DNA of 64,000 nt from Enterobacteriaceae bacterium 89 (GTDB taxonomy: Bacteria > Pseudomonadota > Gammaproteobacteria > Enterobacterales > Enterobacteriaceae): the NCBI GenBank assembly GCA_014156375.1, contig RQJH01000001.1, positions 186,001 through 250,000 of the forward strand. The letters run 5' to 3'. A program made the position numbers and the translations under genes. This document shows, one piece after another, positions 1 to 64,000 of the stretch; position 1 is the stretch's first letter, and each line of letters begins with the position of its first letter. The notes beneath the pieces are model-generated. The model had not been told where the DNA came from. It did not search any database and saw nothing but the letters and a program-made list of their open reading frames with translations.

Positions 1-591
1 TGTCAGCAGCGCCTGATTAGTGACGTCCAGCCCGCACATCACGATTTCCAGGCCGCTCTGAAACACGCGGGCTGCTGCTTCCGGATCGATGGCGATATTG
101 AACTCTGCATTAGGCGTGAAATTCCCGCGTCCGGCAGATCCGCCCATGATAACCAGACGACGGATATTAAATTTGCACTCAGGATAATAGGTCAGCAGCA
201 GGGCAATGTTGGTCAGTGGACCAATCGCCACCAGCGTCATCGGTTCAGGGGCAGCCATCAGCCTGTCGCGAATGGCCATAAAGGCAGGCTTCTCCAGCGG
301 CTGGCGCTGGTGGTCGACAAAATCATAGCCTTCCATGCCCGACTCACCGTGCACATAGGCGGCATCGCGCAGTGGGCGCAGCAAAGGTGTGGCGGCGCCC
401 TGGGCAACGGGAATATCGGCCTGCCAGAAGTGGAGGAGCTGGAGCGCGTTGCGGGTGGTTTTCTCCACCGAGACGTTCCCGGCAACGGTGGTGATCAGCT
501 GTAGATCAAGCTCAGGAGCAAACAGAGCGGCGGCAATCGCCGCGGCATCGTCAATGCCTGGGTCGGTATCGAGAATAAACGGTAACGGCAT
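1..591 (-). CDS. rihC: Ribonucleoside hydrolase RihC, 3' part outside window
   Basis: This is the first 197 codons of a nucleoside hydrolase that cleaves purine and pyrimidine ribonucleosides to base plus ribose in the cytoplasm. The N-terminus carries the family's calcium/ribose-binding Asp cluster DTDPGIDD at residues 8-15, and later a VAIGPLTN segment typical of the fold. The start is ATG at 591, preceded by a strong GGAGGA ribosome site. The family length is about 300 residues, so roughly the last third lies beyond base 1. The order ispH-rihC matches E. coli, and an ispH terminator separates the two genes. Confidence 0.93.
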
Positions 592-602
592 GATTCCTCC
601 AT

Positions 603-627
603 AAAAAAACCAGGGTATAAGCCCTGG
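603..627 (-). terminator. Rho-independent terminator after ispH
   Basis: On the minus strand a 6-bp stem (CCAGGG/CCCTGG, 6-nt loop) is followed directly by a run of seven T. It lies about 30 nt after the ispH stop and just before the rihC ribosome site, so it ends the ileS-ispH operon. Confidence 0.85.
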
Positions 628-656
628 CATTTTTGCACACTTTGCGAACGAAAAAC

Positions 657-1607
657 TTATTCCACTTCGCGGATATCGAGCCGCAGCTCTTTTGGCACTT
701 CGAAGACGATGTTTTCTTCGCGGCCTTCCAGCGGCACCGCTTCGCCGCCGCCCAGCTCCTGCAGGCGGGCAATCACGTTCTGCACCAGGATATCCGGGGC
801 AGAAGCGCCAGCCGTCACGCCTACACAGGTTGCGCTTTTAACCCAATCTACCTGGATGTCAGTAGAGTCGTCGATCAGGAACGCCGCTTTGCCCATGCGC
901 TGAGCCAGCTCCGCCAGACGGTTAGAGTTGGAGGAGTTTTTCGAACCGACCACCAGCACCACATCCGCACGCTGTGCCAGATCGCGCACGGCTTCCTGAC
1001 GGTTGGTGGTGGCGTAGCAAATGTCATCTTTGCGCGGCCCGATGATTTTCGGGAAGCGGCTGCGCAGCGCATCGATCACGTCGGAAGTATCGTCAACGGA
1101 AAGCGTGGTCTGAGTCATAAACGACAAACGAGTTTCGTTTTTGACCGTCAGTTTCCATACATCTTCCGGCGACTCCACCAGGTACATGCCCCCTTCCGGG
1201 TTGCTGTACTGGCCCATGGTGCCTTCCACTTCCGGGTGCCCGGCGTGGCCGATCAGAATCGACTCTTCGCCCCGACGACTGGCGCGCGCGACTTCCATAT
1301 GCACTTTGGTCACCAGCGGACAGGTAGCGTCGAACACAGTCAGATCGCGGCTCTTTGCTTCGTTACGCACCGCCTGAGATACGCCATGGGCGGAGAAAAT
1401 CAGGATGGTGCCATCGGGCACTTCACTGATCTGCTCGATAAAGATGGCCCCGCGCTGGCGCAGGCTGTCGACCACGTAGCGGTTGTGCACCACTTCGTGA
1501 CGAACGTAAATCGGCGCACCGAAAATTTGCAGCGCGTTTTCAACAATGCTGATAGCGCGGTCTACGCCAGCGCAGAAACCGCGCGGGTTGGCCAACAGGA
1601 TCTGCAT
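657..1607 (-). CDS. ispH: 4-hydroxy-3-methylbut-2-enyl diphosphate reductase IspH
   Basis: Last enzyme of the methylerythritol phosphate pathway: reduces HMBPP to IPP and DMAPP using a [4Fe-4S] cluster in the cytoplasm. The 316-residue length is that of E. coli IspH. The three cluster cysteines are present at C12 (PRGFC), C96 (DATCP) and C197 (DDICYAT), and E126 in the HPEVEG motif is the proton-relay glutamate. The start lies 1 nt after the fkpB stop, so the gene is translated as part of ribF-ileS-lspA-fkpB-ispH. Confidence 0.98.
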
Positions 1608-1608
1608 C

Positions 1609-2058
1609 TTATGCCTCCAGTGCCGGGTCTATCTCCAGCACTTCAATATCAAAATGAACGGTTCGCCCCGCCAGCGGGTGGTTGAAATCGACGGTGATCG
1701 AATCGCCGTTAATTTCGCGGATAACCCCTGGCATTTCGCTGCCATCCATTGCGGTAAAGAGCATGATTGCGCCGATTTCCGGCTCGCCTGCGTCCATAAA
1801 CTCGCGGCGGGAGAAATACTGAATCAGGTCCGGGCTTGGCACGCCGAACGCCGCATCAGGCTCCAGAGAGAAGGCTTTCTTATCCCCTTCTTTCAGGCCC
1901 AGCAGATGCTGTTCCAGCCCTTCAGACAGCGAAGTGTCACCAAGGCGAAACAGCGCCGGTTTGCCGTTGCTGCGGGTGGACTCAGCGGTCGAGCCGTCTT
2001 CCATTTTCAGCGTAAAGTGCACCAGCACCGCGCTATTGCTCTGTACAGATTTAGACAT
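1609..2058 (-). CDS. fkpB: FKBP-type peptidyl-prolyl isomerase FkpB (SlpA)
   Basis: A 149-residue cytoplasmic FKBP-type prolyl isomerase with chaperone activity. The N-terminal half is the FKBP core (HFTLKMEDG, then [18 protein letters not shown]), interrupted by the IF-type chaperone insert as in E. coli SlpA, and the C-terminal end ([18 protein letters not shown]) closes the FKBP sheet. It lies between lspA and ispH in the conserved operon. A hairpin in the 55-nt gap after lspA may lower read-through into fkpB and ispH. Confidence 0.96.
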
Positions 2059-2079
2059 GCAGGTTTGCTCTAAAGTTTA

Positions 2080-2106
2080 AAGCCCGGTGACAGTGTCAGC
2101 CGGGCC
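2080..2106 (-). terminator. Intra-operon hairpin between lspA and fkpB
   Basis: GCCCGG at 2082-2087 pairs with CCGGGC at 2100-2105, extended by TGACA/TGTCA. On the minus strand it is followed by TTTAAACTTT. It looks like a leaky terminator or processing hairpin inside the operon. Confidence 0.5.
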
Positions 2107-2112
2107 TGAAAA

Positions 2113-2613
2113 TTACGCCTGTTCTTTCGCTTCACGCTTCGGCAGGAAGCCTTCCAGCACTATCAGCGCCGCGCCGATACAAATGGCGCTATCGGCGAGA
2201 TTGAAGGTGGCGAAATGCCAGTCACCGACGTAGAAGTCGATCATGTCGACCACGAAGCCGTGCCACAGACGGTCAAACAGGTTACCCAGCGCGCCGCCAA
2301 TGATCAGCGCGTAGGCAATGTTATTCAGCTTCTGCGTGGCTTTTGAACGGTACATCATCACCGTTAAAATCACCGCGATGCCGATAGCGATGCCGGCAAA
2401 GAACCAGCGCTGCCAGCCGCCGCTGTCGGCGAGGAAACTGAACGCCGCGCCGTAGTTACGCGCATAGTGCAGATTTAGCGACGGGAACAGCGGCACCGTG
2501 TCCCCCAGAGCAAAGTTCTGGAGGATCAGGTATTTGCTGCCCAGATCGATAATCAGCACCACGACCACCAGCCACAGCCAGCGCAGCCCGCTTTTACAGA
2601 TAGATTGGCTCAT
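2113..2613 (-). CDS. lspA: Lipoprotein signal peptidase LspA
   Basis: Signal peptidase II, the inner-membrane aspartyl protease that cleaves prolipoproteins in front of the lipid-modified cysteine. The 166 residues contain four hydrophobic segments (about 10-28, 70-88, 95-112, 138-155). The catalytic motifs are GNLFDRL (Asp) in the middle and FNLADSAI (Asp) near the last helix. Its ATG overlaps the ileS stop (TGATG), which indicates translational coupling. Confidence 0.97.
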
Positions 2614-5429
2614 CAGGCAAACTTACGCTTTTCACCGTCACCGGCGATGTTGCTGACACAGCGGCCGCAGATTTCTACGTGTTCCGCCACCTGACCGACA
2701 TCGGTCGTGTAGTGCCAGCAGCGCGAGCACTTCTCGCCTTCGGCTTTCTGCAACGCCACTTTCAGGCCTTTCAGCTGTTCGCTCTGCTGTGCATCTGCGG
2801 TTGCTGCTGCATAATCTGCAACGGTAGCCCCGGAGGTCAACAGGACAAATCGCAATTCATCGCCCAGTGCGGTCAGCTTCGCAGCCAGTTCTGGTTCCGC
2901 GTACAGGGTCACAGCCGCTTCCAGAGAACCGCCAACTTTCTTATCCGCACGCGCCTGTTCGATGACCTTGTTCACTTCGCCACGAACCTGCAGCAGCACG
3001 TCCCAGAAGCCGTCGTTCATGGCTTCGGTTTCGCCCAGGCCAAACAGGCCGGTGTACCACTCGCCGGTGAAGACGTATTTCTCGCGGTCACCCGGCAGGT
3101 AGCCCCAGATTTCGTCTGCAGTAAAGGACATGATCGGCGCCATCCAGCGTACCAGCGCTTCCGCGATGTGATACAGCGCGGTCTGGCAGCTGCGACGCGC
3201 CACGCTGTCCGCTTTCGCGGTGTACTGGCGGTCTTTGATGATGTCGAGATAGAACGAGCCCATTTCGATGGAGCAGAAGCGCATCAGGCGCTGCACCACT
3301 TCGTGGAAATCGTAGGACTCATAGGCTTTCAGGATATCTTCCTGCGCGGCCTGTGCACAGCCAACGGCCCAGCGATCCAGCACCACCATCTCTTCCGGTT
3401 TCACCATGTCTTTTGCCGGATCGAAACCATTGAGGTTCGCCAGCAGGAAGCGCGCGGTGTTACGGATACGACGATAGCTGTCAGCAGCACGTTTCAGAAT
3501 TTCATCAGAAACGGCCATTTCGCCGGTGTAGTCGGTGGAAGCCACCCACAGACGCAGGATGTCTGCGCCCAGTTTGTTCATCACGTCCTGCGGGCTAACG
3601 GTGTTACCGATAGACTTGGACATCTTGCGGCCCTGACCGTCAACGGTGAAGCCGTGAGTCAGTACCTGGCGGTAAGGCGCTTTGCCTTTCATCGCCGTGG
3701 AGATCATCAGCGAGGACATGAACCAGCCGCGATGCTGGTCAGAGCCTTCCAGATACATATCCGCAGCGTGGCCGGAGAACTCCGGACGCACGTCAACGAC
3801 GGAAGCATGGGTAGATCCGGAATCGAACCAGACGTCGAGGGTATCCGGCACTTTTTCGTAAGTGTCGGCGTCATCACCCATGATGTCGCGCGGGTCGAGA
3901 TCCCACCATGCCTGAATGCCGTCCCGCTCAACGCGCTTAGCGACTTCTTCCATCAGCTCCAGCGTGCGTGGGTGCAGCTCCTGCGTCTCTTTGTGCACGA
4001 ACAGAGACATTGGTACGCCCCAGGTACGCTGACGAGAGATACACCAGTCCGGACGGTTAGCAACCATGGATTCAATACGCGCCTGGCCCCAGTCTGGGAT
4101 CCACTGCACGCCTTTGATTTCAGACAGAGACTGCGCACGCAGACCTTTCTGATCCATGCTGACGAACCACTGCGGGGTCGCACGGAAGATGATTGGCGAT
4201 TTGTGACGCCAGCAGCATGGATAGCTGTGCTGCAGTTTTTCTACGTGCAGCAGTGCGCCGCTGGTGCGCAGCAGATCGACAATGATGTCGTTAGCTTTAA
4301 ATACGTTGATGCCATCGAGAGACGGATAGGTGCCTGGCAGGTAAGCGCCATCCGGACCCACCGGGTTAGCGATTTCCAGACCGTATTTCAGGCTGATGTT
4401 GTAGTCGTCAGGGCCGTGGCCACCGGCGGTATGCACCGCACCAGTACCCGCATCCAGTGTGACGTGATCGCCAAGGATCGCCGGCACGTCGAAGTCCAGG
4501 AACGGATGCTTAAAGCGCATCAGCTCCAGCTCGGATCCTTTCACGGTGCCCAGCACGGTGTAATCGGTGATATTCGCGCGTTTCAGCACGCTCTCAACCA
4601 GATCTTTGGCGAGGATAAGCGCCTGACCTTCAACCTGCACCAGAGCGTAATCAAACTCAGGAGACAGGGAGATAGCGCGGTTAGCTGGCAGAGTCCACGG
4701 GGTGGTGGTCCAGATAACCAGAGAAATTGGGCCATTAACGGAAGACACGCCAAATTTGGCTTTTACCGCATCCTGATCTACCGCGTGGAAAGCGACGTCG
4801 ATGGATGGGGAAGTTTTGTCGTAGTACTCCACTTCCGCTTCAGCCAACGCAGAACGGCAGTCAACGCACCAGTGCACCGGCTTCGCGCCTTTGTGCAGGT
4901 GACCGTTGCCGATGATTTTGCCCAGCGCACGGATGATGTTGGCTTCGGTGTTGAAGTCCATGGTCAGGTACGGGCGTGACCAGTCGCCGAGCACGCCCAG
5001 GCGGATGAAGTCAGCGCGCTGGCCTTCAACCTGAGTGGCTGCGTATTCGCGGCATTTGGCGCGGAATTCTGCGGCAGTGAACTTTTCACCCGGCTTACCG
5101 AATTCCTGCTCTACTTTCAGTTCGATAGGCAGACCGTGGCAGTCCCAACCCGGCACATACGGCGAGTCAAAGCCCGTCAGGCCTTTGGACTTAACGATAA
5201 TGTCTTTCAGAATCTTGTTAACGGAGTGACCAATATGAATGCTGCCATTCGCATAAGGAGGGCCATCATGCAGAATGAACGTCTTCTTGCCTTTTTTCGC
5301 TGCACGGATGACGCCGTAGAGGTCATCATCGGTCCAACGGGCCAGCATTCCCGGTTCGCGTTTGGCGAGATCGCCACGCATCGGGAACCCTGTTTCCGGC
5401 AAATTCAGGGTTGATTTATAGTCACTCAT
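2613..5429 (-). CDS. ileS: Isoleucyl-tRNA synthetase
   Basis: Charges tRNA-Ile with isoleucine. The 938 residues match the E. coli enzyme in length. The class I signatures are present: a HIGH-type motif HIGH in [13 protein letters not shown] near residue 64 and KMSKS in the second half, separated by the CP1 editing domain ([13 protein letters not shown]). The C-terminal end has a zinc finger of four cysteines (CSRCW and CGRCV). The stop overlaps the lspA start by one base. Confidence 0.98.
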
Positions 5430-5462
5430 CAGATTCTCGTTTCCGTATTTATCACGTTGGCA

Positions 5463-6401
5463 TTAAGCCGGGTTTGATAGCCCAAAGTATTCGCGGGCCG
5501 TTAACTCATCGCGCGCGATTTGCGCCTTTAATTCATCCAGCGAGGCAAATCGCTGCTCGTTGCGGATTTTTTTCCGCAGAATGACATCGATATGGCGACC
5601 GTAGAGGTCAATTACAATGTCCAGAAGATGCACTTCCAGCTGCTGACGCACGCCAGCAACCGTTGGCCGGGTGCCAATATTGGCCACGCCCGGTAATAAT
5701 TTATCGCCCAACCCCGCCACTTCTACGGCATAAACCCCTTTGACCGGGGAAACCTGGCGGCGCAGCGGCAGGTTGGCTGTCGGGAAGCCGATAGTGCGAC
5801 CCAGCTCATCACCGTGAACCACACGACCGGCAATGCTGAACGGATGGCCGAGCAGCGTTTCCGCCAGCTCAAGGTCGTCTTCCGCCAGAGCCTGGCGAAT
5901 AGCCGTGCTGCTGATGCGCATCCCGCCTTCACAGAAAGATTGGGTGCTGGTGACGTCAAAGCCAAATTCCGCGCCAGCCTTCTGTAATAACAAGAAATCC
6001 CCTTCACGACCAGCGCCAAAGCGGAAATCATCGCCAACGGCCAGCGACTGCACGCCCAGGCGTTTGACCAGCAAATCGCTGATAAATTCCTGGGCCGTGA
6101 GGGCCGCAAAGCGCCGATCAAAGCGAATGCAGAGGACATAGTCCACGCCGCTTTCGCTAAGATAGCGGACTTTATCGCGCAACCGCGTCAGCCTGGCTGG
6201 CGCTTTATCCGTCGCGAACAGCTCCAGCGGCTGCGGTTCAAAAATCATCACCACCACGGGCAGGCCGCGCTCGCGCCCTTCTGCGCGCAAACGCTGTAAC
6301 AACGCCTGATGCCCACGATGCACACCGTCGAAATTGCCAATGGTCAATACGCACCCGTGCGGTGCCTGACTCAGATTCTGTATGCCGCGTATCAGCTTCA
6401 T
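5463..6401 (-). CDS. ribF: Bifunctional riboflavin kinase / FAD synthetase
   Basis: Makes FMN and then FAD from riboflavin. The N-terminal half is the nucleotidyl-transferase-like FAD synthetase (TIGNFDGVHRGHQ, with the adenylate-binding HxGH-like motif), and the C-terminal half is the flavokinase barrel (GRTIGFPTANL, where PTAN is the kinase signature). The length is 312 residues. It is the first gene of the ribF-ileS-lspA-fkpB-ispH operon and is divergent from rpsT. Confidence 0.97.
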   Translation of the reverse strand: MKLIRGIQNLSQAPHGCVLTIGNFDGVHRGHQALLQRLRAEGRERGLPVVVMIFEPQPLELFATDKAPARLTRLRDKVRYLSESGVDYVLCIRFDRRFAALTAQEFISDLLVKRLGVQSLAVGDDFRFGAGREGDFLLLQKAGAEFGFDVTSTQSFCEGGMRISSTAIRQALAEDDLELAETLLGHPFSIAGRVVHGDELGRTIGFPTANLPLRRQVSPVKGVYAVEVAGLGDKLLPGVANIGTRPTVAGVRQQLEVHLLDIVIDLYGRHIDVILRKKIRNEQRFASLDELKAQIARDELTAREYFGLSNPA

Positions 6402-6655
6402 GTCTGGCTCAAAACAGTGAAAATCGTCAAAGTATACCTTGTAGAGCTGACAACGTTAACCGGCGATTGCACCTGAAATCGGAAAGATGCAACGATTTCA
6501 TTCACCTTGAGAAGAAAGATGCGAAAAACTGCCTCCGGAAGGTGATTTTTATGGCAGAAACGCTGTATTCGGAGCGCGCATGCTGGTAGAATCCTGCGCC
6601 ATCACTACGTAACCAAGTGCTGTCACATTAACGGCGCTTATTTGCACAAATCCAT
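6402..6655. other. Intergenic region between ribF and the rpsT promoter
   Basis: About 250 bases without a convincing gene. It must hold the ribF promoter on the minus strand. A TAGAAT box at about 6586 may be the -10 of an upstream rpsT promoter, but no good -35 is visible. I find no homologue of the small E. coli gene yaaY here. Confidence 0.4.
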
Positions 6656-6690
6656 TGACAAAAGAAGGCTAAGAGGGCATTCTCCTCGGC
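6656..6690 (+). promoter_or_regulatory. rpsT proximal promoter
   Basis: A perfect TTGACA at 6656-6661 is followed after about 17 bases by a CATTCT -10 and a GC-rich stretch (CCTCGG) just downstream. This layout resembles the stringently controlled P2 promoter of E. coli rpsT. Confidence 0.7.
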
Positions 6691-6730
6691 CTTTGAATTG
6701 TCCATATAGATCATATTTGGGAGTTGGACC

Positions 6731-6994
6731 TTGGCTAATATCAAATCAGCTAAGAAGCGCGCCATTCAGTCTGAAAAGGCACGCAAACACAACGCTAGCA
6801 GCCGTTCTATGATGCGTACTTTCATCAAGAAAGTATATGCTGCTATCGAAGCTGGCGACAAAGCTGCTGCAGTTAAAGCGTTTGAAGAAATGAAACCAAT
6901 CGTGGACCGCAAGGCTGCTAAAGGCCTGATCCACAAAAACAAAGCAGCACGTCATAAGTCTAACCTGGCGGCTCAGATCAACAAAATGGCTTAA
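6731..6994 (+). CDS. rpsT: 30S ribosomal protein S20
   Basis: Small-subunit primary 16S rRNA-binding protein, 87 residues, rich in Lys/Ala ([15 protein letters not shown] at the start). The start is TTG at 6731: no ATG or GTG fits the conserved N-terminus, and E. coli rpsT also uses UUG. In E. coli the weak start contributes to translational autoregulation by S20, and the same is likely here. It is monocistronic, with a terminator 20 bases after the stop. Confidence 0.98.
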
Positions 6995-7013
6995 TCGCCA
7001 CTCGTTGACGCTT

Positions 7014-7043
7014 TGAAAAAAACCCGCTTCTGCGGGTTTTTTT
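7014..7043 (+). terminator. Bidirectional terminator between rpsT and nhaR
   Basis: Stem AACCCGC (7021-7027) / GCGGGTT (7032-7038) with a 4-nt loop, T-run on the plus side and A-run on the other side, so it can end both rpsT and the convergent nhaR transcript. Confidence 0.9.
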
Positions 7044-7058
7044 GTTTCTGTCTCCGCC

Positions 7059-7955
7059 TTAATCCGGAAGCGCGAACAGCGCAGAGTAGTTGCGATTACA
7101 GATACGCTGCACCGCTGGATGTTGGATCATACGTTCAGCAAAGATAGCGTGATACTCCTCCATCACGTTCTCCACCCGACCAATCTCGACAATATCGTCA
7201 TCGGCATACAGATCGTGCGCGTAGAGCGTCGGCGCGACAAAGATTGCGTTGTGCTTGGCACCAAACGCTTTCATCAGCGCCGCGTCGTCAAATTCCCCTA
7301 AAACTTCAACGTTGAGTCCCTGCGAGTTTATCCAGTTAAGCAGCTTTCGCCCCAACATTGAGCGTCGCCCGGGGATCAGCAGTCGCCTTTCTTCCAGGCA
7401 AGCAGGGAACGGCTTTTCCGGCAGCGGCTTAGTACACCAGAAGCTCACACTACACTCGCCAATTTTTACCGAGAACAGCCCTTCCTGCTGGGTGGAATCG
7501 ATCGGGCAATCGGAAATAATCATATCGAGCTTGTGCTGGCTTAACTGCTCCAGCAGCATTTCATGGGTGGATTCAAAACAGCGCAAATGAATTTGTTCAT
7601 CTTCCACCACCGCTGCATCCAGCACGCCGCTGACCAGCCGTTTGGATAACGCATCCGCCACGCCAACGTCGAATAGCAGATTCGACTCCTTGCGATAGTT
7701 GATGATATCCAGCATCTCCTGGCTGAGGGTGAACATTTTGTCAGCGTAGCGGAACACCAACTCTCCCAGCTCACTGGGTTCAAGCCCCCTTCCCTTACGC
7801 TTAAACAGTTTGCCCTGCAGACGCTCTTCGAGGGCCTTAATCTGCCCGGTGATGGTTTGTGGCGTCAGATACAGCGCTTCCGCCGCGCCGACCACTGACC
7901 CTTCTTTATAGACATGCCAGAAGTAATAAAGATGATTGTAATTGATGTGAGACAT
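7059..7955 (-). CDS. nhaR: LysR-type activator of nhaA, NhaR
   Basis: Sodium-responsive LysR-family activator of the nhaA antiporter gene. The N-terminal winged helix-turn-helix ([36 protein letters not shown]) is followed by a substrate-binding-like domain. The reading frame stays open further upstream, but ATG at 7955 is preferred: it has a GGGAGAG ribosome site at correct distance and matches the E. coli N-terminus ([12 protein letters not shown]). It encodes 298 residues and lies 61 nt downstream of nhaA, so the two form an operon. Confidence 0.95.
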
Positions 7956-8016
7956 CGATTTCTCTCCCTGAACTTTGCGCAAAATGGCCGCCGGAAAGGC
8001 GACCATTCGTATCCTC

Positions 8017-9192
8017 TTATGCCGGGCTGGCAGAACCTGAGCCGCGTGAACGTAGCAAACTATACCCGGTAACGGCCGCCAGTAGCGAGCCGATCAGAAT
8101 GCCGAGTTTTGCCCAGGTGATCAGTGACGGATCGAGTCCGCCAAATGCCAGCGTGGAGATAAAGATCGACATCGTAAAGCCAATTCCGCACAGCACGCTG
8201 ACGGCAAAAATCTGTTTTCCGGTGGTGTTATGCGGCAGCTTCGCCAACTTCAGACGCAGCGCCAGCCAGCAAAACAGACCAATACCCAGCGGCTTGCCGA
8301 TAAACAGCCCTGCCATAATGCCAAGCGGCAGCAGCGACGTCAGCCCTTCCAGCGTCACGCCCTGCAGTGATACGCCGGCGTTAGCAAACGCAAACAGCGG
8401 CAGGATCAGGAAAGCGACCCACGGATGCAGCACGTGCTCCAGCGATTTGGCCGGAGATTTCCCCGACTGCTCTTTCAACGGAATAAAGAAGCCGACAATC
8501 ACTCCTGCAAGCGTGGCATGAACGCCAGACTTCAGCACCGCCGTCCACAGAATGACCCCGACTAAAATGTAGATCCCGGTACGACGAACATTGCAGATGT
8601 TCAGCACGGCCAGCGCCGCAATCGCCGCTGCGGCCACACCCAGCGACAGCACGGACAGATCGCTAGTGTAGAACAGGGCGATAATCACAATAGCGCCTAA
8701 ATCATCAATAATGGCCAAAGCCATCAGGAAGATTTTCAGCGTCACCGGAACCCGGTTCCCCAGCAGCGCCAAGACGCCGAGAGCAAAGGCGATATCCGTT
8801 GCAGCCGGTATCGCCCATCCCTGACGGGCGATCGGATCCTGGAAGTTAAACGCCAGATACAAAAGCGCGGGAACGACCATCCCACCAATAGCGGCAATGA
8901 CCGGGAACGCAGCCTGCTGGCGGCTTGCCAGCGAGCCTTCCACCATCTCACGCTTCACCTCAAGGCCAATCAGCAGGAAAAACACCGCCATCAGCGCATC
9001 GTTGATCCACAGCAGCATATTCTTATGGATTTCGAGCGGCCCAACTTTTAGCTCGACCGGCGTGGCAAGGAATGCCTGGTACAGATGACTGGTAAGTCCA
9101 GAATTGGCCAGAATCATCGCCAGGGCTGCGGCGATGATGAGAATAATACCGCCAGAGGCATCACTGTTAAAAAAACGATGCAGATATTTCAT
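8017..9192 (-). CDS. nhaA: Na+/H+ antiporter NhaA
   Basis: Electrogenic inner-membrane antiporter that exports one Na+ (or Li+) for two H+, giving salt and alkali tolerance. The 391 residues form 12 membrane segments. The ion-site aspartates are at D163 and D164 (AIIDDLGAI), D133 sits in the first broken helix (ATDIAFALG), and H225 ([10 protein letters not shown]) matches the E. coli pH-sensing histidine. It is the first gene of nhaAR. The accessory island starts just upstream of it. Confidence 0.98.
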
Positions 9193-9319
9193 GTCAAACC
9201 CCGATTCATTTCGGTAAAACAGAATAATAAGCAGTGTAGTCGCATTAATAGCTCGGCAAAAGCAGCTTATATCTGCATATTAAATCGGTAAAATCGAAGA
9301 ATAACCCATACTAAAGCCA

Positions 9320-9970
9320 TTACAACGGCAGGTCTGGCTCTTTTTCAAACGGCAGTGTGATGATATTAGTACTTTGCAGGATGCCATAACTGGCTGAGAA
9401 GTCACTGAACCAGCACTGTTCGTCCTGATGGAGTGAAGCCGGCTTCAGCGCGTAGTAACCGGCGTACATCGGTATGGCAACATGCTGCAAATCGGTGTCG
9501 CTCTCAAGCATGAGGCTGTACTGGAACATTCCGGCACCGCGGTTACTGCGAAACACATAGCGCTGGGCCTGGCATCCCTTCGGCAGCCCAAGCACCGTCG
9601 CATTCACCTCTACCAGACCGGACCTGTCGCTATTCTCCTTAAGGAATGACACCGTATGGCGTAACGTCTTGTTGGCAGCCGGTATTAAAACCGCGGGTTT
9701 GCTCAAATGACTCAGGATGATGTTATTGATACAGGTCGGGAGGACGTTAAGCGTAGACGACTGGCCCACCAGCAGATTTTTGACCAGCAGCGGCTGACCG
9801 AAGACCAGTTCCAACGGCTGGCATTTTCCTGCCGAGCGCAGTTCCACCCTAACGCTCGCCCCGTCCATTCCGGGTTCATCTGCCAGACGAAGCTCCACGT
9901 CGGCAAACTGGCGAGTGACATCAGAGACGGCCAGCGGGCTCCGGCTGGCTGAAAGTTGAATCGATGACAT
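9320..9970 (-). CDS. Unknown protein downstream of chitinase
   Basis: I do not recognise this 216-residue protein. The reading frame is open further upstream, but ATG at 9970 has a GGAG ribosome site 6 nt before it and avoids overlap with the chitinase gene. There is no signal peptide or membrane segment. The sequence alternates short hydrophobic and polar stretches, as in beta-rich folds, and contains scattered cysteines. It follows the chitinase on the same strand by 82 nt, with a hairpin between them. By position it could be a second exported cargo or a chitin-related partner of the chitinase. That role is inference only. Confidence 0.75.
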   Translation of the reverse strand: MSSIQLSASRSPLAVSDVTRQFADVELRLADEPGMDGASVRVELRSAGKCQPLELVFGQPLLVKNLLVGQSSTLNVLPTCINNIILSHLSKPAVLIPAANKTLRHTVSFLKENSDRSGLVEVNATVLGLPKGCQAQRYVFRSNRGAGMFQYSLMLESDTDLQHVAIPMYAGYYALKPASLHQDEQCWFSDFSASYGILQSTNIITLPFEKEPDLPL

Positions 9971-9990
9971 AAATGACTCCGTGTGGTGAT

Positions 9991-10021
9991 AAACACCCCG
10001 GCAAAAACTGTCGGGGTGTTT
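9991..10021 (-). terminator. Hairpin between chitinase and downstream gene
   Basis: A 10-bp perfect stem (AAACACCCCG at 9991-10000, CGGGGTGTTT at 10012-10021) with an 11-nt loop. On the minus strand it ends in GTGTTTAT, a short T-tract, so it may be a partial terminator or an mRNA-stabilising hairpin. Confidence 0.6.
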
Positions 10022-10052
10022 ATTCCATCGGTTATAAAGAAGGGGACAACGC

Positions 10053-11804
10053 TCAGATAGCGCCGAGATCAACCCACGGCTGGCCAACTGCACAGTTCAG
10101 ATCGGGCTGGTCGCCCTGAGTCCACCATGCCGCCTGGTAAGAGTGACCGTTGAAGGTCACAATCTCACCGCCGTTGTAAATCGCTGCCGCATCCCAGGCC
10201 CCTTCAGCAGGTGCAGGGGTGTCATCTTCTTTTGGCTCATCGTCAATCGGATCAACATCGATTGGATCTTCGTCAGGAACCACTGGCTCGTCGGTAGAAG
10301 AACCTTCGTCACCGGTGAGGTTGATGCCTTCGAAGTAAAATTTGTCCATTGAAATCACAGACTGTTCCACTTCATAGCCCAGACCTTCGCGCGCAGCGTT
10401 AAGCAGCACGCCGTTGTCCTGGTCGATAGTCCAGGTGAACATCGCACCCAGGTTATGACGTGCAGCGTATTCGCCTTTCAGTTTGACTGAACGCGGGGTA
10501 TCGAGAGACATAAATACGCCGCTGGTTGGGTTGAACAGGAAGTCCGCATTAGCGACTTCATCGGTATAAACGTTGAAGCCGTTGCGACCTTTCTGGTTTT
10601 CCAGATCCAGGTAGTTATAAATGGTGTCGTACCATTCGGTGCAACCGGATTCGAAGGAACCAACGGTAGTACCCTGAGCCGGGTTATAAGAGCCTTTCAG
10701 CGGAGAGAAGCTTTCGACTACGGCATTTTTGGCGTTGCGGGTGTAACCAGCGTAACCAATGTTGATACGATCGGACGGGAAACCTTCGGCAATCAGATAA
10801 TCAACAACCGCTTCAACGCTCCAGCTCCCTTCGCTCAGCGGCGTCAGGTTAGTGTGGTGAGTCAGTTCAGCCGCCCATGGAGTCCCGAAGAAGTCATAGG
10901 TCATCACGTTGATGCCATACAGACCGGCATCCAGCAGCGCTTTCACGTTGGAGTAACCCAGAACTTCAACAACCGCAGAGCTGGCGATAGAGATTTTGAC
11001 ATCGCTACGACCCGCTGCAGTCAGCTGTGTTTTCAGCTCCTTGATAACCAGCGCATAGTTTTCACCATCTTCTGGGCCGTGTGGGTTGCCGTTGCCGGCG
11101 TTGTTCGGATATTCCCAGTCGATATCCACTTCGCTGAACATCGGGAATTCTTTGAACAGCTTAACCACGCCAGCCGCGAACACTTTGCGGGAAGCTTCGG
11201 CTTTTGCCATGTCGTGGAAACCATTACTCATGGTCCAGCCACCGATACTCATAGACAGCGCCAGTTCATGACCGACTGCTTTAGCTTTCGTCTGCAGATC
11301 GCGCAGACCGCCCAGCAGGCCGTGAGTGTTAGATTCGGTGACAGTTTTTGGATCAACGTCCCAACCGCTGGTTTCCTGATTGCAGTTGACATAAGACTGG
11401 AAGTCACCCCATGGATCGAGGAAGGTGGGTTCGCCAGTCACTTTACCGGTGAGCGCCGCCGCATTAGCAATGGTGGCTTGTTTTTCACCCTGATCGCCAA
11501 CAATGCCCAGGAAGCCGAAGATGATTTTGTCGTAGGCTGTTGGGGTAATGTTCGCCAAATCATAGCCACGACCGCGGTCAGCAGGCTGATCTTTACCTTC
11601 CAGACGGCCATCATACTGAGACCAGTCGGTGTAGTAGCCGAAGACTTTCGGCTTGTTCGCTTTCTTATATTTGTTATAGACCGGAGCCGCTACCCGAGCA
11701 GAGGTATAGCTGTATTTTTCAGTTTCAGTGGCGGCGTTGAAACCGTCGGCTGCATTACTTTGTTCAGTACGGCTGTCGCCTTTAATCAGTTTGCTTGTAG
11801 ACAT
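10053..11804 (-). CDS. GH18 chitinase with C-terminal chitin-binding domain, no signal peptide
   Basis: Predicted endo-acting chitinase of glycoside hydrolase family 18, 583 residues. Visible parts: a TIM barrel from about residue 53 with SIGGW (186-190) and the catalytic DIDWE motif, catalytic E231, with D227 and D229 in place; an acidic Asp/Glu/Pro linker (about 498-535); and a C-terminal CBM5/12 chitin-binding domain (536-583) with aromatic YQAAWWTQG. The first Asp of the usual DxxDxDxE motif is Ser224. The core (SYTSARVAAPVYN, TDWSQYD, GRGYDLA) resembles, from memory, the chitinases associated with insecticidal Tc toxins of Yersinia and Photorhabdus. There is no Sec signal at the N-terminus. 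ATG at 11804 has AGGA upstream and is preferred over a start 45 nt earlier. The holin and endolysin close by suggest the export route. Confidence 0.93.
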   Translation of the reverse strand: MSTSKLIKGDSRTEQSNAADGFNAATETEKYSYTSARVAAPVYNKYKKANKPKVFGYYTDWSQYDGRLEGKDQPADRGRGYDLANITPTAYDKIIFGFLGIVGDQGEKQATIANAAALTGKVTGEPTFLDPWGDFQSYVNCNQETSGWDVDPKTVTESNTHGLLGGLRDLQTKAKAVGHELALSMSIGGWTMSNGFHDMAKAEASRKVFAAGVVKLFKEFPMFSEVDIDWEYPNNAGNGNPHGPEDGENYALVIKELKTQLTAAGRSDVKISIASSAVVEVLGYSNVKALLDAGLYGINVMTYDFFGTPWAAELTHHTNLTPLSEGSWSVEAVVDYLIAEGFPSDRINIGYAGYTRNAKNAVVESFSPLKGSYNPAQGTTVGSFESGCTEWYDTIYNYLDLENQKGRNGFNVYTDEVANADFLFNPTSGVFMSLDTPRSVKLKGEYAARHNLGAMFTWTIDQDNGVLLNAAREGLGYEVEQSVISMDKFYFEGINLTGDEGSSTDEPVVPDEDPIDVDPIDDEPKEDDTPAPAEGAWDAAAIYNGGEIVTFNGHSYQAAWWTQGDQPDLNCAVGQPWVDLGAI

Positions 11805-12161
11805 GATGATAATCCTGTAGTTGATTGAGTTGCAGCGAATTGCCGCCACAAAAGAATCTCACCCAGGTCAGGGAAAAGATAATCACAAGCCGTCATCTGA
11901 TATTTATTGAGACATCACTCGCCCATCATCACCTTTTTTATTAAAAAGTCACCTGAACGTCCACGCTAATAAAACCACACCCCCATTAAACGAGATTTAA
12001 CTGGTTCTTCAATTTCATTTAATAGCCATGCGATTTTGTGAAAGAGCCACCAGCAAAAAGCACATTAATATTTTCCCGGCAAAAAACGTTCGATCAGAAA
12101 AATCTCATTCTCTATTATCCTCATCACAGAATGACATCCACTCTCCGAATCGAAGGTTAAT
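11805..12161. promoter_or_regulatory. AT-rich divergent regulatory region of the chitinase island
   Basis: 357 bases without a gene, between the leftward chitinase gene and the rightward ToxR-like gene. It is clearly richer in A+T than the neighbouring core genes. A TATTAT box at 12113-12118 could be a -10 for the rightward operon, but its -35 is poor. No firm operator could be assigned by eye. It is the obvious place for binding by the two regulators of the island. Confidence 0.5.
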
Positions 12162-12620
12162 ATGAATCAGTATTTAATTAATGACGCATGCATATTTAAT
12201 GAAGTTAGCCAGGAGTTGAGCCTTAAAGACAAGGCAAAAATTATTAAGCTCACCGCTATGCGAAGCCGCTGCCTGAGTCTGATGATTGAGAATGCAGACA
12301 GTAATGTGATTGATAAAAAAACGATTACCGAAGCGTTATGGGGTGAACGTGGGCAGTTTGTCAGCGATGCAAACCTGACTCAGCTGCTTTATCTCATTCG
12401 TAAGGATCTTCGTGATGTCGGGCTTCCCGACTTCTTCAGCACGGTACCTCGCGTTGGGATCCGGGTGAATAACACTATTCCGGTCAGCAAACTCACTTTC
12501 ACTGCAACTGTGCAGAACCCTCTCAAACGCTTTTCTTTCTCGCGAGCCATCGCCGCTGTGTTCGGGTTAGCGACAGTACTGGCCGCCATTGACCTCGCTC
12601 ACATTTCACATTTAATCTGA
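12162..12620 (+). CDS. ToxR/CadC-like membrane-anchored winged-helix regulator
   Basis: Small transcription regulator of 152 residues. Residues 1-105 form an OmpR/ToxR-type winged helix (ITEALWGERG, then ANLTQLLYLIRKDLRDVGLPDFFSTVPRVGIRV, where the recognition helix and the wing ending in a YRV/IRV-type motif are visible). Residues about 128-148 are one hydrophobic membrane helix, leaving only a handful of residues outside. It therefore lacks the large periplasmic sensor domain of CadC or ToxR. The start has AAGG upstream. The endolysin gene begins 16 nt after its stop, so the two are probably co-transcribed. It may control the lysis genes or the divergent chitinase. Confidence 0.85.
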   Translation: MNQYLINDACIFNEVSQELSLKDKAKIIKLTAMRSRCLSLMIENADSNVIDKKTITEALWGERGQFVSDANLTQLLYLIRKDLRDVGLPDFFSTVPRVGIRVNNTIPVSKLTFTATVQNPLKRFSFSRAIAAVFGLATVLAAIDLAHISHLI

Positions 12621-12636
12621 TCTATAAGGCCCAAAG

Positions 12637-13173
12637 ATGAATCCAGTTATTAACAACATTCTCGCCCTCGAAGGCGGATACGTAAACAACCCTGCAGATA
12701 AAGGTGGGGCAACAAAATGGGGTATTACTGAAAACACGGCCCGCAGCCATGGCTATCGGGGAGACATGCGTGACCTCACTCGTGACCAGGCCTATGCCAT
12801 TCTTGAGCAGGATTACTGGATAACGCCGGGGTTTAGTCAGATCGCACAGTACTCTGAAAAACTGGCGTTTGAATTATGTGATGCAGGGACTAACGTCGGC
12901 CCGGCGTGGCCATCGCGCTGGCTACAACGCTGGTTAAATGCCCTGAACTGTCAGGCAACAAAGTATGCCGACCTGGCAGTGGACGGGAAAATTGGCCATC
13001 AGACGCTTCAGGCACTGGAAAGGTATCTCAGCTATCGCGGTCATGAAGGGGAAGAGGTTCTGCTGAAAGGGCTTAACAGTAGTCAAGGGGCCTACTATCT
13101 GGATATTACGGAGAAACGGGCAAGCAATGAAACCTTTATTTATGGCTGGATAAAAAACCGCGTCGTGCTGTAG
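12637..13173 (+). CDS. GH108-type endolysin (N-acetylmuramidase)
   Basis: Predicted peptidoglycan-cutting enzyme of 178 residues. The N-terminal catalytic part has the family signature around E12 (LEGGYVNNPADKGGATKWGIT), where the Glu of EGGY is the catalytic residue. The C-terminal part (about 112-178, DLAVDGKIGHQTLQAL) is the peptidoglycan-binding domain usually paired with it. There is no signal peptide, so it needs a holin to reach the wall. It is co-oriented with the ToxR-like gene (16-nt gap) and convergent with the holin gene. No other phage genes surround it, which argues for a domesticated lysis enzyme used in protein export. Confidence 0.92.
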   Translation: MNPVINNILALEGGYVNNPADKGGATKWGITENTARSHGYRGDMRDLTRDQAYAILEQDYWITPGFSQIAQYSEKLAFELCDAGTNVGPAWPSRWLQRWLNALNCQATKYADLAVDGKIGHQTLQALERYLSYRGHEGEEVLLKGLNSSQGAYYLDITEKRASNETFIYGWIKNRVVL

Positions 13174-13243
13174 TGCAACGCCTGACACGACATTGCTGGC
13201 ACCAGTTAATTGACTACCAGGCGCCAGCACTCCCTGTTATTTC

Positions 13244-13579
13244 TCAAACGCTTCCCTCTCCAATAATTATTTTCTTCACTCTCTCGCCCAGCAAACGTAA
13301 TAATGGGGAGGCAAAAACGCCGCCGATACCGGCTGCTACCATCACCAGATTTGAACTCATCCCCCTTTCGATGGCAATAACGCTGAGTATAAATCCGGTG
13401 AAACAGGACACAATAATTTGCGCCAGACATTCATAAATAAAGCTTCGCATCGGCAAGCTTTCGCGCTTACGCATTAAACAGCTAACAAACCCTCCCCAGC
13501 CGCCAATAATCACTACCGTAATTAAAACCTCCAGTTCTAACTCAAAGAAAGGGGGTGTCGCCGGATTATGCACTAACAT
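13244..13579 (-). CDS. Holin-like small membrane protein (three membrane helices)
   Basis: A 111-residue protein with three hydrophobic helices (about 17-35, 47-70, 76-97), a short N-terminal tail, a basic RKR loop after helix 1 and a charged C-terminus (GERVKK). Size and topology fit a class I phage holin, most like the LydA/holin-III type. The start ATG at 13579 has AGGT nearby. It lies on the strand opposite to the endolysin, ends 70 nt from its stop, and is downstream of the LysR gene on the same strand. Its expected role is to open the inner membrane so the endolysin can act. Confidence 0.85.
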   Translation of the reverse strand: MLVHNPATPPFFELELEVLITVVIIGGWGGFVSCLMRKRESLPMRSFIYECLAQIIVSCFTGFILSVIAIERGMSSNLVMVAAGIGGVFASPLLRLLGERVKKIIIGEGSV

Positions 13580-13712
13580 AGTTACCTACCTGAAGTTTAC
13601 GCAAGAAGACAGAACGCATAGCCTATCCCGCACGGGAAGATATCAATAACCATAAGTCGCCATCCTGTTCTCATTTCCTCTCAATAAACATCAGTGAGAA
13701 CAATCCGGGCTC

Positions 13713-14657
13713 TCATCGGTTAAACGAGGCGGCGCTCTGCAGCGTAGCGACAATCAGCTCAATATCATCAATCAGCAGGTTATCCTTCGACCAGTAGGCA
13801 TACAGGCGCAGCGGCTTCAGTTTTATCTCATCAGGCAAAGGAAGCAGCGAAATGGCACACTGCTTTTTCTCTTTAAAAAACCGCGCGAGTCTGGAGGGGA
13901 TCACCGCGATCATTGAGGAGTTTTCTACCATGTTGATCATTCCGGTAATGGAATCGCTGCGGAATAGGATTTTGCGCTGACCAAAGGGATCGAGGAGGTT
14001 TTGAAACAGGGCGTACTTCTCCTTCAGCGAACGATTTAACCGGTCGTTGGTATACACCACGTGATGAAAGGCAAACAGATTATACAGGCTTAGCTTAGCG
14101 GCATCGGCAAGGGGGTTGCGGTTGCTGCAAATCACACAGTATTGAGTGAACGATTCCACCTCGGCTGTATTCAGCTGCCCATCATCAATAGGGTCAAATG
14201 ACAGGACAATATCTGCCGAGCCGCTAATCAGTATCTCTTTAATCCGCCGGGCATCGTGCTCCCAGAACGAACGATGAGTGATTAAATATTGTCCAAACAG
14301 GTCCAGGCCAATCGTTTTCGATAAATATAATGGCTCGATGATATCGCTGCCGTAGATAGTAATGCCCTGTTTTTGTTTATTTTTACCCGTATCAAAGGTC
14401 GCATCCACAATACCGATGGCCTGACTAAAAGCACTGTGTAACTCCACGGCTTTTGCCGTTGGCGCTAATCCCTCTTTAGTACGAACAAAAAGCACCTCAT
14501 TGTAGGTCGCCTGCAAACGACGTAACGCCATGGAGACCGCTGCGGGAGTTACCTGCAGGTACTTCGAAGCCTTACTGGCATTCCCTTCCCGTATCACCGC
14601 ATCAAGGGTTTTTATTAGGTTAAGATCGAAGTCCTTGATGCTATGAAATGGATTCAT
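13713..14657 (-). CDS. LysR-type transcriptional regulator of the chitinase/lysis island
   Basis: A 314-residue LysR-family regulator: an N-terminal helix-turn-helix (DFDLNLIKTLDAVIREGNASKASKYLQVTPAAVSMALRRLQ) and a periplasmic-binding-protein-like effector domain. ATG at 14657 is chosen because it gives the standard LysR N-terminus (MNPFHSIKDFDLN), with GAGG 9 nt upstream. An in-frame ATG at 14732 would add 25 atypical residues. It reads toward the holin gene, 134 nt away. LysR regulators such as Serratia ChiR control chitinase genes in other enterobacteria, so control of this island is plausible but inferred. Confidence 0.85.
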   Translation of the reverse strand: MNPFHSIKDFDLNLIKTLDAVIREGNASKASKYLQVTPAAVSMALRRLQATYNEVLFVRTKEGLAPTAKAVELHSAFSQAIGIVDATFDTGKNKQKQGITIYGSDIIEPLYLSKTIGLDLFGQYLITHRSFWEHDARRIKEILISGSADIVLSFDPIDDGQLNTAEVESFTQYCVICSNRNPLADAAKLSLYNLFAFHHVVYTNDRLNRSLKEKYALFQNLLDPFGQRKILFRSDSITGMINMVENSSMIAVIPSRLARFFKEKKQCAISLLPLPDEIKLKPLRLYAYWSKDNLLIDDIELIVATLQSAASFNR

Positions 14658-14810
14658 CTCACACAGCCTCACTGGCAAAGTAAAAGAAGCGGTGATCAGT
14701 CCCCTTCTGTTGATAATCACCAGCACATTCAATAAGTAAGCTGGCGATACAATAGCTTTTCAGATTAGATTCTTCTCATCAATCTTAGCCAGTAAAGACC
14801 AAAAATCACA

Positions 14811-14839
14811 AAAAAGGCCAGCATGTAAACATGCTGGCC
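14811..14839 (-). terminator. Terminator after dnaJ
   Basis: A perfect 10-bp stem GGCCAGCATG/CATGCTGGCC with a 4-nt loop, followed on the minus strand by six T. It marks the boundary between the dnaKJ operon and the accessory island. Confidence 0.92.
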
Positions 14840-14863
14840 TGGATATATCGCAAATATTTTAGA

Positions 14864-15997
14864 TTAGCGGGTCAAATCATCAAAAAATTTCTTCACGCCA
14901 TCAAAGAAGCTTTTTGAACGCGGGCTGTTTTTCTCGCCGGTCGGCCCACCGAAGCTTTCCTGCAAATCTTTCAACAGCTGCTTCTGCTTGTCGTTCAGGC
15001 TGACCGGTGTTTCAACAACAACACGGCACAGCAGATCGCCCTGAGCGCCACCGCGTACGGATTTCACGCCTTTACCGCGCATGCGGAACAGCTTACCAGT
15101 CTGGGTTTCGCCAGGCACTTTCAGGTTCACGCGGCCATCAAGCGTTGGCACTTCAATCTCACCACCAAGCGCTGCCATCGCGAAGTTGATTGGCACTTCG
15201 CAGTACAGGTTGTTGCCTTCGCGCTCGAAGATTGGGTGCTGTTTGACCTGTACCTGAACGTACAGATCGCCTGCCGGTGCACCGTGCTCGCCGGCTTCAC
15301 CTTCGCCAGCCAGACGGATACGGTCACCCGTGTCGACGCCTGCCGGGATTTTAACGGACAGGGTTTTGTTCTTCTCAACGCGACCATGACCGTGGCATTT
15401 GTTGCAAGGATCTTTAATCAGCGTACCGCGGCCCTGACAGTGCGGACAGGTCTGCTGTACCGCGAAGAAGCCCTGACGCATCTGCACCTGGCCCTGACCG
15501 TGACAGGTCGGACAGGTCTGCGGTTTGCTGCCCGCCTTCGCGCCGCTGCCGTGGCAAACGTCACACTCTTCCAGCGTCGGGATGCGGATCTCTTTAGTTA
15601 CGCCGCGAACGGCTTCTTCCAGCGTCAGATCCATGTTGTAGCGCAGATCGGCACCGCGTGATGCGCGCTGGCGACCACGGCCACCGCCGAAGATATCACC
15701 GAACACATCGCCAAAGATGTCGCTAAAGTCTGCGCCACCGCCGCCGAATCCACCGCCGCCCATGCCGCCTTGTTCAAAAGCAGCATGACCGTACTGATCG
15801 TACGCCGCACGTTTCTGCCCGTCGGTCAGAATTTCGTACGCTTCTTTGATCTCTTTAAATTTGGCTTCGGCTTCTTTATCACCCTGATTACGGTCCGGGT
15901 GATACTTCATCGCCAGGCGTTTGTAAGCCTTTTTGATTTCACGCTCTTCCGCTGTTTTGGAAACGCCCAAAATCTCGTAATAGTCTCTCTTCGCCAT
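14864..15997 (-). CDS. dnaJ: Chaperone DnaJ (Hsp40)
   Basis: Co-chaperone that delivers substrates to DnaK and stimulates its ATPase. The 377 residues show the J domain with HPD (MKYHPDRNQ), the Gly/Phe-rich linker ([12 protein letters not shown]), four CxxCxGxG zinc repeats ([32 protein letters not shown]) and the C-terminal substrate-binding sheets. It lies downstream of dnaK with 86 nt between them, which contain a strong hairpin. Confidence 0.99.
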
Positions 15998-16024
15998 TTC
16001 TGTTTTTCTGCCCTTAACATGCGA

Positions 16025-16057
16025 GCACGGGCGTGGAGTAAACTCCGACGCCCGTGC
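16025..16057 (-). other. Strong hairpin in the dnaK-dnaJ gap
   Basis: GCACGGGCG (16025-16033) pairs with CGCCCGTGC (16049-16057), extended inward by GGAGT/ACTCC. There is no T-tract behind it, so it is more likely an mRNA-stability or processing element that sets the DnaK:DnaJ ratio than a full terminator. Confidence 0.65.
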
Positions 16058-16083
16058 CAGTTAATTACCCTGCATCAGGGCGA

Positions 16084-18000
16084 TTATTTTTTATCTTTAA
16101 CTTCTTCGAACTCAGCGTCGACAACGTCGTCGTCTTTCGCGTTGTTCGCGGAAGCGTCAGCGGAGCCAGCCTGCTGCTGTGCGTGCTGCTGCTGAGCAAT
16201 TTCCATCAGCTTCTGAGAAGCCTGAGCCAGCGCCTGCATTTTCGCTTCGATATCGGCTTTGTCTTCGCCTTTCAGAGAAGTTTCCAGCGCAGTCAGTGCA
16301 GATTCGATAGCGGTTTTGTCTTCAGCCGGCAGCTGCTCGCCTGCTTCTTCAACCTGCTTACGGGTGCTGTGCAGCAGATGGTCACCCTGGTTGCGGGTCT
16401 GAACCAGTTCTTCGAACTTACGGTCAGATTCTGCGTTAGCTTCCGCTTCCTGCACCATTTTCTGGATTTCTTCTTCGTTCAGACCGGAAGAAGCCTTGAT
16501 GGTGATCTTCTGCTCTTTACCGCTGTTTTTGTCTTTCGCGGAAACGTGCAGGATACCGTCAGCATCGATGTCGAAGGTGACTTCGATCTGTGGCATACCG
16601 CGCGGTGCCGGGCTGATCCCATCCAGGTTGAACTGACCCAGAGATTTGTTATCGCCGGAACGTTTACGCTCACCCTGCAGCACGTGGATGGTTACCGCAG
16701 ACTGGTTGTCTTCAGCGGTAGAGAACACCTGGCTGTGCTTGGTTGGGATAGTGGTGTTTTTGTTGATGAGCGCAGTCATCACACCGCCCATGGTTTCGAT
16801 ACCCAGCGACAGCGGGGTAACGTCCAGCAGCAGAACGTCTTTCACTTCACCGGTCAGAACGCCGCCCTGAACCGCAGCACCGATTGCCACTGCTTCATCC
16901 GGGTTCACGTCTTTACGTGGCTCTTTACCAAAGAACTCAGCAACTTTCTTCTGCACCATTGGCATACGAGTCTGACCACCGACCAGGATCACGTCCTGAA
17001 TATCGGATACGGACAGGCCAGCATCCTGCAGAGCAACTTTCAGCGGCTCGATAGAACGGTTCACCAGGTCTTCGACCAGGCTTTCCAGTTTTGCACGAGT
17101 CACTTTGATGTTCATGTGTTTTGGACCGGTGGCATCTGCAGTGATGTACGGCAGGTTCACATCGGTCTGCTGAGCAGAAGAAAGTTCGATTTTCGCTTTC
17201 TCTGCGGCTTCTTTCAGGCGCTGCATAGCCAGCGGATCGTTACGCAGGTCAATGCCCTGATCTTTCTTAAACTCTTCAACGAGGTAGTTGATCAGACGGC
17301 TGTCGAAGTCTTCACCACCCAGGTGGGTATCACCGTTGGTTGCCAGCACTTCGAAGGTTTTCTCGCCATCCACTTCATCGATTTCGATGATAGAGATATC
17401 GAAGGTACCGCCGCCGAGGTCGTAAACCGCGATAGTACGGTTGCCGACTTCTTTATCCAGACCGTAGGCCAGAGCCGCTGCGGTTGGTTCGTTGATAATA
17501 CGTTTGACTTCCAGACCTGCGATACGACCGGCGTCTTTGGTTGCCTGACGCTGAGCATCGTTGAAGTAAGCAGGTACGGTGATAACCGCTTCAGTTACTG
17601 GCTCGCCCAGATAATCTTCAGCCGTTTTCTTCATTTTCTTCAGCACTTCAGCAGAGATCTGCGGTGGTGCGGTTTTGACGCCTTTCACGTCAAGCCATGC
17701 GTCGCCGTTGTCGGCAGCCACAATTTTGTAAGGCATGATGGCTTCATCACGCTGCACTTCTTCGTCCTGGAAACGACGGCCAATCAGGCGTTTGATCGCA
17801 AACAGGGTGTTTTGCGGGTTTGTCACTGCCTGACGTTTAGCCGGCTGACCAACCAGAGTTTCACCATCCTGGGTATAAGCAATAATAGAAGGCGTGGTGC
17901 GATCGCCCTCGGCGTTTTCCAGCACGCGTGCGGTAGTGCCATCCATAATCGCTACACAAGAGTTGGTAGTACCCAGGTCGATACCAATAATTTTACCCAT
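16084..18000 (-). CDS. dnaK: Chaperone DnaK (Hsp70)
   Basis: Main cytoplasmic Hsp70. The 638 residues comprise the ATPase domain ([13 protein letters not shown] at the start, [13 protein letters not shown]-type phosphate loop, VGGQTRMP), the linker ([15 protein letters not shown]), the substrate-binding domain and a Gln/Ala-rich C-terminal tail ending near the EEVKDKK lid. It is the first gene of dnaKJ, with two sigma-32-type promoters upstream. Confidence 0.99.
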
Positions 18001-18049
18001 CTAAACGTCTCCACTAAAAATTCGATCAACATGTGGTTGTGAACCTGTA

Positions 18050-18075
18050 ATAAGGGCGAAACGGTTGGTTTCAAG
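18050..18075 (-). promoter_or_regulatory. dnaK proximal heat-shock promoter (sigma-32)
   Basis: On the minus strand CTTGAAA (18075-18069) and CCCTTAT (18056-18050) are 12 nt apart, matching the sigma-32 pattern and the position of E. coli dnaK P2. Confidence 0.75.
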
Positions 18076-18124
18076 CGCCCTGATACGTTTTTTTTTCAGG
18101 CTCACCACTGCGGTTGCATACAAG

Positions 18125-18150
18125 ATGGGGTCGTAACTTTCACCATCAAG
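18125..18150 (-). promoter_or_regulatory. dnaK distal heat-shock promoter (sigma-32)
   Basis: On the minus strand CTTGAT (18150-18145) is followed after 14 nt by CCCCAT (18130-18125), an excellent sigma-32 consensus, corresponding to E. coli dnaK P1. Confidence 0.85.
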
Positions 18151-18289
18151 GGGGAGAACAAAAAAATTTTTGCGTTGATCTAAATTTGGATCGGAAGATT
18201 CGCGGAAATAGCATTCAAAGCGCCTACTGCGCCACTTTTCCCTCACTACACTTAAGCCTGTTACTTCATCCTTTTCAGGTCCTCACATC

Positions 18290-19054
18290 ATGGCTGTTAG
18301 CTATACCCACGACCCAGACCTTCTGTTCCTTGAACATTGCAGCGAGCATCAACTCACCGTCCTGACGCATATTCTGACGCACGGCAGCAACGGCAAGCCG
18401 AGGTTAACCAGCTCTCTGTTGAAAAATAAGGAGTTTACCTCTCTTGAAGGCCAGCCTGACCAGCATCAACGCAGCTGGCGGCTGATTGCCGGCGAGTTGC
18501 AACACTATGGCGGCGACAGCATTGCCAATAAAATTCGCGGCCACGGAAAAGCCTATCGCGCCATCCTGCTTGACGTCTGTAAGCAGCTGAAACTGAAAAG
18601 TGATAAGGAAATTCCGACCTGGCGCATTGAGCAGACGCTACTTGAGCACTTTTTGCGTAACGCCTGGCAAAAGATGGACGATGATCAAAAGCAGGCGTTT
18701 TTTGATGCTATCGAAAAAAAACGTATGGAGATTGAAGCCCTGCTGCCGCAGTTAATGGAAGATCCGAAACTGGCGCAGGGAGTTTCTCATCTGTTAGCGG
18801 ATGAGCTGACTCGTATTCTTCGTACGCAGGCCGCGCTAAAAGTCCTGACAAGAGGAGTGATGCGCGGAGTTGGGCTTGCTGGACCAATTGGTGCGGCATT
18901 TACGGGCATTACCACGCTCAGCGGCAGCGCATCCAGGGTGACAATCCCGGCCGTGCTGCATGTTGCCTGCCTGCGCCGGATTAACTTTGCCGATGAGCTG
19001 GTCACTCATCAGCAGCACGAAAGCCAGCCAGCGGCGGAGCAGGACGGCCAGTAA
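18290..19054 (+). CDS. yaaW: YaaW family protein (UPF0174)
   Basis: A 254-residue protein homologous to E. coli YaaW, whose function is not established. It is largely helical, with a Gly/Ala-rich hydrophobic segment near residues 190-215 (GVMRGVGLAGPIGAAFTGITTLSG) that could contact membranes, and a polar tail. It is divergent from dnaK, as in E. coli. The E. coli neighbour yaaI is missing between them. Confidence 0.85.
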   Translation: MAVSYTHDPDLLFLEHCSEHQLTVLTHILTHGSNGKPRLTSSLLKNKEFTSLEGQPDQHQRSWRLIAGELQHYGGDSIANKIRGHGKAYRAILLDVCKQLKLKSDKEIPTWRIEQTLLEHFLRNAWQKMDDDQKQAFFDAIEKKRMEIEALLPQLMEDPKLAQGVSHLLADELTRILRTQAALKVLTRGVMRGVGLAGPIGAAFTGITTLSGSASRVTIPAVLHVACLRRINFADELVTHQQHESQPAAEQDGQ

Positions 19055-19191
19055 GCTGGAGAAAAAAAACACGTTCCACCCGTTTTGATCATAGACAGTT
19101 CATTTTCTCATGATTATGATGCCGCGCCCTGTTCAGCTGTTGCGGTTCAGGGAATACGAATTTCAACTTTTCAAAACGATTTTGAGGAAAT

Positions 19192-19758
19192 ATGGGCGAC
19201 ATTAAGTTGGCGAACCCGGCACCGCTGGGACTGATGGGCTTCGGCATGACCACTATCCTGCTGAACCTGACAAACAGCGGTCTTTTCCCGTTTGACACCG
19301 CCATTCTGGCGATGGGTATCTTTTACGGCGGCCTGGCGCAGATTTTTGCTGGTCTGCTGGAGTTTAAGAAAGGCAATACTTTCGGTCTGACAGCGTTCAC
19401 CTCCTACGGTGCTTTCTGGCTGACTCTGGTTGCCATTCTGATCATGCCTAAAATGGGCCTGGCAGAACCTTCTAACCCACACTTCCTCGGCATGTACCTG
19501 GGTCTGTGGGGCGTGTTCACGCTGTTCATGTTCTTCGGCACCCTGAAAGGGCCACGCATGCTGCAGTTCGTGTTCCTGAGCCTGACGGTTCTGTTTGCTC
19601 TGCTGGCTATTGGTCATCTGGCTGATAACGAAGGCATCGTTCACGTAGCAGGCTGGATCGGTCTGGTGTGTGGCGCAAGCGCTATCTATCTGGCGATGGG
19701 CGAAGTGCTGAACGAACAGTTTGGCCGCACCGTGCTGCCAATTGGTGAGAAACACTAA
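19192..19758 (+). CDS. satP: Acetate/succinate:proton symporter SatP
   Basis: Inner-membrane acetate and succinate uptake protein of the GPR1/FUN34/YaaH family, 188 residues with six membrane helices. The family motif NPAPLGLMGFGM follows the N-terminus directly. The start ATG has GAGGAAAT upstream. The gene ends at a terminator shared with the convergent MHS transporter. Confidence 0.97.
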   Translation: MGDIKLANPAPLGLMGFGMTTILLNLTNSGLFPFDTAILAMGIFYGGLAQIFAGLLEFKKGNTFGLTAFTSYGAFWLTLVAILIMPKMGLAEPSNPHFLGMYLGLWGVFTLFMFFGTLKGPRMLQFVFLSLTVLFALLAIGHLADNEGIVHVAGWIGLVCGASAIYLAMGEVLNEQFGRTVLPIGEKH

Positions 19759-19774
19759 TTTCAGATGCGATTTG

Positions 19775-19804
19775 AAAAGCCGGGCGAGCGCCCGGCTTTT
19801 TTTT
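19775..19804. terminator. Bidirectional terminator between satP and MHS transporter
   Basis: Stem AAAAGCCGGG/CCCGGCTTTT with 6-nt loop and eight T on the plus strand. It lies directly after the MHS-transporter stop on the other strand. Confidence 0.88.
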
Positions 19805-21101
19805 AGTTTGTCACCACCGACGCATTTTCTGGCGCAATGTAAGTCTGCCGCAGCCAGAGTCCTAATCCCAACCCCACCAGCGACAGTGCCAACACGTACC
19901 AGGCCGGAGCCATCGGCGACACTCCCATCAGCAGCGTCACCACTATTGGCGTCATGCCACCGAAAATGGCATACGACACGTTGTAGGAAAACGAAATTCC
20001 GGTGAAGCGCACTTCCGCAGGAAACGCCCGCACCATCACATAAGGCACAGCGCCAACCACGCCGACACACAGTCCAACAAGGCCGTAGAGCAGGAAAAGC
20101 TGTTCAGGATGCGCGCCCGATAAGTGATAGAAGGCCCAGCTTGAGGCCGCTAACAGCAGGCTGCCGATAATGAACGTACGGCTGGCGCCAAATTTATCCA
20201 CCGCCAGGCCCGCCAACAGACAGCCGATACACAGCATAATCGTCGCGATACTGTTGGCCTGAAGGGTCAGAGCCGGGGCGAGGCCATAATGCTTTTGCAG
20301 CCACACCGGCGACATCAGGATCACCACCACAATGCCCGCCGACAGCAGCCAGGTCAGCAGCATCGAGATCACCACCGCTTTCTGATGTTTCATCACCACG
20401 GCTTTGACCGGTAATTCCTGGGCCAGAGCTTTACGCTGCTGCATCTCAAGGAAAATCGGTGTTTCCTGTAGCCAGCGACGCAGATACATCGCCACCAGGC
20501 CAAACGCACCGCCCAGCAGGAACGGAATGCGCCAGCCGCCGCCGTGGATTGCCTGCTGGGTCAGGCTGGTATTAATCAGTGTGGCAACCACCGAACCCAG
20601 CAAAATCCCCACCGTCAGTCCGGCCGTCAGCGTGCCGCAGGCGATACCGATACGCTGCGTTGGCACATGTTCGGCGACAAACACCCACGCGCCCGGCACC
20701 TCACCGCCAATTGCAGCCCCCTGTAACACACGCATCAGCAGCAGCAAAAGCGGCGCGATAAGGCCCACGGATGCATAGGTAGGCAGCAGGCCTATCAGCA
20801 GCGTCGGCACCGCCATCAGCAGAATGCTGAGGGTAAACATCTTCTTACGTCCCACCAGGTCGCCGAAGTGCGCCATGATGATGCCGCCAAGCGGACGAGC
20901 AAGATAGCCCGCAGCAAAAATGCCGAAGGTTTGCACCTGACGCAGCCATTCGGGAATATCAGCCGGGAAGAAGAGTTCACCAACCACCGCGGCGAAGAAG
21001 ACAAATATGATGAAATCATAAAACTCCAGCGCACCACCAAGGGCAGCCAGCGTCAGCGTTTTATAATCCTGTCGGTTCAGAGGTCTTGCTTGTGAGGACA
21101 T
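19803..21101 (-). CDS. MHS-family MFS transporter (metabolite:H+ symporter)
   Basis: A 432-residue, 12-helix major-facilitator protein of the MHS group that includes ProP, KgtP and ShiA. Seen here: GGALEFYDFIIFVFFAAVVG in helix 1, GHFGDxxGRKK-type loop (MAHFGDLVGRKKMFTL) between helices 2 and 3, and LQGAAIGGEVPGAW in helix 4. The substrate cannot be deduced; organic acids or betaines are typical. E. coli K-12 has no gene at this place between satP and mog, so this is an accessory insertion. Confidence 0.88.
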   Translation of the reverse strand: MSSQARPLNRQDYKTLTLAALGGALEFYDFIIFVFFAAVVGELFFPADIPEWLRQVQTFGIFAAGYLARPLGGIIMAHFGDLVGRKKMFTLSILLMAVPTLLIGLLPTYASVGLIAPLLLLLMRVLQGAAIGGEVPGAWVFVAEHVPTQRIGIACGTLTAGLTVGILLGSVVATLINTSLTQQAIHGGGWRIPFLLGGAFGLVAMYLRRWLQETPIFLEMQQRKALAQELPVKAVVMKHQKAVVISMLLTWLLSAGIVVVILMSPVWLQKHYGLAPALTLQANSIATIMLCIGCLLAGLAVDKFGASRTFIIGSLLLAASSWAFYHLSGAHPEQLFLLYGLVGLCVGVVGAVPYVMVRAFPAEVRFTGISFSYNVSYAIFGGMTPIVVTLLMGVSPMAPAWYVLALSLVGLGLGLWLRQTYIAPENASVVTN

Positions 21102-21215
21102 AGCGGGCCATTTTTGTTGTGATTGATTTACAGTTAACGTAAAGAAAAAATTACTATACCGTAATCAGGGATTCAATCACCGGCCCGCAGAGGTTATGTC
21201 ACAAATGCGCTATCT

Positions 21216-21803
21216 TCAGGATATTGTTTCGCGGCGTGCGCTTTTAGGGCGAAAAGCTGCTACGACCTGCTCATCTGTTTCAACATAGGGCCCTTCCAGC
21301 AGCTGTATACAATACGGTACGCTTGCAAAAATCCCGTGTACCAGCACCTTGCCGTCTTCCGCTTTGACGCCTTCCAGCGTTTCCTGAATGGATTTTGGCT
21401 GGCCAGGCAGGTTTAGGATCAGCGCCTGTTTACGGATCACCCCAACCTGACGCGAGAGGATCGCCGTTGGCACAAAGTGCAGGCTAATCTGGCGCATCTG
21501 TTCGCCAAAGCCCGGCATTTCGCGGTCGGCAATCGCCAGCGTCGCATCCGGGGTCACGTCACGACGCGCAGGACCCGTACCGCCGGTCGTCAGCACCAGA
21601 TGGCAGCCCATCTCGTCCACCAGCTCACAAAGCGTTTGCTCAATGATCGATTGTTCATCGGGGATCAGGCGGGTTTGCAGCTCAAAAGGCGTGGTCAGCG
21701 CGCGGCTCAGCCACTCTTCCAGTGCCGGGATGCCTTTATCCTGGTAAACACCATTGGAGGCGCGGTCAGAAATGGAAACAAGACCAATGCGGAGAGTATT
21801 CAT
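21216..21803 (-). CDS. mog: Molybdopterin adenylyltransferase Mog
   Basis: Adenylates molybdopterin before MoeA inserts molybdate, in molybdenum cofactor synthesis. The 195 residues carry the MoaB/Mog nucleotide-binding motif TTGGTGPARRDVTPDA at about residue 72 and the SDRASNG-type N-terminal loop. The gene is downstream of talB on the same strand, behind a talB terminator. Confidence 0.97.
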   Translation of the reverse strand: MNTLRIGLVSISDRASNGVYQDKGIPALEEWLSRALTTPFELQTRLIPDEQSIIEQTLCELVDEMGCHLVLTTGGTGPARRDVTPDATLAIADREMPGFGEQMRQISLHFVPTAILSRQVGVIRKQALILNLPGQPKSIQETLEGVKAEDGKVLVHGIFASVPYCIQLLEGPYVETDEQVVAAFRPKSARRETIS

Positions 21804-21874
21804 AGTAATTCCGTTCTAATTGCTGTTAGCCGGAATGATACACGCTGGAGGGAAAAGGAGACAAATAGCGAAGG

Positions 21875-21903
21875 AAAAGCGTGACCGGGAGCCCGGCCAC
21901 GCG
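21875..21903 (-). terminator. Terminator after talB
   Basis: GCGTGaCCGGG pairs with CCCGGcCACGC (21879-21902). On the minus strand it is followed by TTTTCC. Confidence 0.7.
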
Positions 21904-21911
21904 ATAAATGA

Positions 21912-22865
21912 TTACAGCAGGTCGCCGATCATTTTTTCCAGTTTTTCCTGGTCGATAGCAAACTTACGGATACCTTCCGCCAGTTTGTCTACGGCCATTG
22001 GATCCTGGTTGTGCTGCCACAGGAACTGGGACTCGGTGATACGCTCTGGACGTGCTTTCACTTCACCGGTGTAAACCAGTTTACGCTCGATAGCACCGTC
22101 TGCTTCTGCCAGCTCTTTCAGCAGCGCAGGTGCGATGGTCAGGCGGTCACAGCCGGCCAGTTCCAGAATCTCACCCACGTTACGGAAGCTTGCGCCCATC
22201 ACCACGGTCTCGTAACCGTGCTGTTTGTAGTAGCTGTAGATTTCAGACACGGACACCACGCCTGGATCTTCTGCCGGTGCGTACTCTTTCTTGTCAGTGT
22301 TGGCTTTGTACCAGTCGAGGATACGGCCCACAAACGGAGAAATCAGGAATACGCCCGCTTCAGCACAAGCGCGAGCCTGAGCGAAGGAGAACAGCAGCGT
22401 CAGGTTACAGTTGATGCCTTCTTTTTCCAGCTGCTCAGCAGCGCGGATGCCCTGCCAGGTAGAAGCCAGTTTGATCAGGATGCGGTCATTGCTGATACCC
22501 GCGTCGTTGTACAGCTTGATCAGGTGTTTCGCTTTCGCGATAGAGCCTTCGGTGTCGTAAGACAGACGCGCATCAACCTCAGTGGAAATGCGACCCGGGA
22601 TCAGCTTCAGGATCTCCAGACCGATGTTGACGGCCAGCTTGTCGGTCGCATCAACAATCTGCTGCTCGCGGCTGTCGCTCTGGTCTTTAGCCCAGGCAAT
22701 CGCTTCGTCGATAAGCTTGCGGTATTCAGGGATCTGGGCAGCGCCAAGGATCAGAGAAGGGTTGGTTGTCGCATCCTGAGGCTGGTACAGCTTCATTGCT
22801 GCGATGTCTCCGGTGTCAGCCACTACGGTTGTGTACTGACGCAGGGAGGTCAATTTATCCGTCAT
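21912..22865 (-). CDS. talB: Transaldolase B
   Basis: Pentose-phosphate enzyme exchanging dihydroxyacetone units between sedoheptulose-7-phosphate and glyceraldehyde-3-phosphate. The 317 residues form a TIM barrel. The Schiff-base lysine is in [10 protein letters not shown], and the family pattern DATTNPSLI is near residue 33. The frame is open to 22961, but ATG at 22865 gives the E. coli N-terminus ([20 protein letters not shown]). Confidence 0.98.
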
Positions 22866-23068
22866 GATAGTGTTTCTCTTTAAACAGCTGTTAGGGGGAT
22901 GTAACCGGTCTGCTCCCGATAATATCACGCCCCGAGGCCAGCGCAACCGCAGACGGAACAAGAGCGCAGAGTATGATAAACTCAGAATATTCTAAGGCTA
23001 CCCAGGAACGGATAACCTGCAAAATGGTAGCGTTTACAAATACCCCGGCATCGATGAAAGGACGTTAA

Positions 23069-24499
23069 ATGCCTGAATTTCTCGCTTTTATCAACGACAT
23101 TCTCTGGGGCTCGGTCATGATTTATCTGCTGATCGGCGCCGGGTTGTGGTTTACATGGCGAACGGGCTACATCCAGTTTCGCTATCTCCGCCATTTTGGC
23201 AAAAGCCTCAAAAGCAGCCTCACCCCGCAGTCTGACGGCCTGACGTCATTTCAGGCGCTGTGTACCAGCCTTGCGGCACGTCTTGGCAGCGGAAATCTGG
23301 CGGGCGTCGCGATTGCGATCACCGCAGGTGGCCCCGGCGCCGTATTCTGGATGTGGATCTCGGCCATCGTTGGCATGGCGAGCTGCTTTGCAGAGTGTTC
23401 TCTGGCCCAACTTTATAAAGAACGTGATGAGAAAGGCCAGTTTCGCGGCGGCCCGGCGTGGTATATGTCACGCGGGCTTGGCATGCGCTGGATGGGCGTG
23501 ATGTTCTCGGTGTTTCTGCTGCTGGCCTATGGCCTGATTTTCAACACCGTGCAGGCTAACTCCGTTTCGCACGCGCTGAATTATGCGTTCCATCTCCCTG
23601 AAGTGGTCACGGGCGTAACGCTTGCGCTTTGCGCGCTCTTTGTCATCGTGCGTGGACTCCGCGGCGTGGCAAAACTGATGCAGTGGGTGGTGCCGATCAT
23701 GGCCCTGCTTTGGGTTTGCGCAAGCCTGGTCATCAGCCTGTGGCACCTTACCGCCCTCCCGGCGATATTTGAAAATATCATCCGCAGCGCGTTTGGCTGG
23801 CAGGAGGCCGCAGCGGGCGCGGTGGGTTACACCATCAGCCAGGCGTTAACCAGCGGCTTTCAGCGCGGAATGTTTTCCAATGAAGCAGGCATGGGTTCGA
23901 CTCCGAACGCAGCAGCGGCAGCCGCCTCCTGGCCCCCTCACCCTGCCGCCCAAGGCATCGTTCAGATGATAGGCGTCATCGTGGATACTCTGGTTATCTG
24001 CACGGCGACCGCCATGGTTGTCCTGCTGGCCGGGCACGACACCACCGTGACGACCGAAGACGGGATCCAGCTGGTACAGAAAGCGATGATGAGTTTTGGC
24101 GGCATATGGGGATCGGGATTCGTGGCGGGCATCGTTCTGCTTTTTGCCTTCAGCTCCATTGTGGTTAACTATATCTACGCTGAAAATAACCTTATTTATT
24201 TAAAGCTTAACAGCAAGCGTAACATCTGGCTGTTACGCATCATCACCGTGGTGATGCTGATGTCCGGCGCCATGTTGAGCCTGCCGGTCGTGTGGCAGCT
24301 GGCGGACATCATCATGGCGCTGATGGCCATCACTAACCTGACCGCCATTCTGCTGCTCTCTCCGGTGGTACGCATCATTGCCAGCGATTATCTGCGCCAG
24401 CGGAAACTGGGCGTACCGCCGGTGTTTGATCCCTCTCGCTATCCGGAAATTGAACAGCAAATTGCCCCCGGCACCTGGGACGATGCGTCGCGCCAATAG
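23069..24499 (+). CDS. yaaJ: AGCS-family alanine/glycine:cation symporter YaaJ
   Basis: Inner-membrane symporter for alanine or glycine with Na+ or H+, by family. The 476 residues include the AGCS signatures [14 protein letters not shown] and [19 protein letters not shown], and about ten membrane helices. The start has AAGGAC 7 nt upstream. It is divergent from talB. Confidence 0.95.
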
Positions 24500-24564
24500 C
24501 TGTAATCGAACACTTTGCGGGCATTTTTTGCTACAGTCTCGGAAAATGCCTGCAAGGACCGATT

Positions 24565-25341
24565 ATGCTGATTCTGATTTCACCTGCTAAAACGCTCGAC
24601 TACCAGAGCGAGCTGCCGACAGCACGTTACACTCACCCGGAGCTTCTGGACTATTCCCAGCAGCTCATTTCCGTCGCTCGCAAGCTTTCTGCACCGCAAA
24701 TAGGCAAGCTGATGAGCATCAGCGACAAATTAGCCGACCTCAACGCCACCCGTTTTCACGACTGGCACCCGGATTTCACCCCGCAAAATGCGCGCCCTGC
24801 CATTCTGGCTTTTAAGGGCGATGTCTACACCGGCCTTCAGGCGGAAGAGTTCAGCGAAGCCGATTTTGATTTCGCGCAGCAGCATCTGCGCATGCTTTCT
24901 GGCCTGTACGGCGTGCTGCGTCCGCTGGATCTGATGCAACCCTATCGCCTCGAAATGGGCATCCGTCTGGAAAATGCCAAAGGTAAAGATCTCTACCAGT
25001 TCTGGGGCGAAGTCATCACCAACAAGCTCAACGAAGCGCTGAAAGCTCAGGGCGATGACATCGTGATTAACCTGGCTTCCGATGAGTACTTTAAGTCAGT
25101 TAAAACGAAGCAGTTGAAGGGAAGGATCATCAAGCCGGTGTTCCTCGACGAGAAGAACGGCAAATTCAAAGTGATCAGCTTCTACGCCAAGAAAGCGCGT
25201 GGCCTGATGAGCCGCTATATCATTGAAAATCGTCTTACGGACGCGGAACAGCTGAAGGGTTTTGACAGCGAAGGCTATTTCTTTGATGAGAGCGCCTCAA
25301 CGCAGGACGAACTGGTCTTTAAGCGTCACGAGCTGAAGTGA
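24565..25341 (+). CDS. yaaA: Peroxide stress protein YaaA
   Basis: A 258-residue DUF328/UPF0246 protein that in E. coli lowers free iron and DNA damage during hydrogen peroxide stress and is controlled by OxyR. The opening [14 protein letters not shown] is the family hallmark, and the basic C-terminal region ([16 protein letters not shown]) is conserved. It follows yaaJ by 65 nt with its own AAGGA ribosome site. Confidence 0.96.
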
Positions 25342-25345
25342 GAAT

Positions 25346-25372
25346 ATTCCCCTCTCTGCTGGAGAGGGGAAT
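25346..25372. terminator. Hairpin between yaaA and yaaX
   Basis: An 11-bp stem ATTCCCCTCTC/GAGAGGGGAAT with a 5-nt loop lies between the convergent yaaA and yaaX. It has no T-tract on either side, so it is a weak or Rho-assisted terminator at best. Confidence 0.5.
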
Positions 25373-25378
25373 CTGCCG

Positions 25379-25666
25379 TTAGTGATGCCAGCCGTGATCG
25401 TCGTGACGATCGTGATGGTCATCATGATGATCGTGGTGATCGTAGTCATGACGTGGACGCCAGTGATCGTTGTAACGTTCGTAGTGGTGATCCCACCAGC
25501 CATGGTCGCGCCAGTGACCGCCATCCCAGTAGTTACCGCGATTATCCTGATCGCCAATCTGCAGTTTCACCGCTGGCACCAGCGTGAGTTCTGAAGCATG
25601 AACCATCACCGGAGCCACCAGCATCACAGAAAGCGCGAGGATCACAGATTTCATTTTGTTGGACAT
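25379..25666 (-). CDS. yaaX: Secreted His/Asp-rich DUF2502 protein YaaX
   Basis: A 95-residue periplasmic protein of unknown function, homologous to E. coli YaaX (DUF2502). It has a signal peptide (cleavage probably after VHA, about residue 24), then the conserved TLVPAVKLQIGDQDNRGNYWDGGHWRDHGWW block. From residue about 72 the tail is almost only His and Asp. This tail looks more extended and His/Asp-rich than the Pro/His tail I recall in E. coli and could bind metal ions. AAGGAG precedes the ATG by 7 nt. Confidence 0.88.
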   Translation of the reverse strand: MSNKMKSVILALSVMLVAPVMVHASELTLVPAVKLQIGDQDNRGNYWDGGHWRDHGWWDHHYERYNDHWRPRHDYDHHDHHDDHHDRHDDHGWHH

Positions 25667-25835
25667 AGGTTACTCCTTTCACATCATTGCCCGTTATGGG
25701 TCGATGTGAAGAGCTTACCTCTGCGATCTCCGACTTGTTATTCTCCGCAATCCCAATTTCTAAGTGCCCGCATTTAATGGGAATTCCTGCTTAATTCCTG
25801 CTGGTTTTCTCATTATTTTCTCCATAATTCAGGCG

Positions 25836-25864
25836 TAAAAAAACCGGGCTCAGTGACCCGGTTT
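25836..25864 (-). terminator. Terminator of the thrABC operon
   Basis: Stem AAACCGGG (25841-25848) / CCCGGTTT (25857-25864). On the minus strand it follows thrC and ends in seven T. Confidence 0.9.
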
Positions 25865-25881
25865 CAGCGATAGCCAGAAGA

Positions 25882-27168
25882 TTACGCTTTAGCCATCATC
25901 AGCTTACGCAGCTCTGCAAAATCTGCTGGCAGGTTATGCGACAGCAACGGCAGATCGGCACGATCGGCCAGCTCTTTTGGCAGCGGCAGCTCGGTATCCA
26001 GGATCTCTTCCACGCTCTCTTTGAATTTAGCCGGATGCGCGGTACCGAGGAACAGACCGTATTCACCTGGCTGGAGCTGATCGCGCAAAGCACGGTACGC
26101 GATTGCCGCGTGAGGCTCAGAGGTGTAGCCGATTTCCTGTAATTCACGCATCGTGGCTTTGGTGGTTTCGTCGTCCACGGCGGCATAGCCCAGCTCGTTC
26201 AGACGCCAGACTTTACGGCGGAACAGCTCTTCCACGCGCGGCCAGTTGTTCGGCTGGCTAACGTCCATGGCGTTCGACAGCGTTGCCTGAGTGGATTTCG
26301 GCGCCCACTTCCCGTCCTGCAGGAAGCGCGGAACGGTGTCATTGGCATTAGTGGCAGCGATAAAGCGCTTCACCGGCAGGCCCAGAGATTTTGCCAGCAG
26401 GCCAGCGGTCAGATCGCCAAAGTTGCCGCTCGGCACGGAAATCACCAGTTGATTGCGCGCTTCCTGCGGGAGCTGCGCCACGGCTTCAAAGTAGTAGCAA
26501 ATCTGCGCCAGCAGACGACTGATGTTAATCGAGTTGGCGGAGTTCAGACCCAGCGCCGCCTTCAGCTCTTCATCGTCAAACGCCTGTTTAACCAGCGCCT
26601 GACAGGCATCAAAATCGCCATCGATGGCGACAGTTTCAATGTTGCCACCGAGCGTGCAGAACAACTTTTCCTGCAGCGGGCTGATTTTGCCTTTTGGATA
26701 CAGGATGACGACGCGAACATTTTTCAGGCCAAAGAAAGCATGCGCCACGGCAGCGCCGGTATCACCGGAAGTGGCCGTCAGAATAGTCACTGGCTTGTCG
26801 CCGCTGATGTGCGTCAGCATCTGCGCCATAAAGCGCCCGCCGAAATCTTTAAACGCCAGCGTCGGCCCGTGGAACAGCTCCAGGCAGCCCACATCGTCCT
26901 GCACGTCTTTCACCGGAGCCGGGAAAGCAAACGCCGCACGAACTCGAGCTTCCAGCTCAGCCTGCGGGATCTCCTCAGCAATAAACGCCGAGAGGATTTT
27001 GGCGCTGCGGGAAACGAAATCCAGCTTCAGCATTTCATCGATTTCAGTCAGGCTGAATTCAGGCAGATCGTGTGGAAAGAACAGCCCCTGATTTTTACCC
27101 AACCCTTGCGTCACGGCCTGCGCGAAGCTGACCTGCTCGTTATGATCTTTTAAGTTATACAGTTTCAT
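25882..27168 (-). CDS. thrC: Threonine synthase
   Basis: Final step of threonine synthesis: converts O-phospho-homoserine to threonine with pyridoxal phosphate. The 428 residues match E. coli. The PLP lysine lies in LAFKDFGGRF, and the phosphate-binding loop is SGNFGDLTAG. Its ATG lies 3 nt after the thrB stop in thrLABC. Confidence 0.98.
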   Translation of the reverse strand: MKLYNLKDHNEQVSFAQAVTQGLGKNQGLFFPHDLPEFSLTEIDEMLKLDFVSRSAKILSAFIAEEIPQAELEARVRAAFAFPAPVKDVQDDVGCLELFHGPTLAFKDFGGRFMAQMLTHISGDKPVTILTATSGDTGAAVAHAFFGLKNVRVVILYPKGKISPLQEKLFCTLGGNIETVAIDGDFDACQALVKQAFDDEELKAALGLNSANSINISRLLAQICYYFEAVAQLPQEARNQLVISVPSGNFGDLTAGLLAKSLGLPVKRFIAATNANDTVPRFLQDGKWAPKSTQATLSNAMDVSQPNNWPRVEELFRRKVWRLNELGYAAVDDETTKATMRELQEIGYTSEPHAAIAYRALRDQLQPGEYGLFLGTAHPAKFKESVEEILDTELPLPKELADRADLPLLSHNLPADFAELRKLMMAKA

Positions 27169-27171
27169 TGG

Positions 27172-28101
27172 TTATCCCACTACGCGTGCGCCCGCTGTAT
27201 CCAGCCGACAAATATGAACGAAGCCTTCCTGATTTTGCAGATAGTGTTTGCTGAGCCAGTCAGCCACTCGCTGCGCGGTTCCCGGATTATCGCAAAGGGC
27301 GAACATCGTCGGCCCGGAACCGGAAATACCACTCGCCAGCGCGCCTATCTCCGCCACCGCCTGGCGCGCTTCGCCAAAGCCTGGCAGCAGTTTGGTGCGA
27401 TACGGCTCAGCAATAACGTCTTTCATCAGCTTTGCCGCAAGCTGCGGTTGGCGGCTGTAACAGGCATGAATAAAGCCTGCCAGATGACGACCGTGCGCGA
27501 TACAGTCCTGGCGGCGATACTGCGCAGGAAGAATGGCGCGAGCCTCCGCCGTGGAGACCTTAATCCCCGGATAAGCTAATACCCACAGCCATTCATCAAA
27601 GGCGGGAATCTGCTGGCTGATGATGCCGTTCTCTTCCAGCATCAGCTGCACGCCGCCGAGGAAACACGGCGCCACGTTGTCATAGTGCACGCTGCCGGAG
27701 ATACGCCCTTCCAGCTCGCCCATCAGCGCCAGCATTTTGTGATCGTTGAGCGGTTTGCCGCAGTATTCATTCATCGCCACCAGCGCGGCGACGACGGAAC
27801 AGGCGCTGGAGCCCAGCCCTGAACCAATCGGCATGTTTTTCTCGAGCGTCATCGCCACCGGAACGGTTTTGCCAATTTCCTGGCAGAAGCGTTCCCAGCA
27901 TTGATAAACGATATTCTCGCGCGGCTCCACGGGCAGCTTGCTGGCGAAGTGGCCAACGTTTTTCAGGCTGAACGACTCAGCCGCCACCACTTCCACGTTA
28001 TCGCCGAGCAGAGTGCCATCCACCGGCGTGACAGCCGCGCCCAGCACATCAAACCCGACGCTCATATTGGCACTGGAGGCCGGGGCATAAACCTTCACCA
28101 T
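27172..28101 (-). CDS. thrB: Homoserine kinase
   Basis: GHMP-family kinase that phosphorylates homoserine. The 309 residues contain the ATP loop [17 protein letters not shown] and the C-terminal [12 protein letters not shown] motif. The start lies 1 nt after the thrA stop, indicating coupled translation. Confidence 0.98.
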
Positions 28102-28102
28102 C

Positions 28103-30565
28103 TTAAACTCCTAACTTCCAGGAAAGGGTACGCAGCAGATCGGCAAACACCCCGGCAGCCGTCACATCGTTACCCGCACCATAACCGCGCAGAACCAACG
28201 GCAGCGGCTGATAATAGTGGCTGTAGAAGGCCAGCGCGTTTTCGCCATTTTTCACTTTGTACAGCGGATCGTTACCGTCCACTTCGGCAATCTTCACCCG
28301 GCACACGCCGTCTTCTTCAATGTTGCCAACATAGCGCAGGACTTTGCCTTCATCACGCGCTTTGGCAATACGCGCGGCAAACTCTTTATCGAGCTGTGGC
28401 AGACGCGCCATAAAGCTGTCGGTATCACCGCTTTCATCGAAGTGATCAGGCAGCACAGATTCCACCACGATATCGTTCAGTTCAAGGCTGCGTCCGGTTT
28501 CACGAACCAGGATCAGCAGTTTGCGCGCCACATCCATGCCGGAAAGATCGTCACGCGGATCCGGTTCGGTATAACCCAGTTCACGCGCCGAGCGGGTGGC
28601 TTCTGACAGACTCATGCCTTCATCCAGTTTGCCGAAAATGTAAGACAGCGAGCCAGAGAGAATACCGGAGAATTTTTGCAGCTCATCGCCAGCATTCAGC
28701 AGGTTTTGCAGGTTTTCAATGACCGGCAGGCCCGCGCCGACGTTGGTGTCGTACAGGAACTTACGGCGCGATCCCGCCGCCGCCTGGCGCAACTCGTGAT
28801 AGTAGTTCATCGACGAGGTATTCGCCTTTTTGTTCGGCGTCACCACGTGGAAACCTTCGCGCAGGAAATCGGCGTACTGATCCGCCACCGCCTGGTTGGA
28901 AGTACAGTCGACAATCACCGGGTTCAGCAGATGATACTCTTTCACCAGGCGGGTCAAACGGGCGAGATTAAACGGCTCTTTCGCCTCTTCAAGTTCGCTT
29001 TTCCAGTTTTCAAGATTCAGACCGTGAACGTTGGTCAGCAGCGCGCGGGAGTTTGCGACACCGCAGACACGCAGATCGATATGCTTGTTCTTCAGCCAGG
29101 TTTGCTGGCGCTTAAGCTGCTCCAGCAGAGCACCGCCGACGCCGCCAACGCCAATCACAAACACTTCGATCACCTGATCGGTGTTGAACAACATCTGGTG
29201 GGTTACGCGCACGCCGGTGGTGGCATCATCATTATTCACCACCACGGAAATGGAGCGCTCGGAGGAGCCCTGAGCAATCGCCACGATGTTGATGTTGGCG
29301 CGAGCCAGTGCGGCAAAGAATTTCGCCGAGATGCCGCGCAGAGTGCGCATGCCATCGCCGACCACGGAAATGATGGCCAGACGATCCTGAATGGACAGCG
29401 GCTCCAGCAGGCCCTCTTTCAGCTCCAGATAGAACTCTTCTTCCATCGCTTTTTTGGCACGCGCGCTGTCGCTCTGAGGCACACAGAAGCTGATGCTGTA
29501 TTCGGAAGAAGACTGAGTGATCAGTACGACGGAGATCCCGGCACGGGACATGGTGGCAAATACGCGAGCCGCCATTCCAACCATGCCCTTCATGCCAGGG
29601 CCAGAGACGTTGAACATTGCCATGTTGTTAAGGTTGGAAATGCCCTTCACCGCCAGGCCGTCTTCATCGCGGCTGGCTCCGATAAGCGTACCTGGAGCCT
29701 GCGGGTTGCCGGTGTTTTTAATCAGACAGGGGATCTGGAACTGTGCGATAGGCGCAATGGTGCGCGGGTGCAGCACTTTTGCCCCGAAATACGAAAGCTC
29801 CATCGCTTCCTGATAGGACATCGACTTCAGCAGACGCGCATCCGGCACCTGGCGCGGATCGCAGGTATAAACGCCGTCAACGTCGGTCCAGATCTCACAG
29901 CAGTCGGCGCGCAGGCAGGCCGCGAGCACGGCAGCGGAATAGTCGGAGCCGTTGCGTCCCAGCACCACCAGCTCGCCCTTTTCGTTACCGGCGGTAAAGC
30001 CCGCCATCAGTACCATATGGTCTGACGGAATTTGGCTTGCCGCGATACGGCGGGTGGACTCAGTGATATCTACAGTGGATTCAAGGTAATGACCTACTGC
30101 GAGCAGTTTTTCCACCGGGTCGATCACCGTGACCTTGTGGCCGCGAGCCTCCAGCAGGCCAGCCATAATGGCAATCGAGAGCTTTTCACCGCGGCAAATC
30201 AGCGCCGCATTGACCGCATCCGGGCACTGCCCCAGCAGACTAATACCGTGAAGGACGTGTTTAATCTGGGCAAACTCTTGATCGACAAACGCGCTTAGCT
30301 GGGCAAGGGGGAAACCAGGCTGGATGTCGGCAAGTCCCTGAAGCAGTTCGGTAAAAATACGTTCAGCATCGGCAATATTCGGGAGAGCATCCTGACCGCC
30401 GATGGTTTTCTCAATCATCGCGACCAGATGGTTGGTGATTTTGGCCGGGGCAGAGAGCACGGTGGCTACCTGCCCCTGCCTGGCGTTACTTTCCAGAATG
30501 TCGGCAACACGCAGAAAGCGCTCTGCATTTGCCACTGATGTACCGCCGAACTTCAAGACTCGCAT
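28103..30565 (-). CDS. thrA: Bifunctional aspartokinase I / homoserine dehydrogenase I
   Basis: First and third steps of threonine synthesis, inhibited by threonine. The 820 residues consist of aspartokinase ([13 protein letters not shown] at the start), two ACT domains (about 315-460, with SSSEYSISF and GSSERSISV), and homoserine dehydrogenase with the NAD(P) loop [18 protein letters not shown] at 30565 is preferred over an in-frame ATG 42 nt upstream because that one lies in the attenuator region and adds residues absent from E. coli. Confidence 0.98.
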
Positions 30566-30591
30566 GGTGATTACCCCTTGATCTTTGGTCG

Positions 30592-30622
30592 AAAAAAAAG
30601 CCCGCACTGTTCAGGTGCGGGC
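30592..30622 (-). terminator. thr operon attenuator
   Basis: GCCCGCAC/GTGCGGGC stem (30600-30607 with 30615-30622) and eight T on the minus strand, between the leader peptide stop and thrA. It works with the Thr/Ile-rich leader to give transcription attenuation. Confidence 0.93.
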
Positions 30623-30646
30623 TTTTTTCTGTTTTTCCTGTACGCG

Positions 30647-30715
30647 TCAGCCCGCACCAGTACCTGTGGTAATAGTGATGGTGGTAATGGTTGTCATTGT
30701 GCTGATGCGAATCAT
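30647..30715 (-). CDS. thrL: thr operon leader peptide
   Basis: A 22-codon leader starting ATG at 30715 and ending TGA at 30647-30649. It contains nine Thr and five Ile codons, as expected for a leader that senses charged tRNA-Thr and tRNA-Ile. The opening MIRISTMTTITT differs slightly from E. coli (MKRISTTITT) and includes an internal Met codon. Ribosome stalling in the Thr/Ile run prevents the downstream attenuator from forming. Confidence 0.95.
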   Translation of the reverse strand: MIRISTMTTITTITITTGTGAG

Positions 30716-30763
30716 GGATGTTGTGTGCTCTGTTATTTTAACTTGTCTGTCGTCTGCCTATAT

Positions 30764-30792
30764 TGGTTAAAGTATCTGCCAGGCTAAGTCAA
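30764..30792 (-). promoter_or_regulatory. thrLABC promoter
   Basis: On the minus strand TTGACT (30792-30787) is followed by a TACTTTAACCA stretch that holds the -10, nearly identical to the E. coli thr promoter. The exact -10 register is uncertain. Confidence 0.6.
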
Positions 30793-30925
30793 CGAATTTT
30801 TACATTCGTCACATTTGGCTGCCCTCACGACGGCTGCTGCCTGAAGCGTGAAAGATAACGAATTTCCCCACTAACGACGCATGCCATCGACTTATTACCC
30901 CATAATGAAAACTTATGGCAGCAGA

Positions 30926-31612
30926 TTACTCTGTGAGATTTTTTTCAATATCATGCAACAAACGATGCAGCATGGCGGTATCCCGCTGCTCAAAAAGACC
31001 GATGCGCTGTTGCAGCCAGTCAGCCATTTTCACATCGTCGGCCACTTTTAACTTTTCCAGTAAGGCGGTGATACGCGCACGCAACGCATGCAGCTGCTTT
31101 TCGTCACCGTGAGTTGCGCCAGTGGTCGAAATTTGTGTCAAAGCCGAGAGCTGGTAACAATAAACCATCACCGCCTGTCCCAGATTTAACGACGGATAAT
31201 CCGCCACCATCGGCACTCCGGTCAGAACGTCAGCCAGCTCAAGCTCATCGTTGGTTAAGCCGGAATCCTCGCGGCCAAACACCAGCGCGGCATGGCCCAT
31301 CCACTGAGATTTTTCCTGCAGCATCGGCAGCAGTTCCTGCGGAGTGGCGTAGTAGTGGAAACGCGCCCGGCTGCGCGCGGTGGTCGCGACGGTGAAGTCG
31401 ACATCGTGCAATGCGGCCTCAAGCGTTTGATAAGTCTTGATATTCTCGAGTATGTCGCCGGAGCCGTGCGCCACCCACTGCGCAGCAGGTTCAAGATGAG
31501 CCTGGCTGTCGACGATCCGCAGCTCGGTAAAGCCCATAGTTTTCATTGCCCTGGCTGCGGCACCGATGTTTTCAGCCCTTGCTGGCGAAACCAGCACTAT
31601 TGATAAGCGCAT
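30926..31612 (-). CDS. yjtD: SpoU/TrmH-type RNA methyltransferase YjtD (LasT)
   Basis: A 228-residue SPOUT-class methyltransferase related to TrmJ and LasT. The knot motifs are visible: VLVSPARAENIGAAARAMKTMG at the N-terminus, LVFGREDSGLTNDEL in the middle and YPSLNLGQAVMVYCYQL at the SAM-binding knot. The RNA target is not firmly known. ATG at 31612 follows GAGAAG and matches the family N-terminus; the open frame extends 87 nt further upstream. It precedes thrL on the same strand. Confidence 0.9.
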   Translation of the reverse strand: MRLSIVLVSPARAENIGAAARAMKTMGFTELRIVDSQAHLEPAAQWVAHGSGDILENIKTYQTLEAALHDVDFTVATTARSRARFHYYATPQELLPMLQEKSQWMGHAALVFGREDSGLTNDELELADVLTGVPMVADYPSLNLGQAVMVYCYQLSALTQISTTGATHGDEKQLHALRARITALLEKLKVADDVKMADWLQQRIGLFEQRDTAMLHRLLHDIEKNLTE

Positions 31613-32012
31613 GTAATCTTCTCTTTTTTTACCCGGCGACGTGAATAATGTGATGCACATCAGCATTTTGCGCGTCGCGAATTTACTTAATTGCAACAAA
31701 AAACGGTGAAATGGTGTTTCTTAACACATAAACAATTCTTACCTGTTCCCCAAGAATCCACCGAGATCATATGTTAACAGAACGACTATATCCCTATGTT
31801 CTTCTGGGACATTTAAAAAAAGATTATCCCTCATCATTTGTATTCAAATGACTAATTAGTTCACATTTGCAACCACTCCAAATGTTGATTTTTTGTGACA
31901 AAGGCTAGCATTTGGATGCGAGGATTTCACAAGAGTGTTAACGTGCTACAATTGAACTTGATATAAGTCAACGAAGCGTAGTTTTATTGGGTGTCAGCCA
32001 TCTCTGAGCCTG
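31613..32012. promoter_or_regulatory. arcA upstream regulatory region
   Basis: About 400 AT-rich bases without a recognisable gene. They carry the yjtD promoter on the minus strand and the start of the long arcA control region on the plus strand, including the FNR site at 31958. Confidence 0.6.
31958..31971 (+). promoter_or_regulatory. Probable FNR site upstream of arcA
   Basis: TTGATATAAGTCAA matches the FNR consensus TTGAT-N4-ATCAA at 9 of 10 defined bases. In E. coli arcA is activated by FNR under anaerobiosis. Confidence 0.6.
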
Positions 32013-32153
32013 TTATGTTGCTGTTAAAATGGTTAGGATGACAGCCGTTTTTGACACTGTCGGGTCCAGAGGGAAAGTACCCACGACCAAGCTAATGATG
32101 TTGTTGACGTTGATGGAAAGTGCATCAAGAACGCAATTACGTACTTTAGTCAT
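32013..32153 (-). CDS. yjjY: Small conserved ORF YjjY in the arcA leader
   Basis: A 46-codon reading frame on the minus strand, ATG at 32153 and TAA at 32013-32015, opening MTKVRNCVLDALSINVN. From memory the translated sequence is the same as E. coli YjjY. It lies antisense within the untranslated region upstream of arcA. The function is unknown, and it is not certain that the peptide is made. The conservation could equally reflect the arcA leader on the other strand. Confidence 0.6.
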   Translation of the reverse strand: MTKVRNCVLDALSINVNNIISLVVGTFPLDPTVSKTAVILTILTAT

Positions 32154-32248
32154 GTTTTGCCGGTCATGTTAATTTTTAACATGCATCAGGCTGGTGAGGG
32201 ACTTTGGTACTTCCTGTTTCGATTTAGTTGGCAATTTAGGTAGCAAAC

Positions 32249-32965
32249 ATGCAGACCCCGCACATTCTTATCGTTGAAGACGAGTTGGTAACACGCAACA
32301 CGTTAAAAAGTATTTTCGAAGCAGAAGGTTACGATGTGTTCGAAGCCACCGATGGCGCGGAAATGCATCAGATCCTGTCTGAAAATGATGTCAATCTGGT
32401 GATCATGGACATCAATCTTCCGGGCAAAAACGGCCTTCTGCTGGCGCGTGAACTGCGTGAGCAGGCTAACGTCGCACTGATGTTCCTGACCGGTCGTGAT
32501 AACGAAGTGGATAAGATCCTGGGCCTCGAAATCGGCGCGGATGATTATATCACCAAGCCATTCAACCCACGCGAACTGACTATCCGTGCCCGCAACCTGC
32601 TCTCCCGTACCATGAACCTGGGTTCCGTGAGCGAAGAGCGTCGCAGCGTTGAAAGCTATAAATTCAACGGTTGGGAACTGGATATCAACAGCCGTTCTCT
32701 GGTCAGCCCTAACGGTGAGCAGTACAAGCTGCCGCGCAGTGAATTCCGCGCGATGCTGCACTTCTGCGAAAATCCGGGCAAGATCCAGTCTCGTGCCGAG
32801 CTGCTGAAGAAAATGACCGGTCGCGAGCTGAAGCCGCATGACCGTACCGTCGACGTGACTATCCGTCGCATTCGTAAGCATTTCGAATCTACGCCAGATA
32901 CGCCGGAAATCATCGCGACGATCCACGGCGAAGGTTACCGTTTCTGCGGTGAGCTGCAGGAATAG
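32249..32965 (+). CDS. arcA: Response regulator ArcA
   Basis: OmpR-family regulator of respiratory metabolism, partner of the ArcB sensor kinase, repressing aerobic genes under low oxygen. The 238 residues comprise the receiver domain with phospho-acceptor D54 ([12 protein letters not shown]) and the C-terminal winged helix ([29 protein letters not shown]). The upstream leader is long, with an FNR site. The gene ends at a palindromic terminator. Confidence 0.99.
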
Positions 32966-32986
32966 CAGGCACAAGCCTCAAACAGA

Positions 32987-33012
32987 AAACGGCGCCGCGG
33001 CGCCGTTTTTTT
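32987..33012. terminator. Terminator between arcA and creA
   Basis: A self-complementary GC-rich palindrome (AACGGCGCCG CGGCGCCGTT) flanked by A's and T's, usable by both convergent genes. Confidence 0.88.
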
Positions 33013-33019
33013 ATGTCTG

Positions 33020-33496
33020 TTATTCCGATTTCCACGGCATGATCGGCACCGCGCTGATGGCGTTTTTCGGCGAACCGTCCACCACCTTGTCAGAGTAAGT
33101 CAGATAAACGAGCGCGTTACGTTTGGCGTCATAAAAACGTACGACCTGGAGTTTTTTGAATACCAAAGAGGTACGTTTCTGGAACACGACCTCGCCCTCG
33201 GACTTACCGCTCTTAATCTTATCACTCAGCTCAACCGGCCCGACCTGCTGGCAGGAAATAGCGGCATCGGAAGTATCTTCCGCAAGACCAAGCCCCCCTT
33301 TAATGCCCCCTGTTTTGGCGCGGCTGACATAGCAGGTGACGTTTTTCACATCGGGATCGTCAAACGCTTCGACCACAATTTTATGATCGGGGCCAATCAT
33401 CTTGAACACGGTGTCGACGGATCCGATTTGCTCAGCCTGTACCGCCCCACTCATCGTTGCCAACAGAAGACCTGCCATTAAGCTCTTGTATTTCAT
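33020..33496 (-). CDS. creA: Periplasmic protein CreA
   Basis: A 158-residue secreted protein of unknown molecular function. It has a signal peptide (residues 1-22, MSGAVQA/EQ) and the conserved CreA domain with cysteines in [12 protein letters not shown] and AISCQQVG. In E. coli it heads creABCD, but here it ends 55 nt from arcA, so creB, creC and creD are absent from this place. Confidence 0.94.
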
Positions 33497-33704
33497 ATTG
33501 TTACCATTTTTGACCGTGAAGTCGGAGGAATATTGTGCATCTTAAAAGAAACTGTTTATAGATCACAGCTTTACAAATTTCATACCTATTTTAAGTCTAA
33601 TTAAGCACGTTAGCGCAAAAAAAACACTGAATGCTAAAACATCAAAAAATGCTATGATCCGCTACCCTAGTTACAGGCACCTGCGTTAAGGATGAGGACA
33701 TTAT

Positions 33705-34574
33705 ATGGATCAGGCTGGGATAATTCGCGATCTGTTAAGCTGGCTTGAAGGGCATCTCGATCAACCTTTGTCACTGGATAATGTTGCGGCTAAGGCTGGC
33801 TATTCCAAGTGGCATTTGCAAAGGATGTTCAAGGATGTGACAGGCCATGCTATCGGTGCTTATATCCGCGCTCGTCGCTTGTCGAAGTCTGCTGTCGCTC
33901 TGCGTCTGACGGCTCGCCCTATTCTGGACATCGCGCTGCAATACCGTTTTGACTCCCAACAAACGTTTACCCGCGCTTTTAAGAAACAGTTTAGCCTGAC
34001 ACCGGCACTTTATCGCCGCTCGCCGGACTGGAGCTCCTTTGGTATGCGCCCACCGCTGCGTCTGGGTGAGTTCACGATGCCGAAATTCGAGTACGTGACG
34101 CTGCCAGAAACGCACCTTGTCGGCGTGACGCAAAGCTATACCTGTAAACTGGAAGAGATTTCAGAATTCCGTCAGCAGATGCGGGTGCAATTCTGGCGTG
34201 AATTCCTTGGCAATTCACCGTCAATTCCACCGATGCTCTACGGCCTGCATGAGCCTCGGCCAAGCCTTGATCGGGATGACGAGCAGGAAGTGCTGTACAC
34301 CACAGCGCTCACTCCGGAAATGGCTAACGGCCATCTTCAGGATGCCCATCCGGTTCGTCTCGAAGGCGGTGAATACGTGATGTTTACCTATGAAGGGCTG
34401 GGGACAGGCGTGCAGGAGTTCATTCTGACCGTTTACGGAACCTGCATGCCGATGCTCAACCTGACCCGTCGTAAGGGCCAGGATATTGAGCGATTCTTCC
34501 CGCAGAAAGATGCGATAAACCAGGAACCGCCTATCCAGCTGCGCTGTGAATATTTGGTTCCGATTCGCCGCTAG
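33705..34574 (+). CDS. rob: AraC-family activator Rob
   Basis: Right-origin-binding protein that activates the mar/sox/rob stress and efflux regulon. The 289 residues start with two AraC helix-turn-helix motifs (LDNVAAKAGYSKWHLQRMF; PILDIALQYRFDSQQTFTRAFKK) and continue with the GyrI-like small-molecule domain from about residue 125. Its stop overlaps that of gpmB in the shared bases CTAG. Confidence 0.98.
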   Translation: MDQAGIIRDLLSWLEGHLDQPLSLDNVAAKAGYSKWHLQRMFKDVTGHAIGAYIRARRLSKSAVALRLTARPILDIALQYRFDSQQTFTRAFKKQFSLTPALYRRSPDWSSFGMRPPLRLGEFTMPKFEYVTLPETHLVGVTQSYTCKLEEISEFRQQMRVQFWREFLGNSPSIPPMLYGLHEPRPSLDRDDEQEVLYTTALTPEMANGHLQDAHPVRLEGGEYVMFTYEGLGTGVQEFILTVYGTCMPMLNLTRRKGQDIERFFPQKDAINQEPPIQLRCEYLVPIRR

Positions 34575-35218
34575 CGCTGCAGTTCATCCAACGCAGGGGC
34601 GTCCAGATGCGTGACGTCTCCTGCCGTTTCGACAATCCATCCCGGCGCCAGCCACTGACTTTCCTGATAATCCACACGAGAAATTGAGCAGTTACGCAGA
34701 CGCAGGCGACGTTCTGCATAAGCCGGTAACCCCAGAATCGTACTGACCAGGCAGCCCAGCGCGATACCGTGACTCACCAAAAGCGGACGGCTACCTTCCG
34801 GCAATTCAAGGCAGTCTTTCAGCGCCGCGCTGACGCGATCGCCCAGCTCCTGCATCGACTCTCCTTCCGGAATTCGCCCGTCAGGCGTGCCGTTCACCAG
34901 GCTGCGACGCCACTCTTCTTCTTCGGCCGTCAGTGAATCAATCAGCCGACGTTCGAGGACGCCCATGTTAAGTTCGCGCAGGCGCGGATCGTAGGTCACG
35001 CTGCAGCCACAGGCCTCAGCGATGATTTCCGCTGTGCGGCGCGTACGGCCCAGATCGCTGGAGATCACATGAGTGATGCCCAAAGCTTTGACGCGATCGC
35101 CGACCTGACCGGCCTGATGCTCGCCTTTTTCCGTCAGCGGGCTGTCGGACTGGCCTTGAATACGTCGCTCGGCGTTCCACTGAGTCTCACCGTGGCGAAC
35201 AAGGTATACCTGTAACAT
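34571..35218 (-). CDS. gpmB: Phosphoglycerate mutase-like phosphatase GpmB (YtjC)
   Basis: Histidine-phosphatase superfamily protein of 215 residues. The catalytic motif VRHGETQWN places the phospho-histidine at H9, with a second histidine in [10 protein letters not shown]. Despite the name, mutase activity of the E. coli homologue is doubtful, and phosphatase activity is more likely. It is convergent with rob, sharing CTAG as both stop codons. Confidence 0.94.
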
Positions 35219-35270
35219 GCTAATTTTCCGTTATACTGCGATGATAATTTTTTTCGTAAGTGTACTGATT

Positions 35271-35786
35271 ATGCACAATGTTGTCACAGCCACCACCAAT
35301 CCCGCCAAAATTAAGGCTATTCTGCAGGCTTTTGACGAGATCTTCGGCGAAGGATCCTGCCATATTGATGCCGTTTCCGTCGAGAGCGGTGTACCAGAAC
35401 AACCTTTCGGAAGCCCAGAAACGCGCGCTGGCGCACGAAATCGCGTAGAAAACGCACGACAGGTTCGTCCCGATGCCGACTTTTGGGTCGCTATTGAAGC
35501 GGGCATTGATGACGATAGCACATTCAGTTGGGTGGTCATTGAAAGCCGCGAACAGCGCGGTGAAGCCCGCTCGGCCACGCTCCCGCTTCCCGCAGTGATT
35601 CTCGAACGCGTGCGCGCAGGCGATGCGCTTGGTCCGGTGATGTCGCACTACACCGGCATTGATGAAATTGGCAAAAAAGAGGGAGCGATAGGCGTGTTCA
35701 CTGCGGGAAAACTGACCCGCAGCAGCGTTTATCATCAGGCTGTGATTCTGGCGCTAAGTCCTTTCCACAACGCTGTCTATCGGTAA
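35271..35786 (+). CDS. yjjX: Inosine/xanthosine triphosphatase YjjX
   Basis: House-cleaning NTPase of 171 residues that hydrolyses ITP and XTP and thereby keeps deaminated purines out of nucleic acids. Family motifs: [12 protein letters not shown] near the start, VPEQPFG, and the C-terminal [15 protein letters not shown] at 35271 matches the E. coli start ([14 protein letters not shown]). The frame is open 54 nt further upstream. Confidence 0.95.
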
Positions 35787-35792
35787 TTCAGA

Positions 35793-35854
35793 TTGCCTGA
35801 TGCGGCCTACGATTGATTACCTCGTAGGCACGATAAGCATAGCGCATCGGGCAA
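35793..35854. repeat. REP-like palindromic repeat between yjjX and trpR
   Basis: An imperfect inverted repeat (TTGCCTGATGCGGCCTACGA facing TCGTAGGC..GCGCATCGGGCAA) of the REP/BIME type, between the ends of two convergent genes. It probably also ends or protects the transcripts. Confidence 0.8.
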
Positions 35855-35856
35855 TG

Positions 35857-36186
35857 CTACTCACCGTGATTGAGCAATACCTGTTCCAGCCACTGACGAA
35901 GCTCTGGCGGCGCGGACTTCAGGCTGTTTGAGCCACGCGTGATAGTCGCAATGCCTGCACCCAGCTCGCTTTTCAGCTCGCGCTGGCTCATCTCCCCACG
36001 CAGCAGTTCTTCAATAATGCGCACCCGGGTGCCAAGCGCTTCTCGCTCATCCGGTGTCATCATCAGATTCAGTAACGGCAGATGAAGGTCGGCAGCAAAA
36101 GCCTGGCGGATCAGGTCGACAAAGCGAAGCCACTCCTGGTGGCGCTGTTCGGCATTCTCTGCTGAATAAGGGGATTGTTGGGTCAT
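35857..36186 (-). CDS. trpR: Trp repressor
   Basis: Tryptophan-dependent repressor of the trp operon, aroH, mtr and its own gene. The 109 residues are helical, with the DNA-reading helix-turn-helix at [26 protein letters not shown] at 36186 gives the E. coli-like N-terminus ([19 protein letters not shown]); the frame is open 69 nt further upstream but that covers the operator. The trpR operator lies upstream. Confidence 0.97.
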
Positions 36187-36204
36187 GTTACGCCACCGTG
36201 TTGG

Positions 36205-36227
36205 GGCGGAGGGAATAACCCTCCGCC
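36205..36227 (-). other. Hairpin in the trpR leader
   Basis: GGCGGAGGG (36205-36213) pairs with CCCTCCGCC (36219-36227) with a 5-nt loop, between the operator and the trpR start codon. There is no T-tract. E. coli has a different hairpin in the same place. Confidence 0.6.
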
Positions 36228-36231
36228 GGAT

Positions 36232-36249
36232 GTACTCTTTAGCGAGTAC
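36232..36249 (-). promoter_or_regulatory. TrpR operator of trpR
   Basis: The palindrome GTACTC-TTTAGC-GAGTAC is the autoregulatory Trp operator, identical in its half-sites to that of E. coli trpR. Confidence 0.85.
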
Positions 36250-36272
36250 AAGCATAACATACTCTCAGCGGA

Positions 36273-38210
36273 TCAGTAACGTTGCTTCCACTCGTCATCG
36301 GTGAGGATCTGCGGCTTCTCGCCCATGAAGTAGCGGTAGTAGGCGTCATAAGCCAGCACGTTCTTCACATAGCCTCGCGTTTCAGAGAACGGAATGCTTT
36401 CGACAAACGCAGCGGCATCAATACGCCCGGCGCTGTTGCCCTGCCAGGTTCTGACCCGGCCAGGCCCGGCATTATAGGCGGCTGAAGCGTAAATGCGGTT
36501 GTTACCAAACTGCTGATAAACATACTGTAAATAGCTGGTGCCAATGTTGATATTCGTTTCCGGATCCAGCAGCTGATTCGGCCCGCTATAGCCCGGGATA
36601 TTGAACATCTTCACCGTGTGAGTCGCGGTTCCAGGCATAATTTGCATCAGCCCGGTAGCCCCAACCGGTGAGCGAACTTTGGGATTCCATGCGCTTTCCT
36701 GACGCGCAATGGCCATTGCATAGCTTTTGCTGATGACTTTATCGCTGGTGTAGCGGACAAACAGATCTTTGTACGCCAGCGGGAAGCGCTCCTCGAGGTT
36801 ATCCCACAGCTTGCCAGCAATCGTTGCCTGAACGCTGAGATCCCACCAGCCCTTATCAAAGGCATATTTCGCCAGCTGGCCTTGCTCATTACGGGTGCGG
36901 CTGGTCACCAGATTCGACCACTCACTGCGGGCGGTATTATCCTGATTCCAGTACATTAATTCCTGCACACGCAGCATCTCAGGCCCGCTAACCAGCAGCG
37001 GTGCAACTGTTCCCTCAGGCTTCTCTACGCGAATCGGGTAGTCTTCGCCAAGGCGCTGGGCAGCCATCATCGGATAGAAGCCCCGTTCCCGCATCAGGGT
37101 ATGCAGAATATCTTTCGCTTCCTGGTCGCGCCCGCGCTCCATCAGCAAATCAGCCTGCCAGTAGCGCCACTCATCCTTGTCTTTGGCTTCCATCGGCAAC
37201 CGCGCAAGCCAGGTATTCAGGCCACGGCGATCGCCATTACCGATAGCCATTCTGACGCGACGCTCAACCAAAGAGGTCGACTGCGAGCGCATAATCGCGT
37301 CATCACGCCAGCGAGCCTGTTCATCCGTGACATCCGTTCCCATCAAACGCCAGGCCACGATATCACGCAGCTCCTGGGTCTGATCTTCCGTCAGTTTTTG
37401 CGCCTGGACTAAAGAAGGGATCATCAACCGGGCATTGTCGGCATCCTGGCGAGCGACGCTGGCAAACGCCACTGCGGCCATTTGCCGGGTAAAATCTGTT
37501 GCTCCGGTACTTTGGGCAAAAGTCAGGACGCTGTTGGGATTGTTGGCGAGACTTACCACGGCCGACGCGATGGTCTGGTATTGCGCAGGCATCTGGTTTG
37601 CAAGCGACGTCACCAGGCTGGTGTTCCCCGCCTTCATCGCCAGCCGAATTCGCTCAAGGTATGCCAGCGGATCCTGCGCGCCAGAGGTTCGCCACGCGTC
37701 AAACAGCGGACCGCAGGCTGAAGGTTGATTTTTACCGGTCAGCCACAGATCTTTCGCACCGTCCCACGCTGCCTGAGTCAGCCCTGTGCTGTATTTGGCG
37801 TAGAAATAGTTGCACTGAGCCTCGGTGGTGGTGGGTTTATCCGGGCTGAAGGCCAGTAAACCTTGCCAGTCCTGACGGCGGGCCAGTTCGTTAACGTAGC
37901 GGTTGCGCAGCGTGCGGGCCGCAGGCAGTGTTGGGTTGGCCTGCACAAACTGGCTGACGACAAAGGCGGGTTCATTCGTCAGATCGTCAGTAATTTCCCG
38001 ATATTGCAGATACGGATACAGCGGATAGTCTTTCAGCGTCGGCATCAGCGTTGCAACAACGTCCATCTGCCGGTTATCCCAGGCCTGTTTGATCTGCGCA
38101 TAGCGGCTGCGTTGTTCATCAAGTGAATCCGCGTGGACCGCGCTACTGACCGTTATTAAAGCAATGCCTGCAGCCAGAAGACGCCACGTCAGGGGGTTAG
38201 CTTTTTCCAC
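36273..38210 (-). CDS. slt: Soluble lytic transglycosylase Slt70
   Basis: Periplasmic enzyme cutting the glycan strands of peptidoglycan with formation of 1,6-anhydromuramic acid. The 645 residues comprise a signal peptide (1-27, AVHA/DS), a long helical superhelix ring and a C-terminal lysozyme-like domain with catalytic Glu in ARQESAWNPKV followed by GLMQIMPGTA. The start is GTG at 38210, with AAAGGAG 5-6 nt upstream. Confidence 0.97.
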   Translation of the reverse strand: MEKANPLTWRLLAAGIALITVSSAVHADSLDEQRSRYAQIKQAWDNRQMDVVATLMPTLKDYPLYPYLQYREITDDLTNEPAFVVSQFVQANPTLPAARTLRNRYVNELARRQDWQGLLAFSPDKPTTTEAQCNYFYAKYSTGLTQAAWDGAKDLWLTGKNQPSACGPLFDAWRTSGAQDPLAYLERIRLAMKAGNTSLVTSLANQMPAQYQTIASAVVSLANNPNSVLTFAQSTGATDFTRQMAAVAFASVARQDADNARLMIPSLVQAQKLTEDQTQELRDIVAWRLMGTDVTDEQARWRDDAIMRSQSTSLVERRVRMAIGNGDRRGLNTWLARLPMEAKDKDEWRYWQADLLMERGRDQEAKDILHTLMRERGFYPMMAAQRLGEDYPIRVEKPEGTVAPLLVSGPEMLRVQELMYWNQDNTARSEWSNLVTSRTRNEQGQLAKYAFDKGWWDLSVQATIAGKLWDNLEERFPLAYKDLFVRYTSDKVISKSYAMAIARQESAWNPKVRSPVGATGLMQIMPGTATHTVKMFNIPGYSGPNQLLDPETNINIGTSYLQYVYQQFGNNRIYASAAYNAGPGRVRTWQGNSAGRIDAAAFVESIPFSETRGYVKNVLAYDAYYRYFMGEKPQILTDDEWKQRY

Positions 38211-38464
38211 AAGCGCTCCTTTTAAAATCGAACCAATGCAGCATCATGCCGCGTTAAAAAGCCGTGTTCGCTAAATCTCCTTCATTCCTGAAGCGTTAGC
38301 GGACACAGCTTCTCTTTATGCTAATCAGACAACCAAAATCTTGCCACGTTGCGAACTCTTTTTTCCCGTTCCTGTTATCACCATCACCTGCTGGGATTAG
38401 CCTGCGAAAAAGGCTACACTTCGCCTTTGTTCTCACCATCAAAATAAAAGAGGCGAAGTCCAAC

Positions 38465-40132
38465 GTGGCTCAATTCGTTTATACCATGCATCGCGTCGGC
38501 AAAGTGGTTCCGCCGAAGCGTCATATTCTGAAAAACATCTCGCTGAGCTTCTTCCCTGGCGCAAAAATCGGTGTACTGGGCCTGAACGGCGCAGGTAAAT
38601 CCACCCTGCTGCGCATCATGGCCGGTATTGATACCGATATCGAAGGGGAAGCACGCCCACAGCCAGGCACCAAAATTGGTTACCTGCCGCAGGAGCCGCA
38701 GCTCAACCCTGAACATACCGTCCGTGAATCCGTGGAAGAAGCCGTTTCAGAAGTGGTTAACGCACTGAAAGGTCTCGACGAAGTGTACGCTAAGTATGCC
38801 GAGCCAGACGCCGACTTCGACAAACTCGCTGCCCAACAGGGTAAATACGAAGAGATCATCCAGGCGCACGACGGTCACAACCTGAACGTGCAGCTGGAGC
38901 GTGCCGCAGACGCCCTGCGCCTGCCAGACTGGGATGCGAAAATCGCCAACCTGTCCGGTGGTGAACGTCGCCGCGTGGCGCTGTGCCGCCTGCTGCTGGA
39001 AAAACCAGACATGCTGCTGCTCGACGAACCAACTAACCACCTGGATGCTGAATCCGTGGCCTGGCTGGAACGCTTCCTGCACGACTTCGAAGGCACCGTT
39101 GTGGCGATCACCCACGACCGTTACTTCCTCGATAACGTAGCGGGCTGGATCCTCGAACTGGACCGTGGTGAAGGTATTCCGTGGGAAGGCAACTACTCCT
39201 CCTGGCTGGAGCAGAAAGATCAGCGTCTGGCGCAGGAAGCCTCTGCCGAAGCCGCTCGTCGTAAATCCATCGAGAAAGAGCTGGAGTGGGTCCGTCAGGG
39301 CGCGAAAGGCCGTCAGTCTAAGGGTAAAGCCCGTCTCGCACGCTTTGAAGAACTCAACAATACCGAATACCAGAAACGTAACGAAACCAACGAACTGTTT
39401 ATTCCGCCTGGAGCACGCCTCGGGGATAAAGTGGTGGAAGTGGCAAACCTGGGCAAATCCTACGGTGACCGCGTTCTGATCGACGACCTGAGCTTCTCCG
39501 TACCGAAAGGCGCTATCGTTGGCATCATCGGTCCGAACGGCGCGGGTAAATCTACCCTGTTCCGCATGATGTCTGGTCAGGAACAGCCTGACAGCGGCAG
39601 CATCACCCTCGGTGAAACCGTGAAATTGGCTTCCGTCGATCAGTTCCGCGACGCGATGGATAACAGCAAAACCGTGTGGGAAGAAGTTTCCGGCGGGCTG
39701 GATATCATGAAAGTCGGCAACACCGAAATGCCAAGCCGCGCCTACGTGGGCCGTTTCAACTTCAAAGGCACCGACCAGGGCAAACGCGTGGGCGAACTGT
39801 CCGGCGGTGAGCGCGGTCGTCTGCACCTGGCGAAGCTGCTGCAGGTTGGCGGCAACGTACTGCTGCTCGATGAACCAACCAACGACCTGGATATCGAAAC
39901 CCTGCGCGCGCTGGAAAACGCCCTGCTGGAGTTCCCGGGCTGTGCGATGGTTATCTCGCACGACCGTTGGTTCCTCGACCGTATCGCCACCCACATTCTG
40001 GACTACCAGGATGAAGGTAAGGTGGAATTCTTCGAAGGTAACTTTACCGAATACGAAGAGTACAAGAAACGCACCCTCGGCGCCGACGCGCTGGAGCCGA
40101 AGCGTATCAAGTACAAGCGCATCGCGAAATAA
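38465..40132 (+). CDS. ettA: Energy-dependent translational throttle protein EttA
   Basis: ABC-F ATPase that binds the ribosomal E site and gates entry into elongation by ATP/ADP ratio. The 555 residues contain two ATPase domains (Walker A GLNGAGKST and GPNGAGKST; signatures LSGGERRR and LSGGERGR; Walker B LLLDEPTNHLD and LLLDEPTNDLD) joined by the P-site tRNA interaction arm. The start is GTG at 38465, as in E. coli (MAQFVYTMHRVGKVVPP). The frame remains open upstream, but no homology supports that part. Confidence 0.97.
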   Translation: MAQFVYTMHRVGKVVPPKRHILKNISLSFFPGAKIGVLGLNGAGKSTLLRIMAGIDTDIEGEARPQPGTKIGYLPQEPQLNPEHTVRESVEEAVSEVVNALKGLDEVYAKYAEPDADFDKLAAQQGKYEEIIQAHDGHNLNVQLERAADALRLPDWDAKIANLSGGERRRVALCRLLLEKPDMLLLDEPTNHLDAESVAWLERFLHDFEGTVVAITHDRYFLDNVAGWILELDRGEGIPWEGNYSSWLEQKDQRLAQEASAEAARRKSIEKELEWVRQGAKGRQSKGKARLARFEELNNTEYQKRNETNELFIPPGARLGDKVVEVANLGKSYGDRVLIDDLSFSVPKGAIVGIIGPNGAGKSTLFRMMSGQEQPDSGSITLGETVKLASVDQFRDAMDNSKTVWEEVSGGLDIMKVGNTEMPSRAYVGRFNFKGTDQGKRVGELSGGERGRLHLAKLLQVGGNVLLLDEPTNDLDIETLRALENALLEFPGCAMVISHDRWFLDRIATHILDYQDEGKVEFFEGNFTEYEEYKKRTLGADALEPKRIKYKRIAK

Positions 40133-40136
40133 AAAC

Positions 40137-40163
40137 AAAAAGGCAACCTCGGTTGCCTTTTTT
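40137..40163. terminator. Bidirectional terminator between ettA and nadR
   Basis: AAAAGGCAAC/GTTGCCTTTT stem with a CTCG loop and T-run on the plus strand, A-run on the other side. Confidence 0.88.
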
Positions 40164-40199
40164 AATGTTTGTCAGAGTGAAGCCTCAGAACGCACAAAC

Positions 40200-41432
40200 C
40201 TAGCCCTGCTCACCCATCATCTGCTTCACCAGCTCTACGCAGCGCAGGAAACGTGCGTCATAGTCGGATTCCTCAACGTGAACAAAATCGACATTGTTCT
40301 CATTGAGCATCTCCACCAGCATCGTCTGGAACTCTTTTCTGTCCACCGAGCTGCCCAGACTACGCAGCCCATCGGCCACCCACGGGGTATTGTTTTCCAG
40401 CAGAATCACCAGATCAAAGCGGTATTCGTCAATCAGCGCCTGCACGAACGGATGCTCACGGCCTTCGTATTTCTTACAGAACGCCTGAGTGGTGACAAAA
40501 TCAGTATCGATAAACGCCACTTTATTGGCGTACTTCACCGCGAAATCAATGTACTGTGCGTGACCGAGGGCGATTTTATCGTAGTCGGAATACTGGAGCG
40601 CCATCTCATCACCGCCGAGGTGAGAAAAGACGTAGTCGCGGCCATATTCCCAGGCGCTGGTGGTGTTGAAGATATTGGCCAGCTTGTTGACCAGCGTGGA
40701 TTTCCCGCTCGATTCCCCGCCCAGAATAGCCACAGTGCGCACGAAGAACGGCTTCACTTCCGTCGGAATATATTCCCAATAGCGCGAAGGGTTTTCACGA
40801 ATTTGCGCCCCACTGATGCTCATAAACGTTCGCTTCGGATCGATCAGCACCGTTTCGGTACCCAGATGCTGACGGAACTGCGGCGCATCGGCTTCTTCAG
40901 AGGTGTAAATGGTGTTGGGCTGAATACCCTTCTCTTCCATAAACGTTTTGATGCCGTGGCTCCAGACGTCCCAGCCGTGCGGATACGGCTCCATGCCCTC
41001 TTCATTGAAAGCATGAATGCGAATATTTTTCTGATACTTAAAGGTCTGCAGCAGCCAGCGCAGTCTGTCCGAAACCGTCGGCTGCTGCGACATCGCGCTG
41101 TCTTCGAAAAGCTCACGATCGCGCTTTTCATCATAACCCATGATGATATGCAGCTCGTCGACCTGGCTACAGGCTCGCTGGATCAGATAAATATGCCCGG
41201 TGTGCAGCGGGTAAAACTTGCCGAACACGACCCCGACGGTTTTCTGCTGACGGGGAAACTCCAGCCCCAGAAAACGGTGCAGCGCCTCAAGTTTTTGCGC
41301 GCTCGGGCTTTTGATTTTGGCATTCAACAGCTGGCTGAGATAGCCCTTGGTCATCCCGCTGGCGTCCGCCACCTGCTGTAAAGTGCAGCCCTTCTGACGG
41401 ATCGCGGTTTTGATGTAATCGAATGATGACAT
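40200..41432 (-). CDS. nadR: NadR: NAD repressor / NMN adenylyltransferase / ribosylnicotinamide kinase
   Basis: Trifunctional NAD-metabolism protein, 410 residues. An N-terminal Cro-type helix-turn-helix (TLQQVADASGMTKGYLSQLLN) represses nadA and nadB. The middle domain is the NMN adenylyltransferase (GVVFGKFYPLHTGHIYL). The C-terminal domain is the ribosylnicotinamide kinase with P-loop GGESSGKST. It follows radA on the same strand by 37 nt. Confidence 0.97.
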   Translation of the reverse strand: MSSFDYIKTAIRQKGCTLQQVADASGMTKGYLSQLLNAKIKSPSAQKLEALHRFLGLEFPRQQKTVGVVFGKFYPLHTGHIYLIQRACSQVDELHIIMGYDEKRDRELFEDSAMSQQPTVSDRLRWLLQTFKYQKNIRIHAFNEEGMEPYPHGWDVWSHGIKTFMEEKGIQPNTIYTSEEADAPQFRQHLGTETVLIDPKRTFMSISGAQIRENPSRYWEYIPTEVKPFFVRTVAILGGESSGKSTLVNKLANIFNTTSAWEYGRDYVFSHLGGDEMALQYSDYDKIALGHAQYIDFAVKYANKVAFIDTDFVTTQAFCKKYEGREHPFVQALIDEYRFDLVILLENNTPWVADGLRSLGSSVDRKEFQTMLVEMLNENNVDFVHVEESDYDARFLRCVELVKQMMGEQG

Positions 41433-41469
41433 AAATTACGGTGCCTCCTGCAAAATCGAATACGTGTAA

Positions 41470-42852
41470 TTATAAGTCGTCAAAGACACTTAGCGCATCA
41501 GAGAGCTTTTTGACAGGGAATACCTTCATCCCTTCAGGCAGTTTTTTCGGCACGTTGGCAGCTGGCACAATGGCGCGCTTGAAGCCGTGTTTTGCCGCTT
41601 CGGAGATACGCTCCTGGCCGCTCGGTACCGGGCGAATTTCCCCGGCCAGCCCCACTTCGCCAAACACCACCAGATCCTGCGGCAGCGCGCGGTTGCGCAG
41701 GCTGGAAACCATCGCTAACAGCAGCGCTAAATCGGCGCTGGTTTCGGTGACTTTCACCCCGCCAACGACGTTAACAAACACGTCCTGATCCGCCATCTGC
41801 AGCCCACCGTGACGATGCAGAACGGCCAACAGGATTGCCAGACGGTTTTGCTCGAGGCCCACCGCCACACGGCGCGGGTTAGACATCATCGACTGATCGA
41901 CCAGCGCCTGAATCTCAACCAGCAGCGGACGAGTCCCTTCCCAGACCACCATCACCGAACTGCCTGGCGTGATTTCTTCTCCGCGACTCAGGAAAATGGC
42001 CGACGGGTTGCTGACTTCGCGCAGGCCTTGTTCGGTCATGGCGAACACACCCAGCTCATTGACCGCGCCAAAACGGTTTTTATGGCTACGCAGCGTGCGG
42101 AAGCGGGAGTCAGCATCGCCATCCAGCATCACAGAACAGTCAATGCAGTGCTCGAGCACCTTAGGCCCCGCCAGTGAGCCATCTTTGGTGACGTGGCCGA
42201 CCATGATGATTGCCACACCGCGCGTTTTCGCAAAGCGCGTCAGATAGGCTGCTGATTCACGCACCTGCGCCACGCTGCCCGGCGAAGACTGCACGTCCGC
42301 CATGTGCATCACCTGAATGGAGTCGATGACCATCAGCTTCGGCTGCTCTTCTTCAGCAATCGTGCAGATTTGCTCAATGCCGGTCTCAGAAAGCATGTTC
42401 AGATTGGCCGTCGGTAATCCCAGGCGGTGCGCGCGCATCGCAACCTGCTGCAGAGATTCTTCCCCTGTTACGTACAGGGTTTTCATCTGCTCACTGAGCT
42501 TGCACAGCGTTTGCAGCAGCAGCGTTGATTTACCCGCACCAGGATTCCCGCCAATCAGGATCGCACTTCCGGGCACCACGCCGCCGCCCAGCACGCGGTC
42601 AAATTCTTTAAAGCCAGTAGTAAAACGTGGCAGCTCTTCGAGGCTTATCTCAGAAAGTTTCTGCACCCGGGAAGCTCCGGCACTGCCTGCATAGCCACTC
42701 AGTCGCTCATTGCGCGCCACGGTGGGCGAGGCAGCAATGCGCACTTCTGTAATGGTGTTCCAGGCATGACAGGCGCTGCACTGTCCCTGCCAGCGCGGGT
42801 AGTCCGCGCCGCACTCGTTACAGACAAAGGCGCGTTTGGGAGCTTTCGCCAC
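41470..42852 (-). CDS. radA: DNA repair protein RadA
   Basis: RecA-like branch-migration ATPase for recombination intermediates. The 460 residues show the C4 zinc finger (CNECGADYPRWQGQCSAC), Walker A GGNPGAGKSTLL, the KNRFG motif typical of RadA, and a C-terminal Lon-protease-like domain. The start is GTG at 42852 with GAGG upstream. It lies 12 nt after serB. Confidence 0.97.
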   Translation of the reverse strand: MAKAPKRAFVCNECGADYPRWQGQCSACHAWNTITEVRIAASPTVARNERLSGYAGSAGASRVQKLSEISLEELPRFTTGFKEFDRVLGGGVVPGSAILIGGNPGAGKSTLLLQTLCKLSEQMKTLYVTGEESLQQVAMRAHRLGLPTANLNMLSETGIEQICTIAEEEQPKLMVIDSIQVMHMADVQSSPGSVAQVRESAAYLTRFAKTRGVAIIMVGHVTKDGSLAGPKVLEHCIDCSVMLDGDADSRFRTLRSHKNRFGAVNELGVFAMTEQGLREVSNPSAIFLSRGEEITPGSSVMVVWEGTRPLLVEIQALVDQSMMSNPRRVAVGLEQNRLAILLAVLHRHGGLQMADQDVFVNVVGGVKVTETSADLALLLAMVSSLRNRALPQDLVVFGEVGLAGEIRPVPSGQERISEAAKHGFKRAIVPAANVPKKLPEGMKVFPVKKLSDALSVFDDL

Positions 42853-42864
42853 GTTAACCTCTTC

Positions 42865-43836
42865 TTATTTCTGGTTCAGGCTGCCGGAGAGGATGCAGAA
42901 CACCCCCATCAGATCGGCGTGACGAATCGTCACTTCAGTCTGTTCATTCACTTTTGGCTTGGCATGATAGGCGATACCCAGCCCGGCGGCTTTGATCATC
43001 GGCAGATCGTTGGCACCATCGCCAATGGCTACGGTCTGGTTAACGGGAATTTCGTACTTTTCTGCCAGTCGTTTCAGCGTGGTGGCTTTGTATTTAGCAT
43101 CGACGATATCGCCGATTACATTGCCCGTCAGCACGCCATCACGGATTTCCAGCTCGTTCGCTACTACGGCCGTCAGGCGCAGTTTCTCGCGCAGATACTC
43201 GGCAAAGAAGGTGAAGCCACCGGAGGCAATCGCCACTTTCCAGCCCAGCGTTTCCAGCTTCAGCACCAGCGATGCCAGGCCCGGCATCAGCGGCAGCGTA
43301 TCGCGAACCTGACGCAGAATGTTCGCATCGGCGCCTTTCAGCGTCGCCACCCGCTGGCGCAGGCTGGCGGTGAAATCGAGCTCACCGCGCATGGCGCGTT
43401 CCGTTACTTCCGAAACCAGCTCGCCGGTTCCGGCCAGTTTGGCAATTTCATCAATACACTCAATCTGGATTGCCGTGGAGTCCATATCCATCACCAGCAG
43501 ACCTTGAGTGCGCAGGTGAGGAATTTTCCCCAGCGGAGCCACATCCAGCTGCGCATCGTGCGCAAGGCGAGTGGCACGCGGCGTCAGCGATCCCGCCAGG
43601 CGAATCACCTGATAGTCTTCCACGCACCAGGCGGCAACAATCACCATCGCCGCACCCAGCGCATGCTGGTAATCGGTCAGGCGCTGTTTGTCGAGGTGGC
43701 GACCATACAGCAGCCAGCCGCTGCGCCCGGCGTGATAGTCCAGCGGCATCACTTCATCACCACTCAGGGACAGCGGCAGCCCCGGCCACAGGGAAACATC
43801 GTCGGGCAGATCGCACCAGGTCAGACTGTTCGGCAT
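42865..43836 (-). CDS. serB: Phosphoserine phosphatase
   Basis: Last step of serine synthesis. The 323 residues have an N-terminal ACT-like region and a C-terminal HAD phosphatase with nucleophile motif DMDSTAIQIE and the acidic GDGANDLPM motif. ATG at 43836 matches the E. coli start (MPN..TWCDLP). The frame is open 87 nt further upstream. Operon serB-radA-nadR. Confidence 0.97.
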   Translation of the reverse strand: MPNSLTWCDLPDDVSLWPGLPLSLSGDEVMPLDYHAGRSGWLLYGRHLDKQRLTDYQHALGAAMVIVAAWCVEDYQVIRLAGSLTPRATRLAHDAQLDVAPLGKIPHLRTQGLLVMDMDSTAIQIECIDEIAKLAGTGELVSEVTERAMRGELDFTASLRQRVATLKGADANILRQVRDTLPLMPGLASLVLKLETLGWKVAIASGGFTFFAEYLREKLRLTAVVANELEIRDGVLTGNVIGDIVDAKYKATTLKRLAEKYEIPVNQTVAIGDGANDLPMIKAAGLGIAYHAKPKVNEQTEVTIRHADLMGVFCILSGSLNQK

Positions 43837-44016
43837 TACGGCTCCAGTAATCCAGATTCTTGGCAGGAAAATAACGCAAGAGGCTACCCTGTATCCAGCG
43901 CTTCTGGCAACATTAAGCTGCAAAATGTTGGGGCCGCGCCTGGATGTTCCCTCAGTTCCGTTCTGCTATACCCACACCGCCTCTGGTGGATAACGACGAA
44001 ACAGCCCACTTGATGA

Positions 44017-44550
44017 ATGACTATGCTGACAACTAAAAGAATAACAGGGATGGATTCCCCCTGGTTTGCTGAGGTGGATGCACTCTATGAAAGAGCGTTT
44101 CCTCTGCACGAGCAGCGCGAACCTGATGCCAAGAAAAGCGCGCTAGCCAACGAGCGTTACGCCTTACTGGCATGGTTTGATGACCATCAGTTTATTGGTC
44201 TGACGGGAAGCTGGTGCTTCGCTGAGTACAGCTACATCGAGCATCTTGCCGTCAACGATAAGCTTCGCTCTCAGGGTTATGGCAAACGCATCCTTAACCA
44301 TCTGCTGGAGCAGCAACCCTTAACCATTCTGGAAATCGATCCGCTGACAACGGAGATCGCTCACAAACGCCTGCGCTTTTACCAGAGTCTTGGCTTTTAC
44401 GAGAATGCCTGGCCACACTTCCACCCTAGCTATCATGAGGGCATGGAAGACCATCAGCTTATCGTGCTGAGCTACCCGCAGCCCGTCAGCGCTGCGCAAT
44501 ATCAGCGCTTCAGTAACGACCTGCGTCATGTGGTGATGGAAAAAGAGTAA
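44017..44550 (+). CDS. GNAT-family N-acetyltransferase
   Basis: A 177-residue GNAT-fold acetyltransferase. The acetyl-CoA pyrophosphate loop is LRSQGYGKRIL at about 83-93, preceded by the strand EHLAVN and followed by the second helix-strand pair (HKRLRFYQSLGFYENAW). The substrate is unknown. It is inserted between serB and smp, which are adjacent in E. coli K-12, and lies 24 nt before smp, so it is co-transcribed with smp. ATG at 44023 is an alternative start. Confidence 0.88.
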   Translation: MTMLTTKRITGMDSPWFAEVDALYERAFPLHEQREPDAKKSALANERYALLAWFDDHQFIGLTGSWCFAEYSYIEHLAVNDKLRSQGYGKRILNHLLEQQPLTILEIDPLTTEIAHKRLRFYQSLGFYENAWPHFHPSYHEGMEDHQLIVLSYPQPVSAAQYQRFSNDLRHVVMEKE

Positions 44551-44574
44551 CCTGCACGTTTTCAAAGGTGGAAT

Positions 44575-45222
44575 ATGGTTCGCGCAAAACTGAAATTCCG
44601 GCTGCATCGCGCCGTGATCGTTCTTATCTGTCTTGCCCTGCTGGTTGCCCTGATGCAGGGAGCGTCGTGGTTCAGCCAAAACTCTCAGCGGCAGCGGAAT
44701 CCGCAGATGGAAGAACTGGCTCGCTCGCTGGCCCACCAGGTGACGCTGAATCTGGTTCCGCTGATGCGCTCAGAAACACCTGATGAGAAAAAAATCAGCC
44801 AGCTGCTGCAACAGCTCACCACCAACAGTCGCCTTCTTGACGCCAGCGTTTACGATGAACAGGGCGATCTGGTGGCGCACGCGGGCGAAAGCGTGGACGT
44901 CCGCGACAGGCTGGCGCTGGATGGCAAAAAAGCGGGCGGTTACTTCAACCAGCAGCTGGTGGAACCTATTCAGGGCAAGAATGAACCACTGGGTTATCTG
45001 CGTCTCACGCTCGACACCCATACGCTACCAACCGAAGCCAAACAGGTGGATAACACCACCAACATCCTGCGCCTGATGCTGCTACTTTCTCTGGCGATTG
45101 GCGTGGTATTGACCCGAACTCTGCTTCAGGGCAAACGCACCCGCTGGCAGCAATCCCCTTTCCTGCTGACGGCGAACAAACCGGTGCCCGAAGAGGATGA
45201 GGGCGACAAGCAGGATAAGTGA
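44575..45222 (+). CDS. smp: Membrane protein Smp (YtjB)
   Basis: A 215-residue inner-membrane protein of the AhpA/YtjB/Smp family with one N-terminal membrane helix (about 13-31, AVIVLICLALLVALMQGASW), a periplasmic part and a second helix near residue 165 (ILRLMLLLSLAIGVVLT), then a basic cytoplasmic tail. The function is poorly known. It is followed by lplA after 36 nt. Confidence 0.92.
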   Translation: MVRAKLKFRLHRAVIVLICLALLVALMQGASWFSQNSQRQRNPQMEELARSLAHQVTLNLVPLMRSETPDEKKISQLLQQLTTNSRLLDASVYDEQGDLVAHAGESVDVRDRLALDGKKAGGYFNQQLVEPIQGKNEPLGYLRLTLDTHTLPTEAKQVDNTTNILRLMLLLSLAIGVVLTRTLLQGKRTRWQQSPFLLTANKPVPEEDEGDKQDK

Positions 45223-45258
45223 TAAGTTAGGTGAATCATTAAGAAAAGGAAATCTGTC

Positions 45259-46275
45259 ATGTCGACGCTACGCTTGCTGCTCTCTGACTCATACGATCCC
45301 TGGTTTAACCTGGCGGTGGAAGAGTGTATTTTTCGCCAGATGCCAGCCACTCAGCGGGTGCTGTTTTTATGGCGCAACGCCGATACGGTGGTCATTGGTC
45401 GTGCGCAAAACCCATGGAAGGAGTGCAACACGCGCCGGATGGAAGAAGATAATGTCCGCCTTGCGCGACGCAGCAGCGGCGGCGGTGCGGTATTCCACGA
45501 CCTCGGCAATACCTGTTTCACCTTTATGGCCGGCAAGCCGGAGTATGATAAAACCATCTCCACGGAAATTGTGCTGAACGCACTGAATGCGCTGGGCGTC
45601 ACGGCGGAAGCTTCAGGGCGAAATGACCTGGTGGTCAAAACGCCGGAAGGCGATCGCAAAGTCTCAGGCTCAGCCTATAAAGAGACAATGGATCGCGGCT
45701 TTCATCACGGCACCCTGCTGCTGAATGCCGATCTCAGCCGGCTGGCTAACTACCTCAATCCGGACAAGAAAAAGCTACAGGCCAAAGGCATCACTTCGGT
45801 GCGCGGCCGCGTGGCTAATCTGACCGAGCTGCTGCCCGGCATCACCCATGAGCAAATCTGTGAGGCCATTACCGAAGCCTTCTTTGCCCACTACGGCGAG
45901 CGGGTCGAAGCTGAAGTGATCTCCCCGGATAAGACCCCGGACTTGCCTAATTTCGCTGAAACCTTTGCCCGCCAGAGCAGCTGGGAGTGGAACTTCGGCC
46001 AGGCGCCAGCCTTTTCACATCTGCTGGATGAACGCTTTACCTGGGGTGGCGTGGAGCTTCATTTCGACGTCGAAAAAGGTCATATCACCCGCACGCAGGT
46101 GTTTACCGACAGCCTTAATCCGGCACCGTTGGAAGCATTAGCTACGCGATTACAGGGCTGTTTATATCGCGCAGACGTATTGCAGCAGGAATGTGACTCG
46201 CTGCTGGCGGACTTCCCTGAACAGGAAAAAGAGCTGCGGGAATTGTCGGCGTGGATCGCCCAGGCGGTGCGCTAG
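45259..46275 (+). CDS. lplA: Lipoate-protein ligase A
   Basis: Activates free lipoate with ATP and attaches it to lipoyl domains of pyruvate, 2-oxoglutarate and glycine-cleavage complexes. The 338 residues include the conserved [15 protein letters not shown] loop, GRNDLVV, and KVSGSAYK with the catalytic lysine. AAGGAA lies 8 nt before the ATG. It is the last gene of the GNAT-smp-lplA group. Confidence 0.97.
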
Positions 46276-46309
46276 ATAACATCTGAGAGCGCATTCGGGA
46301 ATGGATATA

Positions 46310-46339
46310 AAAAAGGCAACCGTGCGTGGTTGCCTTTTT
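46310..46339. terminator. Bidirectional terminator between lplA and deoD
   Basis: AAAAAGGCAACC (46310-46321) pairs with GGTTGCCTTTTT (46328-46339), loop of 6. It ends both convergent operons. The E. coli gene yjjJ is not present here. Confidence 0.9.
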
Positions 46340-46358
46340 GTATTACCTGAAAGGTAAA

Positions 46359-47078
46359 TTACTCTTTGTCGCCCAGCAGAACGGATTCCAGTGCGATTTT
46401 GATCATGTCGTTGAAAGTGGTCTGACGCTCAGCGGCAGTGGTCTGCTCGTGAGTACGGATATGGTCAGACACGGTGCAGATGGTCAGCGCTTTTGCGCCG
46501 AATTCTGCTGCCACGCCGTAGATACCCGCCGCTTCCATTTCCACGCCCAGGATGCCGTACTTTTCCATCACGTCGAACATTTCGCCGTCCGGGGAATAGA
46601 ACAGGTCTGCGGAGAACAGGTTGCCTACGCGAGCGTCCACGCCCAGCGCTTTCGCTGCGTCAACGGCGTTACGCACCATGTCGAAGTCAGCAATCGCAGA
46701 GAAATCGTGATCTTTGAAACGAATACGGTTCACTTTGGAATCGGTGCAGGCACCCATACCAATCACCACGTCACGCAGTTTCACGTCCATTCGCACGGCA
46801 CCACAGGAGCCCACGCGGATGATTTTCTTCACGCCGAAATCGGTGATCAGCTCTTTGGTGTAGATGGAGCAGGACGGGATACCCATACCGTGGCCCATTA
46901 CGGAGATTTTGCGGCCCTTGTAGGTACCGGTGAAGCCCAGCATGCCACGCACGTTGTTCACTTCACGCACGTCTTCGAGGAAGGTTTCAGCAATATGCTT
47001 CGCACGCAGCGGATCGCCCGGCATCAGTACGACGTCTGCGAAATCACCCATTTCTGCGTTAATGTGTGGAGTTGCCAT
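46359..47078 (-). CDS. deoD: Purine nucleoside phosphorylase DeoD
   Basis: Phosphorolyses purine (deoxy)nucleosides to base and (deoxy)ribose-1-phosphate; hexameric PNP type. The 239 residues have the family pattern [17 protein letters not shown] and [13 protein letters not shown]. Two tandem ATG codons are present. The second, at 47078, has better spacing to AAGGA and matches E. coli ([13 protein letters not shown]). Last gene of deoCABD. Confidence 0.97.
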
Positions 47079-47100
47079 CATTTCATCCTTTTATCAAATC

Positions 47101-47129
47101 GTAGGCCCGGTAAGCTCGCGCCACCGGGC
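47101..47129. repeat. REP-like element between deoB and deoD
   Basis: GTAGGCCCGGTAAGC..GCGCCACCGGGC forms the imperfect stem typical of a REP unit inside the deo operon. Such elements can protect the upstream deoCAB mRNA. Confidence 0.75.
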
Positions 47130-47136
47130 GGTTGCA

Positions 47137-48411
<1,275 letters not shown>

Positions 48412-49734
48412 CTATTGTGTGATTCGACGATAGACCGTTGGGGTTTCTTTTGGCGCCACATCGTCAAGTTTAATGGCCGCTTTCACCGCTTTCGCGGCTT
48501 CCTGCCAGCTCGTTTCATCTTTCGCATGAATAACCGCCAGCGGGCGTTGACCATCAACGCTGTCACCCAGACGGGTCATATCGGTAAAGCCGACGCTGTA
48601 ATCCAGCGGGTCGGAGGCCTGACGGCGTCCGCCGCCCATCGCCACCACGGCCATGCCAAGCGCACGGGTGTCCATGGCGGAAACAAAACCTTCCGTATCA
48701 GCGTAAACCGCTTTGCTCAGCATCGCCGTCGGCAGATATTTCGCGTAGTTTTCGACGAAATCAGTCGGGCCTTTCTGTGCTGCGACCATGCGACCAAAAA
48801 TTTCCGCCGCTTTGCCGTTATCCAGCACCGCCTGCAGTTTGCTGCGGGCTTCGGCTTCGTCTTTCGCCAGACGACCGGAAATCAGCATCTCGACGCACAG
48901 CGCCATGGTGACTTCGAACAGACGCGGGTTGCGGTATTCGCCCGTCAGGAACTGCACAGCTTCACGCACTTCTACTGCGTTACCGGCGCTGGATGCCAGC
49001 ACCTGGTTCATATCGGTGAGCAGCGCCGTAGTGCGCACGCCTGCACCGTTGGACACTCCCACAATCGCTTCAGCCAGCGCCTGTGAAAGTTCGTAGGTTG
49101 GCATAAACGCCCCGCTGCCGACTTTCACGTCCATCACCAGCGCATCCAGCCCTTCTGCCAGCTTTTTGGCAAGGATTGAGGCGGTGATCAGCGGAATGGA
49201 GTCCACGGTCGCGGTAATGTCGCGGGTGGCATAAAAACGTTTATCCGCTGGCGCGAGCGAGCTGGTCTGCCCGATGATCGCCACGCCAACGTCTTTAATA
49301 ATTTCGCGGAAACGGTTGTCGTCCGGGAAAATGTCAAAACCCGGGATCGCTTCCAGTTTGTCGAGCGTACCGCCCGTATGCCCCAGGCCGCGCCCGGAGA
49401 TCATAGGAATGTAACCGCCGCAGGCCGCCACCATTGGGCCAAGCATCAGGGAAGTCACATCGCCGACGCCGCCGGTGGAGTGCTTGTCCACGATCGGGCC
49501 GTTCAGATTGAGGCTTTTCCAGTCGAGTACCGTACCGGAATCCCGCATCGCCATGGTCAGCGAGACGCGCTCAGGCATGGACATATCGTGGAAGAAAATG
49601 GTCATCGCCAGGGCGGCAATCTGCCCTTCCGACACGGTGTTGTCACGAATGCCGTTGATGAAGAAGCGAATTTCTTCTTCGCTCAGCGCATGACCATCGC
49701 GTTTTTTACGAATAATTTCTTGTGCGAGAAACAC
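48412..49734 (-). CDS. deoA: Thymidine phosphorylase
   Basis: Converts thymidine and phosphate to thymine and deoxyribose-1-phosphate. The 440 residues include the phosphate-binding signature [10 protein letters not shown] and the [16 protein letters not shown] pattern. The start is GTG at 49734, a non-ATG start in keeping with the rare start of E. coli deoA. Second gene of deoCABD. Confidence 0.98.
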
Positions 49735-49790
49735 GGTAACCCCCGAGGAATCAGGTTAAAGCGGCGGAAAACCCGCCGCGAAAGGAAAAA

Positions 49791-50570
49791 TTAGTAGCTG
49801 CTTGCGCTCTTGCCGTCACCATGACCCAGCGCTTTCAGCAGGCTTGCCAGCAGGCTGGATGCGCCGAAGCGGTAGTGACGGGAATCAGCCCAGTCAGCGC
49901 CGAACAGTTCGTCGGCAATGCCTAAGAATTTCTGCGCGTCTTCAGCGGTACGTACGCCACCAGCTGGTTTGAAACCAACGGTTTTTTCCACGCCCATATC
50001 GCGGATCACTTCCATCATGATGCGAGCGCTTTCCGGGGTGGCGTTGACCGGCACTTTACCGGTAGAAGTTTTGATGAAATCTGCACCGGCTTTGATGGAG
50101 ATTTCGGAAGCTTTACGAATCAACGCTTCTTCTTTCAGCTCACCGGTTTCGATGATCACTTTCAGCAGCACGTTTGCCGCTGCACAGGCGTCTTTACAGG
50201 CTTTCACCAGGTCAAAACCAACCTGCTCGTTTCCAGCGATCAGCGCGCGGTATGGGAACACTACGTCAACTTCATCAGCGCCATAAGCAATCGCCGCGCG
50301 GGTTTCAGCCAGCGCGATTTCGATGTCGTCGTTACCGTGTGGGAAGTTAGTCACGGTGGCGATGCGTACTTCCGGCGTGCCCTGCTCTTTCAAAGTTTTG
50401 CGAGCAATTGGGATAAAGCGCGGGTAGATGCAGACAGCGGCAGTGGTCCCCACCGGGGTTTTCGCCTGATGACACAGCGCGATCACTTTCGCATCGGTGT
50501 CATCATCGTTCAGGGTGGTCAGGTCCATCAGTTTTAACGCGCGCAGGCTGCTTGCTGTTAAATCGGTCAT
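49791..50570 (-). CDS. deoC: Deoxyribose-phosphate aldolase
   Basis: Splits deoxyribose-5-phosphate to acetaldehyde and glyceraldehyde-3-phosphate. The 259 residues form a TIM barrel with the Schiff-base lysine in [10 protein letters not shown] and the partner lysine in [14 protein letters not shown] at 50570 agrees with E. coli ([16 protein letters not shown]). First gene of the deo operon, transcribed from the CRP/CytR/DeoR-controlled promoters upstream. Confidence 0.98.
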
Positions 50571-50605
50571 GTTATCTCCGGTATTCAATTTTTACCTTGC
50601 GGGTC

Positions 50606-50621
50606 TGTGACTATTCTAACA
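50606..50621 (-). promoter_or_regulatory. DeoR operator deoO2
   Basis: TGTGACTATTCTAACA matches the DeoR palindrome TGTTAGAATTCTAACA at 13 of 16 positions. It sits just upstream of deoC, where the -10 of deoP2 is expected. Confidence 0.7.
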
Positions 50622-50638
50622 CTGACCCACGGTTACAC

Positions 50639-50654
50639 TTCGATCCTCATCACA
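50639..50654 (-). promoter_or_regulatory. CRP site 1 of deoP2
   Basis: On the minus strand TGTGATGAGGATCGAA, a good match to TGTGA-N6-TCACA in its first half, placed about 30 nt upstream of deoO2, as in E. coli deoP2. Confidence 0.6.
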
Positions 50655-50669
50655 GTTAATGAAACGCAT

Positions 50670-50683
50670 ATGCAAATTTGCAT
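50670..50683. promoter_or_regulatory. CytR-type site in deoP2
   Basis: A perfect palindrome ATGCAAATTTGCAT lies between the two CRP sites, where CytR binds between tandem CRP dimers in E. coli deoP2. Confidence 0.55.
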
Positions 50684-50691
50684 CACTGTAA

Positions 50692-50707
50692 TGAGACTTA
50701 GATCACT
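50692..50707 (-). promoter_or_regulatory. CRP site 2 of deoP2
   Basis: On the minus strand AGTGATCTAAGTCTCA, 53 nt upstream of CRP site 1, matching the second CRP site of deoP2 in position. Confidence 0.5.
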
Positions 50708-50797
50708 CTCAAGCCGCCAGCGATCGCATGTGGATCAAGAGTCGCGCTGCGGCTTTTCTCTACAATGCCTCATCGCCAACGCGTCTGAGGAAATTCT

Positions 50798-52336
50798 ATG
50801 TCTGACTCATTTGAGCAACGTTGCCAGAACATTGTGACAAGCAAAACGCTTAGCCCGGAACAGAAGCGCCACTTCCTGGCACTCGAAGCAGAAAACGCTC
50901 TGCCGTATCCCGATCTACCGCCAGAAGCCCGTGCGGCGCTGGATGACGGCGTGATCTGCGATATGTTTGAGGGTCATGCTCCGTTCAAACCGCGCTACGT
51001 TTTGCCCGATTACGCTAAGTTTCTCGCTAACGGCTCGCAGTGGCTGGAGCTGGAAGGTGCACAGGATCTGGATGATGCGCTTTCTCTGCTGACCATCCTG
51101 TTCCACCATGTGCCTTCCGTCACCTCGATGCCGGTCTATCTGGGACATCTGGATCAGATCCTTTTGCCTTATGTTAAAATTCTAACACAAGACGAAATCG
51201 ATATCCGCATAAAACGTTTCTGGCGTTATCTGGATCGCGTGCTGCCCGATGCGTTTACCCATGTGAATATCGGTCCAGAAGATACGCCTGTCACCCGCGC
51301 GATCTTACGTGCAGATGCCGAACTGAAGCAGGTCGCGCCAAACCTGACCTTTATCTACGATCCAGAGGTCACCCCGGATTCACTGCTGCTGGAAGTCAGC
51401 AAAAACATCTGCGAGTGCAGCAAACCGCACATCGCCAACGGCCCGGTGAATGATAAAATTTTCACAAAAGGCCAGTATGGCGTGGTCAGCTGCTACAACT
51501 CCCTGCCGCTGGCGGGCGGTGGCAGTACGCTGGTGCGCATCAATCTGAAAGAGGTAGCGAAGCGCAGCACGTCGACCGAAGAGTTCTTCAGCCACTGGCT
51601 CCCGCACTACTGCCGTCAGCAGATCAGCATCATTGATGCCCGCTGTGCCTTCCTTTATGAGCAATCGCACTTCTTTGAGAATAGCTTCCTCGTCGCAGAA
51701 GGGTTGATCGACCCGCAGCGTTTCGCGCCAATGTTCGGCATTTATGGTCTCGCCGAAGCGGTGAACCTGCTATGTGAGAAAGCCAACAACCCAGCGCGCT
51801 ACGGAGAGCACGAAGAAGCGAACGCCATCGGCTGGCGCATCAGCGCGTGGCTCGCAGAATTTGTGCAGGATACTCCGGTAAAATACGGCTGGAATAACCG
51901 CGCCATGCTGCACGCACAGTCCGGTATCAGCTCTGATAGCGGCACAACCCCTGGCGCGCGCATTCCTTACGGCAGTGAGCCCGATCCGGTCAGCCACCTT
52001 TTGGCCGTCGCGCCGCATCACGCTTATTACACCTCCGGGATCAGCGACATCCTGACGCTGGATGAAACCGTGAAACGTAATCCGCAGGCAGTGATGCAGC
52101 TGTGCCTCGGCGCGTTTGCCTCAGGGATGCGTGAGTTTTCCGCCAACGTCAGCGGTAACGATCTGGTGCGCGTCACGGGGTATATGGTGAGGTTATCGGA
52201 TCTGGAAAAATACCGCGAGGAAGGCTCACGCACCAATACCACCTGGCTTGGGGAAGAAGCCGCTCGTAACACCCGCATTCTGGAACGCCAACCGCGAGTC
52301 GTCAGCCATGAGCAGCAGATGCGCTTTAGTCAGTAA
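50798..52336 (+). CDS. yjjI: Glycyl-radical-enzyme-like protein YjjI
   Basis: A 512-residue DUF3029 protein. The C-terminal [15 protein letters not shown] segment, with Gly461, has the pattern of a glycyl-radical loop, and a Cys-containing segment ([13 protein letters not shown]) lies in the middle. It is thus a predicted anaerobic radical enzyme; its substrate is unknown. GAGGAAA precedes the ATG. The partner activase gene yjjW overlaps its end by 29 nt. The two distal DeoR operators of the deo operon lie inside its coding region. Confidence 0.9.
51172..51187 (-). promoter_or_regulatory. DeoR operator deoO1 inside yjjI
   Basis: TGTTAAAATTCTAACA matches the 16-bp DeoR palindrome at 15 positions. 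It lies 566 bp (centre to centre) from deoO2, close to the roughly 600 bp of E. coli, and marks the distal promoter deoP1. Confidence 0.8.
51451..51466 (-). promoter_or_regulatory. DeoR operator deoOE inside yjjI
   Basis: TGATAAAATTTTCACA matches the DeoR palindrome at 12 of 16 positions. Its centre is 279 bp from deoO1, about the spacing of the third, upstream operator of E. coli. Confidence 0.55.
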
Positions 52337-53171
52337 AATTATTCCCTTCTCCTGCGTCGACGGCCCCGGAAGCCGTCTGGCGCTGTTTTTACAGGGCTGC
52401 AATCTGCGCTGTAAAAACTGCCACAACCCGTGGACGATGGGCCGCTGCAATGACTGCGGAGAGTGCGCCGTGCACTGCCCGCACGAGGCACTCTCTTTTC
52501 AGGCCGGAAGAGTTTTCTGGCAGGAAGCCAACTGTCAGCAGTGCGACACCTGCCTGAAAATGTGTCCGCAGCAGGCCACGCCGATGGCCAGCACGCTTTC
52601 AGTAGCAGAGGTGCTAAAGCACATCGCGCGAACCGCGCCGTTTATCGAAGGGATCACCGTCAGCGGTGGGGAAGCCACGACGCAGCTGCCGTTTATTTGT
52701 GAATTGTTCAGCACGATTAAGGCAACGCCTGCGCTCAACCATCTTACTTGTCTGGTCGATAGCAACGGCGAGCTGGGCGTCAGCGGCTGGGAGAAACTGG
52801 CTCCCGTCTGCGACGGCGTGATGGTGGATTTGAAGGCGTGGGATGAAACAACACATCTGAAGCTGACGGGGCGAGGCAACGGCAGGATCAAAGAGAGCAT
52901 CCGCTGGCTGGCCTCGCACAAAATGCTAGCCGAATTACGTCTGCTGACGATCCCCGAACGCACTGACTATCTGCAACACATTGAGCCGCTAAGTGATTTT
53001 ATTCGCTCTCTGGGTGATATACCGGTACGCCTGAACGCTTTCCACGCTCATGGCGTATATGGCGAAGCGCAAAACTGGCGCAGCGCCGGAGCTGACGACA
53101 TAGAGCCGTTAGCCCAGGCGCTGCAAAGCCGGGGGATAAACAACATTATCCTCCCGGCGCTGTACTTATAG
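52308..53171 (+). CDS. yjjW: Glycyl-radical enzyme activating protein YjjW
   Basis: Radical-SAM activase expected to install the glycyl radical on YjjI. The 287 residues carry CNLRCKNC (radical-SAM cluster, C31, C35, C38) and two ferredoxin-type cluster motifs ([11 protein letters not shown] and [11 protein letters not shown]). ATG at 52308 matches the E. coli start and overlaps the end of yjjI by 29 nt, so translation is coupled. The stop overlaps that of the convergent transporter by 6 nt. Confidence 0.93.
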
Positions 53172-54443
53172 GGCGAGGAACACACCAGCAATGGTGGCGC
53201 TCATCAGGTTAGACAGCGTACCTGCCGCCACCGCTTTCAGACCAAGCTGGGCAATATCATGACGACGGCTCGGGGCCATGCTGCCAAGACCACCAATCAG
53301 GATCGCAATAGAAGAGAGGTTGGCAAAGCCGCACAGAGCAAAAGAGATGATCGCTTTGGTGTGATCGGAAATGACCTGCAGGCCCGCCGCGGCAACCACT
53401 GCGTCTTCTTTCAGATATTCACCAAAGTTCATGTAGGCCACAAATTCGTTGATGATCAGCTTCTGACCAATAAACGAACCTGCGACGATCGCCTCATTCC
53501 ACGGCACGCCGATAACCCATGCCAGCGGCGAGAAGACCCAGCCGAGGATCAGCTGCATTGAAAGCTGCGGATAGTCGAACCAGCCGCCAATGCCGGACAG
53601 AATGCCGTTCAGCAGAGCAATCAATGCCACAAACGCCAGCAGCATCGCCCCGACGTTCAGCGCCAGCTGCATCCCTGAAGCCGCGCCTGAGGCTGCTGCG
53701 TCCAGTACGTTAGCCGGCCTGTCTGGATCCGGATTGTGTTTTTCCAGGTCTGGAGAATCGTTGGGTGTTTCCGTTTCTGGCAGCATGATTTTCGCGAACA
53801 GCAGGCCGCCCGGCGCTGCCATAAACGAGGCTGCAATCAGGTATTCCAGCGGCACGCCCATCTGCGCATAGCCCGCCAGCACGGAGCCTGCTACCGAGGC
53901 CAGGCCACCACACATCACCGCGAACAGCTCGGAACGGGTCATCGTCGCAATATAAGGACGGACAACCAGAGGTGCTTCAGTCTGCCCAACAAAGATGTTG
54001 GCCGTTGCCGACAGCGATTCCGTACGGGAGGTTTTCAGGATCGCACGCAGGCCGCCGCCGAGAATGCGGATCACAAACTGCATAATGCCGAGGTAGTAAA
54101 GTACGGCAATCAGAGAAGAGAAGAAGACGATAACCGGCAGTACGCGCAGGGCGAAAATGAATCCGCCGCCGCCGAAGAGTTCGAACATTTTATCGGAAAC
54201 CAGACCGCCAAACAGGAAGCCGATCCCTTCATTACCGTAAGCGATAACGTTTGCTACCCCTTCAGACATCGCCAGCAAAACCTGGCGTCCGGCTGGGACA
54301 TAAAGGATAAGTGCGCCGATACCAATCTGGATCAGCCACGCGCCGAGAACGGTGCGAAGATTAATTGCCCGGCGATTACTGGAAAGGAGCACGGCAATGG
54401 CAAGCAGCACTACCATGCCAATCAGGCCCATTAGGATTTGCAT
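53166..54443 (-). CDS. Concentrative nucleoside transporter (CNT/NupC family)
   Basis: A 425-residue inner-membrane nucleoside:cation symporter. CNT features are visible: [20 protein letters not shown], the hairpin [14 protein letters not shown] with the nucleoside-binding QTE, and NEFVAYMNF plus [25 protein letters not shown] near the end. It resembles Vibrio cholerae vcCNT more than E. coli NupC. E. coli K-12 has no transporter between yjjW and yjjV. Next to deo, uptake of nucleosides for DeoCABD is a reasonable inference. Confidence 0.9.
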
Positions 54444-54602
54444 ACAGAGTCCCTGTGTATTGAAAAGTCATAAAAGGAGCAGAGAAAAACCAGCCGATTA
54501 TAACGATCCGTGATTACCCTGTACGTATGGCTCACACAAATAAGGCAAGAAAATGAATGTAAACGCGGATAATGAGATCTTCATCACCCTATGCGGCGCT
54601 AA

Positions 54603-55382
54603 TTATGCCAACAAAAATAATTTTTCAGCGTTATTAGCCAGCTTTTCGGCAATTTCAGCAGGAGATTCCGGGCGAAGTTCACACAGCGATTGGAACACGC
54701 TAGCCGCCTGTTCCGGGCGATTTGGCTGGCCCTGATAGCCATTGAGCGGCATGTCCGGCGCATCAGTTTCCAGAAGCAGTGCAGAAAGCGGCAGACGAGC
54801 CATGACCTCACGCGTTTTGCTTGCTCGCGGGTAGGTGATGGTGCCTCCGACGCCAATTTTATAACCCAGCTGAATGAATCGCTCCGCCTGCTGCAGGCTA
54901 CCGGCAAAACCATGAACTACCCCGGTACGCGGTAAATTCTGCCGTTTCAGGTGCATCGCCAGTTTGTCGTGGGTGCGGCGGGAGTGGAGGATCACCGGCA
55001 AATCGAAGCGTTTCGCCAGCTTTAGCTGCTCATCGAGAATGTACTGCTGATGTTCAAACTGCGGGTTTTCACGATACAAATCCAGCCCAATCTCCCCAAC
55101 GGCGACCAATTTTTTCGGTTTCAGCTTCAGGCAGTCCGCAAGCTGGACGAGGCATTCATCCGTATGCTTTTCAATCACGATGGGATGCAGGCCAAGCGCG
55201 GCATACAGCGGGACATGGTTTTCCGCCAGCGCCAGCACGCCGGCAAAACGCGCGGATTCTGTGGCTGGCACAATAATTTTCTCTACGCCCGCTTCTGCCG
55301 CACGCGCCAGACTATGTTCAGCATCGTCAACAAAAGGAGGGAAATCAAAGTGGCAGTGGGTATCAATAAAGCGAAAACTCAC
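54603..55382 (-). CDS. yjjV: TatD-family metal-dependent hydrolase YjjV
   Basis: A 259-residue TatD-type TIM-barrel hydrolase or nuclease. Metal ligands: FIDTHCHFDF (HxH) at the start, VGEIGLD, VILHSRR, GVVHGFAGS and LLETDAPDMP. The E. coli homologue is uncharacterised; deoxyribonuclease activity is a family property. The start is GTG at 55382 and overlaps the yjjU stop (GTGA), so the two genes are coupled. Confidence 0.93.
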   Translation of the reverse strand: MSFRFIDTHCHFDFPPFVDDAEHSLARAAEAGVEKIIVPATESARFAGVLALAENHVPLYAALGLHPIVIEKHTDECLVQLADCLKLKPKKLVAVGEIGLDLYRENPQFEHQQYILDEQLKLAKRFDLPVILHSRRTHDKLAMHLKRQNLPRTGVVHGFAGSLQQAERFIQLGYKIGVGGTITYPRASKTREVMARLPLSALLLETDAPDMPLNGYQGQPNRPEQAASVFQSLCELRPESPAEIAEKLANNAEKLFLLA

Positions 55383-56467
55383 GCCAGCCCCTCGTTATCA
55401 AAACTGGCATCATTCGCCTCGGGTGCGTTCACCAGCGTTGCGCTGTTCAACGCGACATCATGCAAATCATTGGCCACAGGCGCAGGCGGTACCACCACCG
55501 GCACTGGAGTAACGACACGAGATTTGAAGCGATGGATCGGCGGTTTCTCTGCCAGCATTCTTCCCATCGTGGCAAGGAAATAGCGTCCGCACTGGCGTCC
55601 CACGTTGTAGTCCTCCAGTAAAGCGGGTAAACGACTCCCCAGCGCCATACTCTTCAAGGGTTTAGGCGGGTAAATTTCCAGAATGCGGACCTTACCCGGC
55701 GGCTTTTCGATAAACTGCTGAATGGCATGATAGGTCTGTTCGTGGTGCTGCACCAGATTGACGAACGGCTGCAGGCTGCTTTCCCCCAGCCAGCGTTCCA
55801 TGCGTTTAAACCACTGCGGCGTGTAGTACATCTGTGAGGGAACGGTGCGGATCACCACCACGGTTTTCGCGCCGCGTTTTACCGCTTCCTGCACCGGGAT
55901 TGCATCACTGACGCCACCGTCCAGCCAGTTAACGCCATCCAGATTAACGCCCGAGCGATAAAAACCAGGGATCGCACTGGACGCGCGAATCTGATCCATC
56001 CAGGTTTCACGGGTCGGTGAGAAATAACCAGGTGAATAATCATCGGCGCGCGAGGCACACATATAGAAAGCTTTGCCGCTGTCGAACTGACGGGCTGCCA
56101 CATCCATCGCTAACGGCATTTTGCTGGCTGTCGCTTCCACCAGCCAGTCCAGATCGATGAGATTACCGCCGCGCACGAAGCGCATCGGATCGAAGAATTC
56201 GCGGGAAGTGGTGTAGCGGGTGATCACTTTGCGGGCGTAACCCGGCTGGTTGCAGACATAAGCAGAGAGGTTCTGCGCACCGGCAGAAGTGCCAAGAAAC
56301 AGCTCAAACGGATTGAAACGCGCACGCATGAACTCATCCAGCACACCTGCTGTAAAGATTCCGCGCTGACCGCCCCCTTCGCACACCAGCGCCAGTTCTC
56401 CTGGCTTGAAGGAATTGACTGACAGCGGCGCAATATTGCCGAGCGTCACCGGAATTCGCTGTCCCAC
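55379..56467 (-). CDS. yjjU: Patatin-like phospholipase YjjU
   Basis: A 362-residue patatin-family lipid hydrolase. The oxyanion loop EGGGQRGIF, the nucleophile elbow LGTSAG (GxSxG) and the catalytic Asp in WLDGGVSDAIP are all present. The C-terminal tail is Pro/Val-rich and of low complexity. The start is GTG at 56467. Operon yjjU-yjjV. Confidence 0.93.
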   Translation of the reverse strand: MGQRIPVTLGNIAPLSVNSFKPGELALVCEGGGQRGIFTAGVLDEFMRARFNPFELFLGTSAGAQNLSAYVCNQPGYARKVITRYTTSREFFDPMRFVRGGNLIDLDWLVEATASKMPLAMDVAARQFDSGKAFYMCASRADDYSPGYFSPTRETWMDQIRASSAIPGFYRSGVNLDGVNWLDGGVSDAIPVQEAVKRGAKTVVVIRTVPSQMYYTPQWFKRMERWLGESSLQPFVNLVQHHEQTYHAIQQFIEKPPGKVRILEIYPPKPLKSMALGSRLPALLEDYNVGRQCGRYFLATMGRMLAEKPPIHRFKSRVVTPVPVVVPPAPVANDLHDVALNSATLVNAPEANDASFDNEGLA

Positions 56468-56536
56468 ACTGCTTTCCTGTTTTTTGATTGTTCTGTCCTT
56501 TCACCATAGCGCAGATAAGGTTCGTCTGAAACTAAT

Positions 56537-56561
56537 AAAGCCAGCCCAATGGGCTGGCTTT
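56537..56561 (-). terminator. Terminator after ytjA
   Basis: AAAGCCAGCCC/GGGCTGGCTTT stem with a 3-nt loop and a short T-tract on the minus strand, between ytjA and yjjU. Confidence 0.75.
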
Positions 56562-56593
56562 CTGTTACGAAAATTTAACGAACGCTTAGCAGG

Positions 56594-56755
56594 CTAAGGA
56601 CGTCGGCGTCCCATAAACAGGCTGATCAGGAACAGAATGATACCGACGATAAAGACAATTTTTGCTGCGCCCGCTGCCGTACCGGCCAGACCACCAAAGC
56701 CCAGGGCGGCGGCAATTAACGCAATAACCAGAAAAATAATGCCCCAACGAAACAT
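56594..56755 (-). CDS. ytjA: Small membrane protein YtjA (UPF0391)
   Basis: A 53-residue protein with two hydrophobic helices ([19 protein letters not shown] and [18 protein letters not shown]) and a basic tail GRRRP, nearly identical to E. coli YtjA. The function is unknown. ATG at 56755 is chosen because the upstream extension of the frame lacks conservation. It follows osmY, another envelope stress gene. Confidence 0.92.
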
Positions 56756-56828
56756 ACGATGCTCCTTTACCATAGTTAATGTCGACCGCTTTGATGAACG
56801 CTCAGGCACTCAAAACGACGGACTTTTG

Positions 56829-56847
56829 CCCCCGGCAATTGCCGGGG
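56829..56847. other. Hairpin after osmY
   Basis: CCCCGGCAATTGCCGGGG is a perfect palindrome about 20 nt after the osmY stop. It has no T-tract, so it may protect the mRNA 3' end rather than end transcription. Confidence 0.5.
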
Positions 56848-56865
56848 AAGCATGTCTCAACTTAA

Positions 56866-57477
56866 TTATTTAACTTTGAGATCGTTCTTCACACTTTTCA
56901 CGCCATCAATCGCTTTGGCGATGCTTTCTGCACGAGTGCTCTGTGCCTGAGAGTCAACCGTCCCGCTAAGCTGAACCACACCATCGGTGGTTTCCACTTT
57001 CACTTTTCGGGAAGGGACAATGTCATCGGCCAGCAGTTTGGCTTTGATTTCGCTGGTTGTGGCTGTATCGCCTGCATAACCCTGCATGCTCTGAGATTTG
57101 CTGTCTTTCACGTGCAGTTTGTCGCTGACGGAGGCTACACCTTCAACGCCTTTGGCGACTTTAACCGCCTCTTCAGCCTGAGCCTGGCTTTCAACAAAAC
57201 CGCTCAGGGTGACCACTTTCTTATCCGTTTTCACGGAGATATCGGTACTTTTGATCGAATCGTGATCGACCAGCGCCGCTTTGACTTTGGCGGTGATGCT
57301 GCTGTCATCCATAAAGCCGCCGACTTTGTTCATCGAGCTGTCTATTTTCTGACCGGCGCTATCGGCGGCGGATTGGGTTTTATCCATAGCGGATTCAGCC
57401 AATGCGGAACCGCTCAGAACGGCAGAACTTAACATGACAGCCAGAAGAGTTTTGGTCAGTTTTGGATTAGTCATCAT
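56866..57477 (-). CDS. osmY: Osmotically inducible periplasmic chaperone OsmY
   Basis: Periplasmic protein induced by RpoS and osmotic stress, about 203 residues. It has a signal peptide (cleavage near GSALA/ES) and two BON domains (about 55-120 and 135-200), each with a KVVTLSG or VVQLSG core. Four tandem ATG codons occur at 57474-57483. The third (57477) lies at the best distance (7 nt) from AGGA, so the exact start is uncertain by one or two codons. Confidence 0.93.
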
Positions 57478-57772
57478 CATCATTTCCTGTTGTTTGCTCA
57501 GAATTTGAGCTCAGGCGATCATCATGATCGCATTGCTGTAGAGGTGAGATTCACCACGTTCTTACAGTTTTTAATATTGCGATGCACAAAGGCTGTGGGT
57601 TAATTCGCCATATAGCACTCTTTTGCCAGCAAATTAAGCCAGTGAACTTGTCATCACTTTGTTAAATATAGCCAACAATTTTGAGTGCGCCCGGACAAAT
57701 GGACAAAAAACGACCATTTAAGGGCCAAACAGGCTCATTTAAGAACTTTCCGCAACGGAATCAACAGGCAGG
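57478..57772. promoter_or_regulatory. osmY promoter region
   Basis: About 295 bases without a gene. On the minus strand an extended -10 TGCTATAT (57617-57610), fitting RpoS promoters, lies about 130 nt upstream of osmY. Nothing else is recognised. Confidence 0.45.
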
Positions 57773-57805
57773 AAAAAAGTGAGAGCACGGCGCAGGCCGT
57801 GCTCT
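57773..57805 (-). terminator. Terminator after prfC
   Basis: AGAGCACGGC/GCCGTGCTCT stem (57782-57805) with a 4-nt loop. On the minus strand CAC and six T follow. Confidence 0.82.
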
Positions 57806-57813
57806 GGAGGGGA

Positions 57814-59403
57814 TTAGTGCTCGCGGGTTTTGCGGAATTGCACCTCAGGATAACGTTCCTGAGTCAGATTGAGGTTCACCATGGTTGGGGCGATATAAGT
57901 CAGGTTGTCGCCACCGTCCAGCGCCAGCTGAACTTCGTTCTTACGCTTAAACTCTTCGAACTTCTTCACGTCAGTGCTTTCCACCCAACGCGCCGTGGCG
58001 ACGTTTACGGATTCGTAAATCGCTTCCACGTTGTACTCGCTCTTCAGGCGGGCCACGACCACATCAAACTGCAGCACACCGACTGCGCCAACGATCAGAT
58101 CGTTGTTAGCAATCGGACGGAACACCTGCACCGCGCCCTCTTCAGAGAGCTGAACCAGCCCTTTCAGCAGCTGTTTCTGCTTCAGCGGATCTTTCAGGCG
58201 AATACGACGGAACAGCTCCGGCGCGAAGTTCGGGATACCGGTGAACTTCATCATTTCACCCTGGGTGAAGGTATCACCAATCTGGATAGTGCCGTGGTTA
58301 TGCAGGCCGATGATATCGCCCGGATAGGCTTCTTCAACGTGAGAACGGTCGCCTGCCATAAAGGTCAGCGCGTCGGAAATGACCACGTCTTTACCAATAC
58401 GCACCTGACGCAGCTTCATTCCTTTTTCATATTTACCGGACACCACGCGCATAAAGGCTACGCGGTCGCGGTGTTTCGGGTCCATGTTGGCCTGAATCTT
58501 GAAGACGAAGCCGGTGAATTTTTCATCCTGGGCGGTCACTTCACGGGTATCCGTTTTACGTGGCATTGGCGCTGGGGCCCACTCCACCAGACCGTCCAGC
58601 ATGTGGTCTACGCCGAAGTTGCCGAGCGCGGTACCAAAGAACACCGGAGTAATTTCGCCAGCCAGGAACAGCTCTTTGTCGAATTCGTTGGATGCACCCT
58701 GCACCAGCTCCAGCTCATCGCGCAGCTGCTGTGCCAGGTCTTCACCCACCGCTGCATCCAGCTCCGGGCTGTTCAGGCCTTTAACAATGCGCACTTCCTG
58801 GATGGTGTGACCTTTACCGGTCTGATACAGGTAAGTTTCATCTTTATAGAGATGGTAAACGCCTTTGAACAGCTTGCCGCAGCCAATAGGCCAGGTGATC
58901 GGCGCGCAGCCGATTTTCAGCTCACGCTCAACCTCATCCAGCACTTCCATCGGATCGCGGATATCACGGTCGAGTTTGTTCATGAAGGTCAGGATCGGCG
59001 TATCGCGCAGACGGGTCACTTCCATCAGCTTACGGGTACGATCTTCAACGCCCTTCGCGGCATCGATAACCATCAGGCAGCAGTCCACTGCCGTCAGCGT
59101 ACGATAGGTATCTTCAGAGAAGTCTTCGTGGCCCGGGGTGTCGAGCAGGTTCACCAGACAGTCGTGATACGGGAACTGCATCACGGAGGTGGTGATAGAA
59201 ATCCCACGCTGTTTTTCCATCTCCATCCAGTCGGATTTGGCATGCTGGCTGGAGCCACGGCCTTTTACCGTACCGGCGGTCTGGATAGCCTGTCCGAACA
59301 GCAGCACTTTTTCAGTGATGGTCGTTTTACCGGCATCCGGGTGAGAGATGATGGCAAAAGTGCGGCGTTTGGCCACCTCTTGCAGATAAGGAGACAACGT
59401 CAT
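57814..59403 (-). CDS. prfC: Peptide chain release factor 3
   Basis: Translational GTPase that recycles RF1 and RF2 from the ribosome after termination. The 529 residues match E. coli in length. G motifs: [10 protein letters not shown] (P-loop), the switch [17 protein letters not shown], and NKLD in FMNKLDRD. It is monocistronic between yjjG and osmY. Confidence 0.98.
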
Positions 59404-59494
59404 AATCAGTTCTTCTTAAGTAAACGCAGCAGCTTGCCGCGCATGTTGAATACGAAAAATGCGGCTATTTTACCCGTAAGGCGGGGGCTGACAA

Positions 59495-60175
59495 TCAATG
59501 TTTACACAGGAGTTGCTCCAGCTCGCTAAGGGAGGTCACCGTCCAGGTCGGCTTGATATGTTCCGGCAACGCCTGCTGATGTTCATTCAGCCAGCAGGTT
59601 GAAAGCCCTGCATTATTGCCGCCGAGAATATCAGAAGCGGCAGTGTCGCCGACCATCAGCACCCGTGAACGATCGGGATTGCCCGCCTGTTCAAGGGCAT
59701 AGTTAAAGATGCGCGCGTCCGGTTTCGCCACGCCCACCTCTTCAGAAATAATCAGTAAATCAAAATGCTCCCGCAGGCCGGTGCGCTCAAGGCGAATCTG
59801 CTGCAAAGACGTGAAGCCGTTAGTGATGATGCCCATCTTCACTTTCCCCTGTAGGGAATTCAGCAGCGATACCGCGCCCGGCAGCGGCGCACAGATCTCG
59901 GCCATCGCATTCATAAAGGCATCATTCAAATCGCCGGCCTTCACGTTAAGACGAGCGGCCCAGCTTTCAAAACGCTGATGCTGCAACTGCAGCGAAGTGA
60001 TCGCCCCGTTCTGGTAGTCGACCCACAGCGGTTTATTGACGGCCTGATAGTCCTGGAAATCTTCCGCGGTGAAAGTCACGCTGTAGTCGAGAAACATCCG
60101 CTGTAAGCCGCTGAACGAGTCGAAAGTAAACAGCGTTTCGTCGGCATCAAAGAAAATCCAGTCCCACTTCTTCAT
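59495..60175 (-). CDS. yjjG: Pyrimidine nucleotidase YjjG
   Basis: HAD-superfamily 5'-nucleotidase, 226 residues, active in E. coli on dUMP, dTMP and modified pyrimidine nucleotides. HAD motifs: FFDADETLF (nucleophile Asp), ITNGFT, and [11 protein letters not shown] followed by MVGDTAASD. It follows rimI by 14 nt on the same strand. Confidence 0.96.
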
Positions 60176-60189
60176 CTTAAGCCCTTGTC

Positions 60190-60636
60190 TTACATACTGA
60201 TTGGCAGTGCCATAATTATCGCATCCTCACGCCCTTCCGCGGTTGGATAGTAGTTGCGCCGGATAGTCGCCTCGTTAAAGCCTAAGCTTTCGTAGAGTGC
60301 GATGGCAGCGACGTTCGACGCACGAACTTCCAGCCACAGCGTGACAACGCCGCGTTTTTCTACTTCATCAATCACCTGTTCCAACAGCTCGCGCCCTAAC
60401 CCACGGCGCTGCCAGGCCGGATCGACCGCAATATTGAACAGCGTGGCTTCATCCAGCACGATTTGGGTGATGGCGAAAGCCGCCATTTCACCGTCTACCG
60501 TCAGTTGCAGGTTGAGATAGCGCTCCCCCTGATTGCTGGCGAGCGTTTGCTCGCTCCACGGGAAGGCGTGAGCGCGCTGCTCTATTTGCCAGGCGCGCGG
60601 TAAATCAGTCTGACTGAGGGAAGAAATCGTGTTCAT
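60190..60636 (-). CDS. rimI: Ribosomal protein S18 alanine N-acetyltransferase
   Basis: GNAT enzyme acetylating the N-terminus of ribosomal protein S18. The 148 residues carry the acetyl-CoA loop [12 protein letters not shown] and the C-terminal [18 protein letters not shown]. It overlaps the end of holD by 32 nt, as in E. coli, so the pair is translationally coupled. Confidence 0.97.
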
Positions 60637-61018
60637 GAGCGCAAATTTGTTGCCAGAGTGCGGTACGAGCCGCCACGCTGGTTCGGAGTTGTTCGAAGGC
60701 CGGAGTCACGACCTGAGCGCCTTCCAGCGCAACAGGTTCACATTCCCCCAGACGCCAGCTGTGACAGCGCCCTTTTTCAGGCAGCATGGCGACCCTGTCT
60801 GGCGTGAGCTGCAACACCTGGTCCGGTGTAACAGCCAGCGCACGCAGGATATCGCCCACCAGCGGTTCAGTCAGTGAAGGCAGCGCTTCGGCCACCATCA
60901 CCAGACGAATATGCTCAGGCAGAGAGATCGCAATTTCCCCCTGTAACACCGCCGGGCGGCGCAAAGACCACTGGGTAATGCCCAGTTGCTGTAGTTGCCA
61001 GTCTCGTCGGGATGTCAT
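60605..61018 (-). CDS. holD: DNA polymerase III psi subunit
   Basis: Psi subunit linking the clamp loader to the chi subunit and to SSB in the replisome. The 137 residues open with the conserved TSRRDWQLQQLGITQWSLRRP, which contacts the clamp loader. ATG at 61018 matches E. coli; the frame is open 60 nt further upstream. Order holD-rimI-yjjG. Confidence 0.96.
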   Translation of the reverse strand: MTSRRDWQLQQLGITQWSLRRPAVLQGEIAISLPEHIRLVMVAEALPSLTEPLVGDILRALAVTPDQVLQLTPDRVAMLPEKGRCHSWRLGECEPVALEGAQVVTPAFEQLRTSVAARTALWQQICAHEHDFFPQSD

Positions 61019-61098
61019 TGCGGGTTTCTCCTGTCTGTCAGGCGCGGAAATATAGCAAATTCGACGAAGTTGCGCCAATAAAGCAGGGAGGCAGCCTT

Positions 61099-61222
61099 GT
61101 CATATAGCTTAAATAATTCGAGTTACAGCAAGGCGGCAAGACTGTGAATCCCCAGGAGCTTACTCAAGTAAGTGACTGGGGTGAGCAGGCGCAGCCAACG
61201 CAGATGTAACTTGAAGTATGAC
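61099..61222. repeat. ERIC element between holD and rsmC
   Basis: An enterobacterial repetitive intergenic consensus unit of about 124 bp. The central GTGAATCCCCAGGAGCTTAC and AAGTAAGTGACTGGGGTGAG blocks are the classical ERIC sequences, and the ends (GTCAT.. / ..ATGAC) are inverted. Its right edge reaches the rsmC promoter. Confidence 0.93.
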
Positions 61223-61241
61223 GGCTATAAATGTGTATAAT
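61211..61241 (+). promoter_or_regulatory. Probable rsmC promoter
   Basis: A perfect TATAAT at 61236-61241 lies 31 nt before the rsmC start. The best -35 is TTGAAG at 61211-61216 (19-nt spacer), inside the right end of the ERIC element. Confidence 0.55.
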
Positions 61242-61272
61242 CTCGCCCGTCTTTAATTGAGGATGACTCTTT

Positions 61273-62301
61273 ATGTCTGCATTGACCCCGGCAAGTGAAG
61301 TCTTGCTGCGCCACAGTGATGATTTCGAACAAAGCCGCATTCTGTTTGCCGGTGATCTGCAGGATGACCTGCCCGCTCGTCTGGAGACGGCCTTCAGCCG
61401 TGCGCACACTCAGCAGTTTCACCACTGGCAGGCATTAAGCCGCCAGATGGGTGGCAAAGTCCGCTTCAGCCTGACCGCCGAAGCCGCCGACGTTGCCGAC
61501 TGCGATACGCTGATTTACTACTGGCCGAAGAATAAGCCAGAGGCGCTGTATCAGCTGACCAACATTCTGTCCCTTCTACCAACCGGTACCGACATTTTCG
61601 TCGTGGGTGAAAACCGTAGCGGCGTGCGCAGCGCTGAACAGATGCTGGCAGAATTTGCCCCGCTGAATAAGGTCGACAGCGCCCGCCGCTGCGGTCTGTA
61701 TCACGGCCGTCTGGAAAAACAGCCTTCATTCAACGCCGAAAGCTATTGGGGCGAGTACCAGCTCGACGGCCTGACCGTGAAAACCCTGCCTGGCGTATTC
61801 AGCCGCGACGGTCTGGATGTTGGCAGCCAGCTGCTGCTTTCCACCCTGACGCCGCACACCAAAGGCAAAGTGCTGGATGTGGGCTGCGGAGCCGGCGTGC
61901 TGGCAACCGTGCTGGCCAGCCACTCTCCTAAAGTGCGTCTGACGCTGTGTGACGTTAGCGCTCCGGCGGTAGAAGCCAGCCGCGCTACGCTTGCCGCGAA
62001 CGAACTCGAAGGCGATGTGTTTGCGAGCAACGTGTTCTCCGAAGTGACCGGTCGCTTTGACATGATCATTTCCAACCCGCCTTTCCATGATGGCCTGCAA
62101 ACCAGTCTGGAAGCCGCACAGCAGCTGATCCGCGGTGCCGTACGCCACCTGAACAGCGGCGGTGAGCTGCGGATCGTGGCCAACGCCTTCCTGCCTTATC
62201 CGAAAGTGCTGGATGAAACCTTTGGCTTCCACGAAGTCATTGCCCAAACCGGTCGCTTTAAGGTCTACCGTACGGTAATGACCCGCCAGGCGAAGAAGTA
62301 A
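61273..62301 (+). CDS. rsmC: 16S rRNA G1207 methyltransferase RsmC
   Basis: Methylates N2 of G1207 in 16S rRNA in the 30S subunit. The 342 residues are two duplicated Rossmann-like halves. The C-terminal half is catalytic, with [12 protein letters not shown] (SAM site) and SNPPFHDG (NPPF catalytic motif). GAGG precedes the ATG. Confidence 0.98.
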
Positions 62302-62309
62302 TCCCTCCG

Positions 62310-62333
62310 GCCCGGAGCCTTCTGACTCCGGGC
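62310..62333 (+). terminator. Hairpin after rsmC
   Basis: GCCCGGAG/CTCCGGGC stem with an 8-nt loop directly after the rsmC stop. It has no T-tract, so termination may need Rho. Confidence 0.5.
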
Positions 62334-62397
62334 AAGCGCGCTACCGCTGACAAACGCCCATTTTTGCGACAGTTAAAGAAGTAAGTACAATTAACAG

Positions 62398-62425
62398 TTG
62401 ACGAAAACCGGAAAACCACTAGAAT
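62398..62425 (+). promoter_or_regulatory. Promoter of the tRNA-Leu cluster
   Basis: TTGACG (62398-62403), a 16-nt spacer and TAGAAT (62420-62425), followed by a GC-rich discriminator GCGCCTCC as in stable-RNA promoters under stringent control. Confidence 0.85.
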
Positions 62426-62466
62426 GCGCCTCCGTAGTAGCGATTCTTTTCAGGAATCGATGGTAT

Positions 62467-62552
62467 GCGAAGGTGGCGGAATTGGTAGACGCGCTAGCTT
62501 CAGGTGTTAGTGTCCTTAGGATGTGGGGGTTCGAGTCCCCCCCCTCGCACCA
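62467..62552 (+). tRNA. tRNA-Leu(CAG), copy 1
   Basis: 86-nt class II tRNA ending in encoded CCA. The anticodon loop TTCAGGT carries CAG. Long variable arm, T arm GGGGG-TTCGAGT-CCCCC. Sequence-identical to copy 3. Corresponds to one of E. coli leuQ/leuP/leuV. Confidence 0.97.
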
Positions 62553-62580
62553 TATACTACGAAGATATTGCTCACACTGG

Positions 62581-62667
62581 GCGACGGTGGCGGAATTGGT
62601 AGACGCGCTAGCTTCAGGTGTTAGTGTCCTTACGGACGTGGGGGTTCAAGTCCCCCCCCTCGCACCA
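62581..62667 (+). tRNA. tRNA-Leu(CAG), copy 2
   Basis: 87-nt class II tRNA with anticodon CAG and encoded CCA. It differs from copies 1 and 3 in base 5 (C for A), in the variable arm (GTCC-TTAC-GGAC) and in the T loop (TTCAAGT for TTCGAGT), and is closer to the E. coli form there. Confidence 0.97.
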
Positions 62668-62700
62668 AAGAGGGCAATATCAAAAAAATAAGATGACTGT

Positions 62701-62786
62701 GCGAAGGTGGCGGAATTGGTAGACGCGCTAGCTTCAGGTGTTAGTGTCCTTAGGATGTGGGGGTTCGAGTCCCCCCCCTCGCACCA
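62701..62786 (+). tRNA. tRNA-Leu(CAG), copy 3
   Basis: 86-nt class II tRNA with anticodon CAG and encoded CCA, identical to copy 1. Last gene of the three-tRNA transcript. No clear terminator is visible behind it. Confidence 0.97.
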
Positions 62787-62808
62787 ATTATCTTATTCAC
62801 TTCTGGTT

Positions 62809-63048
62809 TTATCCCATCAGTTTCAAATTCATCATCATCAGTATCATCCCGCTAATCAGTGCAATTGCCGATGGCAGTAACACGAAATGACGCCATTGCT
62901 GGTGCCAGATCATCGTCGATGTCAGCAGCAAGCCCAGCACCACCAGGCCTTTCCAGGTTTCTGCCGATAGCCCGACAAACCCCAATGCCGTCAACACCAC
63001 GCCCGGGATCAGTACGCCCCATCCACTGCCTAACGCCCGCTGCAACAT
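62809..63048 (-). CDS. yjjZ: Small membrane protein, DUF1435 family (YjjZ-like)
   Basis: A 79-residue protein with two or three hydrophobic helices (VLIPGVVLTALGFVGL, GLVVLGLLLTSTMIW, LLPSAIALISGMILMMM). It starts MLQRALGSGWGVL and is, from memory, homologous to E. coli YjjZ and Salmonella DUF1435 proteins of unknown function. ATG at 63048 fits the family better than one 39 nt upstream. Two near-consensus Fur boxes lie directly upstream, so it should be repressed by Fur when iron is plentiful. Confidence 0.8.
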   Translation of the reverse strand: MLQRALGSGWGVLIPGVVLTALGFVGLSAETWKGLVVLGLLLTSTMIWHQQWRHFVLLPSAIALISGMILMMMNLKLMG

Positions 63049-63066
63049 GATTTCAACTCTCAAATC

Positions 63067-63103
63067 GATAATGATAACCAATATCATATGATAATTTTTA
63101 TCA
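63067..63103 (-). promoter_or_regulatory. Tandem Fur boxes upstream of the YjjZ-like gene
   Basis: GATAATGATAACCAATATC (63067-63085) matches the 19-bp Fur consensus at 17 positions. TGATAATTTTTATCA (63089-63103) is a second 7-1-7 type site. They cover the region 20-55 nt before the DUF1435 gene. Confidence 0.85.
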
Positions 63104-63300
63104 TTTGTCAGCGAGCGCAGAAAAGCCTGTCGTTCTTTACCTTCGTCCGGGTGACACTCCCGGGAGAAGGTGATAAATTGTGCGAAAAATCCGAATTGAT
63201 GAGTATTACTGATAATTTCACGCGACTCGTTCCCGCGTCGATTTTGTCATTCCCGATCGGAATTCATCTATATTCTCATAATAAATAACGACTTCCTGAC

Positions 63301-64000
63301 ATGACATCACAATCCTGGCGTTCATTACGTATTAAAAAATATCAATTTTCCCTGCGTCTGTTTTTATTTTTGAATTTAACGTCCTCTATTTTTTCTATGC
63401 TCAGCCCGGTATACCACGTGGCGGCGATAACGCTGCCTCTGGTGATCATTACGCTGGGCAGTGCTGGCCTGCTGCTGGGCCACTGGACCTGGCGCGAAAA
63501 GAAAATCAATATTCCGGTTATCTCCATACTATTTGGCTGCTTATGGGCGTGGCATGTCGCTATTAAATCGCCATTAATGCAGCAGCCCAATTTCAACTAT
63601 TTGGTTATCGCCCTTTTAAGCGTGCTTTTTGTGGGTGCGATCGCTTTTTCTAATAATATCATCGCATTTACCCTGCACTCATTCCCCGTGCTGGTCACCT
63701 GCCTCTGGCTCGGTGAGGGCGACCAATGGGTAAGAATGGTTTATTGTTTTGCTCTGCCAGTGATCGGCATTTCCATCCAAAGCGTGATCCAAAAGCGCAA
63801 CGATCGTTTTGCCCAGGGACTCATGGGCAAGCTGCTGGAAGAGCGCCAGACCCTGAATGACTTAAGCATGCTCGATCCTCTGACCGGCCTGTACAACCGC
63901 CGGGGTTTACAGAACAGACTCGATACTTTATTTGCCCTGGATACCGGCGACCACTTCGTGCTGCTGCTCGATATTGATTATTTCAAAGCCTATAACGACC
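63301..64000 (+). CDS. Membrane diguanylate cyclase (GGDEF), 3' part outside window
   Basis: First 233 codons of an inner-membrane GGDEF protein that would make cyclic-di-GMP. The N-terminal 165 residues are about five to six hydrophobic helices (a MASE-type sensor). The GGDEF domain starts at about residue 191 (LSMLDPLTGLYNRRGL) and includes the metal-binding LLLDIDYFKAYND at the very end. The GG(D/E)EF signature itself lies beyond the window, so activity cannot be judged. It resembles Salmonella STM4551 in position and architecture, from memory. Confidence 0.88.
   Translation, partial: MTSQSWRSLRIKKYQFSLRLFLFLNLTSSIFSMLSPVYHVAAITLPLVIITLGSAGLLLGHWTWREKKINIPVISILFGCLWAWHVAIKSPLMQQPNFNYLVIALLSVLFVGAIAFSNNIIAFTLHSFPVLVTCLWLGEGDQWVRMVYCFALPVIGISIQSVIQKRNDRFAQGLMGKLLEERQTLNDLSMLDPLTGLYNRRGLQNRLDTLFALDTGDHFVLLLDIDYFKAYND

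Follow-up and report, generated by a model that had tools for sequence, protein, structure and literature searches.

Gene content of the island

We analyzed a 64,000-nucleotide stretch of contig RQJH01000001.1 (hereafter the window), in which an island of six genes is flanked by nhaR-nhaA on the left and dnaJ-dnaK on the right. A first-pass annotation had described six genes at positions 9320-14657, and all six were confirmed there, coordinates and families agreeing, by open reading frames and searches of Pfam-type families. The features are summarized in Table 1, with genes named after the Salmonella counterparts discussed below.

Table 1. Features of the island in the window and their Salmonella counterparts
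Feature	Position	Strand	Remarks
216-residue protein	9320..9970	-	No family match; equivalent to the middle domain of STM0019-type proteins
Terminator-like hairpin in the interval from chiA to the 216-residue gene	9989..10023	-	15-nt arms, 93%
chiA, 583-residue GH18 chitinase with CBM5/12, putative cargo	10053..11804	-	69% over 512 residues to STM0018
Candidate ChiR operator, chiA-chiR intergenic region	11984..12025	.	Matrix from 15 relatives
chiR, 152-residue ToxR-like regulator, one C-terminal membrane helix	12162..12620	+	51% over residues 1-108 to STM0017
chiP, 178-residue GH108/PG_binding_3 muramidase	12637..13173	+	66% to STM0016
chiH, 111-residue LydA-type holin, three helices	13244..13579	-	58% over 88 residues to STM0015
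LysR-type regulator	13713..14657	-	HTH_1 and LysR_substrate; 40% to STM0014

ChiA matched Glyco_hydro_18 (E 1.1e-56) as well as CBM_5_12, and carries the GH18 motif SEVDIDWE, which exhibited at most small changes in the 8 relatives compared. ChiP, whose gene starts 16 bp past the end of chiR, is the sole GH108 match of the genome; it matched Glyco_hydro_108 (E 8.5e-25) and PG_binding_3 (E 6.1e-26), and its EGGY catalytic motif occupies residues 12-15. ChiR matched Trans_reg_C (E 1.5e-7), while ChiH matched Phage_holin_3_3 (LydA; E 9.1e-17). A Kyte-Doolittle scan indicated 3 membrane helices in ChiH and a single C-terminal one in ChiR, and no membrane-like stretch in ChiA (N-terminus included), ChiP or the 216-residue protein. 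The chiA, chiR, chiP, chiH and LysR frames are open across the functional-domain length of their homologues. Family searches of the frames scanned in and near the stretch returned no phage structural, replication or integrase genes, bearing out the earlier statement that capsid, integrase and tail genes are absent. A second GH18 match lies elsewhere in the genome (G000:C2:203784-204683; 33% to ChiA), and the window also contains three tandem tRNA-Leu(CAG) genes at 62467-62786.

Correspondence to the Salmonella chitinase locus

In an annotated Salmonella Infantis record (L058), STM0014 to STM0020 directly follow dnaJ. The window proteins correspond one-to-one to STM0014-STM0018 with 40-69% identity, and the order and strands of the five genes as well as the dnaJ flank are identical. 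The likeness extends to a ToxR-like ChiR with a C-terminal membrane helix, and to missing spanins (searched here as the Rz type, PF03245, and as two nested frames). The loci differ in the length of ChiA, which at 583 residues is ~115 shorter than the 699-residue Salmonella protein, and in what comes after it: in Salmonella these are the ~1,000-residue STM0019, STM0020 and fimbrial genes, whereas in the window the middle domain of STM0019 alone precedes nhaA.

Passages of PMC10109510 (Krone et al. 2023) report that Salmonella chiA is switched on by STM0017 (ChiR), that ChiA is no longer secreted once either STM0015 (holin) or STM0016 (hydrolase) has been deleted, that neither RecA release nor a drop in viable counts occurs, and that deletion of the LysR gene STM0014 is without effect on ChiA. 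The names chiH and chiP come from PMC13284979 (Mahankali and Geiger 2026), whose passages on Salmonella place both genes under ChiR control, report neither lysis nor a rise in dead cells upon single-cell staining, describe the Salmonella systems as devoid of spanins, and group ChiP with TtsA among the coliphage N4 Gp61 muramidases.

Taken together, these correspondences make it very probable that the window locus is orthologous to the type 10 secretion system (T10SS) that serves chitinase export in Salmonella, and that it most likely works likewise, its function being read across from Salmonella. The predicted type 10 secretion of ChiA, with a muramidase replacing the Serratia endopeptidase, is thus strongly supported. 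The first-pass annotation had proposed a type 10 chitinase-release system of new architecture; the system itself gained strong support from homology to Salmonella, but it is not a new one, and the claim of novelty falls because the published Salmonella chiR-chiA-chiH-chiP system has the same muramidase-type architecture and occupies the same chromosomal site. That the wall enzyme is a muramidase rather than an endopeptidase agrees with the GH108 match, and is likewise already in print for Salmonella.

Comparison with the Serratia and Yersinia systems

As is predicted for the window locus, Serratia marcescens ChiWXYZ uses a holin and a signal-less wall enzyme for chitinase release. However, Serratia ChiX is an L-Ala D-Glu endopeptidase of the LAS family, whereas the wall enzyme in the window is of the GH108 type. 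Passages of PMC13284979 and PMC10847048 list the spanins ChiY and ChiZ for Serratia, in contrast to the window, where no Rz-type spanin was found, and the former source, in the part concerned, describes the Serratia activator ChiR as a LysR-type protein, unlike the ToxR-like ChiR found here. With a GH108 muramidase and no operon pair of Rz-type spanins found, the proposed difference from ChiWXYZ holds.

Yersinia entomophaga also possesses a T10SS, and its Chi2 and Chi1 are the best solved relatives of ChiA. The relevant portions of PMC10847048 describe a lytic system that includes spanins and an endolysin, PepB, similar to the Serratia enzyme; its cassette is located away from the cargo island.

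The muramidase ChiP

Among solved structures, those most closely related to ChiP are the Salmonella muramidases TtsA and Sen1395, with similarity spanning almost the full length of ChiP; the best matches were Sen1395 (6v3z) and 6v40. TtsA exports typhoid toxin, whereas the putative cargo of ChiP is ChiA. Passages of PMC6996933 report that wall edited to 3-3 cross-links is a substrate for TtsA but is not hydrolysed by Sen1395, a specificity that its authors link to groove residues. At four aligned groove positions, ChiP has A114, K118, A162 and N164, compared to I, Q, Q and N in TtsA and D, R, E and D in Sen1395. Because these residues mix TtsA and Sen1395 states, we assigned no wall specificity to ChiP. 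Its score against the NCBIfam model of holin-associated N-acetylmuramidases (NF040573) was 64.7 bits, far below the cut-off of 240, and the scores of its relatives from Salmonella (L003; 64.5) and Superficieibacter (L004; 65.1) were also low.

Distribution and synteny in the family

The first-pass annotation had suggested a search for conserved co-occurrence, which we ran on a family sample of 295 genomes with a match threshold of E 1e-3 or better. ChiP was matched in 46 genomes and ChiH in 37, and the two genes were convergent neighbours in 20 (the window plus 19 fetched loci). All 20 carry chiR, chiA and the LysR gene in the same order. Seventeen of these loci, from ten genera and with the window included, adjoin dnaJ; for the other 3, all from one genus (g103), there was no dnaJ within the 20 kb fetched. 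Recurrence of the same order beside dnaJ in 17 of 295 genomes is not chance. A chitinase secretion locus of the muramidase type, as characterized in Salmonella, thus accompanies dnaJ in ten of the sampled genera.

The locus nevertheless decays in places, since chiA or chiP is interrupted in 2 of the 19 fetched loci: chiA is split in two pieces in L033 (G045), and chiP is in pieces in L029 (G215). The LysR match is shorter in L032. In Salmonella enterica subsp. arizonae (L002/L033), both chiA and the STM0019-type gene are interrupted. Related genes in another arrangement occur in three genomes of genus g36 (G035, G173 and G255), the G173 stretch running out at a contig end with no ChiA in it. 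Several ChiP matches lie in surroundings that look like prophage by eye (L044, L047, L048, L050, L053 and L055).

Within the genus of the window (7 genomes), a GH18 match of some kind was present in 6, those of other species being only 26-33% identical to ChiA. In the six other species of the genus that were sampled, dnaJ lies directly beside nhaA with roughly 170-310 bp between them, suggesting that the island was either gained by the species of the window or lost by its congeners. On the nhaA side, weak alignment with 5 of the 6 empty sites extends up to ~9304 (to 9275 only for L070); on the dnaJ side, there were only short, low-scoring matches to the empty sites. No direct repeat joining both borders was present among the 20 of 22 repeat families listed, and megablast found no near-identical copy of the island in E. 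coli genomes.

Outside the sample, Klebsiella aerogenes LR134125.1 (L059 8001-10133) encodes a ChiA relative (72.6% over query residues 2-497) that lies between fepB and entS within an enterobactin cluster; the annotation of the 17.5 kb examined includes no secretion cassette. Three records filed as phage (OR850988.1, OR845638.1 and AFYI01000001.1) hold Salmonella-like chiH and chiP, 58% and 65-66% identical to those of the window, respectively. AFYI01000001.1 is a Salmonella chromosome contig, and the two short records OR850988.1 and OR845638.1 are probably chromosomal fragments as well.

The 216-residue gene and STM0019-type proteins

The first-pass annotation had listed the 216-residue product as an unknown signal-less protein. 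It indeed has no family and no hydrophobic stretch, but it is not without relatives: it aligns to residues 379-556 of STM0019 (33% over 182 residues), and is 39% and 42% identical to two proteins of Superficieibacter (genus g56). Besides its own genome, 15 of the 295 had a match. Three of these were marginal (E 4e-4), came from genomes of 0.4-0.6 Mb and were taken as chance; the remaining 12 sit within ~1,000-residue frames, of which 9 adjoin chiA and correspond to STM0019, while 3 (genus g103) lie on contigs other than that of the cassette. Full-length STM0019-type proteins carry two similar repeats at the N-terminus, followed by a middle domain and a ~440-residue C-terminal domain. The similarity of the window protein is confined to the middle domain, so that it lacks the full-length architecture, and no convincing trace of the remainder of the gene was found at 9000-10100.

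Loci at dnaJ vary in this respect. In six of them (L024, L025, L027, L028, L029 and L038), nhaA comes straight after chiA with no STM0019-type gene; in L026 and L032, a full STM0019-type gene lies between chiA and nhaA; in seven (L030, L031, L034-L037 and L057), an STM0019-type gene is followed by an STM0020-type gene; and in L033, the STM0019-type gene is in pieces. Judged by gene content, the window looks like an intermediate between loci with and without an STM0019-type gene. The secretion core thus persists where the second gene is shrunken or missing. The 216-residue frame is open and begins with MSSIQ, compared to MSAIS or similar in the full-length proteins. Its start is preceded at six bases by GGAG and, farther upstream, by the hairpin of Table 1 (-25.6 kcal/mol for an 88-nt stretch, z -2.8). 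The gene is either a kept domain or a remnant.

The predicted structure of the 216-residue protein had a mean pLDDT of 48.6, with a plausible beta-rich domain at residues ~20-110, and that of a full-length relative (L004) had a mean pLDDT of 39.5; since both predictions were too poor, neither was suitable for a fold search. The C-terminal domain was represented by an alignment of 10 STM0019-type relatives (A4). No Pfam family was above cut-off for this domain, and no solved relative was found, a single match with an E value of 1.3 being taken as chance. Glycosyl hydrolase family 6 was considered for the domain and rejected, as matches were below cut-off and limited to 2 of the 10 members (L026, E 0.0049; L032, E 0.14). 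In the literature searched, we found no functional study of an STM0019-type protein; the name 'STM0019' occurs once in one Salmonella paper (PMC3662779), and also in plant papers. The STM0019-type protein is the question to which this locus points.

A candidate ChiR operator

Four TTAA-type half-sites, spaced ~10-11 bp or about one helical turn apart, lie between chiA and chiR at 11984-12025. Such a layout of half-sites is common for OmpR/ToxR-type regulators. Both intergenic regions were extracted from 22 loci, of which 16 were aligned; those left out of the alignment had interrupted genes (L029 and L033), were a near relative of another locus (L030, of L003) or had a longer region (L039-L041). 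Five further loci lay outside the extraction, two coming from the same genomes as others (L002 and L057, from those of L033 and L004) and three having other arrangements (L042, L043 and L045). A matrix built from 15 loci without the window ranked 11984-12025 first in the 64 kb, scoring it at 28.0 bits on one strand and 30.3 bits on the other, compared to 10.3 bits for the next separate place, in a test that is not fully independent because the window was part of the alignment from which the block was selected. We thus regard this block as a conserved candidate ChiR operator, which provides a testable target for ChiR.

In the window, the operator matrix yielded no good match upstream of chiH. 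Of three part-matrices scanned over this region, one reached a shuffle fraction of <=0.01 in 10 of 22 loci, the window not among them, while the other two did so in 0 and 1 of 22. A motif common to the chiA-chiR and chiH-LysR regions was rejected as a conserved site: in the window, 11897-11912 and 13679-13694 form an inverted match at 15 of 16 positions, ~95-115 bp from the chiA and chiH starts, but the best match exceeded all six shuffles in only 3 of 19 loci, with a different sequence in each, and the match is not conserved in relatives.

Proposed mechanism and alternative explanations

We propose that a surface or polysaccharide cue would activate the membrane-bound, ToxR-like ChiR and that active ChiR would turn on chiA, chiR-chiP and chiH. 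The holin ChiH would then enable the signal-less ChiP to reach the periplasm, where ChiP would open the wall locally, and the signal-less ChiA would leave the cell, probably without lysis. We consider release probably non-lytic because no Rz-type spanins are present. Phage_lysis (PF03245, Rz) had no match in the genome, in a search for which E. coli alone was positive among 14 control genomes, and neither of two nested frames at the holin had a PHROGs match.

Alternatively, the same locus might act lytically, as the first-pass annotation supposed when it called the system lysis-based, with a minority of cells switching the cassette on and bursting. The cassette genes derive from phage lysis genes, relatives of holin and endolysin being found side by side in phage records, and portions of PMC10847048 describe lytic release for the spanin-bearing T10SSs of Y. 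entomophaga and of induced S. marcescens; for Serratia DB10, the work as told in passages of PMC13284979 found no lytic release. Lysis is nonetheless unlikely in the species of the window, given that neither the holin frames nor the genome yielded an Rz-type spanin and that, in the reports cited above in part, the Salmonella counterpart displayed no RecA release, fall in viable counts or rise in dead-cell staining. The label 'lysis-based' is therefore not supported. Non-lytic release is the better bet for this species, because the window resembles Salmonella in missing Rz-type spanins.

Non-lytic secretion by an intact locus must also be weighed against the view that, in this species, the locus is in decay and has lost its function. 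The STM0019-type partner has been cut down to its middle domain, ChiA, with 583 residues, is shorter than most of its relatives (687-730 residues; 608 for L026), and two relatives have an interrupted chiA or chiP. However, the core frames of the window are open over functional-domain length with catalytic motifs kept, and five loci (L024, L025, L027, L028 and L038) have an uninterrupted core yet no STM0019-type gene, such that loss of function appears very unlikely. Relatives of ChiP and ChiH occur in 539 and 26, respectively, of 50,697 phage records, as might be expected if the island were a degraded prophage in which a chitinase came to lie beside lysis genes by chance. Against this, there are no phage structural or integrase frames near the cassette, chiP and chiH are convergent rather than arranged in a phage-like run, the same gene order recurs in 20 genomes and at one site in 17 of them, with the cassette sitting between housekeeping genes in the syntenic loci, and each gene has a one-to-one functional counterpart in Salmonella. 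A prophage in close relatives had been named at the outset as the observation that would speak against a secretion system; the six congeners, in which dnaJ adjoins nhaA, showed no phage remnants at this site. We regard a prophage origin by chance association as exceedingly improbable.

Possible exchange of cargo at the dnaJ-nhaA site

The nhaA-dnaJ interval of another genome (G009; L043 4141-14605) holds relatives of ChiH, ChiP and LysR together with two ChiR relatives, and gave no chitinase match. In place of the chitinase, it encodes a 1,613-residue RHS-repeat protein (PF05593, E 2.7e-13), along with three further frames without a family, pointing to a possible exchange of cargo at this site. 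It is a decidedly less probable extension that the holin/muramidase cassette at dnaJ-nhaA is a platform for exchangeable cargo, and that the kept middle domain is the part of a second cargo that matters. If this were so, a related core would be kept while the cargo would be a chitinase, a chitinase plus an STM0019-type protein, or an RHS-repeat protein as in L043, and the kept middle domain may serve, for instance, in recognition or surface binding.
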